Below, in pieces: positions 1-64,000 of a stretch of 64,000 bases of DNA (the stretch's first letter is position 1; each line of letters begins with the position of its first letter). Source of the stretch: Haloplanus rubicundus (lineage in GTDB: Archaea; Halobacteriota; Halobacteria; Halobacteriales; Haloferacaceae). The stretch covers positions 62,001-126,000 of the forward strand of contig NZ_CP031148.1 of NCBI RefSeq assembly GCF_003342675.1, in the 5' to 3' direction. A model generated the notes under the pieces. That model worked only from the letters and a program-made list of their open reading frames with translations, was not told where the DNA came from and did not search any database. The position numbers and the translations under genes are program-made.

Positions 1-771
1 CGCTTCGGCCGAATCGAGGATCGACGCGAACTCGTCGCCGTAGCCCACGTCGCTCAGCGTCTCGTGGACCGTCGTCATCGTCACTTCGCCGGTTTCGACG
101 GCGGTCGTCTGGGCGCCGAGGATGGCCTTCCGGAGGTCGCCGTCGGCGTAGCCGGCGACGAACTCCAGGCCGTCGTCGTCGTAGTCGACGCCCTCGGCGT
201 CGAGGATGGGCGCGAGGACGCCCTCGATTTCGTCGGCCGTCGGCGCCCGGACGGGCACCGGGAAACACCGCGACCGGACGGGGGCGATGAGCGTCGACGG
301 CTGGCGGGTGACGATCACGAACTGCGTGGTGCGGTGGTGACGCTCCATCACCCGGCGGAGCGCCTGCTGGAAGTCCTCGCGGATCGCCTCGGCGTTGTCG
401 AGGACGATGGTCTTGTAGTCGCCGGAGACCGGGGCGTAGCTCGCGGACTCCTTCAGCACGCGGTTGATCATGTCGCGTTTCGCCATACGCGAGCGCCCAG
501 TGAGGAACTGCTCGAACCGGGGGTCCTGCCGAATCTCCTTTTTCGTCCGGTCGAAGAAGTCGGCGACGTTGAGTTCGACGAGGTCGTTCTCGTCCTCGTG
601 GGCCCGCTCCGCGAGGGCCCGGACGGCAGCGGTCTTGCCCGACCCGGGCGGCCCCTGCACGACGAGGTTCATCGGTTCGTCGACCGCCCGGTCGAGACGG
701 TCCCGGACCGACGCCTGCGGCAGGTCGTCGAGGCCGGGAGCGTGCGTCTCCGTCCACAGCGGCGCGTCCAT
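1..771 (-). CDS. rfcC: Replication factor C small-subunit-like clamp loader ATPase (3' end cut by window)
   Basis: AAA+ clamp-loader subunit that helps load the PCNA sliding clamp at primer-template junctions. The reverse-strand reading starts at ATG 771 (MDAPLWTE) and stays open to base 1, so the C-terminal part lies outside the window. Visible: Walker A GPPGSGKT (about residues 39-46), a Walker B-like strand ending VLDNAEA where most RFC subunits have DEAD/DEAH, and the sensor motif VRSRCF typical of RFC. Haloarchaea have a large subunit and two small ones. The short N-terminus and the diverged Walker B fit the second small subunit (RfcC), but that assignment is inference. It is divergent from the RNase Z gene. 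Confidence 0.85.
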   Translation of the reverse strand, partial: MDAPLWTETHAPGLDDLPQASVRDRLDRAVDEPMNLVVQGPPGSGKTAAVRALAERAHEDENDLVELNVADFFDRTKKEIRQDPRFEQFLTGRSRMAKRDMINRVLKESASYAPVSGDYKTIVLDNAEAIREDFQQALRRVMERHHRTTQFVIVTRQPSTLIAPVRSRCFPVPVRAPTADEIEGVLAPILDAEGVDYDDDGLEFVAGYADGDLRKAILGAQTTAVETGEVTMTTVHETLSDVGYGDEFASILDSAEA

Positions 772-845
772 TGGCGGCTCTAGTCGGGCGTCGGGTACAA
801 AGCTTGCTCTCTCGCTCGCGTGCTCGACCCGTCGACCGACACGCG

Positions 846-850
846 TTTAT
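846..850 (+). promoter_or_regulatory. TATA-like box for RNase Z
   Basis: TTTAT lies 24-28 bases before ATG 874. That is the usual position of an archaeal TATA box for a leaderless transcript, and it supports 874 over the upstream in-frame ATG at 820. Confidence 0.5.
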
Positions 851-873
851 CGCCCCCGCTCGCACACCGAGGT

Positions 874-1797
874 ATGTCGATGCGCGTGACGTTTCTCGGC
901 ACCAGCGGGGCCGTCCCGACGACCCAGCGGGCGCCGAGTGCCGTCCTCGTCAACCGCGAGGGCGAACGCCTCCTGTTCGACTGCGGCGAGGGCACCCAGC
1001 GCCAGATGATGCGCTTCGGGACCGGCTTCGATATCTCCCACATCTTCGTCACACATCTCCACGGCGACCACATCCTCGGCATCCCCGGCCTGATCCAGTC
1101 GCTCGATTTCAACGACCGGTCGGACGCGCTGGCGATTCACGTCCCGCCGCGGTCGCGCGAGAACGTTCGACAGCTCGTCCACGCCGGCGGCCACCAGCCC
1201 GGCTTCCCCGTCCGCATCCACGAGGTGTCCCCTGGCTCCGTCGCGTACGCCGACGACGACTTCGAGGTGCGGACCGTCGAGACGGATCACCGCACGCGGT
1301 CGATGGGCTTCGCCCTCGTCGAGGACGACCGACCCGGCCGCTTCGACCGGGCGCACGCCGAGGAACTCGGCGTCCCCGTCGGCCCGAAGTTCGGCCGCCT
1401 CCACGAGGGCGAGGCGGTCGAACTCGACGACGGCCGGGTGATCGAGCCGGAGCAAGTGGTGGGCGACCCCCGGCCCGGCCGGCGGCTGGTCTACACCGGC
1501 GACACCCGCCCCGTCGACGCGGTGGTCGACGCCGCCGCGGACGCGGACCTCCTGATCCACGACGCGACGTTCGCGGACGACGAACGTGACCGGGCGCGAC
1601 ACACGGGACACTCGACCGCCCGCGAGGCGGGGGAAGTGGCCGCCCGCGCCGGCGTTTCCCGCCTCGCGCTCACCCACCTCTCCTCGCGGTACGCCGGCGG
1701 CTGGGAACGCCTCGAACGCGAGGCGCGAGCGGTCTTCGACGGCGACTGTTTCGTCGCGAGCGACGGCCAGACGGTGGACGTGCCGTATCCCGAGTGA
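874..1797 (+). CDS. rnz: Ribonuclease Z (tRNA 3' endonuclease)
   Basis: Metallo-beta-lactamase-fold endonuclease that trims the 3' trailer from pre-tRNA in the cytoplasm. The protein has 307 residues, the usual length for the short form. It opens with the family N-terminus MRVTFLGTSGAVPT. The zinc-binding motif THLHGDH is at about residues 60-66, followed by YTGDTRP and HDATF strands and a final LTHLSSRY histidine motif. ATG 874 is chosen because a TTTAT box precedes it by about 25 bases. The neighbours are unrelated single genes. Confidence 0.95.
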   Translation: MSMRVTFLGTSGAVPTTQRAPSAVLVNREGERLLFDCGEGTQRQMMRFGTGFDISHIFVTHLHGDHILGIPGLIQSLDFNDRSDALAIHVPPRSRENVRQLVHAGGHQPGFPVRIHEVSPGSVAYADDDFEVRTVETDHRTRSMGFALVEDDRPGRFDRAHAEELGVPVGPKFGRLHEGEAVELDDGRVIEPEQVVGDPRPGRRLVYTGDTRPVDAVVDAAADADLLIHDATFADDERDRARHTGHSTAREAGEVAARAGVSRLALTHLSSRYAGGWERLEREARAVFDGDCFVASDGQTVDVPYPE

Positions 1798-1986
1798 TCG
1801 GCCGAATTCTCAAATCTCAAATACGATCGAGACGTAGCCGACGAGACGAGTCGGCTGCGGGTACGACGCTCTAGGCCGTGATCTACAGTCTGGCGGCGGC
1901 CGTGTCCTCTCTCGAACGACTGGCAGAACTGCCAATTTTTAATGTATATTCGTTAATTAGTTAATTGGGGCGGTTCGACGGAGGGT

Positions 1987-2541
1987 ATGACCTTCCTCGT
2001 CCCGTTCGATGGATCGCCGCTCGCCGAGGCAGCACTCGTCCGCGCCACCGAATTCGCGAACGTGCTCGACGAGAACGTGTTGGCCGTGAGTGTCGTCCCC
2101 AAGGGGAACGCCAAGTACGCCCGCGAACGTGACTGGCTCGACCCGGACGAACCGTTCGAGATGCGGTCGGTGGTGGCGACGCTGCACACGCAGGTCACCG
2201 ACCTGTGTCCGAGCGCCAACTTCCGGCACGTGACCGTCGGGAAGCACGCGTCTCCCGGCACCATCGCGACGCGCGTCCGGCAACGCGCCGAGTACGACGA
2301 CGTGTCCATGGTGTTCGTCGGAAGCGACAACGCCGGCCACCTCGTCACGAAGGTGAGTAGTGTCGGCGGAACGATTGCGGCGGCGGAGGACTACGACGTG
2401 GTCATCGTCCGTGACCGCGCGCCGGCCCGAATTGCTCGACTCAGGAACGCGTCGCCTCACCGCGATCCCAAATCGGATTTCTACTACCCCGATACGCCGA
2501 ACGAACACGTCGATTCGTCCGAGACCGACGCCGAATCGTGA
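1987..2541 (+). CDS. Universal stress protein (UspA) family
   Basis: The protein has 184 residues and begins MTFLVPFDGSPLAEAAL, the usual Usp strand-loop-helix. It has FVGSDNAGHL near residues 108-117 where nucleotide-binding Usps carry the G-x2-G-x9-G loop, but the loop is not canonical, so ATP binding is uncertain. Residues 150-184 form an acidic tail with no recognisable domain. The upstream region (1930-1970) is strongly AT-rich (TTTTTAATGTATATT) and probably holds the promoter. The TGA stop overlaps a GTG that was probably the original start of the next gene. Confidence 0.85.
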   Translation: MTFLVPFDGSPLAEAALVRATEFANVLDENVLAVSVVPKGNAKYARERDWLDPDEPFEMRSVVATLHTQVTDLCPSANFRHVTVGKHASPGTIATRVRQRAEYDDVSMVFVGSDNAGHLVTKVSSVGGTIAAAEDYDVVIVRDRAPARIARLRNASPHRDPKSDFYYPDTPNEHVDSSETDAES

Positions 2542-2557
2542 GCTACCGTCCCGCCCA

Positions 2558-2932
2558 GTGCAATATCGGTCGGCGTGGGCGCCGCCGCCGTCTCGCGTAC
2601 GCCGCCGCCGTCTCGCGTACGCCGTCGCCTCGGCGGTCGTCGCGGTCGGCATCGTCGGCTCGTACCTCGTCGGCGCCGTCCCGCGACTGGTACTGATCGG
2701 CGTCTTCGGCCCCCTCGCGCTCGCCTTCGAGTTCGGAGTGCAAGCCTACGAATCGTTCTGTGTCAGCCTCGCCCTCCTCGGCCGCTACGACTTCCGCGCC
2801 GAGGGCAGCGGGCGGGGTCGCGTGACCGACCCGACGAACCGCCGGGGCGATCAGCGGTACGCCCTGCGGATCAGCGTCGTCTGTGTCGGCCTCGCGGCCG
2901 GCGTGACCGCGATACTCGTTTTGCTCCTCTAA
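2558..2932 (+). CDS. Small membrane protein with a frameshifting duplication at its 5' end
   Basis: Predicted 124 residues from GTG 2558. Residues about 22-60 and 100-122 are hydrophobic and likely membrane-spanning, with a YESFCVSLALLGRYDFRAEG segment between them. I do not recognise the family. The start is uncertain: a perfect 20-base tandem duplication (2581-2600 and 2601-2620) lies at the 5' end. Without the extra copy, the GTG at 2538, which overlaps the upstream stop as GTGA, would read straight into this frame (VSYRPAQCNIGRRG...RRLAYAVAS). With it, that start ends at a TGA near 2698. The gene now either starts at 2558 or is damaged. Confidence 0.55.
   Translation: MQYRSAWAPPPSRVRRRRLAYAVASAVVAVGIVGSYLVGAVPRLVLIGVFGPLALAFEFGVQAYESFCVSLALLGRYDFRAEGSGRGRVTDPTNRRGDQRYALRISVVCVGLAAGVTAILVLLL
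2581..2620. repeat. Perfect 20-base tandem duplication
   Basis: Bases 2581-2600 are repeated exactly at 2601-2620. The unit length is not a multiple of three, so it shifts the reading frame between the GTG at 2538 and the membrane-protein frame downstream. Confidence 0.95.
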
Positions 2933-2977
2933 CCCCCTCGCCGTGGAGTATTTATTTCGTGGCCGCCAACGGCCGGT

Positions 2978-4945
2978 GTGAACGCCCGGACGAGTGCGCT
3001 CGACGCGCTGGTGTTCGGCGTCGACGTACAGAGCGGCGACGTGCGCGGGGACGCCCCCTCCTACGCGGTGGTCGCCTACGACGGCGAGAACCTCGACCGG
3101 GACGTGGTGTCCTTTCGCAAGCTCCGACGCCTCGTGGAGCGCGAGGAGCCGGCGCTGCTCGCCACGGACAACGTCTACGAACTTGCCACGGACCGCGACG
3201 ACCTCGTTCGCTTCCTGCGGTGGCTCCCCGATAGCACCCGACTCGTACAGGTGACCGGCGCCGAGCGGCCGGAACCCCTCTCGCGGGTCGCCTCCCGCCA
3301 CGGCGTCCCCTACGGGAAGAAGCCGATGAAAGAGGCGGAGGCCGCGGCCCGCCTCGCCGCCGCGAACGTCGGCCACGAGGTGACGGCCTTCACCGACACG
3401 ACGACGGTGAAGGTGTCGCGCGGCCGCTCGACGGGGAAGGGCGGCTGGAGTCAGGACCGCTACACTCGACGCATCCACGGCAACGTCAAGGCCCGCGCCC
3501 GCGAGGTCGAATCCGCACTCGACGAGGCGAATCTGGAGTACGAGCGCGAGGTGACGGAGAAGTACGGCGGCTACGCCAACGCCACCTTCACCGTCGAGGC
3601 GTCGCCCGACGACCTCCCCGTCTCCCGCGAGCGCGCCGGCGACACCCGCATCGAAATCGAGCGCGAGCGCCGCGACGGCATCGAGTTCGAACCGCTGGTG
3701 AAACGCCGGGACCGCGTCCTCGTCGGCATCGACCCCGGGACGACGACGGCGGCGGCCGTCGTCTCCCTCGACGGCGAGGTGCTCGACGTGTTCTCCACCC
3801 GCACCGCGGACACGGCGGGGGTCATCGAGTGGCTGGTCGACCGCGGACGGCCCGTCGTCGTCGCCGCGGACGTCGAACCGATGCCCGAGACGGTCGAGAA
3901 GTTCCGCCGGAGCTTCGACGCCGCGGCTTGGGAGCCGGAGACGGATCTGCCAGTCGACGAGAAACTCCACCGCACCCGCGAGCACACCTACGACAACGAC
4001 CACGAACGCGACGCGATGGCGGCCGCACTCTTCGCCTTCGACGCCTTCGAGGACCAGTTCGAGCGCATCACGCGGAAGGTGCCGGCGGGGTTCGACCGCG
4101 GCGAGGTGATCGACCGCGTCGTCTCCGGCGACGCCTCCGTCGAGGCCGTCCTCCGTGACCTGCGCGACGACGACGAAGGCGAGACGGAGGAGTCGACCCA
4201 CGAACCCCGCGAGCTCTCGCCCGAGGAGCGCCGGATCAAACGGCTCGAACGGCAGGTCGACCGGCTGGAATCACAGGTCGACGAACTCGAAGGGAAGGTA
4301 GACGAACGGGACGAACGCATCGCGGAGTACGAGGAGGAACTGTCCGAGGCCCGCCGCGAGGAGCGCCGCGAGGCCCGCGAGCGCCGCGAAGTGAATCGGC
4401 TCCAGCGGGAGACCGAGCGGCTGGAGCGCGAGCGCGATCAGGAACGTGAGCGCGCGGAGGAGTTGGAGTCGAAGCTGGAGCGGCTGAAGACGCTCTGGAA
4501 GCTCGATCACTCGGACTTCGCGGACGTCTCGAAGGGGCGTGATCTCGTGCCGGTGAAGGTGATCGAACAGTTCACGCGGGACGCCATCGACGCTGCCGAC
4601 GAGGCCTACGGGCTGGCGGCGGGCGACGTGCTCTACCTCCGAGACGCGAGCGGCGCGGGCCGGTCGACGGCGCAGCGACTCGTCGAGACCGACCCGCGGG
4701 TCGTCCTCCGGGACGGCAACCTCTCGGACATCGCCGACGAGACCCTGTTCGAGGCCGGCGTGCCCGTCGCGCCCGCCGGCGACGTGACGATCCAGGAGGT
4801 GGACGAACTCGCCGTCGCCCGCGAGAGCGAGGTGGCGGCCGCCATCGAGGACTGGGAGCGCCGCGCCGAGGAGCGCTCCCGCGAGCAGAAATCGGAGATG
4901 GTGGATCAGATCATCAGCGAGCACCGGGCCGAGAGCGGCGACTGA
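2978..4945 (+). CDS. DUF460 family protein (RNase H-fold, coiled coil)
   Basis: The protein has 655 residues, the usual length of archaeal DUF460 proteins, whose function is unknown. The N-terminus (FGVDVQSGD) and a second RNase H-like strand VLVGIDPGTTTAAAVV (from about residue 246) suggest a resolvase/RNase H fold. A long charged coiled coil covers about residues 410-505, and a compact C-terminal domain follows (VSKGRDLVPVKVIEQFTR). The start is GTG; TATTTATTT at 2949-2957 sits at the correct promoter distance. RNA or DNA processing is a reasonable guess from the fold only. Confidence 0.85.
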   Translation: MNARTSALDALVFGVDVQSGDVRGDAPSYAVVAYDGENLDRDVVSFRKLRRLVEREEPALLATDNVYELATDRDDLVRFLRWLPDSTRLVQVTGAERPEPLSRVASRHGVPYGKKPMKEAEAAARLAAANVGHEVTAFTDTTTVKVSRGRSTGKGGWSQDRYTRRIHGNVKARAREVESALDEANLEYEREVTEKYGGYANATFTVEASPDDLPVSRERAGDTRIEIERERRDGIEFEPLVKRRDRVLVGIDPGTTTAAAVVSLDGEVLDVFSTRTADTAGVIEWLVDRGRPVVVAADVEPMPETVEKFRRSFDAAAWEPETDLPVDEKLHRTREHTYDNDHERDAMAAALFAFDAFEDQFERITRKVPAGFDRGEVIDRVVSGDASVEAVLRDLRDDDEGETEESTHEPRELSPEERRIKRLERQVDRLESQVDELEGKVDERDERIAEYEEELSEARREERREARERREVNRLQRETERLERERDQERERAEELESKLERLKTLWKLDHSDFADVSKGRDLVPVKVIEQFTRDAIDAADEAYGLAAGDVLYLRDASGAGRSTAQRLVETDPRVVLRDGNLSDIADETLFEAGVPVAPAGDVTIQEVDELAVARESEVAAAIEDWERRAEERSREQKSEMVDQIISEHRAESGD

Positions 4946-5007
4946 GCGGGACCGCGAGCCCAGCGGCGACGTGTGGCTTTACCTTCGCCGACGGCGAGAG
5001 TCGAGAC

Positions 5008-5601
5008 ATGAGTGCGGGGGCTCCCGACGACGACGCGGTCGAGACGGACGGCGACGGGTCGGCCGACATGGGCGACCTCTTCGACGAACTCGAAGAACTG
5101 GAAGCGCTCGTCGTGAGTGACGCCGCCCGCGAGCAGGTTCGGGAGACGATGCGGGTCGCGATGGAAGCCAGCGCCGCCGCCAGCCCGTTCGGGCGCGTCA
5201 TCCGTGGCTTCGACCGGGGGGACCTCGCGGAGGCGTTGCTCGGGGCGCTCCTGTTCGGGATTCCGATGGCCGTCGAGGGCGGGACACAGGAGGTGGCCGT
5301 CTTCCTCGCCGGTCACCCCGGCGCGCTCGGCGTCACGTTCTGTTTCGCCGTCGGCATGGTCGTCGGCATCATCTACGTCGCGGACATTCAGGACGTGCGG
5401 GTTCACAAGCCGATCTTCGGGGTGATCCCGCGTCGGCTGGTCGGCGTAATCGGCGTCTCCTTTCTGACCGCCGTCTGTCTGCTGACGGTGTGGGGGCGGG
5501 TCGATTGGGAGACGCCGTGGCTCGCGCTCGCCAACGCCGTCGTCGCGTTCGTCCCCATGAGCATCGGCGCGGCGCTCGGCGACCTCCTGCCCGGATCGTA
5601 A
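5008..5601 (+). CDS. DUF2391 / TIGR02587-type integral membrane protein
   Basis: The protein has 197 residues. An acidic N-terminus (residues 1-45) is followed by an amphipathic stretch and four hydrophobic segments (about 78-98, 105-125, 138-160 and 170-192). The pattern GDLAEALLGALLFGIPM and VADIQDVRVHKPIFGVIP matches the DUF2391 family as I know it; its function is unknown. The acidic head and lack of a signal peptide suggest a cytoplasmic N-terminus. Confidence 0.7.
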   Translation: MSAGAPDDDAVETDGDGSADMGDLFDELEELEALVVSDAAREQVRETMRVAMEASAAASPFGRVIRGFDRGDLAEALLGALLFGIPMAVEGGTQEVAVFLAGHPGALGVTFCFAVGMVVGIIYVADIQDVRVHKPIFGVIPRRLVGVIGVSFLTAVCLLTVWGRVDWETPWLALANAVVAFVPMSIGAALGDLLPGS

Positions 5602-5639
5602 GCAGAAGTCATATTTCGACGCTCCCGTTTTCAGTGTGC

Positions 5640-6641
5640 ATGGACGTCTACGAGCGGATCACCCGGAACGCGACCGAGGTGGTCACCGAGGAGGAGGGGC
5701 GAGCGCTGGCCGACGACCCGGACGGGAAGCGCGCGTACGTCGGCTACGAGCCGTCGGGCGTGCTCCACATCGGTCACATGCTCACCGCGACGAAGCTGAT
5801 GGACTTACAGGACGCCGGCTTCGAGGTGACGGTCCTGCTCGCGGACGTCCACGCCTACCTCAACGACAAGGGGACCTTCGAGGAGATTCGCGAGACGGCC
5901 GAGCGCATGAAGGCGCAGTTCCTCGCGTACGGTCTCGACGGGGACAAGACCGAGTTCGTCTACGGCTCCGAATTCCAGTTCGACCGCGAGTACGTCCTCG
6001 ACCTGCACGCACTGGAACTGGAGACGAGCATCTCCCGTGCCCAGCGGGCGATGGCCGAGATCAAGAGCGGCGACACGGTCACCGTCTCGCAGGCGGTCTA
6101 CCCGCTGATGCAGGCGCTCGACATCGTCTACCTCGACGTCGACCTCGCGGTCGGGGGCATGGAACAGCGGAAGGTCCACATGCTCGCCCGCGACACCCTC
6201 CCCAAGATCGGTGAGGAAGCGCCGACCTGTCTGCACACGCCGCTGATCGCCGACCTCCAGACGGGAATCGGGAAGATGTCCGCGAGCGAGGGGGTCTCAA
6301 TCTCGATGGAGGACTCGACCGAAGATATCGAGGAGAAGGTAAACGGCGCGTACTGCCCGCCGACCCGTGATCCCGACCCCACCGACGACGGGGAGGAGCG
6401 CGAGAACCCCGTCCTCCAGATCTTCGAGTACCACGTCTTCCCGCGGTTCGAGACGGTGGTCGTCGACCGGCCCGACGAGTACGGCGGCGACCTAACCTAC
6501 GACGACTACGAGTCGCTGGCGGCGGATCTGGAGTCGGGCGAGTTGCATCCCGCGGATGCGAAGGGCGCGCTCGCGACGTATCTCGACGACCTCATCGCGC
6601 CGGGACGGGCGAAGTTGGAGGCGGCCGAGACGGACTCGTAA
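5640..6641 (+). CDS. tyrS: Tyrosyl-tRNA synthetase (archaeal type)
   Basis: Charges tRNA-Tyr with tyrosine. The 333-residue length fits the short archaeal/eukaryotic-type enzyme. The class I signature HIGH (LHIGHM) is at about residue 43 and the second signature GKMSAS is at about 211-216. The tyrosine-pocket strand [14 protein letters not shown] is present. ATG 5640 is preceded by CATATTTC at about 27 bases, so the transcript is probably leaderless. An in-frame upstream extension exists but has no family similarity. Confidence 0.96.
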
Positions 6642-6709
6642 TCGGTCGACTGCGCCGCCATCGGCGACACGTCGGCGGTTTTAAACCTCACGCTGACGAA
6701 TTTACGCCC

Positions 6710-7000
6710 ATGAGCGAGGACGAAAACGGCGGGCGTAGGGACCTTCGAATGCCCGACGACGACGAGGTGTTCGCCGTCGTAACGAACATGCTCGGTGCGA
6801 ACCGGGTGAAGGTACGCTGTGCGGACGGGAAAGAGCGCACCGCTCGCATCCCCGGCCGGATGCAGAAGCGCATCTGGATCCGCGAGGACGACGTGGTGCT
6901 CGTCGAACCGTGGGACTGGCAGGACGAGAAGGCCGACATCTCGTGGCGCTACGAGAAGTCGGAGGCCGATCAGTTGCGGCGCGAAGGCCACATCGAGTAG
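6710..7000 (+). CDS. eif1A: Translation initiation factor 1A
   Basis: OB-fold protein that binds the small ribosomal subunit near the A site and supports start-codon selection. At 96 residues it has the usual archaeal length. The conserved core [32 protein letters not shown] and [10 protein letters not shown] is complete. TTTTAAA at about 6680 sits roughly 25-30 bases before the ATG. Confidence 0.96.
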
Positions 7001-7051
7001 CGGATTCTCGCAACCGTACGACCTAAGTTCGCGCCGGTCAACCCGACACCA

Positions 7052-7636
7052 GTGCCGACGTTCGACTACCCCTGTCCCGACTGCCGGACGACCAACAGCC
7101 TCCACGACGCCGACTGCCGGTTCGAGGGGACGCCGTGGGCCGAGGTGGAGGCCGCCTACGTCGACGTCGTGTCGGTTCTCTCGGGCGGCGTCGTCGACGC
7201 GGCCGCGGTGCCCGAGGCCGTCGAGGAGTGGGGGCCGCTTCGGCAGGCGGCGCTGGAACGGCTTCGCCGCGACGGCCGCGTCGACGACGCCAACGACCGC
7301 CTCCGCCTCCTCCCCGCGGAGGAGTACCGCGAGGCGGTGTCCGTTCCCACTCGTGACCCGATCAAGACGGTGTACGAACGCGGGAGCGTCCCCGGCTGTC
7401 ACGACAACGCCGTCTTCGCCATGATCGCGTGGTACGAGATGGTCGGGCTCTCGTGGCCGGAGACGAAAGAGAACGTCGTCGAGTGGCTCCGCGAGAGCGG
7501 TGCGTGGGACCGTGGCGGCTTCGAGGAGGCCACTCCGGAGGCCTTGGTCGAGAAGAAACGCCACGTCTACGAGGCGGGCTACGGCTGGAAGGAGAAGGCG
7601 ACGGCGGCGAAGCGGGTCATCGAACGCGCGCGCTGA
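7052..7636 (+). CDS. Conserved haloarchaeal protein with N-terminal zinc-binding cysteines
   Basis: The protein has 194 residues from GTG 7052. The N-terminus has CPDC at about residues 7-10 and H-x3-C near 18-22, a likely zinc site. The C-terminal half contains YERGSVPGCHDNAVFAMIAWYEM and ends in a basic helix (KEKATAAKRVIERAR). I do not recognise a named family or enzyme signature. It stands alone between eIF-1A and the oxidase-like cluster, with its own leader region. Confidence 0.7.
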   Translation: MPTFDYPCPDCRTTNSLHDADCRFEGTPWAEVEAAYVDVVSVLSGGVVDAAAVPEAVEEWGPLRQAALERLRRDGRVDDANDRLRLLPAEEYREAVSVPTRDPIKTVYERGSVPGCHDNAVFAMIAWYEMVGLSWPETKENVVEWLRESGAWDRGGFEEATPEALVEKKRHVYEAGYGWKEKATAAKRVIERAR

Positions 7637-7709
7637 TTTTACGGCCGCGGGAACGTCCCCGAACACGTTCGCGCGTAGACATACTCGCTCGCTACACGCA
7701 CTGTCCCGT

Positions 7710-7868
7710 ATGTCAGAGTCGGGTGAGTCGAGCGAGCGAGCAGCGGAACCGTGGCCCCAACAGCTGTTGGAGAGCCCGTGGCTCCTCGCGGGCGCCGCGT
7801 TGCTGTACTTCACGCTCTCGTACATCGTCTGGGGGCTGATCGACCTGATGAGCGTCAAGCCAGGATAA
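7710..7868 (+). CDS. Small single-span subunit of the haem-copper oxidase-like cluster (CbaD-like)
   Basis: A 52-residue protein with an acidic N-terminus and one transmembrane helix (WLLAGAALLYFTLSYIVWGL). Its TAA stop overlaps the ATG of subunit II (TAATG), so the two are translationally coupled. In Natronomonas pharaonis a small CbaD subunit precedes CbaB and CbaA of the ba3-type oxidase; the position and size here match that arrangement. The role as an assembly or stabilising subunit is inferred from context. Confidence 0.75.
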   Translation: MSESGESSERAAEPWPQQLLESPWLLAGAALLYFTLSYIVWGLIDLMSVKPG

Positions 7869-8830
7869 TGAAATCACCAATAGAGTCACCGGAGGGCGAC
7901 TGGTGGAACGAGAAGGTGAACCGGCGCGAGACCATCTGGCTCGGCCTGTCGGGCGCGTGGGCGGTGACGCTGTTCGGCTGGATGGCCGGGTGGATGCAGT
8001 TCGGCGAGCAGAATCAGGTGGGTGAGACGCTGAAACTCTCCACCGCCGACTACCGGGAGAAGGTCGGGGCGTACAAAGCGCAGGCGGGCGAACTCGACGG
8101 GTCACTCGTCCCCCCGGGCGACGACGTGTACGTCGGGGCGATGCGCTACGCCTTCGACGGCCTGCCCGCCGTGCTGGAGACGGGGCGGGAGTACGTCTTC
8201 CACCTCGGCTCCTACGACGTGCAACACGGCTTCTCGGTCCGGCAGGAGGACACGCTGAGCAAACAGCTCTCGCTCCAGATGCTCCCGGGCTACGAGTGGA
8301 AGGTGCCGATGGAGTTCGACGACCCCGGCACCTACCACGTCGTCTGCAACGAGTTCTGTGGCACCGGCCACCGGACCATGCACGCGACGTTCGAGGTTCG
8401 GGAGTCGGTGCCGGAGGTGAGCGGGGGCGGTGGATCGAGCGGCGAATCGGGCGACGGTGGCGCCGCCGACGCCGCCTACGACGGCTGGCTCACCGGGGAC
8501 GCCCGCGGCGGCGCGACGAGCAACTGGGAGGGATCGGCGGTCGACGAAACCGGCGCCGACGAGGTGACGGTGACCGTCGGCCCCGACGGCGAGTACGTCT
8601 ACGATCCCGCCGTCGTCCGCGTCTCGCCGGGGACGACGGTCACCTTCGAGTGGGCGTCGCCGACCCACAACGTCCTCGTCGAGTCGGCACCGACCGACTG
8701 GAGCGGTCACGAGCCCATCGAGAACGACGGGTTCAGTTTCCAGCACACCTTCGAGAGCGAGGGAGTCTACGAGTACTACTGCCAGCCGCATCTCGCGCTG
8801 GGCATGAAAGGCGTCGTGGAGGTGGTCTGA
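7868..8830 (+). CDS. Oxidase-like subunit II (CuA) fused to a C-terminal halocyanin domain
   Basis: A 320-residue electron-entry subunit. One N-terminal membrane anchor (about residues 24-44) is followed by a CuA cupredoxin domain with H near residue 120 and C160, C164, H168 and M171 (CNEFCGTGHRTM). A Gly/Ser-rich linker (about 182-205) leads into a second cupredoxin domain with blue-copper ligands H267, C305, H308 and M313, as in halocyanin/plastocyanin. A halocyanin domain would act as the tethered electron donor to CuA. It overlaps the small subunit upstream and is one base from subunit I downstream. Confidence 0.92.
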   Translation: MKSPIESPEGDWWNEKVNRRETIWLGLSGAWAVTLFGWMAGWMQFGEQNQVGETLKLSTADYREKVGAYKAQAGELDGSLVPPGDDVYVGAMRYAFDGLPAVLETGREYVFHLGSYDVQHGFSVRQEDTLSKQLSLQMLPGYEWKVPMEFDDPGTYHVVCNEFCGTGHRTMHATFEVRESVPEVSGGGGSSGESGDGGAADAAYDGWLTGDARGGATSNWEGSAVDETGADEVTVTVGPDGEYVYDPAVVRVSPGTTVTFEWASPTHNVLVESAPTDWSGHEPIENDGFSFQHTFESEGVYEYYCQPHLALGMKGVVEVV

Positions 8831-8831
8831 G

Positions 8832-10547
8832 ATGTTCGGACTCGGAACGTTCAGCTACGACGACGAGGGGTATCGGAACTGCTCGGTGACCGGGTTGCGG
8901 ATCCACCGGTCCGCCGAGGACATGGTGAAACTGTTCGGCCTGACGGCCATCGTCGCGCTGTTGATCGGCGGGGTCTTCGCCATCTTCGTCGCCTTGACCC
9001 GGTGGGAACTCGTCGGCCTGCTGGCGCCCGCGGACTTCTACACCTTCCTCTCCATCCACGCGTGGAACCTGCTGATCTTCTGGATGATCTTCATGGAAAT
9101 CGCCGTCCTCTACGTGGGCGGGCCGTACATCCTCGGCCGGCGGCTGTCGCTCCCGCGGGTGGCGAAGGCGGGGTACGTGCTGATGCTCGGCGGTGCGGTG
9201 CTGATCAACGTCGCCATCTGGCTGACGAAACAGCCGAATCAGGCGCCGCTTCTGACCTCCTACGCCCCCCTCCCCTCCTCGCCGTGGTTCTACCTCGGCG
9301 TGGTCGCCTTCCTGACCGGGGCCCTGGTGGCCGCGCTGCCCTTCCTCGCCACCATCTGGCACGAGAAGCGGGCGAACCCGGACGGCACCCTGCCGCTCGT
9401 CGCCTTCGGCGCCTTCATCACCTCCATCGTCGCCGCGGAGGCCATCGTCGGCGGCCTCATCACCTACGTCCCGACGCTCCTCTGGCGGGTCGGCGTCCTC
9501 GCCCACATCGACGCCGCGTGGTACCGACAGATGTACTGGATCGTCGGCCACGGCAGCCAGCAGATCAACCTGCTGGCGATGATCTCGGTGTGGTACTTCA
9601 TGACCCACGTCGTCGGCGGCGCCGAAGTCGCGAGCGAGAAGGTGTCCCGGTCGGCCTTTGTCCTCTATCTCTTCTTCATCAACATGGGCGCGGCCCACCA
9701 CCTGATGTCCGATCCCGGCGTCTCCGCCGCGTGGCGGGTCTGGAACACCTCCTACGCCGCCTACGGCGCCGTCATCGCAAGCATGATCCACGCCTTCGCC
9801 ATCCCGGCCGGACTCGAAGTCGGCCGGCGGAAGCGCGGCGAGGGCGGCGGCACCTTCGGGTGGCTCTGGTCGGCGCCGTGGAAGGACCCCGGCTTCTCGG
9901 CGACGATTCTGTCGATCATCCTCTTTGGCTTCCTCGGCGGCATCACCGGTGTCATGATGGGGCAGATGCAGCTCAACATGACGTGGCACAACACGCTGGC
10001 GACCGTCGGCCACTTCCACGCCACCGTCGCCACCGGCACCACGCTGGCGTTCATGGGGCTCGGCTACTACGTCCTCCGCCTGGTGTTCGGCCGCGAGTGG
10101 ATCGCGCGCCCGGTCGCGACGATCCAGCCCTACCTCTACGGCGGCGCCATGGGCATCACGTCGCTGATGATGATGTATCTCGGCATCCTCTACGGCATCC
10201 CGCGCCGGCATCCATCCGTGATGGACATCCCGGGCACCGAGTTCAGCTTCGCGGCCGCCCGGCCGCTGTTCGTCATCTTCGGCGTGATGGCCCTCGTCTC
10301 GATCCTCGGGGGCGCGCTGTTCGTCGTCGTCGCCGTCGGCTCCCTGCTCGGCGGCGACCGGTACGAGGGGTCGCTCCCGGTCGAACGGCCCACGGCCGTC
10401 GCGGACGGCGGGGACCACGACGACACCGCTCACCACCTCCTGAGCATGCGCGGCACCTTCATCCTCACCTCCATCTTCCTCGGGGTGTTCGTCGTGATGT
10501 GGGCGCTCAACTGGTACCTGCTCAGCCAGCTCTGGCAGGTCGGGTGA
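8832..10547 (+). CDS. Haem-copper oxidoreductase subunit I, ba3-like, lacking the usual active-site Tyr
   Basis: A 571-residue membrane protein with about 13 hydrophobic segments. Metal ligands are present: H76 (helix II, low-spin haem), H240 (helix VI, CuB), H289 and H290 (helix VII, CuB), H394 (high-spin haem) and H396 (low-spin haem). In oxygen reductases of the A and B families the helix VI motif is H-x3-Y, with Tyr cross-linked to His. Here it is HGSQQ, so position +4 is Gln. The protein sits between subunit II and haem O synthase, and the CuA/halocyanin partner argues for a c-type-like electron donor. The substrate may be O2 or NO; the sequence alone does not decide it. Confidence 0.88.
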   Translation: MFGLGTFSYDDEGYRNCSVTGLRIHRSAEDMVKLFGLTAIVALLIGGVFAIFVALTRWELVGLLAPADFYTFLSIHAWNLLIFWMIFMEIAVLYVGGPYILGRRLSLPRVAKAGYVLMLGGAVLINVAIWLTKQPNQAPLLTSYAPLPSSPWFYLGVVAFLTGALVAALPFLATIWHEKRANPDGTLPLVAFGAFITSIVAAEAIVGGLITYVPTLLWRVGVLAHIDAAWYRQMYWIVGHGSQQINLLAMISVWYFMTHVVGGAEVASEKVSRSAFVLYLFFINMGAAHHLMSDPGVSAAWRVWNTSYAAYGAVIASMIHAFAIPAGLEVGRRKRGEGGGTFGWLWSAPWKDPGFSATILSIILFGFLGGITGVMMGQMQLNMTWHNTLATVGHFHATVATGTTLAFMGLGYYVLRLVFGREWIARPVATIQPYLYGGAMGITSLMMMYLGILYGIPRRHPSVMDIPGTEFSFAAARPLFVIFGVMALVSILGGALFVVVAVGSLLGGDRYEGSLPVERPTAVADGGDHDDTAHHLLSMRGTFILTSIFLGVFVVMWALNWYLLSQLWQVG

Positions 10548-10553
10548 CCGCGC

Positions 10554-11561
10554 GTGCTCCGCGAACTCCTGTCGCTGACGAAACCCCGGATCGCCGCGCT
10601 CCTGTGTTTGACGGGCACGGGCGCGACGTTCGCGGCGGGCGGACTCCCACTCCTCGACCTCGCCGCGTTCGTCCTCGCGGGACTGGGAATGGCCGGCGGC
10701 GCCGCGGCCTGTAACTGCTACTACGACCGCGACATCGACCCCGTGATGGGCCGGACGGCCGACCGGCCGCTGGCTCGGGGTGCGCTCGCGCCACGAACGG
10801 CGCTCGCGTTCGGCGTCTCGCTGCTCGCCGCCGCGACGGCCGTCGGCCTCGCGGCGCTCCCGACCGTCTCGGTGGCGTACATGTGGCTCGGCGTCGCCGC
10901 GTACGTCGGCCTCTACACCGTCCTGTTGAAGCGGCGCCACTGGCTCGGCGTCGTCCTCGGTGGCTCCGCGGGGTCGTTCCCCGTTCTCGCCGGGTGGACC
11001 GCCGTCCGACCGCTCGCGGCCCCCGCCGTCGTCATGGCGGCGCTCGTGTTCGTCTGGACGCCCGCCCACGCGTGGGCGCTGGCTGTCGTCTACCGCGACG
11101 AATTCGCCGCGGCGGGCGTGGCGACGCTCCCCGCGGTCACGACGCTCGAACGCACCCGCCGGGCCGTCTGGGCGTCCGCCGTCGGCACCGTCGCCGTCGC
11201 CCTCCTGCTCCTTCCGGACGCGGGCGCCGCCTACGCCGGGAGCCTCGTCGTCGGCGCGCCGCTCTTTCTCCTCGCCTACCGACCCGTCCATCGCGTCGGC
11301 GGCGAACCGCAGGCGGTCCGCGCCTTCTTCACCTCGAACGCCTTCCTCGCCGTCGCGTTCGTCGCGTGGGGCGTCGACGGCGTGGTGACCGGGCACGCGC
11401 TGCTCACCGGAACCGTCGCCGCCGTGGCGACGGCCACCGCGTTCGTCGGGTGCTGGACCGCCCGGCCCAGCCTCCGGAGCGTCCGCGCCGCACCCCCACC
11501 GCTCTGGGTGAGTCGGGCGGCCCGGGCCTGCGACCGACTCCGGCTTCGGGTGACCGGCTAA
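10554..11561 (+). CDS. ctaB: Protohaem IX farnesyltransferase (haem O synthase)
   Basis: UbiA-family membrane prenyltransferase that attaches farnesyl to haem B, making haem O for haem-copper enzymes. The protein has 335 residues from GTG 10554, six bases after subunit I. The prenyl-diphosphate binding motif is NCYYDRDIDPVMGRTADRP (about residues 54-72), and the second loop includes YTVLLKRRHWLGVVLGG. Some nine hydrophobic helices are visible. The adjoining oxidase-like genes indicate a single transcription unit. Confidence 0.93.
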   Translation: MLRELLSLTKPRIAALLCLTGTGATFAAGGLPLLDLAAFVLAGLGMAGGAAACNCYYDRDIDPVMGRTADRPLARGALAPRTALAFGVSLLAAATAVGLAALPTVSVAYMWLGVAAYVGLYTVLLKRRHWLGVVLGGSAGSFPVLAGWTAVRPLAAPAVVMAALVFVWTPAHAWALAVVYRDEFAAAGVATLPAVTTLERTRRAVWASAVGTVAVALLLLPDAGAAYAGSLVVGAPLFLLAYRPVHRVGGEPQAVRAFFTSNAFLAVAFVAWGVDGVVTGHALLTGTVAAVATATAFVGCWTARPSLRSVRAAPPPLWVSRAARACDRLRLRVTG

Positions 11562-11617
11562 CCACCCGAACACGTTCGTCACAACGCCCCTCCGGGTCCG
11601 GTTCGTACGGACGGCCG

Positions 11618-12331
11618 ATGAACGAGGACACCGTTCAGTCGCCGGGAGCGTGGGTGGCCGGCAGTCTGCGCGACGCCTGGCGGACGATGCGGTCCGTCTA
11701 CTACGCCAACTCGCTGAGTTGGCGGTTCCTCAAGAGCGGCGCGCTGGTCTTTCTCGGCTTCTTCCTGTGGTCCGCGTCGAACCTCTTGCTCTCCTACCAG
11801 CCGACGTGGACGTGGCTCCACTACCCCATGAGCTACGGCTTCCTCCTGATCCTCTACGGTCCCGTCCACCACTTCCTCGTCATCCCGTTGGGGATTCGCT
11901 GGCGGCGGGGGAGCGACGGGCCCACGCGGATCGGGCGCCGCCTCCCCACCGCCGGCCTCGCGCTGTTTCTCGTGGCCGTCGTCGTCCTCGGCACCGCGCC
12001 GACGGCGCCCGTCGTCTTCGACTTCCAGTCGTCGCTGGAGGGGGCGGGTGCCGACGTCGACCCCGACCTGCTCTGTACGCAGTCGGCGGCGAGCGGCGAG
12101 ACGGTCGTCCACTGTCACCTGACCGAATCCGAGGGGGTCGACCACGTCGTCGTGATGAGCGGCGGCGAACGCGTCACCGTCGACCGGGACCCGCCGTTCG
12201 ACTTCGACGTCAGCGAGCGCCAACTGACGAGCGTGACGGGCGAGAAACAGTTCCAGGTCCTCCTCAAGGACGCCGACGGCGACACCATCCGCCGATACAC
12301 CCGGACGCTGTCGATGGTGCCCGAGGGATGA
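11618..12331 (+). CDS. Membrane protein downstream of the oxidase-like operon
   Basis: The protein has 237 residues from ATG 11618. It has three likely membrane helices (about residues 40-58, 68-90 and 110-130), then an outside domain of about 100 residues with two cysteines (LLCTQS, VVHCHL) that could form a disulfide. No family is recognised. The same strand and close spacing suggest it belongs to the respiratory unit. Confidence 0.65.
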   Translation: MNEDTVQSPGAWVAGSLRDAWRTMRSVYYANSLSWRFLKSGALVFLGFFLWSASNLLLSYQPTWTWLHYPMSYGFLLILYGPVHHFLVIPLGIRWRRGSDGPTRIGRRLPTAGLALFLVAVVVLGTAPTAPVVFDFQSSLEGAGADVDPDLLCTQSAASGETVVHCHLTESEGVDHVVVMSGGERVTVDRDPPFDFDVSERQLTSVTGEKQFQVLLKDADGDTIRRYTRTLSMVPEG

Positions 12332-12405
12332 CGGGGGGCGAACGCTCGGCGCCACGTCGTCGAAGGGGCCGAAAGTATTTGCCCCGTCCGACACTCCGTG
12401 ATCGC

Positions 12406-12774
12406 ATGGTCTCCGACTCGACTCTCCACGCGCTAATCGGCGCCGTCGTGACCGTCGTGTTCTCGTTCGTGCCGTTCTCACCCGTACTGGGCGGGGGCGT
12501 CGCCGCCTACCTGAACGACGCCGACACGAGCGACGGCGTCAGGGTCGGCGCGCTCTCCGGCCTGATCGCGTCGATTCCGCTCCTGATCTTCGGCCTCCTC
12601 GCGTTCGCCATCTTCGGCATCTTCACCGTCGGCGGTCCCGGCATGAACGGGATGGCCGTCGGCCTCGGCGGCTTCTTCATCGTCCTCCTGATCGGTGTCG
12701 TCGCCATCGCCTACACCGTCGGTCTGAGCGCGCTGGGCGGGTATCTGGGGGCGTACTTCGTCGACGGCGCCTGA
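12406..12774 (+). CDS. DUF5518-type small membrane protein
   Basis: A 122-residue protein with three or four hydrophobic helices and glycine-rich turns (GGGVAAYLN, GALSGLIASIP). This pattern matches the haloarchaeal DUF5518 family, of unknown function. AAGTATTT at 12372-12380 is a likely TATA element about 27 bases before ATG 12406, so it has its own leaderless promoter. Confidence 0.7.
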   Translation: MVSDSTLHALIGAVVTVVFSFVPFSPVLGGGVAAYLNDADTSDGVRVGALSGLIASIPLLIFGLLAFAIFGIFTVGGPGMNGMAVGLGGFFIVLLIGVVAIAYTVGLSALGGYLGAYFVDGA

Positions 12775-12980
12775 AACCGGACGGCGGCGGCGCGCCCGAA
12801 TCGACGCGAGTCGCTCGACCGACGGGCGAACCGTTATACATGCTGAATGCTAACAATTATCATGTTATACCGGCCGGTCGGGACGACGGCGGCCGACGGA
12901 TCTCACGCACGCCCAGTCGGTCGGATCGGCGCCGACCGACCGTCGGGGCGGCGGACGGCCCACCGTCGGAGGCGTGACCG
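12775..12980. promoter_or_regulatory. Upstream region of the BCCT transporter
   Basis: A 206-base gap. Bases 12832-12866 are AT-rich (CGTTATACATGCTG, CAATTATCATGTTATAC) with two TTATAC-like boxes about 25 bases apart, both well upstream of the GTG start. This implies a 5' leader of about 100 bases. No clear hairpin is seen. Confidence 0.4.
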
Positions 12981-14705
12981 GTGAACCCGGAAGACGACGC
13001 TGTCGGGGAGTCCGGCGAGGGCCTCCAGGTCGAACTCTTCCACCCCGACACCGAGCGCAAACCCGGCGACACCAACGTCCGCAAGTGGAAATTCGACGTC
13101 CATCCGCGGGTGTTTCCGGTCGCCTGTCTGGTGATCGCGCTGTTCGTTACGCTCACGCTGGTCTTCAGATCGCAAGCCGAGGCCGTCTTCGACGCGGTTC
13201 AGACGGGCATCTTCGCGACGGCGGGCTGGTTCTACATCCTCTCGGCGAACGTCTTCATCGTCGTCATCCTCTATTTCGCGCTCGGGAAGTTCGGCACCAT
13301 CCGCCTCGGCGGCGTCGAGGCGACACCGGAGTTCAGCGACTTCTCGTGGATGGCCATGCTGTTCAGCGCCGGGATGGGCATCGGTCTCATGTTCTTCAGC
13401 GTTGCCGAACCGATATTCCACTTCGGGACGGTACCACCCTTCTTCGGCGGGGTGGAAAGCCGGACGGCCGCGGCCGGTAGCGCGGCGATGGCCACGACGT
13501 TTTTTCACTGGGGACTCCACCCGTGGGCGATATACGCGCTCGTCGGTCTCGGGTTGGCCTTCTTCTCGTTCAACCGCGGCCTTCCGCTGACCTTCCGGTC
13601 GATCTTCTGGCCGCTGCTCGGCGAGCGCATCTACGGGTGGCCGGGACACGTCATCGACGTGCTCTCCGTCATGGCGACGCTGTTCGGCCTCTCGACGTCG
13701 CTGGGAATCGGCGTCCAGCAGATCAACGCCGGCCTCGCCGTCCTGTCGGGGCAGTTTCTCCCCGTGACGGTGCCGCAGGCGACGTGGGTGCAGGTCGTCC
13801 TCATCGGCATCATCACCGCCATCGCGACGCTGTCGGTGGCCGCCGGACTCGACGGGGGCGTCCGTCGACTCAGCGAAGCCAACCTCTACCTGATGGGCCT
13901 GCTTCTGGGCCTGATGGTGGTCGTCGGACCGACGCTGTACCTCCTCGGAACCTTCGTCTCGAGCATCGGCGCCTACGTCGGCGTCCTCCCGGAACTGGCG
14001 TTCTGGACCGAGACGGCCGGGGGGTCGGGGTGGCAACGCGGCTGGACGATATTCTACTGGGGCTGGTGGATATCGTGGTCGCCGTTCGTCGGCATGTTCA
14101 TCGCCCGCATCTCGAAGGGACGCACCGTCCGCGAGTTCGTCCTCGGCGTCCTCCTGCTGCCGTCGCTGTTTTCGTTCTTCTGGATGTCCGTCTTCGGTGG
14201 GTCGGCGCTGTTCGTCGAGTTGGAGACGGCGGGGACGCTCGTCGACGCCGTCGACGCCGACGTGGCGACGGCGATGTTCGAACTGTTCGCCGTCTTCCCG
14301 CTGACGGTGCCGATGTCGGTCCTCGGCGTCGTGTTGGTCGTCACGTTCTTCGTCACCTCCTCGGACTCCGGATCGCTGGTGATCGATCACCTGACCTCGG
14401 GAGGGAAACACGACGGCTCGGTCGTCCAGCGCGTCTTCTGGGCGCTGACCGAGGGCGTCGTCGCCGCCGTGTTGCTGGTCGGTGGCGGCCTGACCGCGCT
14501 CCAGGCCGCCTCCATCGCGACCGGACTCCCGTTCGCGGCCGTCCTCCTGTTGATGTGCTATACCGTCTATCTGGGGCTCGCCCGCGAACACGAGATCATG
14601 GCCTCCGCCGAGTTCGCGGCGTGGCTCGAGCGAATCGAGGCCGACGGTGCCGAGGACGCGAGACTCGACGCGGCGACGGGTGACTCGGCCGCCGGCATCG
14701 ACTGA
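12981..14705 (+). CDS. BCCT family transporter (glycine betaine/choline type)
   Basis: A 574-residue, 12-helix secondary transporter for compatible solutes of the betaine-carnitine-choline family. Family signatures: GMGIGLMFFSVAEP (about residues 133-146) and YWGWWISWSPFVGMFIARIS (about 358-377). The acidic N-terminus of about 40 residues and the short C-terminal tail (IEADGAEDARLDAATGDS) face the cytoplasm. Whether it is Na+ coupled and which solute it carries cannot be read with confidence. Uptake of osmolytes fits a salt-loving host. The start is GTG. Confidence 0.93.
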   Translation: MNPEDDAVGESGEGLQVELFHPDTERKPGDTNVRKWKFDVHPRVFPVACLVIALFVTLTLVFRSQAEAVFDAVQTGIFATAGWFYILSANVFIVVILYFALGKFGTIRLGGVEATPEFSDFSWMAMLFSAGMGIGLMFFSVAEPIFHFGTVPPFFGGVESRTAAAGSAAMATTFFHWGLHPWAIYALVGLGLAFFSFNRGLPLTFRSIFWPLLGERIYGWPGHVIDVLSVMATLFGLSTSLGIGVQQINAGLAVLSGQFLPVTVPQATWVQVVLIGIITAIATLSVAAGLDGGVRRLSEANLYLMGLLLGLMVVVGPTLYLLGTFVSSIGAYVGVLPELAFWTETAGGSGWQRGWTIFYWGWWISWSPFVGMFIARISKGRTVREFVLGVLLLPSLFSFFWMSVFGGSALFVELETAGTLVDAVDADVATAMFELFAVFPLTVPMSVLGVVLVVTFFVTSSDSGSLVIDHLTSGGKHDGSVVQRVFWALTEGVVAAVLLVGGGLTALQAASIATGLPFAAVLLLMCYTVYLGLAREHEIMASAEFAAWLERIEADGAEDARLDAATGDSAAGID

Positions 14706-14710
14706 TGCGG

Positions 14711-14729
14711 GGTACTGTCCGTCAGTACC
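14711..14729 (+). terminator. Perfect 7-base hairpin after the BCCT gene
   Basis: GGTACTG and CAGTACC form a 7-bp stem with a 5-base loop, six bases after the transporter stop. There is no T-run, so its role as a terminator is only likely. Confidence 0.4.
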
Positions 14730-14871
14730 GGTGGTTCGTCGAGGGGAAAAACGGGCACGTTGGGATCCGGTTCGCTGGCGATATGCAACCCCGATGGTAG
14801 CGAACGCAGTTCGTCCACCCAAACCTTTTCGCTGTAAGCGTTGTAAGGATTGAACAGAGGTATCAGCACGT

Positions 14872-15069
14872 ATGTCCAACGCCAGCAAACGAATCCCGGT
14901 CACGGAGGAGCGGTGGAAGGAACTGAACGAGCTCAAGGGCGCGGGCGAGACGTACGACGACCTGCTCGGGGAACTGATCCGGGAACACCAGCGCCGACGA
15001 CTCGCCGAACGAGCGACGGAAGTCCGTGAAGCAGACACTGACGAACTGACGTCGCTCGATGAGTTATGA
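14872..15069 (+). CDS. Antitoxin of a RelBE-like pair
   Basis: A 65-residue acidic protein. The N-terminal half (RIPVTEERWKELNELKGAGE) looks like a ribbon-helix-helix or RelB-like DNA-binding head, and the C-terminal half is a charged helix of the toxin-binding kind. It overlaps the toxin gene by 11 bases, the usual antitoxin-first order. The pair probably represses its own promoter; CGCTGTAAGCGTTGTAAGG at 14832-14850 contains a short direct repeat (TGTAAG) that could be an operator. Confidence 0.8.
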   Translation: MSNASKRIPVTEERWKELNELKGAGETYDDLLGELIREHQRRRLAERATEVREADTDELTSLDEL

Positions 15070-15355
15070 GGTTCTCCTCGCGGAGGACGCCCGTGAGTAC
15101 GTCGCCGCGCTAGACGAGAAGAGCACGCGCATCGTGACGGACAATCTCCGGAAATTAGCGGACGATCCGTATCCGAGACCGGATTCGGGGTCCGGTGACA
15201 AAGAGAAACTGGTGATCGAGGGCGAGGAGCTTTATCGTCTGCATATCGGACGAACTCACACCGCGTTCTACGACGTACTCGAAGCGAACGAGGAAGTCCG
15301 CGTGATCGAGATCGTGGACATCGACGAGGCGCACAAGCGCTACGGGTTCGACTGA
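15059..15355 (+). CDS. RelE/ParE-like toxin
   Basis: A 98-residue protein of the RelE/ParE fold: YEVLLAEDAREYVAALDEKS at the N-terminus, a middle basic strand (EELYRLHIGRTHTAFYDV) and a C-terminal EIVDIDEAHKRYGFD. The Arg and His of the RLHIGR strand and the terminal Arg-Tyr are where RelE enzymes hold mRNA-cleavage residues. Cleavage of ribosome-bound mRNA is the family activity, not something the sequence proves. Confidence 0.82.
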   Translation: MSYEVLLAEDAREYVAALDEKSTRIVTDNLRKLADDPYPRPDSGSGDKEKLVIEGEELYRLHIGRTHTAFYDVLEANEEVRVIEIVDIDEAHKRYGFD

Positions 15356-15375
15356 GACGGATTGTGTACCGGTAG

Positions 15376-15921
15376 CTACGCGTCGCTTGCCACCTGTTCC
15401 CTGCGACCGAGCAGCCAGCCCAGTGCGAACAGCGGAAGCGCAGGCAACCCACCAAAGACGAGCACGCCGACGGAAGCACCCATCGGGAACGGACTAGTTT
15501 GCAGGAGGGTAGTAACACCGGTCGCGACCGCAGCCAAGACGACGGTGCCGGCGGCCCACGTCCACCGCCGCCGGCGCAGACAGACACCGAGTGGGTATCC
15601 CAAGAGGGCAACGGCGAGTGCGCCCACCGGAACCAGCGAGCGGCCGCGTCTCGTGCCGGCGAAGATGAAAATCGTCCCAGCCAGCCAGATGACGGCGGCG
15701 AACCCGAGCGACACCGGCGGCGCCGGACGCCCAGCCAGGTGGACGGACGCCGCGGCCGCGAGCAAAACGAGTCCGGCGCCAGCGAAGACGACCCCGGGAA
15801 GCGCCACGAGGAAAGTAGGAAGCGAAAGCAGGAGCACGCCGGCAACGGTCAGGAAGAAGCCCGCACCGCCGAGTCGTCGAACCGTCGTGGTCCGGTCGTT
15901 CGTTTCGGACCCCGTATCCAT
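15376..15921 (-). CDS. Six-span membrane protein of unknown function
   Basis: 181 residues from ATG 15921. Residues 1-18 are polar, followed by five or six hydrophobic helices rich in Ala, Leu and Gly, with RRGRSLVP and CLRRRRWTW loops giving a positive-inside orientation. No family signature is recognised. It ends 20 bases past the toxin stop, in convergent orientation. Confidence 0.6.
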   Translation of the reverse strand: MDTGSETNDRTTTVRRLGGAGFFLTVAGVLLLSLPTFLVALPGVVFAGAGLVLLAAAASVHLAGRPAPPVSLGFAAVIWLAGTIFIFAGTRRGRSLVPVGALAVALLGYPLGVCLRRRRWTWAAGTVVLAAVATGVTTLLQTSPFPMGASVGVLVFGGLPALPLFALGWLLGRREQVASDA

Positions 15922-16090
15922 GGTCGCCCCCAGAAGGGAGCGGGCATTAAGCCTACGCACGGCGGTGTTTCGATCGGCGGACAGCATCGTCCCCGACGAG
16001 GCCGAGCGAAGTCGAAGCGGATGGAATTCCGGCTACGTGACCCCGGCCGACGACGCCGCCTCCCATCCAGTAGTCGCGACGACGCACTAC

Positions 16091-16277
16091 CGTTCGCGGA
16101 TAGCGGGCACGATGGGAGTCCCGTGAGTGAGCGAAGCGAACGAACGGGACTACATCGTGGCCGCGAACGACCGAAGGGAGTGAGCGGGCACGATGGGATT
16201 TGAACCACGGTCGCGGCAAAGCCGCTCCCTGATTCAAATCCCAGCAGCCGCTACTGCTCACTGACGTTCGCAGATAG
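16091..16277. repeat. Truncated, palindromic copies of the tRNA-Arg(TCT) 3' end
   Basis: Downstream of the tRNA-Arg gene, GCGGGCACGATGGGA (the tRNA acceptor 3' strand and start of the T arm) occurs at 16103-16117 and again at 16184-16198, besides the true copy at 16277-16291. Each extra copy sits in a palindrome. In the first, GCGGGCACGATG (16103-16114) faces CATCGTGGCCGC (16153-16164) and an inner GTCCCGT/ACGGGAC stem. In the second, TGGGATTTGAA (16194-16204) faces TTCAAATCCCA (16233-16243) with inner GCGGC/GCCGC. No reading frame is credible here. Confidence 0.85.
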
Positions 16278-16381
16278 CGGGCACGATGGGATTTGAACCC
16301 ACGACCGTCGGATGACTTCCCACACACGGGGTCGCGTGTGGCTAGAAGTCCGACGCTCTATCCGGACTGAGCTACGTGCCC
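16278..16381 (-). tRNA. tRNA-Arg(TCT) with a 29-base intron
   Basis: The acceptor stem GGGCACG/CGTGCCC, D arm, T arm (GTGGG TTCAAAT CCCAT) and discriminator G are complete on the reverse strand. The anticodon TCT is at 16344-16346. The loop is interrupted after base 37 by an intron at 16314-16342. This is the canonical 37/38 site cut by the archaeal splicing endonuclease. The intron contains CCACACGCGACCCCGTGTGTGG, which can pair on itself. CCA is not encoded. Confidence 0.93.
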
Positions 16382-16495
16382 CCACCGACGGAACGACGGG
16401 CGCATCAAAAAACCGTTCGATAAGACCCGTCGTAAGTCGTTTCCGCTGGTTCGCCGGAACCAGGGGACGAACAGGGACGACGGGCCGTAGAAACC

Positions 16496-16873
16496 TCAGC
16501 CGTCGAAGCGATACAGCGACGTGACGAGTGGCAGGCGGTCGAACATCGGAATCGCGATGGGGAGGCCGACGACGGTGACGGCGAGGAAGGCGGCGACGTT
16601 CGCCCAGAGCCACCCGAGCCACCAGCCGACGAGGACGAAATAGAGCGCGCGAACCCCGAGCGACCGCTGGCCGACGGCGGCGTCGGGGTCGCCGAGCGAG
16701 CGGGGTTCCTTCAGGGTGAGAACGGTGGGAACGAGGTTGATCAGTTTGACGCCGAGGGGAGCGCCGACGACGGTGGCACAGAGGAACCACGCGGCGTTGA
16801 CGACGGCGGGGGTCGCCCACCAGCCGACGACGACGAACCAGAGGGCACGGGTGAGAAGCGAGCGTTGGGCCAT
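16496..16873 (-). CDS. YccF domain membrane protein
   Basis: A 125-residue protein built from two similar halves (RALWFVVVGWWATP and RALYFVLVGWWLGW), each with two hydrophobic helices: the YccF/DUF307 repeat of inner-membrane proteins. Its function is unknown in all domains. It lies upstream of, and divergent from, UPF0200. Confidence 0.85.
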   Translation of the reverse strand: MAQRSLLTRALWFVVVGWWATPAVVNAAWFLCATVVGAPLGVKLINLVPTVLTLKEPRSLGDPDAAVGQRSLGVRALYFVLVGWWLGWLWANVAAFLAVTVVGLPIAIPMFDRLPLVTSLYRFDG

Positions 16874-16925
16874 GTGAAAGGGAGGCGGAGCGCGGGGAAA
16901 AGTCGCGCGGTGGGCGGTCAGAGGG

Positions 16926-16930
16926 TATAA
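16926..16930 (+). promoter_or_regulatory. TATA box for the UPF0200-UPF0201 operon
   Basis: TATAA is 27-31 bases before ATG 16957, which implies a leaderless transcript covering both genes. Confidence 0.55.
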
Positions 16931-16956
16931 GGCCGCGAGACGGGTAGCGGGTACCG

Positions 16957-17502
16957 ATGAGGGTATTCGGTACCGTCGGGCTTCCGGGAAGTGGCAAGGG
17001 CGAGGCGGCGGCCGTCGCCCGCGAGGCCGGCGTCCCGGTCGTCACGATGGGCGACGTGATCCGCGAGGCGTGTCGCGACCGGGGGCTGGACCCGGCGGAG
17101 CACCACGGCGAGGTGGCGCAGGCGCTCCGGGAAGAGGAGGGCGAGGCGGCCATCGCGGAGCGCTCGTTGCCTCTGATCCGGGACGCACTGGAGGAGTCGG
17201 AGACGGTTCTCGTCGACGGCCTGCGCTCGCCCGCCGAGGTGGCGCGCTTCGAGGACGCCTTCGGCGACGACTTCGTCGTCGTGAACGTCGAAGCGCCGTT
17301 CGAGACGCGAGTCGAACGGCTGGCCGACCGGGAGCGCGACGCCTCCGACGCGGACCGCGAGGCGCTCAGAGCGCGGGAGGAGCGCGAACGCGGCTTCGGC
17401 ATGGACGCGGTGATGGACGACGCGGACGTGACCGTCGACAACACGGGGTCGCTCGACGCCTTCCGGGCGCGGATTCGTGACCTGCTGGAGGCCGAGCCAT
17501 GA
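16957..17502 (+). CDS. UPF0200 family nucleotide kinase-like P-loop protein
   Basis: The 181-residue protein has a Walker A motif GLPGSGKG (about residues 8-15) and a small-kinase layout like adenylate or dephospho-CoA kinase. It has GDVIREACRDRGL after strand 2, VLVDGLRSPAEV as the Walker B region, and a lid rich in Arg (RLADRERDASDADREAL). The substrate is unknown. It overlaps the UPF0201 gene by four bases (ATGA), as these two families commonly do in archaea, so a joint role is likely. Confidence 0.85.
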   Translation: MRVFGTVGLPGSGKGEAAAVAREAGVPVVTMGDVIREACRDRGLDPAEHHGEVAQALREEEGEAAIAERSLPLIRDALEESETVLVDGLRSPAEVARFEDAFGDDFVVVNVEAPFETRVERLADRERDASDADREALRAREERERGFGMDAVMDDADVTVDNTGSLDAFRARIRDLLEAEP

Positions 17503-17918
17503 TCTACCGGATCGACGTGCGGGTGATCGCGCCCGTCCGCGATACGGAGGTCACCGACCGCGTCGCCGACGCGGTTCGGAACCTGTTCCCGAACGCGGAG
17601 CTTCGGGAGGAGCCGGGGCGACTCGTCGCCGAGGCTCACTCGATGGACGCGTTCGCCGAACGGCTCCACGAACAGGAGATCCTCGACACTGCGCGCAAGG
17701 AGTTCTTCGGCCGCGCCGACGAGGATGGGTTCGCGTTCGCGCTGAAAAAGCAGGCGGCGTTCGAGGGCGTCATCAACTTCGCGGTGGGCAACCCGGACGA
17801 ACTCGGCGATATCGAGGTGCAAGTGACGGTCCACGAACCCGACGTGGAGGGGTTCGTGGATCACGTCGCGCCGCCGACTGAAGACGGCAAGCCGATTCGA
17901 CCCGACGACGAAGGGTGA
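17499..17918 (+). CDS. UPF0201 family protein
   Basis: A 139-residue protein that resembles small RNA-binding alpha/beta proteins: YRIDVRVIAPVRDTEV at the start and FALKKQAAFEGVINFAVG in the middle. The function is unknown. The last 20 codons and the stop lie inside the first unit of a 90-base tandem repeat that continues downstream. The repeat does not change the protein but shows recent duplication at the gene end. Confidence 0.85.
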   Translation: MIYRIDVRVIAPVRDTEVTDRVADAVRNLFPNAELREEPGRLVAEAHSMDAFAERLHEQEILDTARKEFFGRADEDGFAFALKKQAAFEGVINFAVGNPDELGDIEVQVTVHEPDVEGFVDHVAPPTEDGKPIRPDDEG

Positions 17919-18174
17919 CCGGCGAGGCGCGACGTGGCCACGGTCGTGGATCACGTCGCGCCGCCGACTGAAGACGGCAAGCCGATTCGACCCGACGACG
18001 AAGGGTGACCGGCGAGGCGCGACGTGGCCACGGTCGTGGATCACGTCGCGCCGCCGACTGAAGACGGCAAGCCGATTCGACCCGACGACGAAGGGTGACC
18101 GGCGAGGCGCGACGTGGCCACGGTCGTGGATCACGTCGCGCCGCCGACTGAAGACGGCAAGCCGATTCGACCCG
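17854..18174. repeat. 90-base tandem repeat, about 3.6 copies
   Basis: Units begin at 17854, 17944, 18034 and 18124, the last being truncated at 18174. They are nearly or fully identical. Unit 1 contains the UPF0201 gene end, its stop and 25 bases of trailer; later units repeat that block without a complete gene. The last copy stops five bases before the convergent gene. Confidence 0.97.
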
Positions 18175-18178
18175 CCGC

Positions 18179-18694
18179 TCAGAACAGTTCCTCGTGACGC
18201 GAGGCGAGGTCGGTGTACCCGCCCGTGCTGTAGTCCTCGAAGATAGCGTCGGCGTCGATGTCCGTCTCGGCGAGCGGCGTCGCCCGCGCGGGCACGCCGC
18301 GGACGAACGACTCGGGCGGAACGTCGTACCCCTCGGGGACGACGGTGCCGGAGGCGACGATACAGCGCTCGCCGACGTGGACGTCCGCGTTGACCGTCGT
18401 GTTGAACCCGACCAGTGCCCCGTCGTCGACCGTGGCCTCGTTCAGGACGGCGCCGTGGCCGATCATCACCCGCTCCCCGAGCGACACGGCGTGCAACACG
18501 GCGTTGTCGCCCACGTGTGATCCGGTGCCGACGTCGACCGGCGCCACGTCGCCCCGGAGGACGACCCCGGGCCAGACGCTGGCGTCGGCGCCGACGCGTA
18601 CGTCGCCGACGAGCGTCGCCTCGCGGCTGACGCGGGCGTCGTCGTGAACCTCCGGCCGAACCCCCTCGAACGCGTAGTCGCGGCTGTCGACCAT
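18179..18694 (-). CDS. Gamma carbonic anhydrase-like hexapeptide-repeat protein
   Basis: The 171-residue protein folds as a left-handed beta helix (repeats such as ATLVGDVRVGADASVWPGVVLRG). Histidines in DNAVLHAV and MIGHGAVL match two of the zinc ligands of gamma carbonic anhydrases. Many family members lack measured activity, so catalysis is unproven. ATG 18694 is chosen since the protein then starts with the usual short MVDSRDYAFEG lead. Confidence 0.85.
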   Translation of the reverse strand: MVDSRDYAFEGVRPEVHDDARVSREATLVGDVRVGADASVWPGVVLRGDVAPVDVGTGSHVGDNAVLHAVSLGERVMIGHGAVLNEATVDDGALVGFNTTVNADVHVGERCIVASGTVVPEGYDVPPESFVRGVPARATPLAETDIDADAIFEDYSTGGYTDLASRHEELF

Positions 18695-18765
18695 GACGGC
18701 CGTACGACACGTGGTACCGAATAGCTTACCCCGGTCGTTTTGCGCCTCGGCGTGCGAGGACGGGT

Positions 18766-19140
18766 ATGGCATTCACCGTCTCGACGGACGCCCGCCTCGA
18801 CGTGGTGGACGTGACCGACCGAGTCTCCGCGGCGGTCCCGGACGGCCGGGACGGCACGGCGACCGTCTTCGTCGACCACACCACCGCGGGCGTCGTCGTC
18901 AACGAGGCCGAACCGCGCTTGCTGGAGGATATACGGACGTTTCTCGCCGATCTGGTCCCCGACGAGGGGTGGGAACACGACCAACTCGACGGGAACGCCG
19001 ACTCGCACCTCCGGGCGCTCCTGCTGGGACCGTCGGAGACGGTACCGGTCGTGGACGGCGACCTCTCGCTCGGCCGGTGGCAGTCGATTCTCCTGGTGGA
19101 GTGTGACGGGCCGCGCGAGCGGACGGTCCGGGTGCGCTAG
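18766..19140 (+). CDS. YjbQ / UPF0047 family protein
   Basis: A 124-residue protein with the family motifs VDHTTAGVVVNE (about 36-47) and LDGNADSHLRALLLGPS (about 75-91), whose histidines line a metal or phosphate pocket in solved structures. Some family members show weak thiamine phosphate synthase activity; the real role is unsettled. Its stop overlaps the convergent MgtE-like gene by four bases. Confidence 0.9.
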   Translation: MAFTVSTDARLDVVDVTDRVSAAVPDGRDGTATVFVDHTTAGVVVNEAEPRLLEDIRTFLADLVPDEGWEHDQLDGNADSHLRALLLGPSETVPVVDGDLSLGRWQSILLVECDGPRERTVRVR

Positions 19141-19694
19141 ACGAACACGAGGACGGCGAGATAGAGGAGGACGACGCCGAGCACGTCGCAGGTGTTGGTG
19201 ACGACGGGGATCACCACGTCGTCGGGGTCGAGTTCGAGGCGGTAGGCGGCGTAGGTGGCGACGACGGTGACGAGGACGGCGAGGACGGCAAGGGAGAGGC
19301 CGCTGGTGAGCGAGACGGCGAGCACCGTCCACGGCGAGAGGGCGGTCGCTCCGGTGAGAGCACTCAGGCTCCACGCGCCGAGGCCGACGACGGGGAAGAC
19401 GGTGGCGGCGAGCGCGACGGTGGCGAGGGCGTTGCCAGCGAGCGTCTCGTCGTCCGGGGCGAAGGAGAGCGTCCCGAGGTGGAAGGCGGTCGAGAGGCGG
19501 GCCGCGAGGACGCTCCCGAGGTTCCCCGCGGTGCCGATGGTGACGGGGACGAGGACGAGCAGGGAGGGGTAGCGGAGCAGGGTGTCCTCGAAGCTCCCGA
19601 GGACGAGTCCGCTCCCGAGTTCGACGAGGGTCAGAAGGAGGAGGATGGGGAGCATCGCCCGCGTGATGGCGCGGACGGTCCAGTCGGTCGCCAC
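19137..19694 (-). CDS. MgtE-like cation channel domain, second half-protein
   Basis: A 185-residue protein with five membrane helices matching the MgtE/SLC41 transmembrane domain (LVLVPVTIGTAGNLGSVLAARLSTAFHLG). It lacks the cytosolic N and CBS domains that gate bacterial MgtE. The start is GTG 19694, directly after the stop of the upstream paralogue. The pair would together form a pseudo-symmetric pore of the SLC41 kind; Mg2+ as the ion is by family only. Confidence 0.88.
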   Translation of the reverse strand: MATDWTVRAITRAMLPILLLLTLVELGSGLVLGSFEDTLLRYPSLLVLVPVTIGTAGNLGSVLAARLSTAFHLGTLSFAPDDETLAGNALATVALAATVFPVVGLGAWSLSALTGATALSPWTVLAVSLTSGLSLAVLAVLVTVVATYAAYRLELDPDDVVIPVVTNTCDVLGVVLLYLAVLVFV

Positions 19695-20276
19695 TCAGAC
19701 CCCTCCGAGGACGAGCGCGACGGTTCGGACCGCGATCAGGAGAAAGAGGACGCCGAAGACGTCGCCGGTGGTGGTGACCAGCGGCCCGACGAGCGTGTCG
19801 GGGTTGTAGCCGCGGCGGTAGCCCGCGAAGACCACGGTGACGACGACGACGACGAGCGTCACGCCGGAGAGGAGGCCGGCGACGACGGCGATACCGACCA
19901 GTCGTCCGAGGCTCGCGACGGGCGCGCCGAGCGCCGACAGAATCGCGACCGCGGCCGTCGCGGCGAACACCGAGGCGACGATGCCGTTGGCGAGCGCCGC
20001 GGCCGCCGCCGCGCGGATGCGGCGGTCGCCGGCGCGGATCCGCGGTTCGATCAGGCCCTGGTGGAGGCCGGTCGCCAGCCGCGCTCCGAGCGAGCCGTAG
20101 ACGTTGCCGCGGGTGGCGAGGAGGGCGGGGACGAGGACGAGGAGGCCCTCGACGGCGCGGAGATCCGAACGCATCCCGCCGAGGACGAGGCCGGCGAGGA
20201 GGCCACCGACGAGGCTGGCGCCGAGGGCGGGAAGCGCCTCGCGGTACGCCTCGACGGCAACCTCGCGGACGGTCAT
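19695..20276 (-). CDS. MgtE-like cation channel domain, first half-protein
   Basis: A 193-residue protein, paralogous to the following gene, again only the MgtE membrane domain (VEGLLVLVPALLATRGNVYGSLGARLATGLHQG). ATG 20276 (MTVREVAVEAYREALP) is preferred to an upstream ATG that adds an unrelated polar stretch. The two genes abut (TGA then GTG), so equal amounts of the halves are likely. Confidence 0.88.
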   Translation of the reverse strand: MTVREVAVEAYREALPALGASLVGGLLAGLVLGGMRSDLRAVEGLLVLVPALLATRGNVYGSLGARLATGLHQGLIEPRIRAGDRRIRAAAAAALANGIVASVFAATAAVAILSALGAPVASLGRLVGIAVVAGLLSGVTLVVVVVTVVFAGYRRGYNPDTLVGPLVTTTGDVFGVLFLLIAVRTVALVLGGV

Positions 20277-20346
20277 CGTCGGGGGCAACGCGGGCCGGGA
20301 TGAAAAGTCGGGCGACTGCACGGACATCACCGCGAGCGGTCGAGCC

Positions 20347-21549
20347 TCACGGCTCCGTGAGCGCGAGGGCGGTGACGACGAGCATCGCGAGGGCCAACAC
20401 CGCCGCCATCGCGCCGAACGCGACGGAGAAGGAGGCCACGTCGGAGAGGTAGCCGACGATGGTCGGGGAGACGGCGCTCATCCCCACCATCGAGGTGCGG
20501 ACGACGCCGAGCGTCCCGCCCGCCACGTCGTCGGGGATGAGGTTCATCAGGTGCGCGTCGCGGCCGGGGCGGGGACCGTGGAGACCGACGCCGAGGACGA
20601 CCGTCGCGGCGCCGACGGTCAGGGGGCCGACGCCAGCGACGACGAGGACGACGAGCGCCGCGATGCCAAGCGCGAGGAGGACGGCGATGACGCGGAGGTG
20701 TCCCAGCCGGTCGGCGAGGTCACCGGTGACGGGCTGGACGGCCGAGACGACGAAAAAGGCGCTGTACAGCAGGCCGGCGAGGCTGGCGTCGATACCCGCT
20801 CGGGTCTCCAGAAAGAGCGGGAGGAAGGCCGTGATGCCGCTGATGGCGAGGCCGAGAAGGACGGCGACGAAGGCGAACGCGGAGAAGCGCGGCGCCGCGA
20901 ACGCAGTGAGATACGAGCGAAAGCCGTCGTCGGCGTCGAAACCGGCGTCGGCGTCGCCGTCGGGGAGGCGGGCGGGGACTCGCACCGCGAACGCACCCGC
21001 GAGACAGAGGCCGCCGACGGCGGCGGCGAGAAAGAGCGACTCCCAAGGGAGCGCCGCGGCGAGGACGGCGACGACGGCGGCGGGCGCGAGGACGCCGCCG
21101 AATTCACCCACGAAGTCCATCAGGCCGAGGGCGCGCCCGGATCGCTCGGTGTAGACGCTCGTCAGGAGGGTGATGGCGACGGTCTTGTGTGCACCGGTGC
21201 CGACGCCGATGCCGACGACGGCGACGACGAGGAGGGCGTACGACGTCGAGAGGAAAAGCGCGAGGGCGGCGGCGGAGGCGACGACGGCCCCGCCGACGAT
21301 GACGCGGACGGTTCCGACCCGATCCGCGAGAGCGCCGGACGGGAACTGCATGACGGCGTACCCGCCCATGAGCGCCGAGAACAGCAATCCGAGTTCGGTG
21401 TTGGAGACGCCGTACGTCGACTGGAAGGTGCCGAACAGGGGCGGAAAGGCGTAACGGAGGAACTTCGCCAGAAACCAGAGCAGCGCCGTCAGCGCGAGGA
21501 CGTCGAGGGTGCGGAGACGGGCGACCCAGCGATGGGAGACGAGCGACAC
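20347..21549 (-). CDS. Major facilitator superfamily transporter
   Basis: The 400-residue protein has 12 helices. The loop 2-3 signature is GALADRVGTVRVIVGG and its counterpart between helices 8 and 9 is TGDLADRLGHLRVIAV. A charged central loop (PDGDADAGFDADDG) splits the halves. The substrate cannot be predicted. GTG 21549 (VSLVSHRWVARLRTLD) gives a normal short N-terminus; the open frame further upstream runs into the intergenic region. Confidence 0.88.
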   Translation of the reverse strand: MSLVSHRWVARLRTLDVLALTALLWFLAKFLRYAFPPLFGTFQSTYGVSNTELGLLFSALMGGYAVMQFPSGALADRVGTVRVIVGGAVVASAAALALFLSTSYALLVVAVVGIGVGTGAHKTVAITLLTSVYTERSGRALGLMDFVGEFGGVLAPAAVVAVLAAALPWESLFLAAAVGGLCLAGAFAVRVPARLPDGDADAGFDADDGFRSYLTAFAAPRFSAFAFVAVLLGLAISGITAFLPLFLETRAGIDASLAGLLYSAFFVVSAVQPVTGDLADRLGHLRVIAVLLALGIAALVVLVVAGVGPLTVGAATVVLGVGLHGPRPGRDAHLMNLIPDDVAGGTLGVVRTSMVGMSAVSPTIVGYLSDVASFSVAFGAMAAVLALAMLVVTALALTEP

Positions 21550-21586
21550 GGGGGGCTTTGGGACCGTCTCCCACAAAAAAATGTGC

Positions 21587-22987
21587 CTACCCGAAGGGAC
21601 CGCCCATGCCGCCCATGCCGCCCATCCCGCCGCCACCGCCGTCACCCTGTTGCATCTTCTTCATCATCCGCTGCATGTCGCCGTCGCCCATCCCCTGGAA
21701 CTGCTTGATGGTCCGCTCCATCATCTTGTGCTGTTCGAGGAGTTCGCGGATCGACTCCGCGTCGACGCCGGCGCCGCGGGCGATGCGCTCGACGCGTTCC
21801 TGCCCGATGACGCGGGGGTTCTCCAACTCCTCCTCGGTCATCGAATCCATCGCCACGTCGAACGTGCGCATCCGGTCCTGGGTCACGTCCATGGCGTCGT
21901 CCGGCAACTGATCCATCAGGCCGCCGCCCATGCCGGGGATCATGTCCATCACCTGATCCAGCGGCCCCATGTTGTTCATCGCCTCCATCTGCTTTTGCAT
22001 GTCCTTCAGCGTGAAGGACCCCTTCATGATATCCTGTGGGTCCCAATCGTCGTCCTCGTCGCCCGTCTCGGCCATGGCGCGCTCGACCCGTTCGGAGAGC
22101 TGTTTGAGGTCGCCCATCCCCAGCAGCCGGGAGATGAAGCCGTTGGGCTCGAAGCGCTCGATGTCCTGCACCGTCTCGCCGGTACCCAGGAAGGCGATGG
22201 AGGACTCGGTTTCGTTGACGGCGGTCAGGGCACCGCCACCTTTCGCCGTCCCGTCGAGTTTCGTGATGACGACGCCGTCGATGCCGATGGAGTCGTCGAA
22301 CTGGCGGGCCTGATCTTTCGCCCCCTGCCCGATGGCGGCGTCGAGGACGAGCAGCGAGCGGTCGGGGTCGACGACGGAATCGATCTCTTCGATTTCGTCG
22401 ATCAGGTCGTCTTCGAGGGCGTGGCGGCCGGCGGTGTCGACGATGTGCACGTCGGCGTCGGCGGTCGCCTCCAGCCCGTCGCGGGCGATCTGGACCGGAT
22501 CGTCGGCGTCGGGATCGCCGTAGAAAGAGACCTCGGCGCGGTCGGCCATCTGCTCGGCCTGATCGTAGGCGCCGGGGCGGAAGGTGTCGGTCTGGATGAC
22601 GGCGGGGCGGAGCCCCTTCTTCGAGAACCACCACGCCATCTTCGCGGCGGAGGTGGTCTTACCCGACCCCTGCAGGCCGGCGAGCAGGATCGTCTGCGGT
22701 TCCAGCGGAATCTCCGTCGACTCGCCGATCAGGTCGACCAGTTCCTCGTAGACGATCTTGAGGACGTGATCGCGGGCGCTCGTGCCGGCCGGCGGCTCCT
22801 CCTCCAGGGCACGCGTCTCGATGGCGTCCGAGAGGTCCATCACGAGGGAGACGTCGACGTCGGCCTGGAGCAAGGAGCGCTGAATCTCCTTGACGACCTC
22901 CGAGACGTCGTCCTCGTCGAGGCGGGACTTCCCCTGCAGCTTCGAGAGGGTGCCGCGCAGGGAACTCCCCAGATTGTCGAGTACCAT
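21587..22987 (-). CDS. srp54: Signal recognition particle GTPase SRP54
   Basis: The GTPase of the signal recognition particle, binding 7S RNA and signal sequences and docking on FtsY. 466 residues: N domain, then G domain with GLQGSGKTT (about 105-113), [15 protein letters not shown] and [11 protein letters not shown], then the methionine-rich M domain (about 300-440) and a Gly/Met tail ([11 protein letters not shown]). ATG 22987 gives the standard start [10 protein letters not shown]. Confidence 0.97.
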
Positions 22988-23041
22988 TATCCACCGATAC
23001 GCGCTGGCGCCGGTAAAGGCTTTGTTCACGCGAGGAACGAG

Positions 23042-23047
23042 TATAAG
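23042..23047 (+). promoter_or_regulatory. TATA box for the lipoprotein gene at 23072
   Basis: TATAAG lies 25-30 bases upstream of ATG 23072. Confidence 0.5.
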
Positions 23048-23071
23048 TCACTCCCTTCCCAACGCCGGGCG

Positions 23072-24046
23072 ATGCAGCGGCGTGCCTACCTCCTCGCACT
23101 GGCCGGCGTGAGCGGCCTCGCCGGCTGTTCGGACGGCGGATCGTCGGCGTCGGCGGGCGACACCGAAACGGCGACGCCGACGCCCACCGCGACGCGGACG
23201 GCCACCGCCACCGCGACGGCCACGCCCGAGCCGACGCCCACCCCCGGCGCCCGGTCGCTCGCCCCCTACCGCTCGTGGCTCGTCGCGCCGACGCCCGTCA
23301 CGCCGTACACCTACGAGTTCACGCACCTCTCGCTCTCGGCGGTGCGGGCCGACGCCACCGGGTCGTTCGCCGAGTCGCTGAACACCTACTGGCGACAGCG
23401 GACGGCGGCCTACTTCGGCTTCGAAGTGCCCGTGTCGAGCCTCGACGCGGTCCTGACCGTGAACCACTCCAGCGTCGCCAACGAGTCCTACCGCGTCGCC
23501 GGCGGCTCGTTCGATCCCGCGGCGCTCCGGAGCGCCCTCGACGGCGCCGGCTTCGACGCCGACGGCTACGTCGACGACCTCCAGCGGTTCACGCGGACCG
23601 AGGAGGGCCAACTGCGCGTCGTCGGCCTCCACCCGGACGTGCTCGTCAGCGTCCGCACCGAGGCGTCGGCGACGGCGCCGCTCGAACGGGGCGTCGAGCA
23701 ACACGCCGCCGGCGAGGTTCGGACCGACGCGGACGAGGGCCTCGCGCTCCTCGTCGACCACTTCGGCGACGCCGACTACGTGACGGGGCGCGAACTCCAG
23801 CCCGCCGCGGAGGAGTACGCCCTGAGCAAGGCCGTCGCCACCGGCCGTCGCCTCGACGTTCGCGGGGCGAGCACGTGGACCGAGCGCACGTACGTCCTCC
23901 CGCCGGACGCGACGATCGATCGGGCGGCAATCGAGGAGGAGATTCGCCTCCGCCACGTCGGGCAGCCAGTCGAGGAGTTCCGCCGCGAGGGCCGGTTCGT
24001 CACCGTCGCCGGCGAGGTGGAGAACTCGCTGATTCGACTGCTGTAG
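23072..24046 (+). CDS. Secreted lipoprotein with Thr/Pro-rich linker
   Basis: The 324-residue protein begins MQRRAYLLALAGVSGLAGC, a Tat-like or Sec lipoprotein signal with lipobox LAGC. A TPTPTATRTATAT-type linker (about 35-62), probably O-glycosylated, tethers a domain of about 260 residues outside the membrane. The domain has no recognised family signature. Start choice: the only ATG giving a signal peptide. Confidence 0.75.
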   Translation: MQRRAYLLALAGVSGLAGCSDGGSSASAGDTETATPTPTATRTATATATATPEPTPTPGARSLAPYRSWLVAPTPVTPYTYEFTHLSLSAVRADATGSFAESLNTYWRQRTAAYFGFEVPVSSLDAVLTVNHSSVANESYRVAGGSFDPAALRSALDGAGFDADGYVDDLQRFTRTEEGQLRVVGLHPDVLVSVRTEASATAPLERGVEQHAAGEVRTDADEGLALLVDHFGDADYVTGRELQPAAEEYALSKAVATGRRLDVRGASTWTERTYVLPPDATIDRAAIEEEIRLRHVGQPVEEFRREGRFVTVAGEVENSLIRLL

Positions 24047-24086
24047 AGCCAGAAGGCCCTTACCCCCGCGTGGCCGATGCTCGCCC

Positions 24087-24431
24087 ATGCCTTCCAGACG
24101 TGCCGTCGTCGGTGGAGTCGGGGTGACGCTCGCCACCGGTCTCGCGGGATGTAGCGCGCTCTCGGGTCCCGAACCGACCGTCGTCGACACCGAAGTCGAC
24201 GAGGGTATCGACGCCCTGATCGGCGACACCGACATCTTCGTCACCGTACGGAACGACGGCGCCGCCGGAACCGTGAGCGTGACCCTCGAACTCCTCGACG
24301 GCGAGGGGACGGTCCTACTCGACGAGACGCAGACGACCGACATGGACGCCGACGAGCGAAAGCGCGTGACGTTCTCCGTGGACGTGCCGGAGGGAACGGA
24401 GGACGTACGGGCGAGTGCGAGTGCGGCGTAG
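24087..24431 (+). CDS. Small lipoprotein with a FxLYD/CARDB-like beta domain
   Basis: A 114-residue protein; MPSRRAVVGGVGVTLATGLAGC is a twin-arginine-type lipoprotein signal. The rest (DTDIFVTVRNDGAAGTVSVTLELLDGEG) looks like a single immunoglobulin-like beta sandwich of the sort found in archaeal surface proteins. The function is unknown. It lies 40 bases after another lipoprotein and may be co-transcribed. Confidence 0.72.
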   Translation: MPSRRAVVGGVGVTLATGLAGCSALSGPEPTVVDTEVDEGIDALIGDTDIFVTVRNDGAAGTVSVTLELLDGEGTVLLDETQTTDMDADERKRVTFSVDVPEGTEDVRASASAA

Positions 24432-24478
24432 GGAGTGGAAAGGGCGGTTACGACTTCGTGCTCGCTGACGCTCGCACA

Positions 24479-24588
24479 GGGCTCGGGCGGATTCGAACCA
24501 CGAGGACTTCGCTTCGCTCGTCCTCTGGGCTCGAACCGCCCTCACGTCACGGATTTGTGACTCGCCGTTCGGCTCGTCACAAAATCCG
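24479..24588. repeat. Truncated, palindromic copy of the tRNA-Val 3' end plus a second hairpin
   Basis: GGGCTCGGGCGGATTCGAAC, matching the tRNA-Val acceptor 3' strand and T arm, starts at 24479, 113 bases downstream of the true one. It forms a palindrome: GGGCGG (24485-24490) faces CCGCCC (24536-24541), and GAGGAC (24502-24507) faces GTCCTC (24520-24525). A second hairpin follows: GGATTTGTGAC (24551-24561) faces GTCACAAAATCC (24576-24587). Confidence 0.85.
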
Positions 24589-24590
24589 AG

Positions 24591-24664
24591 TGGGCTCGGG
24601 CGGATTCGAACCACCGACTTCGGCCTTGTAAAGGCCGCGTCATAACCAACTAGACCACGAGCCC
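24591..24664 (-). tRNA. tRNA-Val(TAC)
   Basis: On the reverse strand: acceptor GGGCTCG/CGAGCCC, anticodon stem CGGCC/GGCCG with loop TTTACAA (anticodon TAC), T arm GGTGG TTCGAAT CCGCC, discriminator A. No intron, no encoded CCA. Confidence 0.94.
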
Positions 24665-24755
24665 GCACCGGAAACACCGTCCCCCGACCGAATAACGGTT
24701 TCTGTCTCGACTCGCGAAACCCTTACCCTCGCGCGGGCGATTCGTCCAGTGTACG

Positions 24756-25310
24756 ATGTCCAGTCGAGCGATCCGAGCCCTCCTCGTCGCCTGCCTCGTC
24801 CTCGGTGCGGGCTGTGCGGGGATGGAACCGGCGGCGCCGAGTGCGACGCCGACGCCGTCCGCGTCGGCCGACGATGGCGCCCCGAGTACCACGACGACGA
24901 CGGCGCCCGTCTCGACCCCCGGCAGCGACTACGACACGGCGACCGTCGTCCTCCTCGACGCGAACGGGACGGAACTGGCGACGGTCGACGCCTGGGTCGC
25001 GGATACGTGGCCGAAACAGTACACCGGCCTGAGCGACACGGACGCGCTCGACGACGGGCAAGGGATGCTGTTCGTGTTCGACGGCGAGAGCGACCGCGCG
25101 TTCGTGATGCGCGATATGGCCTTCCCGCTCGATATGGTGTTCGTCGACGCGGACGGCACGATCACGACCATCCACCACGCGCCGGTGGAGTCGGACGGCG
25201 ACCTGACGCAGTATACGGGGCGGGCGAAGTTCGTCCTCGAAGTCCCGATGGGCTACACGAACGAGACGGGCGTCGAAGTCGGCGACCGGATACGGATCGA
25301 AGATCGATGA
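24756..25310 (+). CDS. DUF192 lipoprotein
   Basis: 184 residues. The signal MSSRAIRALLVACLVLGAGC has a lipobox (GAGC), followed by a Thr/Ser/Pro-rich linker (about 30-55) and a DUF192 domain: ADTWPKQYTGLSDTDAL, GMLFVFDGESDRAFVMRDM, FPLDMVFVDADGTI. The domain is common in archaea and bacteria and its role is unknown. The stop overlaps the following ATG (ATGA). Confidence 0.9.
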   Translation: MSSRAIRALLVACLVLGAGCAGMEPAAPSATPTPSASADDGAPSTTTTTAPVSTPGSDYDTATVVLLDANGTELATVDAWVADTWPKQYTGLSDTDALDDGQGMLFVFDGESDRAFVMRDMAFPLDMVFVDADGTITTIHHAPVESDGDLTQYTGRAKFVLEVPMGYTNETGVEVGDRIRIEDR

Positions 25311-25570
25311 GCCTCGACTCGCTCGCCGACCGCGAGGGCTGGCACGCCGAGGGGTTCGCGGCACGGGTCCACTACCGCGGCGAGGGCGAGCGGTACGCGG
25401 TCGAATACTACGCGCCGAGCGACTGCGTGCTCTACTGGAAAGTGAAAGGGGACGGGGAGACGGCGGTGCCCGTGGGGCGGAAAACGGTGCCCGATCCGCT
25501 CCGGGAACGCGTGCGAATGGACCTCGACGCCGCGGGGATCGATCCGGCGGTCGAGGCGCGGTCGCTATAG
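25307..25570 (+). CDS. Small conserved haloarchaeal protein
   Basis: The protein has 87 residues and is translationally coupled to the DUF192 gene by an ATGA overlap. The content is soluble and mixed alpha/beta: [23 protein letters not shown], then [19 protein letters not shown]. No enzyme motif is visible. It ends with a six-base overlap with the convergent transducer gene. Confidence 0.7.
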
Positions 25571-26512
25571 CTCCGCGACCAGTTCCTCGATGGCGCGGTC
25601 GATGTCCTCGATCTCCTCGGTCTGGTCGTCGATCTCGTCGGCGATCTCTTCGGTCTCCGTGACGACGCGTTCGGCGTCGTCGGTGACGTTCTCGGTCATG
25701 CTGGCGATTTCCTCGTGGCCGGCGGCCTGCTCGTCGGTCGCCTCGGCCACCTCGTCGATGCCGTCGTTCACCTCCGAAACGGAGGAGTCGATGTCGTCGA
25801 GGATGGCGAGGGCCTCGTCGGCGGCGTCGACACCCTCCCCGACGGCAGCCTGCGTCTCGTCGAGGCTCTCGGCGGCGGTGCTGGTCGAGGACTGGATACC
25901 GTCGACCCGGCGCTCGATGTCGGCGGCGTGTTCCTGTGACTCCTCGGCGAGGCTCTTGACCTCGTCCGCGACGACCGCGAACCCCTCGCCCGCCTCACCC
26001 GCTCGCGCCGCCTCGATGTTGGCGTTCAAGGCAAGCAGGTTCGTCTGGTCCGCGATGTCGTTGATGATCTCGACCACCTCGTCGATTTCGGCGACCGCCG
26101 CCTCGACGGCACGCACGTCCTCGACGACGTTCGTCGTCGACTCCTCGATCTGTTCCATGGCGGCCGCGACACGCTGGACCGCCTCGTGACCGTCGCCGGT
26201 TAGCTCGTCTGCCCGCTCGCTCGCCGCCGCCACCTGCTCCGCCGAGGACGCGACCTCCTCGACCGCGGCGCTCAGGTTGGAGATCTCGCTCGTCACCTCC
26301 GTCATGCGCTCGTACTGCTCGGTCGTGTGAGCCGTGATCTCCCGCGTCCGCTCGGCGATCTCCTCGGAACTGCCCTGAAGCTCCGCGAGGGAGGTCTGAA
26401 TCTCGCTCGCCGCCTCGTGGTCGTACCCCTCCTGCCGGTCGATGTTCTGTTCGATCTCCCCGTCCAACTCCTCGCCGACGTCCGAATCGAGCGTCTCGGC
26501 AGCGTCCGACAT
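25565..26512 (-). CDS. Soluble methyl-accepting chemotaxis transducer
   Basis: 315 residues with no membrane helix and no HAMP domain. Nearly all of it is the cytoplasmic signalling coiled coil, with the conserved hairpin tip [20 protein letters not shown] at about residues 150-170, where CheA/CheW bind. Glu/Gln-rich heptads on both sides provide methylation sites. The N-terminal 40 residues (acidic, [15 protein letters not shown]) hold no known sensor domain, so the input is unknown; it may sense through a partner. Confidence 0.9.
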
Positions 26513-26617
26513 GTCCAGCGGATGGCTCCGAACGGCAAAAGGGACGACGGTGAAGTTATTCCACATGATAATCTCCGGCGGGTCAACCTTTTGTCCGCGC
26601 GGACCCGAGAAGGGGCG

Positions 26618-28551
<1,934 letters not shown>

Positions 28552-28555
<4 letters not shown>

Positions 28556-30459
28556 GGTCGCTCCACGAACTCGACGCCGCGAACCTCGAATCGAGCGCCG
28601 CCGCCCTCGCTCTCGGTCACGTCGACGCTCCAGCCGTGGGCGTCGGCCACCCGTTCGACGATGCGGAGGCCGAAGCCGGTGCCGTCCTCGGCGGTGGAGT
28701 ACCCCGCCTCGAACACCGTCTCGCGCATCGATTCGGGGATGCCGTGACCGTCGTCGGCGACGTAGAACCCGTCGTCGAGAGCGCCGACGGTGACCGTCAC
28801 GTCCGCGCCGCCGTGTTCGACGGCGTCGTCAGCCGCCGGCCGACTGCCCGAGGGACTTCGTCCCTCGCTGCCCGTGGAACCGTGTTCCACGCTGTTCGCA
28901 AACAGGTTCTGCAGGAGCTGTCGCAGCCGGCTCCGGTCCGCCCGGATCGCTCGCTCCGTCTCCACGACGAGTGTCGCGTCGGCGGTCGGAACGTTCGCCC
29001 AACAGCGCTCGGCGAGCGCCGCGAGATCGACCGACTCCAGTTCGCCGACGCCCTCGCCGCTCCGGGCGAGGATCAGCAGGTCGTCGATCAGCGACGCCAT
29101 ACGGTCGTGGGCGCGGCTCACGTGCTCGAGATGCTCGGTGTCGCAGTCATCGCGCGCCAGGCGCGTGCGGCTCTGCGCGATATTCAGGGGGTTTCGCAGG
29201 TCGTGAGAGACGATGCTGGCGAACTCCTCCAGCCGCTCTTTCTGTCGTTCGAGCGCCTTCCGCTCGGCCACGTCGACGTAGAGTGCGAGGGTGCCGACGA
29301 TTTCGTCGTGGGCGTCGTGACGGGGGACGGCGTGCAGTACCGTCTCGATGACCGTCCCGTCAGCGGTCACGAGTCCCCGGTTCTCGCGCATGAACTCGCC
29401 AGTCAGCGCGCGGTCGTAGCCGCCGTCCAGTAGCTTGCGCCGCGATTCGGGCGTGTAAAACGACGCGAGTTCGGCGTCGACGACGTCGTCGCGGTCGTAG
29501 CCGAGCGTCTCGACGAACTGTCGGTTGCAGTCGTCGACGACCGGCCGGCCGTCCTCCACGCGCGTGACGACCGCCATGATCGGCGCTTCCTCGAACAGAT
29601 GCCGGTACTTCGATTCGAGTTCGTCCGTCCGACGTTCGAGCTCTCGTTCCCGCTCCACGCGATCCGTGATGTCGGTGATGAATCCCTCCAGCACGTCCGT
29701 CCCGTTCGAGGACGTCACCACGCGACCGCGCTCCCACATCCACTTCGTGGTCCCGTCGGCGGTGACGATCCGATAGGTGACCTCGAACGCGTCGTCGGCC
29801 ACGAGGCCCTCCTGGACGGCGTCCCATATCGCCTCGCGGTCCTCGGGGTGGAGGACGTCCTCGCCCCACGACACGTCGCCACGCTCCAGCTGTTCGTCGG
29901 TGTAGCCCGTGAGTCGCTCGACTTCGCCAGCGACGGCCTCCATCGGCCACCCGGACTCGTTGCGACAACGATAGACGACACCGGGGAGGTTGCTGATAAG
30001 CGTCTCCAGTCGCCGGGTCCGTTCGGTCAGCAGGCGACGGGAGCGGGTGGCGTCGACGGCGTTCTCGATCCGGTTGGCGAGCAGGTCGTACTGTTCGGCG
30101 CCCGTCCGCTTCCGAAGGTAGTCGGTGACGCCGGCCGAAATCGCCTCGCTGGCGACCGACTCCGACCCTTTGCCGGTAAAGAGGATGAACGGGAGGGTGT
30201 CGTGGTCCGCACGGACGCGTTCGAGGAACTCGATGCCGTCCCGGTCGGGTATCTCGTAGTCCGAGACGACACAGTCGACGTCCGTCTCGGCGAGGCGGTC
30301 GAGACCCTCGTCGACGCTCGTCGCCGTCTCGACGACGAACCGGTCGTCCGCGCGTTCGAGAAACGTGGCCGCCAGCTCCACGAAGTCCGGGTCGTCGTCG
30401 ACGTGGAGGACGCGTATCGGTTCGAGCCCGTCGCGGTCGTCGGCGGTGTCGTCCGACAT
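28552..30459 (-). CDS. Hybrid sensor kinase: receiver, two PAS domains, histidine kinase
   Basis: The 635-residue soluble protein has a receiver domain (about 15-130, acceptor Asp in VVSDYEIPDRDG), PAS domains at about 150-260 and 280-390, HisKA with FASIVSHDLRNPL, and HATPase with NLFANSVEHG and DDGHGIPESMRE. There is no membrane segment. In the ATPase domain, right after NSVEHG, a 20-residue Ser/Gly/Pro insert is encoded by two perfect DNA palindromes and leads into a second VEHG. No separate response regulator is adjacent. Confidence 0.92.
28850..28892. repeat. Two perfect palindromes inside the kinase gene
   Basis: GAGGGACTTCGTCCCTC and CGTGGAACCGTGTTCCACG are adjacent hairpins within the coding frame of the HATPase domain. 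They encode the low-complexity insert between two VEHG motifs. Confidence 0.85.
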
Positions 30460-30559
30460 ACAGTACGCTCCATGAGAACAGTCACCACGATGTACCCTAA
30501 GCGTATCGGCGAGGGGGGGACGGCCGGGCGTTGAAGGCCCCCGACCCCGAGGATGCGGT

Positions 30560-31285
30560 ATGCACCTCAGCGACGCCACCTGGACGGACGTTCGCGACGC
30601 CGACGCCGACCTCGCCCTGTTGCCGGTGGGGAGCACCGAGCAACACGGCCCCCACGCACCGCTGGGCACCGACGCCTACCACGCCGAGACGGTCGCCGAA
30701 GCGGGCGCTGACCGGCACGACGAGACCGTGGCCCTCGCCCCGACGATTCCCGTCGGCGTCGCCGAGGAACACCGACGTTTCGACGGGACGCTCTGGGTGT
30801 CGCCCGACACGTTCCGGAGCTACGTCCGCGACGTGGTGGGCAGTCTCGCCCACCACGGGATGGATCGGGTGATCGTCGTCAACGGCCACGGGGGGAACGT
30901 CCCCGCGCTCGGGGAGGTGACGGCGACGATTTCCCGCCACGACGACGCCTACGCCGTCCCGTTCACGTGGTTCGAGGCGGTCGGCGACCGTAGCTCGGAG
31001 ATGGGCCACGGCGGGCCGCTGGAGACGGCACTGCTGCGGGCGACCCACCCGGAACTCGTCCGGGAGGACCGGATCGACGAGGCCCGGGCAGGCGCGAGCG
31101 ACGGCTGGGGCGACTGGGTGTCGAGCACGAACCTCGCGCACGACTCGGCGGAGTTCACCGAGAACGGGGTCGTGGGCGACCCGGGGACGGGCGACGCCGA
31201 ACTCGGCGACGAACTGCTGGACCGGGCGGCCGAGGCGCTCGACCGCCTCCTGACGGCCGTCGCCGACCGCGACGTGTCGGGGTAG
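30560..31285 (+). CDS. Creatininase family amidohydrolase
   Basis: 241 residues. Motifs: LLPVGSTEQHGPHAPLGTDA (Glu, His and Asp metal ligands), HRRFDGTLWVSP and VVNGHGGNVPAL. In archaea this family includes ArfB, a formamide hydrolase of the flavin/F420 pathway, as well as true creatininases. The sequence does not decide between them; ArfB is plausible since haloarchaea make F420. Confidence 0.85.
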   Translation: MHLSDATWTDVRDADADLALLPVGSTEQHGPHAPLGTDAYHAETVAEAGADRHDETVALAPTIPVGVAEEHRRFDGTLWVSPDTFRSYVRDVVGSLAHHGMDRVIVVNGHGGNVPALGEVTATISRHDDAYAVPFTWFEAVGDRSSEMGHGGPLETALLRATHPELVREDRIDEARAGASDGWGDWVSSTNLAHDSAEFTENGVVGDPGTGDAELGDELLDRAAEALDRLLTAVADRDVSG

Positions 31286-31286
31286 G

Positions 31287-31694
31287 TTACTCCTCCGTCT
31301 CCTCGTCTTCGAACTCCTGAAGCGACCCGCGGAGCTCCGGAATCGCGTTGGTGAGGTCGCTCACGTCGTCGTGGGCCTCGCCGATGGCGTCGATCAGGGA
31401 TTCGAGGTCCTCGATGGCGGCCGCGAGGTCGGCGGCATCCTCGAAAGCGTCGGCGCGTTCGCCCATCGTGTACCACTTCTTCGCCTGCCGGAGGTGTTCC
31501 TCGGCGTCGCCGGCGTCGAGCGCCGACCGGAGGCCGTTCAGGACGCCGAGGACGTTGTCGGCCTCCGTCTCCCAGACGTCGGCCGCGGCGGGGAGTTCCG
31601 CGCGCGCCTGGTCCAGATGCTCCTCCACGTCCGCGCGCATCTCTTCCGCCGCTTCGCCGAAGAGCTCGTCGTCGCCGAGCGTCGTCTGACTCAT
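31287..31694 (-). CDS. DUF5790 family helical protein
   Basis: 135 residues, very acidic and almost entirely helical (DDELFGEAAEEMRADVEEHLDQARAELP). It fits the haloarchaeal DUF5790 family, of unknown function. TCAAACACAC-like bases upstream give no clear promoter. It is convergent with the creatininase gene, the stops one base apart. Confidence 0.72.
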   Translation of the reverse strand: MSQTTLGDDELFGEAAEEMRADVEEHLDQARAELPAAADVWETEADNVLGVLNGLRSALDAGDAEEHLRQAKKWYTMGERADAFEDAADLAAAIEDLESLIDAIGEAHDDVSDLTNAIPELRGSLQEFEDEETEE

Positions 31695-31775
31695 ATCCGC
31701 CGATTCGCCGGCGTGTGAGTTAAACGCACGCCCGAAAGTGAAAGTGAAACGGCGGGGTTCGACCGGGTGATTCGG

Positions 31776-32111
31776 CTATTCGACGCCGACCAGCCGCATC
31801 AGCGGGTAGCCGTCCTCCATCTCCATCGCGGTCCGGACGACGACGCCCTCGTACTCGATCCGCATCTCCACCTCCATGAACCGGCCGGTGAGTTCGACGT
31901 AGCCGTGGTCGTCGGTGGCCTCGGCGAGGGCGTCGGCGTCGATGTCGACCGACACCGACGCACAGAACGGCTGGTTCTCGATGGCCTCGGCCATGGCGCG
32001 TTCGAGGCTGGGAGCGCTGTCGGGCGAGACGGGGGTGCCCGCGAACTGGTGATAGAGCGAGCCGAACTTGATGCCGGCCTCGAAGCAGGCCTGCTGCGCG
32101 TCGGTGACCAT
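31776..32111 (-). CDS. mptD: Archaeal dihydroneopterin aldolase (MptD type)
   Basis: 111 residues, the normal size. Family signatures: CFEAGIKFGSLYHQFAGTPVS, QPFCASVSVDID and YVELTGRFMEVEMRI. MptD (DUF381) cleaves dihydroneopterin to hydroxymethyl-dihydropterin and glycolaldehyde in archaeal pterin (H4MPT/folate-like) synthesis. ATG 32111 gives the family-length protein; the open frame continues upstream without similarity. Confidence 0.85.
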   Translation of the reverse strand: MVTDAQQACFEAGIKFGSLYHQFAGTPVSPDSAPSLERAMAEAIENQPFCASVSVDIDADALAEATDDHGYVELTGRFMEVEMRIEYEGVVVRTAMEMEDGYPLMRLVGVE

Positions 32112-32199
32112 ACCGTCCGGTCGGTCCGGCGGGGCGTAAGCCCTGTCCATCACCCCGAACCGGTCCTTACTTGAGTTCGGTCGTCCTCTTGACGCCCGA

Positions 32200-32988
32200 A
32201 TGGACGACCCGGTGTTACTGACTGGCGCGGGCGGGCGCGTCGGGCAAGCCATCCTGAACGGGATCGGCGACGCCCACGAGTGGCGACTGCTCGACCGGGA
32301 ACCGCTGTCGAGCGACCGGCTGCCGGCCGGCGTCGACGAGGACGACGTGATCGTCGCGGACGTGACCGACGACGAGGAGATGGCCGAGGCGATGGCGGGG
32401 GTCGGCGCCGTCGTCCACCTCGCGGGCGACCCGCGGCCCGAAGCACCGTGGAACTCGGTCCTCGAGAACAACATCGACGGGACGCAGACGGTGTTCGAGA
32501 CGGCCGTCGAGGCCGGCGTCGAGAAAGTCGCCTTCGCCTCCTCGAACCACGCTGTCTCGGCCTACGAAACCGACGCGCGCACGCCCGAGATGTACCGCAC
32601 CGACGACGACTACCGCCTCGACGGCACGGAACTGCCCCGCCCCGGCAACCTCTACGGGGTGAGCAAGGCCGCGGGCGAGACGCTCGGGCGCTACTACCAC
32701 GACGCCGAGGACCTCTCCGTCGTGTGTGTCCGCATCGGCAACCTCACCGAGGGGCACCCGCCCCGCAACTACGAGCGCGGACAGGCGATGTGGCTCTCCT
32801 ACCGCGACTGCGCCCACCTCTTCGACCGCTGTATCCGCGCCGACTACGACTACGAAATCGTCTACGGTATCTCCGACAACGAGCGCAAGTACTACGCCAT
32901 CGACCGCGCGAAGGAGGTGCTGGGGTACGACCCGCAGGACGACTCGGCGGAGTATACGCTGGCTGGCGACCCGAAAGACGGGGCGTAG
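32200..32988 (+). CDS. azf: NAD-dependent glucose-6-phosphate dehydrogenase (archaeal zwischenferment, Azf)
   Basis: The 262-residue short-chain dehydrogenase closely resembles the Haloferax volcanii Azf that oxidises glucose-6-phosphate in the haloarchaeal oxidative pentose phosphate pathway. It has the Rossmann motif GAGGRVG at residues 9-15 and the catalytic YGVSK near 154-158. From about codon 168 onward the gene has a second, broken copy at 45751-46010. Thus the C-terminal third of this intact gene may have arrived with the integrative element (see findings). Confidence 0.93.
   Translation: MDDPVLLTGAGGRVGQAILNGIGDAHEWRLLDREPLSSDRLPAGVDEDDVIVADVTDDEEMAEAMAGVGAVVHLAGDPRPEAPWNSVLENNIDGTQTVFETAVEAGVEKVAFASSNHAVSAYETDARTPEMYRTDDDYRLDGTELPRPGNLYGVSKAAGETLGRYYHDAEDLSVVCVRIGNLTEGHPPRNYERGQAMWLSYRDCAHLFDRCIRADYDYEIVYGISDNERKYYAIDRAKEVLGYDPQDDSAEYTLAGDPKDGA
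32725..32770 (+). repeat. Left copy of 46-base identical block (candidate attachment core)
   Basis: Identical to 45772-45817 and within azf codons for CVRIGNLTEGHPPRN. A second identical stretch of 44 bases is 32872-32915 versus 45894-45937. Confidence 0.85.
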
Positions 32989-33171
32989 TTTTCACTTGTT
33001 TGTGGCGCATAACTGAATGAGTCACACACCAGTGATCTGTGGGTGTCTGTGACCCCCCGCGTTCGTATCCATACACGCTGTGTCGGCGGGTAGTCGCCAT
33101 CCGTCGGTTCGTTTGTAGATGATGTCTCTTTGATTGAAAATACTACCGACAATCCAGACTCGCAGATCAGA

Positions 33172-33540
33172 CTATACCGCCAATAACAGAGAGATCCCAG
33201 CGTAAACGCAGATAACGACACCACCACCCAATAGGAAACCAGTCACTGCACGCAATCTGTTGGTGCTTTCTCGATGCCCAAACATTTGCGTTGTCCCATC
33301 GATCCCGCCTGGGAGAAGCAATACCACTCCGACGGCAACCAACACAACGGGAGAAATAGGTTTCCAGATAGGAACCCCCGCCATTACCAGTAATCCGCCA
33401 AGATACATCGTCGTACACCGCGCACAAAGTCCGAAGTGTCGTCCCTGATAGCAGAATGAACGGTCAGGACGAGAGTGGCAAAGAGGGTATGAGCGGAAGA
33501 CTTGAGACGCGCGAAATATCTTGTTGAGCAGGTTGCCCAT
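33172..33540 (-). CDS. DUF2085 membrane protein
   Basis: A 122-residue protein with C-x-RxDRSF and HFGLCARCTTMYLGG (about residues 38-52), the cysteine pattern of DUF2085, followed by three hydrophobic helices. The function is unknown. It is the leftmost gene of the element, one base downstream of a zinc-ribbon membrane protein on the same strand. Confidence 0.8.
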   Translation of the reverse strand: MGNLLNKIFRASQVFRSYPLCHSRPDRSFCYQGRHFGLCARCTTMYLGGLLVMAGVPIWKPISPVVLVAVGVVLLLPGGIDGTTQMFGHRESTNRLRAVTGFLLGGGVVICVYAGISLLLAV

Positions 33541-34008
33541 CTATTCCGAGTCCAACCCAGTACCGCAGTCGTGACAGTAGTTGTTGGTGCGTGGGTTCCG
33601 CCACCCGCAGTTTGAACAGATCTGTTTGGGTTTCGATGATGAACTCTGCTGTTGTTGCTGGCTATTTGTGTCGAGATCCATGTTGTGGTCACGGAAGGTC
33701 CGTCTAAACACTACCCCCGATCTTGTTATCGTGAGCCATGCTGCTCCTGCAGTCATCAGGCCAAAAATAGTCCCTGCCTCGGGTGAGGCTGGCATCATAG
33801 CCACACCAATTATTGTACCCAGAATGAATAGGCCAAATACAACCGCGCCTCGAAGCGTCGGATCGCCTCTTAAATATAGTGGCTCCTGGCCCTCAGGAAT
33901 GTTTTCTGCCTCTCGCTCCATCTTTTCCTCATGATATCTTCTTACTTCGGCCGCATTGGATTTGTCAACCTGATCAAAAGTGAACTGATTATCAGGGGAG
34001 TCACTCAT
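33541..34008 (-). CDS. Membrane protein with Q-rich linker and C-terminal zinc ribbon
   Basis: 155 residues: polar N-terminus, two hydrophobic helices (about 58-95), then a linker with QQQQQSSSSK, and a CSNCGWRNPRTNNYCHDCG zinc ribbon (about 132-150). It overlaps the upstream gene by eight bases. Both proteins share the membrane/Gln-run/zinc-ribbon plan in different proportions, so they may work together. The function is unknown. Confidence 0.7.
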   Translation of the reverse strand: MSDSPDNQFTFDQVDKSNAAEVRRYHEEKMEREAENIPEGQEPLYLRGDPTLRGAVVFGLFILGTIIGVAMMPASPEAGTIFGLMTAGAAWLTITRSGVVFRRTFRDHNMDLDTNSQQQQQSSSSKPKQICSNCGWRNPRTNNYCHDCGTGLDSE

Positions 34009-34240
34009 CGCCGTCGCTGCCCTCCGTTTTGAAAGAAAATCCGCAGTCTCCGCAGTAATCTGCCTCGGGTGGATTTTCCATCCCGCAATCAGGGCAAACA
34101 CGCTTTGGGCCGTCATCATCATTTCCAGTCACAATCTGTTGTTGCTGTTGTTGTTGTTGTTGACAGCAACATCCGAGGAACCCCAACAATAGGAGAGAGA
34201 TAGGTGACCCGATCAACCATATAAACTCGGTAGTGGTCAT
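34001..34240 (-). CDS. Short membrane protein with nine-glutamine run and zinc ribbon
   Basis: 79 residues. One N-terminal helix (WLIGSPISLLLLGFLG) is followed by CCC, nine consecutive Gln, and a zinc ribbon CPDCGMENPPEADYCGDCG. The Gln run is made of CAA/CAG codons (bases about 34137-34163) and so is prone to slippage. It is the first gene of a leftward three-gene unit. Confidence 0.7.
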   Translation of the reverse strand: MTTTEFIWLIGSPISLLLLGFLGCCCQQQQQQQQQIVTGNDDDGPKRVCPDCGMENPPEADYCGDCGFSFKTEGSDGDE

Positions 34241-35312
34241 GTCGTGTACCTATTTTGTCTGTGAAATAAAGGTAAGGGATAAAACGCAACCACCACCCAA
34301 TAATGTTGTCTAAATTATGTATCATTGATTTCCAATCTGGAGTCTTATCCAAGATTAACCAGTATTTCAATAAATAATGGTAAGCTGTATGGCTTCATCC
34401 GAAAGTCGTACAACGCGGCAGTTGCACCCAAAATGCTACACTTGGGATCTGTAGCTTCCTGTTCCTATTTCCCCTGTCGCACCGCTTAGTTCACCAGCAT
34501 ATGATTCAGAAGGTATGAATAATCCATATCAACAGTAGCATTATCTAATACTGTGTTGCTGTAAGAATATACCCTCACCCAGAAACGTTGTATAACTCCT
34601 TATTGGCACACGTAAGGGGGTTGTTAGTTCCCTTCTGTGTAGTCGTGGATATCAGAGACACCCTGTTCCCAGTCTAATCCACCTCCCTTAGTCGTCGGGG
34701 AAAGAACCGCTCCCACAGGGAATGATGCGATATGTGGGATAGCCACGTTGAGGTATGCTGGCTTCAACGTCACATGGCTCGGTGGTTCGACGGTGCCGAT
34801 GACGCGGTTTCAGCGTCGTTGGTGCCAGGGGGTTTGCTTGTCCGATTAGCTCGGAGATCCCGCACTTCGTTATCTAAAATGTCGGGGGCAAGGCACTTAA
34901 AATATGTGGACAACTGAGGGATTAGCGGCGACTCTTATGCAGATGTGACATCTTAGACCTTTTATAAGATTTATCCAGGAAATTTTGATGAATATAGGCC
35001 CCTGAATATGCTGAAAGCCACAAATACAGTCATTATCATGTTCAAAGAATTTTTACGGCGGGGAGCCGAATATAGTACCAAGACCGACATCTATGCTCTC
35101 CGATGTAGATGCCTCTGGAGCGAGGCGTCTCTGTGAGTTGAAGGATCGCGGTGAACCCCGCTATGAACGGCGTTCACCGAGAAGTTGACACCAATTGGGA
35201 ACTTGGATGTCATCTTCTCATTGGCGCTCCGAAATCAAAAGATCATCGTCTCTCTGTCGATAGAGACGGTGGCCGAGAGTGGCACCTCGGGGTCGGTTGA
35301 CACTATCAACGT
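34241..35312. other. Non-coding AT-rich region of the element, possible replication origin
   Basis: About 1.07 kb with no convincing gene; a 61-codon frame at 34732-34917 has no start context or family. The right part has two stem-loops: GCCTC/GAGGC (35111-35126) and CGGTGAAC/GTTCACCG (35149-35179). They lie 130-200 bases before the HTH-HNH/Rep operon. Rolling-circle plasmids often keep their nicking origin beside rep, so this is a candidate origin or operator. Confidence 0.45.
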
Positions 35313-35909
35313 ATGTCAGCCAACGACGACAGCCGCGATAGCGGCATTGAGAGTGCAGAGTACGGACAGCCCCGAGTTGAGCCGTGGAAGGACGAAGACC
35401 GTCTACGCCGACTCTACCATGAAGAGGGTAAGAGCCAGTATGAGATCGCTAATCAGTTCGATATCAAGCAGCCGACGGTCAAATACTGGATGAATAAATT
35501 TGGAATCGACACCCGCCCCTCAAACCGTGAAAAGGATCGCCAGTCCATCTATCGGTTTGTCGACGATGATGGGAAGATCATGTTACTCGAACGTGATGAC
35601 GAGGGGGTCAACTATCTCGTTTATATCCACCAAGTCGTCGCCTTAGAAGATTTCCACGCCAAGGACGTGTTCAAGAAGGGGAACGATGTCCACCACCTGT
35701 TGGGCTCTCCTCACGCCATCGACGTGCCCGAGAACCTAACTGTTCTATCCAAATCCGAGCATGTCCGTCAACACGCCGAAGGGACGGCGACTGACGATCC
35801 CGAGACAGTCCTTCAACACATATTCGACGAATTTGATCCCGAACTTGAGATCGACGAATCCGATGATAATGCCGACACGGATACCGATGATGGAGGGATC
35901 GAAACGTGA
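35313..35909 (+). CDS. HTH plus HNH-like protein upstream of Rep
   Basis: 198 residues. A helix-turn-helix (LRRLYHEEGKSQYEIANQFD, IKQPTVKYWMNKF) at about 30-65 precedes an HNH-like core: GNDVHHLLGSPHAIDVPENL and VLSKSEHVRQH (about 125-155). The C-terminal 40 residues are acidic. The HTH may bind the origin or its own promoter, and the HNH fold could nick or cleave DNA. The stop overlaps the GTG start of rep (GTGA), so the two are made together. Confidence 0.75.
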   Translation: MSANDDSRDSGIESAEYGQPRVEPWKDEDRLRRLYHEEGKSQYEIANQFDIKQPTVKYWMNKFGIDTRPSNREKDRQSIYRFVDDDGKIMLLERDDEGVNYLVYIHQVVALEDFHAKDVFKKGNDVHHLLGSPHAIDVPENLTVLSKSEHVRQHAEGTATDDPETVLQHIFDEFDPELEIDESDDNADTDTDDGGIET

Positions 35910-37000
35910 GCGAACTCAGTCTTGCCGATGCGAAGAAAGCTACACGAAAGGCGGCGAGAGAGCAGGTCTCAAAGCCTGCTTACTATGGTCCATCATCGGA
36001 AACATCCGAACCGTCTCTCTCCGACTCCACAACAGAGGAGACGGAACCCGCTGATCCTGGTCGAGTCGATCATAAGTCCCGCCGTCAGACCCGACTCGCA
36101 CATCCGAGCTACGACGTGCAGAATCTTCCCAAACCGTTGGTAGAGTGCGGGTGCGGCAGCTGTCCTGACGCCTGCGATCCACTCTACGACGACAGAACTT
36201 CTTTCAGAAATTTCTACGCCCAAGAGGAGTGCCCTCTTCCTCAACCGATGACGCTGAAGCGGGCACGGGAAGCGTACTTGGTCTATCAGGTATCTTCCTA
36301 CAACTCCGATGACCGAACCTCTGCCTTAGAACGGACTCGCGTCAAGCATGGCAAGCTCCTCGGTGCGGAGCGAGATACCTTCCAGCAATTTGAGGACGTA
36401 ACTCAAATCTTTCTCTCGCTTCGCCTGTCGCCCATCGGACGGAGCGGACGATGGTTGGAACCTGTGAAACTCGACAATCGACTCCACGACTCGTGGGGCA
36501 ACGTCCGCGATGTTCTCGACTACCACCTTCGAGACTACGACTCGGAGTACGTGGCGATCACAGCAACGACTGTCTCGGCGGCAACACCCCATCGTCACGT
36601 CCTTGTCTACGTCGACGACCCTGACGACGAGGTAGCTGTGGAGGTAGCACAAGCTGCTGTCGACTCTCACGTGCGGAACACAGACGGTGCGTTTGCAGAG
36701 GATCATCCCGTCGAACCAGGAGAGCGAGACGCGGGGATGGTACTTCATGACCCGCCGAGAGCTGATGAGGTATCCGAAGATACGTGGCTCTATGTGTTGG
36801 ACCAGCGAGGTCGTGAGGCGTTTCCCATGACGGCGGCGACCATGCAGTATGTGGCGAATCAACGCCCGCACTGGTCGCTTGCACCCTTCTGCGAGGACGG
36901 CAAGACGGGCGACCCCCAGTCAATCAAACTGGAAGGTGGAGCAATAGCGTGGGCGACTCCGCACAATTGGTTGACGAGTAGCAGGGGGTTCAAGATGTAG
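35906..37000 (+). CDS. HUH-type replication initiator (Rep)
   Basis: 364 residues. A Cys cluster (CGCGSCPDACDP, about 78-89) sits in the N-terminal half. The HUH motif PHRHVLVYV has His229 and His231 as metal ligands. The likely nicking tyrosine is Tyr315 in MQYVANQRP. The layout matches rolling-circle Rep proteins of haloarchaeal plasmids and small viruses: nick at the origin, covalent 5' attachment, strand displacement by a host helicase. It has a GTG start overlapping the HTH-HNH stop. Confidence 0.8.
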   Translation: MSELSLADAKKATRKAAREQVSKPAYYGPSSETSEPSLSDSTTEETEPADPGRVDHKSRRQTRLAHPSYDVQNLPKPLVECGCGSCPDACDPLYDDRTSFRNFYAQEECPLPQPMTLKRAREAYLVYQVSSYNSDDRTSALERTRVKHGKLLGAERDTFQQFEDVTQIFLSLRLSPIGRSGRWLEPVKLDNRLHDSWGNVRDVLDYHLRDYDSEYVAITATTVSAATPHRHVLVYVDDPDDEVAVEVAQAAVDSHVRNTDGAFAEDHPVEPGERDAGMVLHDPPRADEVSEDTWLYVLDQRGREAFPMTAATMQYVANQRPHWSLAPFCEDGKTGDPQSIKLEGGAIAWATPHNWLTSSRGFKM

Positions 37001-37158
37001 ATCACAGAGCCTCTGTGGAGAAAATATAATGATCCGCTCATATCACCTACTACTGATAGTCTGTGATCAAGCGGATCGGACCGTGAGGACACATTTTACG
37101 TGACCAATCACCCTCCAATTTATACGATTTTCTAACCGTATCTTATACTCATTCGGCA

Positions 37159-37983
37159 TTATTGTTCAAAATCATCTATTAAACTTTGGAGTGAAATTGA
37201 CGAATCTCTCAGTTCGCTCTGTTGCTCTTTGAGTTCGTCCAGCTCATATACAGCATTTATTCCCATGTCATCCACGCGGATCTCCTCTAAACCACGTTCT
37301 TCAGCTTCAGCTATCAGTGTACGAATAGACCCGTGATTTCTATACTTGTCAAATTCGGCACGACTTGCCTTGCCGTTTAGTATTCTTTCTTTGAGTTCTG
37401 GTTGGCTAAACTCTATGATTTCAAAATCTATGTTTACTAATGCGGAACCCACTGTCTCGCTACTTGACCACCTGAAACTTGATTTAATTGCAGAAGATAT
37501 TATCTTTTCAAATAGATCAGATTCCGACAAGCCCTCTGAATTATTCGATATCGCCTGACAACAGCGAAGACCGAAAGAGCATATCTCCTTCGCTAAATGT
37601 ACATTTGACGGCCCCAAGTTTTTGAATATGGTATCTATCTCATCTTGGTCATAAAGTTGAGATATTCCCTCGATATCGTAAATTGATTGTTTTATTCTTT
37701 GTCTGATCCTGTATCTCAAGTCTCTCTCTGCTTGTTTGTCAAGTTCTAATCCACCCCTGATGTACTTTCGATCACGGGTCGTCAGTATTCCCCTTTGCCT
37801 GTCAGCAGTAACCCACTCGACATCCTCAGGCTCTACTACATCATCTGAAATACCGTTGATTTGCATTCGGCTTGCGTTAGCTTGCATCACCTTAGCAGCA
37901 ATCAACTGCTCTGACGGGGCAAGTTTCCAAATTGGAGTCTCAGCATCAAAGTCATCGGCCGAATCATTGTTATTGGTTACCAT
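37159..37983 (-). CDS. Haloarchaeal plasmid-type protein of unknown function
   Basis: 274 residues. The segment DRKYIRGGLELDKQAERDLR followed by RIRQRIKQSIYDIEGISQL (about 70-110) is a pattern I know from many haloarchaeal plasmid and virus proteins of unknown role. The rest is helical, and the C-terminus ends in a coiled coil (LDELKEQQSELRDSS). AT-rich codon use sets it apart from host genes. Confidence 0.6.
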   Translation of the reverse strand: MVTNNNDSADDFDAETPIWKLAPSEQLIAAKVMQANASRMQINGISDDVVEPEDVEWVTADRQRGILTTRDRKYIRGGLELDKQAERDLRYRIRQRIKQSIYDIEGISQLYDQDEIDTIFKNLGPSNVHLAKEICSFGLRCCQAISNNSEGLSESDLFEKIISSAIKSSFRWSSSETVGSALVNIDFEIIEFSQPELKERILNGKASRAEFDKYRNHGSIRTLIAEAEERGLEEIRVDDMGINAVYELDELKEQQSELRDSSISLQSLIDDFEQ

Positions 37984-38155
37984 AGTTTTTAGATACAATG
38001 TTTTTCTATTTTCGTCGTCTCTACCTTCGATAGACTTTTGGAAAAAGGTAACGAATAGTTGACTCGATACCACGGCTGAATGGCCTCTGTTGACCTCACA
38101 ACAGCCAGATTGTGGGTAAACGAGGGTTTCCATACCGTCCGTGGTAGAAACAACG

Positions 38156-38554
38156 ATGAATCGAGACAAGCGGGAAGCCGTCATCGAGCGGGATCGAGGC
38201 CAGTGTGTCAACTGTGGTGCCTCGGGTCCCGACACGACCCTCGACGTGCATCACATCGTGCCGCGTGGCCGAGGTGGGTCCGATAGGCTGTCCAATCTTG
38301 CCCTCCTCTGTCGCCAGTGCCACGATGCGGCTCACGACGAGGCGACGGCTCCCACAGTCCAGTTCAGTAGCACAGGTCAAATGCGTAGCGACTCGTTCAA
38401 AGCGTATCTCCGATTCTTCTCGGAGCTGCCGACAGCGCAGTTCGACGCCGAGGAGAAGGTTTGGCGCATCCCGAAAGCGGACTTCGAACGAGTCTTGCAG
38501 TCCATAGATGCGCCCCACAAGTCGAACGCTGTCGCTGACGGAGGTGACGCATGA
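38156..38554 (+). CDS. HNH endonuclease
   Basis: 132 residues. The complete HNH motif with zinc knuckles is VIERDRGQCVNCGASG, then LDVHHIVPRGRGGSDRLSNL and LCRQCHDAAH (residues about 9-58). The C-terminal half has no known domain. An in-frame GTG at 38141 could extend it by five residues. Its stop overlaps the following ATG (ATGA). Role: nuclease, either for element transfer or defence. Confidence 0.88.
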   Translation: MNRDKREAVIERDRGQCVNCGASGPDTTLDVHHIVPRGRGGSDRLSNLALLCRQCHDAAHDEATAPTVQFSSTGQMRSDSFKAYLRFFSELPTAQFDAEEKVWRIPKADFERVLQSIDAPHKSNAVADGGDA

Positions 38555-38826
38555 GCCAGCAGACTCTCGGGCAGTTCCACAATGAGACTCGGTGTCCGAC
38601 GTGTGGGCGTGACGACTTTGAGGACGAACGCGGGATGCGGATTCACCACAAGCTTGCTCACGACGAATCGTTAGCCGAGCGGGAGGACAGATATCGATGC
38701 CCCGAATGTGGTCGGGAAGTAGAAACGAAACGCGGACTCAGTAACCATCTATCGAAGGTCCATCCCAAGACGTGGGAGCAACTACAGAGTGAGGGAATGG
38801 TTCTGATCGTCCACCACGGCGAGTAG
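38551..38826 (+). CDS. Two-finger C2H2 zinc protein
   Basis: 91 residues with two C2H2-like units: CPTCGRDDFEDERGMRIHHK and CPECGREVETKRGLSNHLSK. It is coupled to the HNH gene by ATGA overlap. A DNA-binding or nuclease-partner role is likely. A decayed copy of its 3' end occurs at 40328-40414. Confidence 0.8.
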   Translation: MSQQTLGQFHNETRCPTCGRDDFEDERGMRIHHKLAHDESLAEREDRYRCPECGREVETKRGLSNHLSKVHPKTWEQLQSEGMVLIVHHGE

Positions 38827-38876
38827 TCGTTTACCACTTCCCCACGACGATGCTGTGAGAGGGGTATCGGCACCGT

Positions 38877-40220
38877 TCAAAACCGCTCACGATTCCCAAG
38901 AATGTAGCCCATGAGTACGATTGAAAGCGTTCCGAAGAACGTCTCAATCATCATCACTACTTGCGTCGTCGTCCCTGAAGGGACTCTCGGGGGGGCAACC
39001 GTGAACGCCAATACACTATAAGAGACGTTCTCTGAGAAACTGCTCTCAACACCTGCATTCACATACACTCCCGTTGAAATCACAAACAAGAGTATCATCC
39101 ATCCGACCAAATTACCAATTTGAACACCGTAGCCAGTAAAAATTCGCGAGGGAAGCGATCCGAGGTATCTGCGATTAAACCACCCATCTGACATTTTTGC
39201 TTCGAGACTTCGGATACGGCGCTCTTGAACGTACATGTTCCGAGCTTTCCCGACTAATCCGTGGTCACTAAAGACAGTCTTCAGGTTGTGGCACGCGCGT
39301 GCTGTCGAATCCAGGTCACGACTATCTTTGTCCAACCTCTTGCATGTTGTTCTACCATCAACCGAAATATCCTCAATATTGGCCTCCCGTAGATCTGACT
39401 TAGATAAGTTCGAACCAGCGAGATTTGCGTTAGAAAGATTTGCCTTACGAAGGTTTGAACCAGAGAGGTTCGTGCCAGAGAAATCTTGATTAGAGAGGTC
39501 TGTTTCAGAAAGGTTCGCACCATTGAGATTCACATTACTGAGATCTGTATTGGCGAAGTTTGCATCGGTTAGAGTCGCAGTCCCAAGGTACGCGTCAAAT
39601 TCAGCATCAGTGAGGTCTGCGTTGGCAAGCGTCGCAGTACCGAGGTTTACCTTGGTGAGTTTTGCGTTGGTGAGATTCGCATTAGTTAGAGTTGCAGTTC
39701 CGAGGTTCACAGTGTCGAAATGTATATTACTGAGGTCTGAATTGGTGAGATCCGCAGCAGCGAGATCCACATTGTTCAGATCGGCATTGATGAATATCGT
39801 CTCCTTGAAATTCGCGCTACTGAAATCAGCATTGGTGAATTCTGCCCCCTCAAAATCTGTTCCACCAAAGTCTGCTTCGTGGAACTCACCACCAGAAATA
39901 CTCACATTCGATGCGTGGCTCTGGCGCATTGCGACATTCTCCAGAGAAAGATCATCGCTAATATCAACTCCTTGTAAATTTGCCCCGTCAAGTAACTCGA
40001 CATACGGGGAGGTTTTCTCACGCGTTTCCGATGGAGTACAAGCACTTTTGAGTGCTTCAGCAGACTTCTCCACCTTGTCTGGATCGGCGTGCCAGATACA
40101 TCGATCAACTTTATTTGAGGCAGTCTCTCTCCAACAGCAACTTTGTTGATCTGGGGAATCACTGACCTCGTAATCTTCAGGCCACGTGTAGCCACATCGG
40201 TCAGACGGTGGGGTTCCCAT
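38877..40220 (-). CDS. Pentapeptide-repeat protein with C-terminal membrane domain
   Basis: 447 residues. A Cys/Trp-rich head (CGYTWPEDY, CCWRETASNK, CIWHADPDK, residues 8-48) may bind metal. About thirty A(D/N)LXX-type pentapeptides (about 90-270) form a right-handed beta helix. Then comes a linker and two or three membrane helices at 345-440 (LVGWMILLFVISTGVYV and a final FFGTLSIVLMGYILGNRERF, like the pore-proximal helix of an ion channel). The repeat-plus-channel plan suggests a membrane effector; no direct evidence. Confidence 0.8.
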   Translation of the reverse strand: MGTPPSDRCGYTWPEDYEVSDSPDQQSCCWRETASNKVDRCIWHADPDKVEKSAEALKSACTPSETREKTSPYVELLDGANLQGVDISDDLSLENVAMRQSHASNVSISGGEFHEADFGGTDFEGAEFTNADFSSANFKETIFINADLNNVDLAAADLTNSDLSNIHFDTVNLGTATLTNANLTNAKLTKVNLGTATLANADLTDAEFDAYLGTATLTDANFANTDLSNVNLNGANLSETDLSNQDFSGTNLSGSNLRKANLSNANLAGSNLSKSDLREANIEDISVDGRTTCKRLDKDSRDLDSTARACHNLKTVFSDHGLVGKARNMYVQERRIRSLEAKMSDGWFNRRYLGSLPSRIFTGYGVQIGNLVGWMILLFVISTGVYVNAGVESSFSENVSYSVLAFTVAPPRVPSGTTTQVVMMIETFFGTLSIVLMGYILGNRERF

Positions 40221-40327
40221 GCTGATTGTATATTCACATGACCCTACAAACTTGTTCTGGAGACTACACGTGAGCTTTCGAGCCGATACTCTAAGTGCAG
40301 TCAAAAGATGAGTACAGAGCGAAGGTT

Positions 40328-40414
40328 CAGCAACCACCCTTGAGGATTTATGCCGAGATGTGGGAGCGACTTCAGAGAGAAGGAGTGATGCTGACCGTCG
40401 ACCGCGACGGGTGA
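40328..40414 (+). pseudogene. Decayed 3' fragment of a zinc-finger gene
   Basis: The frame encoding MWERLQREGVMLTV then a stop (40358-40414) resembles the end of the C2H2 gene at 38551 (TWEQLQSEGMVLIV). It has no start or finger motifs. It lies on the other side of the pentapeptide gene, as if that gene interrupted a duplicated finger gene. Confidence 0.55.
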
Positions 40415-40504
40415 ATCTGTAAACCCTTTCTCGGGCTGGCACTCATATCTACGTCATTAGCATACGCGAAGCCGAGAATTTGAACCAGACATGCCATAAT
40501 GTTT

Positions 40505-40515
40505 TTAATTTGATC
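40505..40515 (+). promoter_or_regulatory. TATA-like box for the gene at 40531
   Basis: TTTAATTTGAT is about 20-26 bases before ATG 40531. Confidence 0.4.
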
Positions 40516-40530
40516 CTACGAATCTAACAT

Positions 40531-41199
40531 ATGTCGATAGACAATCTTCGGAACCGCATCTACAAGCGACTCTATAGACTGGAATCGTGGTTTCAAGATC
40601 GGGCCACAAGGTTGTTTGCATGGTTATATCGACGCCCTGTTGAGAGTCGTGAAACGTACGAAACCGTTGGAGGGGACGAAGTTGATGCATATATGTTCTC
40701 TAATGAGTCGATGCTATTCGGTCAGCATACACCGTTTGGGACGATTCTTTTAAACAAGCATCTGCTATCCGATGTCTCGGGACAAACCGAGACTCATGTT
40801 GTCCAGCACGAACTGAGTCACAGAGATCGAAATTCCGTAATCAGGGGTCTCTGGTGGGGAATTATTTTCTCGATGGCTGTGGGTATCGCGTATGGACTCT
40901 ATGGTGGCTTGCTGGTACTGTTGGGCGTTTCTGTGGGCGCGTTAACCAAATTGTTCGCCTATTCTGCGATACTCGTGGTTACTGGCATTATTGTGAACCG
41001 TTTGGAGGAAACGAAGGCAGAATTGGACGCACTCCACGCGCTGGGTGAAGGTGATTTCCGAGCCGCACATGAGGAGATCAGCACTATTGGTGAACGATCA
41101 GTAGTGGGACTAATCCTCGGGGTACTATTCTATCCAAACCCCGAGACAACAATCTCTCTCTACAACAAATTTCAGCAGATTGGATTATACGGGGAGTAG
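40531..41199 (+). CDS. Membrane-bound M48-like metallopeptidase
   Basis: 222 residues. The zinc motif HELSH (QHELSHRDRN, about residues 91-95) is followed by two membrane helices (about 105-155) and a third-ligand candidate ETKAELDALHALGEGD near 163-178, as in the HtpX/M48 family. The protein is short for M48. It probably clips membrane or envelope proteins. A TTTAATTTG box precedes the ATG. Nearby genes are a pentapeptide membrane protein and a 2H phosphoesterase. Confidence 0.72.
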   Translation: MSIDNLRNRIYKRLYRLESWFQDRATRLFAWLYRRPVESRETYETVGGDEVDAYMFSNESMLFGQHTPFGTILLNKHLLSDVSGQTETHVVQHELSHRDRNSVIRGLWWGIIFSMAVGIAYGLYGGLLVLLGVSVGALTKLFAYSAILVVTGIIVNRLEETKAELDALHALGEGDFRAAHEEISTIGERSVVGLILGVLFYPNPETTISLYNKFQQIGLYGE

Positions 41200-41235
41200 C
41201 AATCCTGCGTATTCACGACTGATAGACAACCGCGC

Positions 41236-41940
41236 ATGGGTGAACAGTACCTGATCGAAGTCCGTACGGGCGGACACCTGAAGCAACGGCTTCGGGACAT
41301 CATCTACGACGTAGCCGACGAGTTTGGTGTCCGCGGAGCCGTTGATCCCCGTCCAGTACCACATATCACGCTGTTTGGTCCATACGACACCGATGACGGT
41401 CCCGAAGTCAAACGCCGCCTCTTGGATACGTTCGAGGACTTTGACGCCGTCCCGTACCGCATCGATGGCTTCGGAACCTTCCCCGACACGAAGGTCATTT
41501 ACGCGAACATCATCCCCTCACCTGAATTACGGTCCCTCCGTCGGTCAATCTCTCGCCAACTCCGTCCAATCTGCGAGGGATATCCGAGTTACGACGAGGA
41601 CTGGTTCTACAAGTTTCACATTACCGTTGCTTTCCGCGATGTAGGCGAGCAGTTCAACGACATCCGTCGGTACGTTCGAGAGCAATACAATCCACAGTTC
41701 GATGCCTACGCAACGCGAGTCTCGAATCTTGACCGACGGTCGATGCTCTGGGAGTACGACATACCCCGAGGGACAGTCCTCGATCCCGACACGGCGACGA
41801 CTGCCGAGGCGTGGCAGCAAACTGAGCAAGCACTTGATCAACACCGTTCCTCCGACGATCACGACGACCTCGAACCTACTCCAAATGTCGTCGGGCGGGC
41901 GTTCTCCAAATGGACCGCCCGTCTCAAGCGCGAGTGGTAA
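41236..41940 (+). CDS. 2H phosphoesterase (2'-5' RNA ligase-like)
   Basis: 234 residues. It carries two HxTx motifs, HITL (PVPHITLFGPYD, about residue 43) and HITV (YKFHITVAFRD, about 129), the twin active-site signature of the LigT/2H fold. Members hydrolyse 2',3'-cyclic or 2'-5' phosphodiesters, and phage members (Acb1) destroy CBASS signalling nucleotides. Which reaction occurs here is open. It starts 36 bases after the peptidase-like gene, same strand. Confidence 0.85.
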   Translation: MGEQYLIEVRTGGHLKQRLRDIIYDVADEFGVRGAVDPRPVPHITLFGPYDTDDGPEVKRRLLDTFEDFDAVPYRIDGFGTFPDTKVIYANIIPSPELRSLRRSISRQLRPICEGYPSYDEDWFYKFHITVAFRDVGEQFNDIRRYVREQYNPQFDAYATRVSNLDRRSMLWEYDIPRGTVLDPDTATTAEAWQQTEQALDQHRSSDDHDDLEPTPNVVGRAFSKWTARLKREW

Positions 41941-42174
41941 ACGCTGACCGTCGGCAACGACGAGAAGTTCCGCCTATTGGTTTGTTGTGGCATCCCTTAG
42001 ATGGGAGCTGTTTCCATAGCCTCTATTCATTCTCTGTCGGTTCAAAGCAAAACAACGTCCGCTGCGGAAGCCAATACTGCCTTCTATAAAATAGCATAAG
42101 AGAGGCACTCTACCCTTCTTCTTTGATCCATCGTCTTTGTTGATACCGCCGCTGATGAACAGAGTTGAATCTAT

Positions 42175-42876
42175 TTACACCCAAAGTGTGTTCCACGCTT
42201 GAATAAGAAGACTGGCCAAAGCAATCAAGACAATAACTATCGCTCCCCTAGTCACCCATGGTTCCCGACGTTCGCGGGCATTGTTTATGTGGACGACTGT
42301 CTCTTTGTGATCTTGTGAAACGTCATCTTGGTCTCCATACGTGAATGTGTAATGTATCGGATAATTCCCAGAATCAACATCTTCTGAGGTGAACAGTTTT
42401 ATTTGAAGAAATGGACATTCAGCAAAGGTGACTTCGCTTGTTAATAGAGGGTAGGCACAATCCTTGTCACGAAATGGTGAGAATAATTCAGGTTCAATAA
42501 TAGCTGTCGCTCCCCATTCTCCAACACGATGTTCCTCTTGCGGAGTTTGTGTACTATAAATAGCAGGAGGTTCAGAGTCTTCTGCTAACCAAATACTGTA
42601 ATTTAGTTCCCCCTTCCTTTCTTCTTTTGTAATCAAATCTGGATAAGGATAATTTATTTGCAACTTAGACTGAGAAACTCCCCCATATCCGTTAACATAC
42701 AGATCAATTTCAATTGTGCCTCCAGGATCGACATTTGATTTCTTAGGTACTGGGATAATCGTATATTCTGGAGGAGTACCCTGCATTTCTTCCCACGCAT
42801 CTTCAAGAATATCAATTTCACCAGTATCTGGATCGCGGACAGGATTCGGCGTCTCAGCTGTGGCATTGCTAGTCAT
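42175..42876 (-). CDS. C-terminally anchored protein of unknown function
   Basis: 233 residues, from ATG 42876. Most is a beta-rich domain (GGTIEIDLYVNGYGG, HRVGEWGATAIIEPEL) ending with one membrane helix (GAIVIVLIALASLLIQAW) close to the C-terminus. No signal peptide is seen, so the domain probably stays in the cytoplasm. AT-rich codon use is marked. No family is recognised. Confidence 0.6.
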   Translation of the reverse strand: MTSNATAETPNPVRDPDTGEIDILEDAWEEMQGTPPEYTIIPVPKKSNVDPGGTIEIDLYVNGYGGVSQSKLQINYPYPDLITKEERKGELNYSIWLAEDSEPPAIYSTQTPQEEHRVGEWGATAIIEPELFSPFRDKDCAYPLLTSEVTFAECPFLQIKLFTSEDVDSGNYPIHYTFTYGDQDDVSQDHKETVVHINNARERREPWVTRGAIVIVLIALASLLIQAWNTLWV

Positions 42877-43453
42877 ACACATGTAATTCTATGTGCTATC
42901 CCCCGTTAAATGTTAGTAAATTGGTTTGTTTGGCAACTGAATATAGAAATAATCCGCACCTTCAATGGCGATGGTAGTATGTAATTATAATTACTTATAC
43001 GTCGAACCTTGATTGGTGTCTGTCGAAATTTTCCATTACGTGTCTGGACAGACTACGTGACGTGTTGTGCTTTCCTCAACACCACTGTGTTTGGACTCTC
43101 ACTTTCTTCAACGCCTCATTACAGCCCTACATGCGAATCCCCGTCGGTCATTAGTCCCTATGGAAAGACGTGGCCCGTGGTCACCCATTTTAAGTAATTC
43201 ACCCCGTGTGATAATCGGTGTCAGTTTGTCGTGATGGACCCCCTCCCCCCGTTGTGGGGACCTTCCCCCTCGTTCTCTATTCGTGACGGTGGGGGTCAGA
43301 CGATTGCCGATTCAATACTATCCAGAGACATTGAAGCGGTTCTCTTGGCGAACAATTAGTGCAAGATGTACTCACCTCTTTGTTCGAGTTGGGGATATTA
43401 ATATCTTGTCTGAGAAATTATATATTCTCTCCGACCAAATAATCAGACACAGC
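42877..43453. other. Non-coding region with a nested hairpin
   Basis: 577 bases, no convincing gene. AT-rich near 42950-43010 (likely promoters on both sides). At 43237-43297 GACCCCC faces GGGGGTC with an inner CCCC/GGGG stem, in an otherwise AT-rich setting; this could be an RNA element or terminator. Confidence 0.4.
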
Positions 43454-43819
43454 ATGGCTGCGCATTCACCCGACGATATTAGAGAAAAAGTCACGGAAAT
43501 TGAGGTCGTGAGCATCAGCGAGCCAGAAGAGGCGTCTAACGAGCGTGGTAACCACGAGGTTGATGTAGCTGTCACCATGATGGGTGTCGTCACTGAACGA
43601 TACCGATTCCAATTTTTTCGACCACCTGAAAATGCCGACTTCCCCAGTTACGGAAGCGGGCCTATCAGTATGACAGAGGGTGCAAGCCCATCTAAATACT
43701 ATAACGAGGCGAGATTCAAAGCAGCAGAGGAGCTCGCTGAATATACTAATACATCTGTTGAATTAAGCGTAGAGCCAGCGAGCGAGTTGAAAGAAATAGA
43801 GGAGCAATACGCCGAGTAG
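43454..43819 (+). CDS. Small protein of unknown function
   Basis: 121 residues, soluble and acidic, mixed alpha/beta (VTEIEVVSISEPEE, VDVAVTMMGVVTERYRFQFF). The frame extends upstream without Shine-Dalgarno or family support; ATG 43454 gives a natural start. No family is recognised. Confidence 0.5.
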   Translation: MAAHSPDDIREKVTEIEVVSISEPEEASNERGNHEVDVAVTMMGVVTERYRFQFFRPPENADFPSYGSGPISMTEGASPSKYYNEARFKAAEELAEYTNTSVELSVEPASELKEIEEQYAE

Positions 43820-44149
43820 CTCCTGTTTGAATTGAATCAAACAGTACGGGCGCTTGAAACTCAGCTCACAGCCGTTTGAGAGTTGAGATAGTGTGTTCCT
43901 ATCTCTCCTTCGTGCATCGGATACTGGGGCGGGATTCTAACTTCTACTAACTTTTGGAGCCCTCTGTCCGAGAGAGCCCACCAGCGGTGGTACTTTTTCC
44001 AACTTCTATCTCTCCCCGAGTTTGCGGTGGTGAGCGTGTCGGCGTGCGTGGTTGGGACGCGCAGGCTGTGCGAGCCGCAGGCACGCACAGCCGAGCACCC
44101 GCACCCCGCACCGACCGCTCATGTTCTCCTTTCGTTTCGGGGAACTCTA
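43820..44149. other. Intergenic region, no gene seen
   Basis: 330 bases. A GC-rich stretch at 44030-44120 stands out from the AT-rich neighbours and contains a CTGTGCG...CGCACAG inverted repeat, but no open frame is credible. Confidence 0.4.
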
Positions 44150-44545
44150 TCATCCCAAGAGATTCGACAACCGTTCTTTGAGCGGCTTGTATTGCCATCC
44201 GCAACGGTGGCACGTCAGGTAATCGTCGTCCTCGTGTCGACGGACGTATTCTTGGCAATTCGGACACGTCCCCTCCTCAGGGGTTGTCTCAAAGTATTCG
44301 GACTTCTTCCGAGAGAAGACGTGAACGTGGTTGCCATGAACAGATGAGACAACCAAATAGACGTAATTGTCTCCATGATAGGTGTTTTGCCGCGCTTCAA
44401 AACCTACTCCTTGGTGTATTCCGTCGGAGTGTGCCGCCTCAACGATCCAGTCATCAGGGTTTTTGTAGTGATTCCAACCTTCCTGCTCAACCGCGCTAAT
44501 CAATTCTTCCTCGTCCTTCTGACGTTGCCCGTGACCGTTAGGCAT
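44150..44545 (-). CDS. Zinc-ribbon protein of unknown function
   Basis: 131 residues. The N-terminal domain has EELISAVEQEGWNHYKNPDDW and NYVYLVVSSVHGNHVHVFSR, and the C-terminal zinc ribbon is CPNCQEYVRRHEDDDYLTCHRCG. It could be a DNA- or RNA-binding accessory protein. It precedes the integrase in gene order but is separately transcribed. Confidence 0.6.
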   Translation of the reverse strand: MPNGHGQRQKDEEELISAVEQEGWNHYKNPDDWIVEAAHSDGIHQGVGFEARQNTYHGDNYVYLVVSSVHGNHVHVFSRKKSEYFETTPEEGTCPNCQEYVRRHEDDDYLTCHRCGWQYKPLKERLSNLLG

Positions 44546-44672
44546 AGCTGAATTAATGATCAACAGCCGCTAAACTATTCTGCCGATGACAGACACGATC
44601 TGTCTCCGAGGGACCTTCTTTCGTAGCGTGAGCCGCAAGTTGCGTCGAAAGAATCGGTGTCCGCAGGGGTGA

Positions 44673-45716
44673 TTAGATATTCTGGATGAATTGCCGCCGT
44701 TGCTCTGCCTTTTCATCCTCTGTACGACGGTCGTAATGTTGGTCTAACACGTCCTGCGAGACGTTCATCCGATCCGAGACGATTTTCTCGGGGACATCTT
44801 GACGAAGGTGGTGTGTGATTGCCCCACGACGGATGGGATGCCCTGACACCGTCGACGGGCACTTACACGCCTCATTCGTCCGCTGTGCCGCCTCACAGTC
44901 GTCGGGGACTTTGCCATGTGGACAGTCCCGACCCGTCGCACAGGGACGTGTCACGGCGTAGATGTTCCGTCGGATCGTGTTCTTTGTCGCCCGCCCCTGA
45001 CTCGTCGTGAACAGTGGCTCCCGTTCGTGGTCGTCGGTGACGTTGTGGCGGTGCTCTCCGATGTAGTCGTCAACGACTTCACTCACCTCTGGTGACAAAG
45101 CGATGAACCGCTTCCCTGCCTCTCCGTTCTTGAGTGGGGTGTCTGTCTCGGGGCGGTGACGGACACGAAGTCGATCACGTTCGCCGTCAAAGTCACTCAC
45201 GTCGAGTCCGTGAGCCGTCCCCGTCCGAATCCCAGTGTGCCATAGGAGAGACATGAGAGCGTGGGTACGACTTCCATAGTGGTACTTCCGCAAGTACGAG
45301 AGGATCGCCGTCGCGTCGTCGGAATCGAGTGTTTCCGTCCGTGCGTTTCTATTACGGTCGGGAAGCACGATGCGCTCGGCGGTGTTCGGGGCAACGGCGT
45401 CGATCCCCTCACAAAACACCACGAACTGACGCACAGTACTCAGGTAGATGCTGAGCGTTGACTGTGCGAGGTTCTCCTTGATCGAAAGTTGGTACTCGTG
45501 GACGGTGCGGGCTGTCACGTCGTTCATGTTCGTTATCTCTTCCTCAGCGCAGAAGTCCACGAACGATCCGACGTGTTTGTCGTGTAGTTCGAGGGACCGC
45601 TCGGCAAGTTCGTCGCTCCGTGATTTCAGGTAGAGACGCTTTGCTTCGCTCGGTTCGAGTGGTTCCAGTCGGTGCGTCTGTGTATTCGCCTGTCGCGTCT
45701 CGTTGGTTCGGCTCAT
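44673..45716 (-). CDS. Tyrosine recombinase (integrase) of the element
   Basis: 347 residues. The N-terminal SAM-like DNA-binding domain covers about 20-110. In the catalytic domain, R164 (HTGIRTG), H293 and R296 (SGHPIRRG) and nucleophile Y328 (QHYDRR) are present. A Cys-rich insert at 259-286 (CATGRDC, DDCEAAQ, CKC) is typical of haloarchaeal integrases. Its start codon is about 35 bases from the broken azf copy, so it lies at the element edge as expected. Confidence 0.93.
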   Translation of the reverse strand: MSRTNETRQANTQTHRLEPLEPSEAKRLYLKSRSDELAERSLELHDKHVGSFVDFCAEEEITNMNDVTARTVHEYQLSIKENLAQSTLSIYLSTVRQFVVFCEGIDAVAPNTAERIVLPDRNRNARTETLDSDDATAILSYLRKYHYGSRTHALMSLLWHTGIRTGTAHGLDVSDFDGERDRLRVRHRPETDTPLKNGEAGKRFIALSPEVSEVVDDYIGEHRHNVTDDHEREPLFTTSQGRATKNTIRRNIYAVTRPCATGRDCPHGKVPDDCEAAQRTNEACKCPSTVSGHPIRRGAITHHLRQDVPEKIVSDRMNVSQDVLDQHYDRRTEDEKAEQRRQFIQNI

Positions 45717-45750
45717 GAATTGATCCGAACCGACGGATGTCGACACCCAC

Positions 45751-46010
45751 GCCGAGGGCCTCGCCGTGGTCTGTGTCCGCATCGGCAACCTCACCGAGGG
45801 GCACCCGCCCCGCAACTGCCGAATCGTCTACGGCGTCGTCGGCTTCGTGAAAGCGAAGTCGACTACCGAAACGCCGTCTCGTCGGCGTGAGATTCCGACA
45901 ACGAGCGCAAGTACTACGCCATCGACCGCGCGAAGGAAGTGCTGGGGTACGACCCGCAGGACGACTCGGCGGCGTATACGCTCGGCGGTGATCCCATCGA
46001 GGAGTCGTAG
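45751..46010 (+). pseudogene. Broken duplicate of the azf 3' part
   Basis: Bases 45751-45817 encode GLAVVCVRIGNLTEGHPPRN as in Azf. About 30 codons are then missing, an unrelated stretch with a stop follows, and from 45894 the Azf end resumes in another frame (SDNERKYYAIDRAKEVLGYD) to a TAG at 46008-46010. There is no start. The last residues (YTLGGDPIEES) differ from those of intact Azf (YTLAGDPKDGA), so it is a diverged copy, not a fresh duplicate. Confidence 0.88.
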
Positions 46011-46055
46011 CGGCGGAGACGAAAACTACTCCCGTCGGACGGACCAGAACCCCGT

Positions 46056-46139
46056 ATGGACCGACAACAACTGATGGCGCTCGTCCTCGCGGGCCTCATG
46101 CTGTTCTCGTCGCTCGCGTACGCCGTCTCGCTGTTCTGA
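46056..46139 (+). CDS. 27-residue single-span membrane miniprotein
   Basis: ATG 46056 to TGA 46139 encodes MDRQQLMALVLAGLMLFSSL then AYAVSLF: a short polar head and one hydrophobic helix. It is GC-rich like the host and follows the azf remnant. Similar tiny proteins occur in haloarchaea; the function is unknown. Confidence 0.5.
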   Translation: MDRQQLMALVLAGLMLFSSLAYAVSLF

Positions 46140-46158
46140 TACGGATCGTTGTAACTGT

Positions 46159-46200
46159 TTACCGGTAGTTCACCGAGACGGGCCGGCGAACCACCGGTAA
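46159..46200. repeat. 13-base inverted repeat with 16-base loop
   Basis: TTACCGGTAGTTC and GAACCACCGGTAA pair with one mismatch. It lies between the miniprotein and a zinc miniprotein and could be a terminator or operator. A related half, TACCGGTGGTTCG, occurs at 14726-14738. Confidence 0.6.
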
Positions 46201-46327
46201 TGACTTACACTGAACCGTATGAGTCGTGGCGCTCGGCGGCCGAGTTCCCGGCCGCAAGTTACCAGAATCGAAAATCGGGGGCGAGCGATTAAGTCGACCA
46301 CTCGATCAGAACGGGACGGAAGCTATC

Positions 46328-46429
46328 ATGCGACGAACGTGTCCGTTCTGTGGGGAGCGAGTCGAAATTCTGCCCGAACACCTCGAAGACTGCCAGGAGG
46401 CGCCGCGGGACGACCCGCGGGTGTCCTAG
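46328..46429 (+). CDS. 33-residue zinc-finger miniprotein
   Basis: MRRTCPFCGERVEILPEHLE followed by DCQEAPRDDPRVS. CPFC plus H-x3-C forms a possible single zinc site. Its stop overlaps the convergent DUF309 gene by four bases. Haloarchaeal genomes encode many such micro zinc fingers. Confidence 0.55.
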   Translation: MRRTCPFCGERVEILPEHLEDCQEAPRDDPRVS

Positions 46430-47043
46430 GGCCCGAACAGGCCGTCGACGTCCGCGTACTCCCGTTCGCGGCGCTCGACGTGGTCGGCGAGCCGTCGGTA
46501 GACGAGCGAGCGCTCGGCGTCGGCGGTCACGAACTCCATCACGAGGGTGGTAAAGAGCGTCCGCTCGTCGCCCTCGATTTCCTCGCGGGCAAAGTCGGCG
46601 GCGCGGTCGATGGGTGCCGGATCGTAGCCGTCCGCACCGGCGAGGACCCGCGCCGCCACGGCGGCGGCCTCGAACCGCAGGTCGGCGAGCGCGAGCGCCC
46701 GGCCGTCGTAGCGAAGCGGCGGCGGCCGGCGGCGCTCGATCACCTCGGGATCGGCGGCGAGCGTCGACAGCGCGCGCCGGATCGGGTCGAGAGCGACGCC
46801 CCGGTACGGGGAGGAGAGGTCGGATAGGTAGTCGCCGGCGCTCCCGGCGAGACCCGTCGCCCCGCTCCAGTTGCGGGTGCGGGCGTGGTGGACGGCGGCG
46901 GTGAACTGGATCAGTCCGTGGAGGAACCGCTCGTCGTCGGTGTCGTCGTCGAGGGCGAGCCACGGGTCCTCCCACGCGTCGTGGGCGGCGTGGTACCGGC
47001 CGGCGTTGTAGATGGCGACGCCGGCGCGGAGCGACGCGTCCAT
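46426..47043 (-). CDS. DUF309 family protein
   Basis: 205 residues. The DUF309 motif YHAAHDAWEDPWL (about 17-29) and FLHGLIQFTAAVHHARTRNW (about 40-59) are clear. Metal binding by His and Glu is plausible; no function is known. ATG 47043 gives the family N-terminus (MDASLRAGVAIYNAGRYH). Confidence 0.88.
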   Translation of the reverse strand: MDASLRAGVAIYNAGRYHAAHDAWEDPWLALDDDTDDERFLHGLIQFTAAVHHARTRNWSGATGLAGSAGDYLSDLSSPYRGVALDPIRRALSTLAADPEVIERRRPPPLRYDGRALALADLRFEAAAVAARVLAGADGYDPAPIDRAADFAREEIEGDERTLFTTLVMEFVTADAERSLVYRRLADHVERREREYADVDGLFGP

Positions 47044-47118
47044 ACGATCCGTTGGCCCCCGAGCCCCAAAAACCGCGCCGTCGCAACCTACAAATCGCGT
47101 CGGACGGTACCGTACACC

Positions 47119-47544
47119 ATGGACGAACGCACCGAGAGCGACGGCCTGACCGACCGGGAACGGGAGGCGCTTCACGAGGTGGAACTGGGCGTCGAGAACC
47201 TCCACCGGGCGCACGGCCACCTCGTCTCCTTCCATCACAGCACGGGGCGGGCGATGGACCACCTCGCCGTCGCGGAGGAGTTGCTCCGGGAGGCCGGCCG
47301 CGAGGAACTCGCGGACCGACTCCGCGACGACCACCTGCCCCGCGGCGTGGTGCCGCCCTGCGACGGCGAGGGGACGAGGGCTGGCCGGTGGTCCTACGAC
47401 ATCTTAGAGAAGTTTCAAGAGACGTTCCTCGAGGACGTGGTGGCGTTCGGGGACCGAGTCCACGACGAGATGGCCGACGGGCGGCGTCACGTCGCCGAAC
47501 GACGACAGGAGGCGGCGTGGAAGGAACGGGCGCGAACCGAGTGA
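47119..47544 (+). CDS. Conserved haloarchaeal helical protein
   Basis: 141 residues, helical, with many His and Glu (EVELGVENLHRAHGHLVSFHH, RAMDHLAVAEELL). Possibly metal-binding, but no family name is certain. CGGACGGTACC upstream offers no clear TATA. Divergent from DUF309. Confidence 0.65.
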   Translation: MDERTESDGLTDREREALHEVELGVENLHRAHGHLVSFHHSTGRAMDHLAVAEELLREAGREELADRLRDDHLPRGVVPPCDGEGTRAGRWSYDILEKFQETFLEDVVAFGDRVHDEMADGRRHVAERRQEAAWKERARTE

Positions 47545-47647
47545 CGGATGGCCGAGCCTTCGGTACGCTAAGCCGCCGTTAGGATCACTAGCCGTGGTGT
47601 ATGCTACCTATACTCACTACGCGTGCGGTCGTCGGAGCGAGTGGATC

Positions 47648-47770
47648 ATGTACACCTGTTACAACTGCGACGGTGCGGTGAGCAAGGACTTCGTGCGCGT
47701 CTTCGGCGACGACAGCGGCCGCGTGCACGGGTGCCCCGACTGCACGCCACGTTCGGAGTTGGTGAGTTGA
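47648..47770 (+). CDS. DUF7563-like zinc-binding miniprotein
   Basis: 40 residues from ATG 47648: MYTCYNCDGAVSKDFVRVFG and GDDSGRVHGCPDCTPRSE. The CxxC...HxCxxC pattern matches a family of small haloarchaeal zinc proteins. It is too short for usual gene finders. The function is unknown; micro zinc fingers of this kind have been linked to stress and biofilm traits in Haloferax. Confidence 0.65.
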   Translation: MYTCYNCDGAVSKDFVRVFGDDSGRVHGCPDCTPRSELVS

Positions 47771-47857
47771 GCGTGTGAGACCGCAGCGAACGGCTCGCGC
47801 GGGAGGAAGAGGCGAACGAATCGTCGCGACCCAGCGGTGATCGTTGCGAGCGGCGAT

Positions 47858-48257
47858 GCCGTTCGCTAGTCCGAGATGTTCACTACGTTCACATCTCGCA
47901 CCGCTCGTCGTCGTGGTGTCGGCAGAAACGTCCTGACGGAGTCCCCACGCGAGCGGACGCGAGCGTGGGGGCACGTCAGGTCGCGAACGAAGTGAGCGTC
48001 CTGACGGAGATTTGAACTCACTCACTTCGCTTCGCTCGTTCGCTGCTCAAATCTCCGTGTCTCCGTTTCTGCCGACACGGACGCCTCGCTTGCTCACGGC
48101 TACGCCGTTCGCTATTTCGAGATGCTCACTACGTTCGCATCTCGCACCGCTCGTCGTCGTGGTGTCGGCAGAAACGTCCTGACGGAGTCCCCACGCGAGC
48201 GTGGGGGCACGTCAGGTCGCGAACGAAGTGAGCGTCCTGACGGAGATTTGAACTCCG
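47858..48257. repeat. Tandem ~155-base blocks containing palindromic tRNA-Arg(GCG) 3' ends
   Basis: Block A (47858-48019) and block B (48104-48256) are near-identical apart from a 10-base insertion in A. Each ends with GTCCTGACGGAGATTTGAAC, the reverse of the tRNA 3' end; in B this is the tRNA itself. A shorter copy, GTCCTGACGGAG, occurs mid-block at 47929 and 48176. Hairpins: CCTGAC/GTCAGG with inner CCCCACG/CGTGGGG in both blocks, CGGAGATTTGA (48005-48015) facing TCAAATCTCCG (48047-48057), and CCGTGTC/GACACGG (48055-48080). Confidence 0.87.
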
Positions 48258-48305
48258 GTCCCTGGCTCCGCAAGCCAAGAGGATAGTCCACTACCCTATC
48301 AGGAC
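48233..48305 (-). tRNA. tRNA-Arg(GCG)
   Basis: On the reverse strand: acceptor GTCCTGA/TCAGGAC, anticodon stem TTGGC/GCCAG with loop TTGCGGA (anticodon GCG), T arm CGGAG TTCAAAT CTCCG, discriminator G. No intron, no encoded CCA. Confidence 0.92.
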
Positions 48306-48428
48306 TCATTCATCCATACCGCGGAGTCGCTTAAGACGGTTACGATACGCCGTCGACGACGGCCGAAACGTCAAAGGGGCGTTTGACAGTACCGAAGGCG
48401 TATGATCCCACCAGCCGTCGTGACGATT

Positions 48429-48875
48429 ATGAATCGGCGAACGTTGCTTCGGGCGGCGCCGCTGCTCGCGCTGAGCGGGTGCGTCGGCACCGGCGGTGGC
48501 GGCGACAACGGGGGTGGCGACGACGACGACGAGCCAACCCGCGTGACCGATCGGTCGTTCGAGGACACCGGTGAGTGCTCGAACGCGGAGACGGCGACGG
48601 TGGACGAGTCGGACGGCGAGGTGCGGATCGACGGCTGTGTCACCGGGCCGAACGGCTGTGCGGTCGCGGCGCTCGATTCGGCGACAGTCGTCGACGGCGC
48701 GCTGGAGGTGGTCGTCACGACCGAACGCGACGCGCCGCCGGACGTGGCGTGTACGGAGGCGCTGGTCTACCGGGCGTACGCCGCGACGATCACGCTCGAT
48801 GGCGCGGTGTCGTCGGTTCGAGTGGTCCACGACGCGCCGGGCGGTCGGGAGACGGTCGTCGATACGGCGGCGTGA
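48429..48875 (+). CDS. Tat-type lipoprotein of unknown function
   Basis: 148 residues from ATG 48429: MNRRTLLRAAPLLALSGC is a twin-arginine signal with lipobox LSGC, then a Gly/Asp linker (GTGGGGDNGGGDDDDE). The mature part is beta-rich with four cysteines (ECSNAET, DGCVTGPNGC, DVACTEA) likely to form two disulfides. An in-frame ATG at 48402 would precede the Arg pair by nine residues. The role is unknown. Confidence 0.7.
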   Translation: MNRRTLLRAAPLLALSGCVGTGGGGDNGGGDDDDEPTRVTDRSFEDTGECSNAETATVDESDGEVRIDGCVTGPNGCAVAALDSATVVDGALEVVVTTERDAPPDVACTEALVYRAYAATITLDGAVSSVRVVHDAPGGRETVVDTAA

Positions 48876-49004
48876 GTTCATATACGAAGCCGCCACACCG
48901 ACGGGTGTGAGCAACCAGCAACGGCGAGAGAAATCGACCGACAGCGGTGCATCGTTTCGCCAAGGACAACGCTTAACCGGAGCGTTCACCTGATGCACGG
49001 TACT

Positions 49005-50444
49005 ATGGGCGTAATCGAGGACGTGTACGAGGACCTCGACACGGACGTGGAGTTCGAGGAGTTCGAGGCCGCCGTCCACGACAAGGTGGAGCAGATGGGG
49101 GGGCTGGCCGACGAGGAGACGGCGGCCATGCTCATCGCCCACGAGCTGGAAGACGAGGAGGTGAGCGGCGTCGCCGACATCGCCCCGGGGATGGACGAGG
49201 TGAAGTTCCTCGCGAAGGTGGTCGGGGTCGGCGACCTGCGGACGTTCGAACGCGACGGCGACGACGAGGACGACGAGGGGCGCGTCATCAACGTCGAGGT
49301 GGCCGACGAGACGGGGCAGGTCCGTATCTCCTTCTGGGACCGCATGGCTCAGTCCGTCGACGACGGCGAACTCGACGTGGGCGACGTACTCCGGATCAAG
49401 GGCCGGCCACAGGAAGGGTACAGCGGCGTCGAGGTGAGCGTCGATCAGGCCGAAGTCGACGAGGACGCCGAGGTGGACGTACAGGTACAGGACACCTACC
49501 GCGTCGACGACCTCTCGCTCGGGCTCTCGGACGTGAACCTGCAGGGGCTGGTGCTGACGACGGATTCTGTCCGCACCTTCGACCGCGACGACGGCTCGGA
49601 GGGTCGGGTGTCGAACCTGACCCTCGGCGACGAGACGGGGCGCGTCCGGGTGACGCTGTGGGACGAGAAGGCCGACCGCGCCGAGGAACTGGACGCCGGC
49701 GCGTCGGTCGAAGTCGTCGACGGCTACGTCCGGGAGCGCGACGGCGACCTCGAACTCCACGTCGGCTCCCGGGGCGCGGTCGAGGAAATCGACGCCGACG
49801 TGGCGTACGACCCCGAGACGACCGACATCGACGATCTAGAACTCGGGGCGACGGCCGACATCGCGGGCGGCGTCATCGAGACGGACCCCAAACGAACGTT
49901 CGACCGCGACGACGGCTCGGAGGGACAGGTGCGGAACGTCCGGATCAAAGACGGGACGGGCGACATCCGGGTGGCGCTGTGGGGCGAGAAGGCCGACCTC
50001 GACGTCGACCTCGCGGACTACGTCGTCGTCACCGACGTCGAGATACAGGAGGGCTGGCAGGACGACCTGGAGGCCTCCGCGGGGTGGCGGGCGACGGTGA
50101 CGGTGACCGATCCACCCGAGGACGCGGCGGGGACCGACGCGGCGTCGGCCGAGGCGGCGGCGAGTTCGGGCGGCGGGGGTGGGGGCGGCAGTCCCGGCCT
50201 CGACGCGTTCGGCGACGGCGGCGCGGGAGCCGAGGCGGCGACGGCCGACACCGACGACGACCCCGCGGCCGGCGAAACCGTCCAGTTCACGGGGACGGTC
50301 GTCCAGGCGGGAAACCCGGTCGTCCTCGACGACGGGACGGAGACGCGGAGCGTCGAGACGGACGCCGACTTGCGGCTGGGCGAGGAAGTGACCGTCCGCG
50401 GGCCGATCCACGACGGCCGGATCGACGCGGACGAGGTGTACTGA
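49005..50444 (+). CDS. rpa2: RPA-like single-stranded DNA-binding protein (OB folds)
   Basis: 479 residues. It starts MGVIEDVYEDLDTDVEFEEF, as in haloarchaeal Rpa2. Three OB domains are visible, each with a RTFxRDDGSEGxVxNxxxxDxTGxxRxxLW block (about residues 80-110, 195-225 and 310-340). A Gly/Ser-rich linker (SSGGGGGGGSPG) is followed by a fourth, shorter OB-like strand set at the end. It coats single-stranded DNA in replication and repair. An ATG at 48993 is possible but less conserved. Confidence 0.9.
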   Translation: MGVIEDVYEDLDTDVEFEEFEAAVHDKVEQMGGLADEETAAMLIAHELEDEEVSGVADIAPGMDEVKFLAKVVGVGDLRTFERDGDDEDDEGRVINVEVADETGQVRISFWDRMAQSVDDGELDVGDVLRIKGRPQEGYSGVEVSVDQAEVDEDAEVDVQVQDTYRVDDLSLGLSDVNLQGLVLTTDSVRTFDRDDGSEGRVSNLTLGDETGRVRVTLWDEKADRAEELDAGASVEVVDGYVRERDGDLELHVGSRGAVEEIDADVAYDPETTDIDDLELGATADIAGGVIETDPKRTFDRDDGSEGQVRNVRIKDGTGDIRVALWGEKADLDVDLADYVVVTDVEIQEGWQDDLEASAGWRATVTVTDPPEDAAGTDAASAEAAASSGGGGGGGSPGLDAFGDGGAGAEAATADTDDDPAAGETVQFTGTVVQAGNPVVLDDGTETRSVETDADLRLGEEVTVRGPIHDGRIDADEVY

Positions 50445-50487
50445 ACGGCGGCGGGCGTGCAGAAAGAGGGTGGCGGGGACGGCCGGA

Positions 50488-52512
50488 TCAGGGATCGACT
50501 TCGTCCGGGTCGACGCCCTCGTTGTTCATGCCCGCGCCGTCGTTGTGGCGGCACTGTTCGGTGTAGAAGCCGAGATCGAAGGTGACCGAGTCACCCTGCA
50601 CCTCGTTGCCGTGGTCGATGGGGAGCCACCACTGGAAGGCGACGTAGTGAACGTCGGGCGCTTCGGAGTAGCAGTCTCGACTGGTGTCGGCGCCGCCGCC
50701 CTGGGGCGCCGGTTCGTTGCCCGAGAGGGGGACGCCGTTGCCCGAGGCGAGGGCGTCCAGCACGTCCCGCAGCGACCCTTCGAGGAACACCGTCTCGTCG
50801 TCCTGGTGGACGTTGTCGCCGTCGTCGTACCACGCGCGAGCACGGAGTTTGTCGGCGAGTTCGGGGCCGCCCGGGGACGGGGTGGGGTCGACGCTCTCCG
50901 CACACAGTTCCTGTTCGAACTCGGCTTCCGTCTCGTTGTAGACGAATGCCGTCTCCAGCGACGCCGTCTCACCCGGCGCGAGCGTCCCCAGACTCCACTC
51001 CATCGCAAGCGTGACGTCCGCGGTTCCCGAGTCCGGGAACTGATCGTCGTTGTTGAAGTCGATGTCGCTCGATTGGAAGTTGCCCTCACCTAAGCTGGAG
51101 GAGGTGCCATACGGGCGAAGGTCGTGGTTGACACTGAACTGGTTGCCGGTGAAGCCGGCGAAGACGGGATCGTTCGGGTTGGAGCTCTGGGAGATGAACT
51201 CACAGCCCCGACTCTCGTCGAGGAAGTACGTTCCTTGATCGTCGCTGATCGATCCGATATCGTAGTCGATGTACTGGGAGAGCCGGAGGTCGTCGAACGT
51301 CGCGCCGCTCCCACCCGGATTCGTCACGTCGTACGAGACCCGAATCGTCGGTTCGTTCGGATCGAGTGTGACGTTCCGGGTGACCTCCAGCGTGACGGTC
51401 GTCCCCCCCTGCGTTTCGACCGGGATCGTTACGTCTCCCGACGCGGTGGTTCCGGGGCTGACGCTACTGGGGAACCCCTGTCCGGAAACGAGCGAGCCGT
51501 TATTTTCCGCGTCGACGTGGGGTCCGGTGCCGTCCCGGAATCCGTACGTCTCACGGTACAACGTTCCAACGGTGCTGCCCCCGGCAGTGAAAAACCAGTT
51601 CGCTCCCTGAACGCTGGTCCCGGACCCGAGTTCGCCGACGGTCACGTCCAGAGTACCGTTGTCGATTTCGACGTCGTACGGTCCGTCTGGATCGGTCGGA
51701 TCGTCGCCACCCTTCGAACTGCCCGCCGACGCCGCCTCCGACGCGGCGGCCAGCCCGGCAGCCCCGGCACCAGCCGCCGCGGCACCCTTCCGGAGCGCCG
51801 ATCGGCGGTCGCTGGTGTCGTCGGTCGCGTCCGTCTCGCCGTCCGTACTCGTCGCCTCGACCGCATCGCCGTCGCCGCCACCCAGCGCCGGCACCGCCCC
51901 GAGTAGCGCGAGCGGCCACAGCGACGCCTGCGCGCCGTCCTCGTCCGGGTCGTCGGCCTCGGGTTCGGTGAATCCGTTCTCCGCCTCGTCGACCAGCCCG
52001 CCGTTCATCCAGAGAAGCGCCGGGTTGTCACAGGCGGCGAAGTCGAACGTGACTTCGCCGAAGTCGCCGGGTTTCACGTCGTCGACGGTGATGACCGGCG
52101 CCTCCACGTCGTCGTCGCCGACGTCGGCGAGCGCTTCGCAGGGGTCTTCCTCCTCACCGAGGCCGCCCTCGGGGAACTGCTCCTGTCGGGTGGCGTCCAT
52201 GAACGCCGCCCGGTCCGAGAAGACGAGTTCGATGGGGCGCCCGCCCGGATCGGCTGCCGGCAGCGAGAGGTCGGGCGTCTCGCCCTCCTCGGGCATACTC
52301 GCGTACTGGGTTTCGTCGCCCATCCAGTCCGAGTAGTGTTCGTCCCAACTGACCTTGAGGTCGAGCTCGCCCGCGACGAGCGAGTTGTTCTGGAACGTCT
52401 CCTGGTCGCTGAAGTACGCGCTCGTCCCGAGTCCAGCGCCCGCCGAGGCGGCGCCGATGGTGCCGAGCGCGGCCAGCGTCTTCCGCCGCGAGATGTTGAA
52501 TTCGTCGTGCAT
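50488..52512 (-). CDS. Large SipW-type secreted protein with an inserted module
   Basis: 674 residues. The N-terminus ISRRKTLAALGTIGAASAGA then LGTSAYFSDQET is the signal and first strand of SipW/TasA (CalY-like) surface proteins. The domain appears split: part one to about residue 193 (FDFAACDNPALLWMNGGLVD), part two from about 555 (ELADKLRARAWYDDGDNVHQ). In between is a Thr/Asp-rich piece with SLWPLALLGAVPAL and RRSALRKGAAAAGAGAAG (resembling a C-terminal anchor and a second Tat-like signal), and then a beta-rich domain of some 260 residues. Confidence 0.75.
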   Translation of the reverse strand: MHDEFNISRRKTLAALGTIGAASAGAGLGTSAYFSDQETFQNNSLVAGELDLKVSWDEHYSDWMGDETQYASMPEEGETPDLSLPAADPGGRPIELVFSDRAAFMDATRQEQFPEGGLGEEEDPCEALADVGDDDVEAPVITVDDVKPGDFGEVTFDFAACDNPALLWMNGGLVDEAENGFTEPEADDPDEDGAQASLWPLALLGAVPALGGGDGDAVEATSTDGETDATDDTSDRRSALRKGAAAAGAGAAGLAAASEAASAGSSKGGDDPTDPDGPYDVEIDNGTLDVTVGELGSGTSVQGANWFFTAGGSTVGTLYRETYGFRDGTGPHVDAENNGSLVSGQGFPSSVSPGTTASGDVTIPVETQGGTTVTLEVTRNVTLDPNEPTIRVSYDVTNPGGSGATFDDLRLSQYIDYDIGSISDDQGTYFLDESRGCEFISQSSNPNDPVFAGFTGNQFSVNHDLRPYGTSSSLGEGNFQSSDIDFNNDDQFPDSGTADVTLAMEWSLGTLAPGETASLETAFVYNETEAEFEQELCAESVDPTPSPGGPELADKLRARAWYDDGDNVHQDDETVFLEGSLRDVLDALASGNGVPLSGNEPAPQGGGADTSRDCYSEAPDVHYVAFQWWLPIDHGNEVQGDSVTFDLGFYTEQCRHNDGAGMNNEGVDPDEVDP

Positions 52513-52833
52513 GTGTGCCACCCCCTTTCGGGGACGCCCACCGGTGGAGTCGAACCACCGCCGACTGCCGGTCGCCCGAGTGAGACGGAGATAACACTGT
52601 CGGACATACGCATAGCTAATAACCACTTTGTGAGCGTTAATCCACTATTTCACGGACTAATGAGGCATTATCCACCGGACGGCACCGCTGGGCCGTGTCG
52701 TGACCACGACGGAACGCGTCCACCTGACCCGCGTTCGGCTCCGTCTCGGGGAGTCCGGCCGCCCGGCACCGGCGTCGGCGTCTCGGTCACGCTGACGGAA
52801 AGGATTATACGCGCCACGGACGCCTATCGGTGT
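52513..52833. other. Divergent promoter region between secreted protein and histone genes
   Basis: 321 bases without a gene. Bases 52600-52680 are AT-rich (CGCATAGCTAATAACC, GTTAATCCACTATTTC) and suit promoters for the leftward gene. GGATTATAC at 52802-52810 is 24-30 bases before the histone ATG. Confidence 0.5.
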
Positions 52834-53265
52834 ATGAGTGTCGAGTTACCGTTCGCCCCGGTAGACACGATCATCCGTCGGAACGCGGGTGAGCTACGGG
52901 TGAGCGCGGGCGCGGCGGAGGAACTCGCCCGCCGTATCCAGCGCCACGGGGCGGATCTCGCCGTCGGCGCCGCCGAGCAGGCGACGACGGACGGGCGAAA
53001 GACGCTGATGGCCGCCGACTTCGGCGTCGAACAGGTGGTCGATCGGGACGACCTCGAACTCCCGGTGGCGCCGGTCGATCGCATCGCTCGCCTCGAAATC
53101 GACGGGCACTACCGCGTCTCGATGGATGCGCGGATCGCGCTCGCCGACATCCTGGAGGATTACGCCGACAACGTCGCCGCGGCGGCGGCGACCCTCGCCA
53201 ACCACGCCGACCGGCGAACTATCCAGGCGGAGGACATCGAGACGTACTTCGCGCTCTTCGAATAG
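52834..53265 (+). CDS. hstA: Doubled archaeal histone
   Basis: 143 residues containing two histone folds in one chain. The first (LPFAPVDTIIRRNAGELRVS to DFGVEQVVDRD) and second (LPVAPVDRIARLEIDGHYRV to DIETYFALF) form an intramolecular dimer. This fused, acidic version is typical of Halobacteria. It binds or organises DNA and in model species acts as a regulator. TTATAC at 52805-52810 makes it leaderless. Directly followed by a histone deacetylase family gene with no gap. Confidence 0.95.
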   Translation: MSVELPFAPVDTIIRRNAGELRVSAGAAEELARRIQRHGADLAVGAAEQATTDGRKTLMAADFGVEQVVDRDDLELPVAPVDRIARLEIDGHYRVSMDARIALADILEDYADNVAAAAATLANHADRRTIQAEDIETYFALFE

Positions 53266-54273
53266 ATGCAGTTCGGCTACAGCGAGACCTGTCTCGACCA
53301 CGACACCGGCGAACGGCATCCGGAGACGGCCGACCGACTCCGGGCGATCCGCCAGCAGCTCGCCCGCCGGCACGGCGTCGAGTACGTCGACGCCGACCCG
53401 GCGATGGTCGACGCCGTCACCGCCGTCCACGACGCCGACTACGTCGACGACCTCCGTGAGTTCTGCGCGGACGGCGGCGGGGAGTGGGATCCCGACACCG
53501 TCGCCTCCGAGGGGACGTGGGACGCCGCGCTCACGAGCGCCGGACTGGCACAGTGGGCGGCCGAACGCGCCCTCGCGGGCGACGACGGCCGCGAGACCCC
53601 GTTCTCGCTCGGACGCCCCCCGGGCCACCACGCCGTCGAAGCCGACGCGATGGGCTTCTGTTTCTTCAACAACGCCGCCGTGGCCGCACAGGCCGTCATC
53701 GACGCCGGCGACGCCGACCGCGTCGCCATCTTCGACTGGGACGTCCACCACGGTAACGGCACGCAGGACATCTTCTACGACCGCGAGGACGTCTACTACG
53801 TCTCGGTCCACGAACAGGGACTGTATCCGGGCACCGGCGACGTGGAGGAGACGGGTACCGGGGCGGGCGAGGGGACGACGCTCAACGTCCCGCTCCGCGC
53901 CGGGGCGGGCGACACGGACTACCTGCGGGTGTGCGAGCGGGCGGTCGAACCCGTCCTCGACCGCTTCGATCCCGACCTGTTGCTCGTGAGCGCCGGCTTC
54001 GACGCCCACCGCCACGACCCCATCTCGCGGATGCGCGTCTCGACCGAGGGGTACGCCCTCCTCACCGATCGGGTCCGGGGGACGGCCGCCGACGTCGGCG
54101 CCGGCCTCGGGTTCGTCCTCGAGGGCGGCTACGGTCTCGACACGCTCTCGGAGAGCATCGCGACGGTCCACGAGACGTTCGACGGTCGGGCGCCGGTCGA
54201 GGACGACGGCGATCCGACCGACGACACGACGGAGCTACTCGACGAGGTGCGGTCGATCCACGGGCTGGACTAG
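53266..54273 (+). CDS. hdaI: Histone deacetylase / acetoin utilisation family protein
   Basis: 335 residues. All zinc-dependent deacetylase motifs are present: GRPPGHHAVEADAMGFCFFNN, DWDVHHGNGTQDIFY (metal Asp and His), VSAGFDAHRHDP and EGGYGLDTLS. The ATG begins at the base after the histone stop, so both genes are co-expressed. It removes acetyl groups from protein lysines; the histone as substrate is inferred from the operon only. Its stop overlaps the convergent CCA enzyme by four bases. Confidence 0.93.
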   Translation: MQFGYSETCLDHDTGERHPETADRLRAIRQQLARRHGVEYVDADPAMVDAVTAVHDADYVDDLREFCADGGGEWDPDTVASEGTWDAALTSAGLAQWAAERALAGDDGRETPFSLGRPPGHHAVEADAMGFCFFNNAAVAAQAVIDAGDADRVAIFDWDVHHGNGTQDIFYDREDVYYVSVHEQGLYPGTGDVEETGTGAGEGTTLNVPLRAGAGDTDYLRVCERAVEPVLDRFDPDLLLVSAGFDAHRHDPISRMRVSTEGYALLTDRVRGTAADVGAGLGFVLEGGYGLDTLSESIATVHETFDGRAPVEDDGDPTDDTTELLDEVRSIHGLD

Positions 54274-55619
54274 GGCGTCGGCTCGAAGTACCGGGCGAGT
54301 GGAACGCCGAAGTCGTCGGCGAGAGTCGCTATCTCGTCGCCGATCAGCAGGTCGTAGCCGTCGTCGAGCGCCGTCTCGACGTGGGCGCCGAGGGCCACGT
54401 CGAAGAGGGCGTCGCTCCGGAGCAACTCGGCGGGCGTCGTGAACTCGCGGTCCCGTTCGACGACGTAGCGGTCGCCGTCGAGGAAGGGACCGTACACGTC
54501 GCGGTCGGCGTAGGCGTCGGCGAAGCCGGTCGCGTGCTCGCGGACGTGGACCGGCGGGCCGGCGTGGCGCTCCACGCTCGCGAGTTCGCCGACGGCGAGT
54601 TCGACGAGGAGGACGGCGCGGTCGGCGGCAAAGGTCGCGGAGCGAAGCGGCGCGAAGCCCCGGCGGTCGAGTTCGTCGGCGACCCCGTGGAGCGACTTTC
54701 GGAGCTGGGGGTAGAGCTGATCGTCGACGAGGTCGGGTGCCTCGAAGACGACGGCGACGGGCGTCGACCCCCGGCGGTCGAGGTGGGCGCGGACGGCGGC
54801 GGCGTCGAGGGGAGCGGGATCGCTCGGGACGAAGAGGTCCTCGCGGGGGGTATCGAGGAGTTCGCGGGCGTAATGCTGGAGGCGGGCGACGTTCTCGGCC
54901 GAGCAGACGGCGGCGACGTTGCGCTCGGGGTCGGTCGGGTCGACGACGACCAGCGGGTCGTCGAACGTCGCCGTCCCGTGATCTTCGGGGTCGAGACGGA
55001 CCGGCGGGTGCCAGTCAGCGGCGGCGCGGAGGAGGGGTTCGAAGCCGCCGTACTCGAGGACGAGGAGTTCGGAGAGGTAGCCGGAGAACCCGCGGGTGCG
55101 GAGGTCGCTCCCGTAGGCACCGATCCCGGTGAGAAAGGCCTTGAACAGGCGTACGTCGCGGGCGAGGGCGTCGTCGAGGCGTTCCTGCAAGTAGGCGTCG
55201 TGGAAGGGGGTGCGGTCGACTGCCGACTGGATGGCCGCCGCGTCGGCCACGTCGTAACAGGGCACGAGGTCCACGTCGAACCCGCGGATCTCGCCGGTGA
55301 CGTAGGGGTGTTCGGCGTACTCCTCGTGGCCGTCGGGGAGGGCGGCGCGACCGACGGCGAGTCCGTGTCGCTCCAGGTCGGCGCGGGCGAGGTCGGCCGG
55401 AAAGCGGACGAAGAGGTCGATGTCGCGGTCGTCGGCGAGCCACGTCCCACGGGCCGTCGACCCGACCTGCACCACGTCGGCGTCGACGGGGAGGTCGGCG
55501 ACGGCGTCACGGACCCGGGCGGTCAGGTCGTCGACGGCCGCCCGGAGCCGCTCGCGCTCGGCGGCGTCCGGGGTCACACGGTCGGCCACCCGCGCGACGA
55601 CCGACTCGAAGTCGCTCAT
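54270..55619 (-). CDS. cca: CCA-adding enzyme, archaeal class I
   Basis: 449 residues, usual for class I. The nucleotidyltransferase motif is VGSTARGTWLADDRDIDLF (about 53-71), and a third Asp is in FDVDLVPCYDV. It adds CCA to tRNA 3' ends without a template; none of the tRNA genes here encodes CCA. ATG 55619 gives the family start (MSDFESVVARVADRVTPD). Confidence 0.96.
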   Translation of the reverse strand: MSDFESVVARVADRVTPDAAERERLRAAVDDLTARVRDAVADLPVDADVVQVGSTARGTWLADDRDIDLFVRFPADLARADLERHGLAVGRAALPDGHEEYAEHPYVTGEIRGFDVDLVPCYDVADAAAIQSAVDRTPFHDAYLQERLDDALARDVRLFKAFLTGIGAYGSDLRTRGFSGYLSELLVLEYGGFEPLLRAAADWHPPVRLDPEDHGTATFDDPLVVVDPTDPERNVAAVCSAENVARLQHYARELLDTPREDLFVPSDPAPLDAAAVRAHLDRRGSTPVAVVFEAPDLVDDQLYPQLRKSLHGVADELDRRGFAPLRSATFAADRAVLLVELAVGELASVERHAGPPVHVREHATGFADAYADRDVYGPFLDGDRYVVERDREFTTPAELLRSDALFDVALGAHVETALDDGYDLLIGDEIATLADDFGVPLARYFEPTP

Positions 55620-55788
55620 GGGCGACCACTCCGACGGACTGTTGTAAGTCAGTTCCGGCTGTCGCCGAGCGCACGGTCGGACCGTCTCACCCGGGCGAAG
55701 GCCCGTCGTCACGACGGCATGCGACCGGCCGACGGGGAGCGGGTGAAAACGAAAGCCCTTTCATCCGAGTTCGACTATCACCACCCGA

Positions 55789-55861
55789 GCCGTCGTAGCT
55801 CAGATGGTAGAGCACCTCGCTGTTAACGAGGTGGTCCCAGGTTCGAGCCCTGGCGACGGCG
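55789..55861 (+). tRNA. tRNA-Asn(GTT)
   Basis: Acceptor GCCGTCG/CGACGGC, D arm GCTCAGATGGTAGAGC, anticodon loop CTGTTAA (GTT), T arm CCAGG TTCGAGC CCTGG, discriminator G. No intron or encoded CCA. Unlike the three minus-strand tRNA genes, no extra copies of its 3' end follow. Confidence 0.96.
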
Positions 55862-56011
55862 CTTCTTCACCGCTGACACCCGCTGCGAGCGGCGGTGCTT
55901 CTCCGCCACCGACTCCTCCCCGAGCGACGGCGTCGTGTGCCCGGACCCACCACACCGACGGCCCCCCGGAGCCCACGCACCACCGATATATAATAAAAAT
56001 AACGATGAAAT

Positions 56012-56019
56012 GTTTAAGT
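56012..56019 (+). promoter_or_regulatory. TATA-like box for the ABC uptake operon
   Basis: GTTTAAGT-type box about 30 bases before ATG 56048, in an AT-rich tract from 55985. Confidence 0.5.
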
Positions 56020-56047
56020 ACCCACCATCCTATCGCCTTTGCAAAGC

Positions 56048-57166
56048 ATGTCTCGGGAACGCATGACGCGGCGCGATATGTTGGGGGCGGCAGGTGCAAC
56101 GGCAGTGTTCGGTCTCGCCGGCTGTGTCGGCGGGACGGGGGGCGGTAGCGGCGACGGCGGGGGCGCGAGCGCGACGAGTACGCCGACGGAGTCGACCGAT
56201 CTCTCCGTCATCCTGAACTGGAAGCCGAACGCCACGCAGGCGGGCTACTTCGTCGCCGACCGGAACGGCTTCTACGAGAAGGAGGGGCTGAACGTCGACC
56301 TCGTCTCGGGGCAGGGCGGCGGGTTCGCGGCGAAACAGGTCGGCCTCGGAAATCAGGATCTCGGACTGGGGACGGGCGTCGCGCTGTTGCAGGCGCGCAA
56401 CCGTGATCTCGACATCCGATCGTACGCCGGCGCTCAGGACTCGAACGCCGCCATCTACACGGTCGAGGAGGAGTTCGGGGGGACGCTCACCGAACCGTCA
56501 CAGCTCGCCGGCAAACGGATCGCCGTCGTCGCCGAGTCGGCCAAGACGATGACGTACCTCCAGATGCTCCTCGAGGAGGAGGGTATCCGCGAGGACGTCG
56601 AACTCGTCAACGTCGGCGTCGAGCAACAGACCAGCAACCTCCTCTCGGGGAACGTCGACGCCGCGGTGGGCATCTTCTCCGACTCGCTCGGCCTCCAGCG
56701 GAAGGGGTACGACGCGTCGATGCTCTGGCTGGCGAACTACACGCCGGCAATCGGTCGCACCGTCTTCACCCGGCCGGAGTACGCCGCGGAGAACCCAGAC
56801 GCCATCCGTGGCTTCCTCCGCGCGACCGCCCGCGGCTGGGCGTGGGCGTCGAACGATCCCGAGGGCGCGATGGATCGGATGGTCGAGGCGCGGCCGAGCC
56901 TGTCGAAATCGCGGGAGATCGGGGTGCTCAAGATGAAATATACGGCCAAGAACCTGGTGTTGAGCGAGACGGTCCGGGAACACGGCTGGGGCCACCAGCG
57001 TGCCGACACCTGGGACCGCGTGGTCACGAGCCTCGCGGAGAACGACGTGATCGAGTCGGGGACGACCGCCGACGGCGTCTGGACCAACGACTACCTCGAC
57101 ACGGACACCGACTACGTCGGCAGCTACGCCGCGCAGGTCTCCACCGACTACGACCTCCCCGTCTGA
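56048..57166 (+). CDS. ABC substrate-binding lipoprotein (NMT1/THI5-like)
   Basis: 372 residues. MTRRDMLGAAGATAVFGLAGC is a Tat lipoprotein signal (lipobox LAGC), then a Gly/Ser/Thr linker. The NMT1/SsuA-like domain starts LSVILNWKPNATQAGYFVAD and includes GQGGGFAAKQVG and KRIAVVAESAKTMTYLQML. Ligands in the family are pyrimidine precursors of thiamine, riboflavin or alkylsulfonates; LNWKPN..Q.GYF favours a thiamine-precursor or flavin type. The stop abuts the permease ATG. Confidence 0.88.
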   Translation: MSRERMTRRDMLGAAGATAVFGLAGCVGGTGGGSGDGGGASATSTPTESTDLSVILNWKPNATQAGYFVADRNGFYEKEGLNVDLVSGQGGGFAAKQVGLGNQDLGLGTGVALLQARNRDLDIRSYAGAQDSNAAIYTVEEEFGGTLTEPSQLAGKRIAVVAESAKTMTYLQMLLEEEGIREDVELVNVGVEQQTSNLLSGNVDAAVGIFSDSLGLQRKGYDASMLWLANYTPAIGRTVFTRPEYAAENPDAIRGFLRATARGWAWASNDPEGAMDRMVEARPSLSKSREIGVLKMKYTAKNLVLSETVREHGWGHQRADTWDRVVTSLAENDVIESGTTADGVWTNDYLDTDTDYVGSYAAQVSTDYDLPV

Positions 57167-58729
57167 ATGTCGACGGCCCGCGTTCCCGTTCCAGCACGGC
57201 GGTTGCTCGATAGCCTCTCCCGGCCAGCTATCGCCGCCGTCTCCCTCGGGGTCGCGGTCCTCGCGTGGCAGGTGGCGACGGTCGTCACCGGCGTCCCGAC
57301 CATCCTGTTGCCCGCACCGACGGAGGTGCTCGCGGCGATTCGCGGCAACCGCGCCGACGTCACTCGCCACCTCGCGTACACGGGGTACGAGATCGGTCTC
57401 GGGTGGCTCGCGGGCGTCGGCGCCGGCGTCGCGTTCGCGGGCGTCATGGCCGCCTCCAAGCGCCTGCGGCTCGCGGTGTACCCGCTGCTCGTCTCGATCC
57501 GGATCGTGCCGCTCGTCGCCATCGCGCCGCTCCTGATCGTCGCCTTCGGCGCGACGCTCGGGACGCGGGTCCTGATGGCAGCGATCCTCACCTTCTTTCC
57601 CGTCACCGTGTCGACCCTCGACGGTCTCCTGTCGGTGCCGTCGAGTCAACTCGACCTCCTGCGATCCGTCGAGGCGTCGACGTGGACGCGCATCCGGCAT
57701 ATCCGCCTGCCGAACGCGCTGCCGAGCGTCTTCGCCGGCGTGAAAATCGCCACCCCGCTCGCGATCGAGGGCGTCCTCCTCGCCGAGTTCCTCGCGTCGT
57801 CGCGCGGTCTCGGCCACGCCGTGTTGCAGGCGTCCGCGGACCTCGACACCGCCCTCCTGTTCGGCGAGGTGGCGCTGATCGTCGGCCTCGGCCTGACGCT
57901 GTTTGGCCTGGTCGCGGGCTACGAACGGCGGGTCCGCTGGACCGACGGGTCGGACGGCGTCGCGAGCGGGTTCGGGACCCGAAGCGGGGACGGCGTGTCG
58001 ACGCCGGAGCGGGTCCGTTTCGGCGCCGTCGCCCTGGCCGCCCTCGTCGGCGTCTGGATGGCCGGGACGGCCACCGTTCCGAACGCGGACGCGTTCCTGC
58101 CCGCGCCGACGGCCGTCGCCGCGTCGGTGCTGGCGACGCCCGGCCTGTTCCTTACCGCGTCGGTCGGCTCGTTCCAGAAACTCGCCGCGGGATGGGCGCT
58201 CGGCGCGACGGTCGGCGGCCTCGTGGGCGCCCTCGTCGCGTTCGCCCCGCGAACCCGGCCCGTCGCCGGCCCGTTCCTCGTCGGCGCGCGCGTGACGCCG
58301 ACCATCGTCGCCGCCCCCCTGTTGCTCGTCTGGCTCGGCATCTCCTTTACCGCCGCGACGGTACTGATCGGGCTCGCGACCTTCTTCCCCATCGCCGTCG
58401 CGACGGCGAGTGGGCTGACGACGCTCCCAGAGAGTCACCGGTCGCTGCTCGACTCGGTGGACGCCCCGCGCCGGGCGCGGCTGGCCGTCCGCCTCCGCTA
58501 CGGGCTCCCGACCGTCGTCGCCGGGGTGAAGCTCTCGCTCGTCAGCGGCCTCTCGGGCGTCGTCATCGCGGAGTGGTTCGTCGCCAACGGCGGCCTCGGC
58601 GTCCTCGTCAACCAGGGGATGCGGAACCTGCAGCCGACGCTGACGTACGCCGCCATCGCCTGCTTGTTCGCGCTCGGGATGGGGCTGTTCGGGGGGACGA
58701 CGCTCCTGCAGCGGCGGCTCGACTGGTAG
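57167..58729 (+). CDS. Fused double ABC permease
   Basis: 520 residues holding two complete binding-protein-dependent permease domains, about 1-255 and 275-515, each with six helices. Each carries an EAA loop: LLRSVEASTWTRIRHIRLP and LLDSVDAPRRARLAVRLRYG. The two halves would form the whole transmembrane channel. The start follows the substrate-binding gene without a gap, but no ATPase gene is next to it, so it must use one encoded elsewhere. Family: SsuC/ThiX-type. Confidence 0.9.
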   Translation: MSTARVPVPARRLLDSLSRPAIAAVSLGVAVLAWQVATVVTGVPTILLPAPTEVLAAIRGNRADVTRHLAYTGYEIGLGWLAGVGAGVAFAGVMAASKRLRLAVYPLLVSIRIVPLVAIAPLLIVAFGATLGTRVLMAAILTFFPVTVSTLDGLLSVPSSQLDLLRSVEASTWTRIRHIRLPNALPSVFAGVKIATPLAIEGVLLAEFLASSRGLGHAVLQASADLDTALLFGEVALIVGLGLTLFGLVAGYERRVRWTDGSDGVASGFGTRSGDGVSTPERVRFGAVALAALVGVWMAGTATVPNADAFLPAPTAVAASVLATPGLFLTASVGSFQKLAAGWALGATVGGLVGALVAFAPRTRPVAGPFLVGARVTPTIVAAPLLLVWLGISFTAATVLIGLATFFPIAVATASGLTTLPESHRSLLDSVDAPRRARLAVRLRYGLPTVVAGVKLSLVSGLSGVVIAEWFVANGGLGVLVNQGMRNLQPTLTYAAIACLFALGMGLFGGTTLLQRRLDW

Positions 58730-58730
58730 C

Positions 58731-59153
58731 TCACTGCCACGTCCACCGCGAGTCGAGGACGTACCGGTAGACGCCGCTGACGACGATGCCGACGCCGTTG
58801 GCGATCAGATAGGGGATGGCCGCCGTCGAGACGAGCGCGTACAGGACGCCGACCTGAATGGGAATGGCCGTCCCCCGGACGACGTTCGTCCGCAAGAGAC
58901 CCTGGGCGTACTCGCGCCAACCCTGATGGCGCGAGGCGTGGAACGTCCAGTGGTTGTTGACGCCGTACTGGAGGATGATCGTGATTTCGATGGAGACGAC
59001 CGCGGCCAGCAGATACTGGACGCGTCCCCACTCGACGAGCGTGCCGAGCAGCGCGGTCTGGAAGCCGGCGGCCAACACGCCGACGAGGAAGAACCGCCGA
59101 AGTTGCGGCGCCTCGGGACCGACCAGTACCGCCCGCAGCAGTCGCCGGAGCAT
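58731..59153 (-). CDS. GtrA family membrane protein
   Basis: 140 residues with four helices. RRFFLVGVLAAGFQTALLGTLVE, NNHWTFHASR and YVLDSRWTW are the GtrA signatures. GtrA proteins help flip or transfer lipid-linked sugars for surface glycans. It sits eight bases after a sulfatase-fold gene on the same strand, which suggests joint work on surface polymers. Confidence 0.88.
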   Translation of the reverse strand: MLRRLLRAVLVGPEAPQLRRFFLVGVLAAGFQTALLGTLVEWGRVQYLLAAVVSIEITIILQYGVNNHWTFHASRHQGWREYAQGLLRTNVVRGTAIPIQVGVLYALVSTAAIPYLIANGVGIVVSGVYRYVLDSRWTWQ

Positions 59154-59161
59154 CCTCGGGG

Positions 59162-60592
59162 CTACCGATACCCGAGCGCTTCCAGTCTCGTCTCGATGTC
59201 GTCGTCGACGCCGTCGCCGCCCGCCTCGCGCTCGACCGACTCCAGCGTCGACGCGTGCTCTTCGGCGACTGTCCGGAGGTGTTCGCGCGCGGCCGCGGCG
59301 GTCGGCTCGTCGTCGGCCGACCGATCCGACTGCTCGATCGGGTCCGTCCGCCGGTCGTACAGCTCCTCGGCTCCCGTCTCCGTGTTCAGGATGTACGTCC
59401 AGTCGGCGTCGCGGGCGCTCACCAACAGGTCGCCCTCGTCGAGCGATCGGGGGATGGGCTGTTGGGTCACGTCGTCGCCGCGGACGGTGACGGTCACCAC
59501 CGGGGTGTCGAGGGGCGCGACGCCGTCCCGAATCGTCGGAAGGAGGCTCTCGCCGACCCACTCGTCGGCCGGAGCGACGCCGAGCAGGTCACAGACCGTC
59601 GGCGCGACGGCGTCGAGGCCGACGTGTTCCGATACGCGTCGCGGCTCTATCCCCGGCACGTCGACGATCAGGGGGACGTGGACGAGTTCCTCGTAGAGCT
59701 TGGGGTAGTGAGCGAGGTGGCCGTGGTCCATGAACTCCTCGCCGTGGTCGCCGGCGAGAATGACGGCGGTATCGTCGGCGACGCCGGCCTCGTCGAGGGA
59801 ATCGAGCAGTCGGTCCAGACTGGCGTCGACCTGTCGCACCGCGCCCTGATACAGCGTCCGGAGGTCCGCGAGGGTGCGGTCGCCGACCGACCACCCCAAG
59901 CCCGTGCGGACGTGGGCGACCAGCATGCGCACCTTCCCGACGCGTCGGTCGGTGCCCCGAAGGTATCGCGGGGCGGGGACGTACGGCGTGTGGGCGTCCA
60001 TGTAGTGGACCCAGAGGAAGAAGGGTTCGTCCGTCTCGGCGATAAAGGAGGTGGCCGCCCGCTCGGTGTCGAGCATCCGCGACGCGTCGGTGAAGGGCTG
60101 GTCGTCCGCGCCGCCACGCAGGAAGTTCCCGGCGCGGCGAAAGGGCGAGGTGAGCAGTTGGAGCCACGCGCCCCACGTCGGGTGGGCGGCGACGAACTCG
60201 CCGGCGCGGCCGTCGGTGCTCCCGCCGACGAAGGCGTCGAAGTCGTCGAAGCCGTCGTCGTAGCCCCAGTGTTCGGTGAGGAAGCCGTTGGCGGCGTTGA
60301 AGCCGCCGGTGGCGACGCCTGCCGACTGCAACTGTTCGGCGAGGGTGGTCACGTCCTCGCCGTCGACGCCGATGCGACCCGTGTCGGCGAAGACGGGGCG
60401 CGAGGCGAGAATCGAGGGGAAGGACATCGGCGTCCAGTTGCCGTGGGCGAAGGCATTCTCGAAGACGGTGCCCCGCTCGGCGAGCGCCGAGAGCGTGGGT
60501 GTGTCGTACTCGCCGCCGTACGGTTCGATGGCGTCGGTCCGAAGGGAGTCGACGGTGACGAGAACGGCGTTGGAGACGGGGGAATCTGTCAT
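59162..60592 (-). CDS. Sulfatase-fold (alkaline phosphatase superfamily) hydrolase
   Basis: 476 residues. Metal-site strands: NAVLVTVDSLRTDAIEPYGG and LAGDHGEEFMDHGHLAHYP. The nucleophile loop reads HGNWTPMSFPSI, without the CxPxR motif that becomes formylglycine in true sulfatases; Thr or Ser there suggests a phosphoesterase or phosphoglycol transferase. There is no signal peptide, so it works in the cytoplasm or at the membrane face. Probably an operon with GtrA. Confidence 0.87.
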   Translation of the reverse strand: MTDSPVSNAVLVTVDSLRTDAIEPYGGEYDTPTLSALAERGTVFENAFAHGNWTPMSFPSILASRPVFADTGRIGVDGEDVTTLAEQLQSAGVATGGFNAANGFLTEHWGYDDGFDDFDAFVGGSTDGRAGEFVAAHPTWGAWLQLLTSPFRRAGNFLRGGADDQPFTDASRMLDTERAATSFIAETDEPFFLWVHYMDAHTPYVPAPRYLRGTDRRVGKVRMLVAHVRTGLGWSVGDRTLADLRTLYQGAVRQVDASLDRLLDSLDEAGVADDTAVILAGDHGEEFMDHGHLAHYPKLYEELVHVPLIVDVPGIEPRRVSEHVGLDAVAPTVCDLLGVAPADEWVGESLLPTIRDGVAPLDTPVVTVTVRGDDVTQQPIPRSLDEGDLLVSARDADWTYILNTETGAEELYDRRTDPIEQSDRSADDEPTAAAAREHLRTVAEEHASTLESVEREAGGDGVDDDIETRLEALGYR

Positions 60593-60748
60593 GGGAGATG
60601 GTGGCTACGGTACCGTCGACGGAGCGTATCCCGACGCCGTCGACGATTGCTGTTGTGACCCTTATATGCGTAAGGCACTACTCAACCTTTTGGTCGACAG
60701 CCGGGAGTCCGCTACGTTCAAGACGGCGGGCCGTCGATACGGGAACGA

Positions 60749-60854
60749 GGGCCCTTAGCTTAGTCTGGTTAAAGCCCCCGGCTCATAGTGGGCGCGATAC
60801 GCGTCGCGGGCATGGGACACCGGGTGATCGCTGGTTCGAATCCGGCAGGGCCCA
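60749..60854 (+). tRNA. tRNA-Met(CAT) with a 31-base intron
   Basis: Acceptor GGGCCCT/AGGGCCC, anticodon stem CCCGG/CCGGG, loop CTCATA-A with anticodon CAT at 60784-60786, T arm GCTGG TTCGAAT CCGGC, discriminator A. The intron is 60788-60818, between bases 37 and 38. It is not the initiator (no GGG/CCC-rich initiator anticodon stem or A1-U72). Elongator Met is favoured because haloarchaeal elongator tRNA-Met has an intron; Ile2(CAT) is the alternative. Confidence 0.9.
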
Positions 60855-60888
60855 TCTGACGAAGACTCGTTTTGTGACCTTTCCGAAC

Positions 60889-60910
60889 CCGTAGAAGAAC
60901 GCTTCTACGG
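60889..60910 (+). terminator. Perfect 9-base hairpin after tRNA-Met
   Basis: CCGTAGAAG and CTTCTACGG with a 4-base loop, 35 bases after the tRNA. Probably ends the tRNA transcript or marks the element edge. Confidence 0.5.
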
Positions 60911-61104
60911 CCCGAAATTGCTCGATTCGGTTTTATCGTTCGATTCTGGCGAATCTAAGTTCAAGTGTCAGTCACCTGCGGGTGCCCGCGGTCCCCCGAA
61001 ACTCATAGTCGAAGAGTGGACCACCGTCGGTTCCGGACGGATCGTGGCGACGGCCTACCCGGTCGAGTTCGTCCCTGCTCATCAGTTCCGTAATCGCGTC
61101 GGGG

Positions 61105-61260
61105 ATGGTGGTCGTCGTGACTGAATACCTCTGCGACGACTGCGGAGTTCGCATTGTCGAGCGTGATCCTCCCCGTACTGATCTCTGTCCAGTCTGCCGA
61201 ACCGATGGCAACCCATCGACCTACCCACCTCTCTCACAGGTTCGAGGTGATTACCTGTGA
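61105..61260 (+). CDS. 51-residue zinc-ribbon protein
   Basis: ATG 61105: MVVVTEYLCDDCGVRIVERD then PPRTDLCPVCRTDGN. CxxC pairs at residues 9-13 and 28-31 form a zinc ribbon. Its stop overlaps the next GTG (GTGA). It is the first gene of the element's coupled chain; the function is unknown. Confidence 0.65.
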   Translation: MVVVVTEYLCDDCGVRIVERDPPRTDLCPVCRTDGNPSTYPPLSQVRGDYL

Positions 61261-61682
61261 CGTGGCCCGAATCCGTCGCATACGTCTGCTCTGTCTGCAA
61301 CGGTCATGCTATCAGTCTCGTCGGGAAACCGTGGACAGAAAATCGCGAGTGTCGTTCCTGTTACGAAATCCCCGATCTCGACCGTGCATCGAGCGCCGGA
61401 CCGGAAGCGATCCCCCCTCAATGGGGGGTCGACCCGGAACCCGGCGCGGAATCCCTGCCCGAAGAGACTGAGAAATCAGGAAATCCCTTCTTCCCAGCCC
61501 AACCCGAGGAGCCGACCCCCTCCGGGGGGCGGTCACGAGAGAGTTGTCGTGACCATGACCGGAGCGCGACGCAACGGACTCGGCCCGGCAGCCCGCCCGC
61601 TACGCCGGCAGGCAGCCCGGTAAGCCGTACCGTCGCGCGGAGGGATTCAGTCGAATCAGCGGACGGTGACCGTGATGACTGA
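61257..61682 (+). CDS. Zinc-ribbon protein with disordered tail
   Basis: 141 residues from GTG 61257. CSVCNGHAIS and CRSCYEI give a four-cysteine zinc site (about 11-36). The rest is rich in Pro, Glu, Ser and Arg, without predicted structure. Coupled to the genes on both sides. The function is unknown. Confidence 0.6.
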   Translation: MTWPESVAYVCSVCNGHAISLVGKPWTENRECRSCYEIPDLDRASSAGPEAIPPQWGVDPEPGAESLPEETEKSGNPFFPAQPEEPTPSGGRSRESCRDHDRSATQRTRPGSPPATPAGSPVSRTVARRDSVESADGDRDD

Positions 61683-61938
61683 TGCCGGTTTGACACTCCA
61701 CCACACCGGGGAAGGGTACGAGTACGTCCGCTGTCGCGCTGGTGACGACGACGCCACGGTCTACATTCACCGGCTGACTTTCGTTGCTGAACACGGACTC
61801 GACGCCCTTCCCTCGGACTGGCATGTCCATCACGAGATTCCGATTCCGTGGCTTAACACACCGGATAACCTCACCGCTGTCGAACCGGTTCGCCACGGCC
61901 GTCACCACCTGCAGAACGAACCTTTGCCTTCGGTCTGA
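61666..61938 (+). CDS. HNH endonuclease-like protein upstream of Rep
   Basis: 90 residues, start GTG 61666 or ATG 61675. Residues 52-78 (DWHVHHEIPIPWLNTPDNLT then VEPVRHGRHHL) form the HNH core; no zinc knuckle cysteines. Its TGA overlaps the Rep ATG (TGATG). The same HNH-before-Rep order occurs in the azf element, where the HNH domain is joined to an HTH. Confidence 0.75.
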   Translation: MTVMTDAGLTLHHTGEGYEYVRCRAGDDDATVYIHRLTFVAEHGLDALPSDWHVHHEIPIPWLNTPDNLTAVEPVRHGRHHLQNEPLPSV

Positions 61939-63821
61939 TGAGTCAGGAAGCTTCACAACCGGCTGGCGGCTCTCGGCTCACCAACGGGACTAACTCTGTA
62001 ACCCCGACTGAGGCGGGTAACTTGCCCGAATCCACTCACGAGTTACCTACCCCTTCGGAGCGAGCCGCAGAGTTCGACCGAACGTTTCCTAATCGGTCAT
62101 CGCTTCCGCTCACTCGACGCCACGGCCGCCGCCTGCGACGCTCGCTCGTCGAGGTCGAGTATATCACCCGGACGACCGACACGGTGTCTCCGATGGAAGA
62201 CTCGCAATCGGTAAATGAGGTTCGTCGGATCGACCCGCTGACCTGGGGCGCGGCCGTCGAGGACTTGCTTGAATCGCACGAACGAATGCGGAATACGACG
62301 CTGAATTTCAAACACGACGACGGGACCGAGTGGTCGCGTCCGTCTGAAAATCGTTGGACAGAGGGCTATCAGAAACGCTACTTCGCGCAGATGAAAGGCT
62401 GGCTCCGTGAACTGACCGGTGGAACCCGGCCGAGTGGTGGGGAAACAGAACCGTCGTATGCAAATCCGACGATCTGCCTCATCACTCGGTCGGCATCCAG
62501 TACGCCGGATGGTGACCGGCTCGCCCCAACTGATCACGACGCGGCACTCGCTGACTCTTGGTCGGACGTGTATCATACGCTCCGAAACGTCATGCGGTCG
62601 CTCGGCTTCGAACTCGGCGAAGACTGGCAGTACGACCGCCGGCAGGAACCCCACACCGGAAAGCGAGGATCGCACGGGACGAATACCTGCTACGGTCACG
62701 AACACATCGTCTTGGTCGTCGACGGCTCGATCACGCCGGGCGCCCTTCGGAAAGTCGTCGAGAAACACGTCGACGCCTGCGAACCGGCCGGCCCCGACGC
62801 CCACGATCTCGACGTACCGAACTGGGACGCAAACCCCGATGCCGTCGGAACAGTCGAGTGCTTCGATCCCGACGACGTGGAGGATATCGCCGCATACGTG
62901 GCGTCGTACTGTTCCATCCAGCCGACGGACCTGCTCGAACGGAGTACGGAGTACCAAGCGTGGGCGGCTGTCAAACACGCGACGAACACGCGCACGATCT
63001 CGCGCTCGGTCGCGGCGAAACACGCGGCGAAAGCTGACCGCTGTCGACAGCGGGCCGAAGATCCGAAAACGGAACAGGAACACGATCACGGGGGAGAGGT
63101 CGTGAAAGCGGCCGACGGCGCCCACCATCACGTAGAATGTGCTGAGTGTGGGTCGGCGCACGATATACCTCAAGAGACGCTGTCTCGCGCCCGACTCGAC
63201 GCTGACAAAGGTCACGATGGCGACCTACCCCCGCGCGGCGGCCACGCCGAGATTGATGATCAAGAAGAGGACGATCAGTCGCGTCAAGAGGAACTGCGCG
63301 AGCGATGGCCTTCGGCTGACTCCGCGGCGACGTTCGGTGAATCGCTGAAACGAACTCGGGTTCGTTCACACATTCGCCGAATTCTGGAACACGAACCGTC
63401 GATTACTGCGCCTCGTCTCGCTGGTCGTATCGGTGAGCCGCCCGATCTCGTCGAGGACCTGCTCGAAGAGGAGCGCCGTGGGACCGATCCGGATGAAGTG
63501 GTCGGCTTCGAGAATCCATCCGAACCGTCGTGGAACCTGACGAGTGTCGAGGTGAACGGTGAGGAGCATACTGTCGCCTGCGATGGCGGGGGTCCCGAAA
63601 TGATCTGCGTCAGAAAGCCGTGGGAAAAGATTCGGCGTGAGACGAAGCTCGGAAGGGAGGACGCTGATCGAACGAAGTGGCGATGTGGAAAGTGCAACTT
63701 TGCGACCTACGATCCAGATACGATGGCCGGACACCTCGTCGAATGCCTCAACTGTTGGCGTCATCTCGATCTCGAAATCATTGATGACGTGCTGCTCGTA
63801 GACCGGCCTCCACGCTCCTGA
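61938..63821 (+). CDS. HUH-type replication initiator (Rep), large form
   Basis: 627 residues. The HUH motif GHEHIVLVV has His254 and His256, and the nicking motif is YVASY with Tyr320 and Tyr324. A Cys/His zinc site follows (HHHVECAECGSAH), then an acidic linker, a winged-helix-like segment (RSHIRRILEHEPSITAPRLAG) and a last zinc finger (CGKCNFATYDPDTMAGHLVEC). The extra C-terminal domains are not seen in the other Rep here. It should start rolling-circle replication of the excised element. Confidence 0.8.
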   Translation: MSQEASQPAGGSRLTNGTNSVTPTEAGNLPESTHELPTPSERAAEFDRTFPNRSSLPLTRRHGRRLRRSLVEVEYITRTTDTVSPMEDSQSVNEVRRIDPLTWGAAVEDLLESHERMRNTTLNFKHDDGTEWSRPSENRWTEGYQKRYFAQMKGWLRELTGGTRPSGGETEPSYANPTICLITRSASSTPDGDRLAPTDHDAALADSWSDVYHTLRNVMRSLGFELGEDWQYDRRQEPHTGKRGSHGTNTCYGHEHIVLVVDGSITPGALRKVVEKHVDACEPAGPDAHDLDVPNWDANPDAVGTVECFDPDDVEDIAAYVASYCSIQPTDLLERSTEYQAWAAVKHATNTRTISRSVAAKHAAKADRCRQRAEDPKTEQEHDHGGEVVKAADGAHHHVECAECGSAHDIPQETLSRARLDADKGHDGDLPPRGGHAEIDDQEEDDQSRQEELRERWPSADSAATFGESLKRTRVRSHIRRILEHEPSITAPRLAGRIGEPPDLVEDLLEEERRGTDPDEVVGFENPSEPSWNLTSVEVNGEEHTVACDGGGPEMICVRKPWEKIRRETKLGREDADRTKWRCGKCNFATYDPDTMAGHLVECLNCWRHLDLEIIDDVLLVDRPPRS

Positions 63822-63885
63822 TTTTCACTTTCACCCGGGTAGATTGCCCGCTTAAGTCTAGTCTAGAATAACAGTTCATTGTAGT

Positions 63886-64000
63886 ATGTCAACGAACGAA
63901 ACCCCGTCGTTCGACGAACTCGACCCGGTAGAATCGACCCCTGAAACGTCCGGCTCTGACTGGATCAATCCTGAAACCGGCGAGAAGTTCGTCGGTGAGA
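63886..64000 (+). CDS. Gene cut by the right edge of the window
   Basis: Open from ATG 63886 (MSTNETPSFDELDPVES) to the edge, 38 codons. The piece SDWINPETGEKFVGE looks like the start of an OB-fold or similar beta domain, but too little is visible to name it. GTCTAGTCTAGAATAAC upstream is a likely promoter. Confidence 0.5.
   Translation, partial: MSTNETPSFDELDPVESTPETSGSDWINPETGEKFVGE

Follow-up and report, generated by a model that had tools for sequence, protein, structure and literature searches.

Why should the 3' end of a tRNA gene occur again, twice, directly behind that gene, each time as one arm of a palindrome? This question is raised by the tRNA-Arg(TCT) locus in the window analysed here, a 64,000-nucleotide stretch of a haloarchaeal chromosome (G000:C2:62001-126000). 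The tRNA-Arg(TCT) gene was missed by ARAGORN at default settings and was caught by the Rfam covariance model (RF00005), the only Rfam family to score above its gathering cut-off at positions 15950-16450. The last 22 nt of the gene (16278-16299) read GGTTCAAATCCCATCGTGCCCG and are preceded by a G, and this end is seen again as AGCGGGCACGATGGGA at 16102-16117 and 16183-16198. The repeats lie at lower coordinates, that is, 3' of the tRNA gene, because the gene is encoded on the minus strand. A preliminary description of this DNA had placed the two copies at 16103-16117 and 16184-16198 and had assigned each of them to an arm of a near-perfect palindrome; the positions are shifted by a base or two, and both palindromes are indeed present. 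The copy closer to the gene exists as described, but its length had been understated, as it comprises the full 22 nt.

Two units follow on the 3' side of the tRNA gene, unit A (16277-16185) and then unit B (16184-16104), each of which ends in a copy of the tRNA 3' end that forms the 3' arm of a hairpin (Table 1). On the tRNA strand, unit A reads CTATCTGCGAACGTCAGTGAGCAGTAG-CGGCTGC-TGGGATTTGAAT-CAGGGAGCGGCTTTGCCGCGACCGTG-GTTCAAATCCCATCGTGCCCG (16277-16185). The stem of its left hairpin, H1, is predicted to include the final two bases of the tRNA gene, and its palindrome (16194-16210/16227-16243) has 17-nt arms that are 88% complementary. Unit B reads CTCACTCCCTTCGGTCGTTCGC-GGCCACGATGTAGTCCC...GGGACTCCCATCGTGCCCG (16184-16104) on the same strand. 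Its left part, CTCACTCCCTTCGGTCGTTCGC, is a G.A-type hairpin on the opposite strand and is followed by a hairpin, GGCCACGATGTAGTCCC...GGGACTCCCATCGTGCC, at about 16106-16162, with a folding energy of -26 kcal/mol on the tRNA strand versus -31.6 kcal/mol on the other strand. The unit ends in a 13-nt tail copy, CCCATCGTGCCCG (16104-16116). In more than one species a ParE/RelE-type toxin gene is found directly past the tRNA-Arg(TCT) unit array (G001:C1 near position 1710000); such toxin loci beyond these arrays are L004, L080:6537-6833 (minus strand) and L009.

Table 1. Positions, within the window, of the tRNA-Arg(TCT) gene, its downstream units and the units behind two further tRNA genes.
Feature	Position	Strand	Basis or locus
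tRNA-Arg(TCT), intron-containing, insertion target	16278-16381	minus	Rfam RF00005, 60.3 bits
Unit A, left hairpin H1, CTATCTGC...GCAGTAG	16251-16277	minus	fold; design shared by other units
Unit A, target-matched arm TGGGATTTGAAT	16232-16243	minus	compensatory changes
Unit A, conserved core CAGGGAG-CGGCTTTGCCG-CGACCGTG	16206-16231	minus	core recurrence
Unit A, tRNA-tail duplicate GGTTCAAATCCCATCGTGCCCG, second arm of the A hairpin	16185-16206	minus	
Unit B, left part CTCACTCCCTTCGGTCGTTCGC, hairpin and tail copy	16104-16184	minus	
Variant unit behind tRNA-Val(TAC) (24591-24664), hairpin and tail copy AATCCGCCCGAGCCC	24479-24590	minus	L044
Array behind tRNA-Arg(GCG) (48233-48305)	47929-48232	minus	L071

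A search at the other tRNA genes of the same genome, as the preliminary description had suggested, revealed a genome-wide pattern: 18 of the 45 tRNA genes have their 16-nt tail repeated within 450 bp downstream (two mismatches or fewer). Pairings with the tails of other tRNAs, used as a control, gave 3 matches in 1914, corresponding to 0.07 expected per 45 genes, and no copy of the own tail was found in the 300 bp upstream of any of the 45 genes. The tail copies behind these genes are not due to chance. They are in direct orientation and usually start 80-130 nt downstream of the tRNA gene. Strict T-arm palindromes occur seven times in this genome, and for each of them a tRNA gene ends no more than about 150 bp upstream. 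The preliminary description had proposed to judge the link with tRNA genes by asking whether such palindromes are equally common at non-tRNA genes, and the association survived this comparison. The general motif GAGCGAAGCGA was rejected as a tRNA marker, since it is enriched near tRNA genes yet not specific (13 of 34 copies are located within 500 bp downstream of one).

Within the window, the array behind tRNA-Arg(GCG) consists, in this order, of a B-type unit, a T-arm hairpin unit with another core and a second B-type unit, with tail copies 50, 228 and 296 nt downstream of the gene. A gene for an SNJ2-group tyrosine integrase (window 44685-45668, minus strand) is located near this tRNA gene and its array, and the region at 44.7-48.2 kb is probably an integrated element. 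At another place on the chromosome (L078, G000:C2:3316300-3316700), four tandem 79-bp B units with a tRNA-Ala tail adjoin an integrase gene, 13 kb away from the tRNA-Ala gene itself (3329530). The genome also contains a dispersed palindromic repeat of about 90 bp, GTAAGTCAGTACCGGTGGTTCGCC...GGTGAACCACCGGTAAACAG (for instance at about G000:C2 2543250-2543360, in the flank of L068), which is found at around 50 sites in each genome of the genus and is unrelated to the tRNA units.

The core of unit A, searched for with the pattern CAGGGAG-N6-36-CGACCGTGGTTC, is present in 271 of 391 Halobacteria genomes (about 70%) and in 74 of 86 genera, and the reversed pattern, used as a control, matched none of the 391 genomes. 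About ten bacterial matches were discarded as chance hits, with no tRNA and no palindrome. In named haloarchaeal genomes, nearly all A copies share the strand of a tRNA gene, carry the tail of that tRNA and lie downstream of the gene, mostly at a distance of 45-80 nt. Among 166 distinct units, 131 have a matching tail copy inside the tRNA gene, covering about 15 isotypes (a few Arg genes with an intron were given another isotype, such as Pyl, by ARAGORN). Most of the others match a unit that lies upstream of them and belongs to their own or to a different family. The inner core of A is of a small number of types that recur, such as GAGC-TTT-GCTC, GTGGAGCGAAGCGGAAC and GGTCGCGCGCAGCGAAGCGAGCACGTCC, and a single type occurs behind different isotypes in different genera. 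The B core, TAGTCCC...GGGACTCC, resembles that of A in its behaviour and is seen mainly within the genus, behind Arg(TCT), Arg(CCT), Arg(CCG), Ala and Gly tRNAs. An autonomous longer version was not found among the 166 units. No description of the units was found in Rfam or in the published open-access papers searched. Further unit families with the same design and different cores were noted at L197, L060, L046, L062, L069, L155, L159 and L222; examples of their cores, ahead of GGTTC and the tail, are ...GAACGTCTTGCTCC, ...CACGTCTGGTTCC and ...CTCGCAATCGGG.

What, then, do these units have in common? They are about 60-100 bp long and consist of a left and a right hairpin, located between the intact tRNA gene and the tail copy, and they lack the usual terminal inverted repeats (TIRs) of transposons. 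The tail copy of A units runs from the GGTTC in the T-loop through the discriminator base and is about 20-22 bp long, and that of B units has about 12-13 bp. The right hairpin closes on the target, because an arm of the unit complements the local T-arm (A) or, in B units with their 13-nt tail, the acceptor end. In A units, the arm upstream of the core pairs with the unit's own tail from T54 to about C63, and pairing is at background level in the acceptor part; where the tail is perfect, each of the first nine positions is paired in 84-99% of the units. The arms also fit the isotype-specific bases, as pairing at position 57 is 0.92 with the own tail versus 0.54 with other tails. In 35 short-core A hairpins, 94.3% of the cells are paired and 46 cells are doubly changed, and none of 500 shuffled controls reached the observed pairing. 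In 49 of 86 cases, the left hairpin takes in the final two bases of the tRNA gene.

Alignment of tRNA loci across relatives, which the preliminary description had called for, showed empty and filled sites among congeners. Behind tRNA-Arg(TCG), G000 has one unit, whereas G006, G009 and G011 are empty, with the flank following directly after the tRNA gene, and therefore the unit is an exact insert of about 95 bp plus a duplication of about 20-22 bp. In G002 and G008 this gene is followed by units whose hairpins are different. Behind tRNA-Leu(CAA), a unit is present in G000, G002 and G007 and is missing from G003, G009 and G011. This empty-site evidence was obtained for A units and points to gain only indirectly, because a site may also become empty when the two tails recombine and the unit is lost. 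As far as the sequences can tell, repeated gain is favoured over loss by the three empty congeners and by the two others with units of a different kind; we infer that the units move actively.

The units are not confined to tRNA genes. In Natronorubrum texcoconense (NZ_FNFE01000003.1, plus strand, about 930-1275; locus L123), three tandem A units are found with no tRNA gene, and ARAGORN detected none in the 8 kb examined. The units follow a gene for a small OB-fold protein ending in CGGTTCGAACCGGTCTGATCCC, an end that imitates a T-arm. The 21 nt starting at GGTTC are repeated directly behind the first unit, and each of the other two is followed by an imperfect copy. The orthologues of the OB-fold gene in Natrinema and Natronococcus have the same T-arm-like end, CCGGTTYGAACC, and no unit. 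The distance of about 20 nt from the T-arm-like motif to the insertion point is kept although the sequence is not a tRNA. The units at this site and the empty orthologues therefore suggest that the recognised feature looks like T-arm DNA. A second species with this insertion was not found in 392 genomes, and the non-tRNA case rests on one locus.

Taken together, we consider it likely that the units are non-autonomous double-hairpin mobile elements, which target T-arm-like DNA with a strong preference for the 3' ends of tRNA genes. A palindromic mobile unit at tRNA ends had been among the roles envisaged in the preliminary description, and the empty and filled sites, the occurrence of one core behind many isotypes and the site in N. 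texcoconense all speak for it. The units might also have spread with no dedicated enzyme, if T-arms exchanged sequence through template switching or gene conversion when the DNA is replicated and repaired, with the stable hairpins helping. Such a process would agree with a right junction in sequence common to most tRNAs (GGTTCRAATC), with tandem copies that expand freely and with the presence of one core type behind several isotypes. However, the left junction is located at the discriminator base, where the sites have no sequence in common, the breakpoint is exact, and the arms fit isotype-specific bases of the T-stem. In addition, the non-tRNA target was struck at the same distance of about 20 nt, and we regard this route as unlikely.

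The hairpins could instead be a functional RNA selected for in the tRNA trailer, that is, a processing signal, a stability element or a decoy for RNase Z or the CCA enzyme, in which the tail copy mimics the tRNA end. Their compensatory changes are in line with this idea, and so is the preference of the A fold for the transcribed tRNA strand, on which it is the better fold in 137 of 138 cases. The B hairpins that were tried fold better on the strand opposite to the tRNA, that is, as antisense, and the opposite preferences of A and B are caused by G.A-rich loops. Furthermore, a B-like hairpin is kept behind tRNA-Leu(CAA) in all 12 species of the genus, which looks like retention; some copies, such as this one, could have gained a function and may be kept for it. 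Against a trailer RNA, most tRNA genes have no unit, sister species differ in unit presence at the same gene, and the acceptor part of the A tail is identical to the tRNA although it is unpaired. Units also occur behind a protein gene where there is no tRNA, some sites are empty, and B prefers to fold as antisense; for these reasons an RNA decoy or processing signal is rejected as the main explanation and seems very unlikely to us; the decoy role put forward in the preliminary description is not needed.

Alternatively, the units might be decayed scars of larger plasmids or viruses with SNJ2-type tyrosine integrases, for which the tRNA tail served as att site. Integration of such elements at the same tRNA ends does occur, the attP of Halfgib1 ends in a tRNA tail (CTGCAGCGCCCA), and the B tail is likewise about 12-13 nt long. 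In G001, a 5.7-kb plasmid is located between tRNA-Arg and an A-B array and is flanked by a 13-bp tail core; it codes for a Rep protein and for an integrase of the SNJ2 family, which shares 62% identity with the integrase of virus SNJ2. However, this plasmid integrated beside the array, whose A-B order was kept and not created by it, and the larger integrase elements at unit arrays displace the arrays and do not contain the A core. Scars would be expected to vary from tRNA to tRNA, and recombination between attL and attR cannot copy the end of a protein gene as seen in N. texcoconense. For A, decayed integrase scars are rejected because one core and hairpin design is constant over 74 genera and no true A unit was found among 2.9 million viral contigs, which makes this origin highly improbable. 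Scars of repeated insertion and inversion, also suggested in the preliminary description, are not supported, as no inverted units were found, the units and their direct tail copies have a single orientation, and the inverted arm belongs to the unit itself.

How could non-autonomous mobile elements of this kind be inserted? We propose that an enzyme supplied in trans would recognise the folded ends of the unit and T-arm-like DNA (GGTTCRAAYC) and would join the unit to staggered cuts in the target, the repair of which would create the tail duplication. Tandem units would arise afterwards by recombination between tails. The matching arm might be either a guide that selects the target or a copy taken from the target at insertion. 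One might speculate further, although we hold this to be rather doubtful, that the units form a class-wide gene-less family with nucleic-acid-guided insertion specific for tRNA genes, in which the arm of the element would pair with T-arm DNA on a folded single strand, a ruler of about 20 nt would set the cut at the end of the gene, and a haloarchaeal enzyme would move the units. Two candidate movers were compared with the units by co-occurrence in 12 unit-rich and 12 unit-free genomes, and neither cleanly separates the two groups or follows the copy number of the units: SNJ2-type integrases are encoded in all 24, and Y1 transposases in 11 of the unit-rich and 6 of the unit-free genomes, the unit-rich G053 being one of those without. 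A cores are almost absent from one genus (g42, family f12) and numerous in related genera, a natural contrast for an enzyme hunt.

With the units, the elements known to land at tRNA genes would gain a class that has no genes of its own, and the units would explain repeated tRNA ends that are otherwise read as integration scars or tRNA fragments. They also provide a test case for target recognition through base pairing; with a non-tRNA insertion site and clear empty sites at hand, target choice is therefore directly testable. Casposons, SNJ2-type elements and IS200/IS605 derivatives each have features that define them and that the units do not show. Casposons encode Cas1 and PolB, have terminal inverted repeats and produce a duplication of 14-15 bp, which includes just the last 4-7 bases of the tRNA (PMC6977970, PMC4046053), whereas the units are 60-100 bp long, with no gene and no TIR, and the duplication of A spans 20-22 bp that lie entirely inside the tRNA. 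SNJ2-type elements have an integrase gene, and their attP, with a 13-bp core, contains the tRNA end (PMC8371274). They share with the units the hosts and the target, the tRNA 3' end, and their att core is matched in length by the tails of B, but not by those of A. Unlike them, the units have no room for an integrase, and they carry the end of whatever gene precedes them; integrase genes at unit-bearing tRNAs occur in larger elements only. Base pairing between element and target is a feature of IS200/IS605 transposition and is seen with the units as well. As in REP/BIME sequences and in the palindrome-associated elements of the IS200/IS605 group (PATEs), the units contain palindromes, fold as single strands in a strand-asymmetric manner and have no usual TIR. 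However, PATEs are inserted without target duplication (PMC3119063), whereas the units show a clear duplication at empty and filled sites, and their copy number has no clear link to Y1 transposase counts.

In the way they appear to function, the nearest counterparts of the units would be mobile hairpin elements. The traits of mobile double-hairpin elements as a kind, namely two hairpins, presence/absence polymorphism and dispersed copies, are all found in the units. Fungal mitochondrial DNA contains double-hairpin elements (DHEs). Repetitive hairpin-forming elements (RHEs) have been described in sponge mitochondria (PMC2800124). Similar to RHEs and DHEs, the units are very small and gene-less, have two hairpins, and are scattered and apparently mobile; unlike them, they target tRNA tails, duplicate 13-22 bp and close a hairpin on the target.
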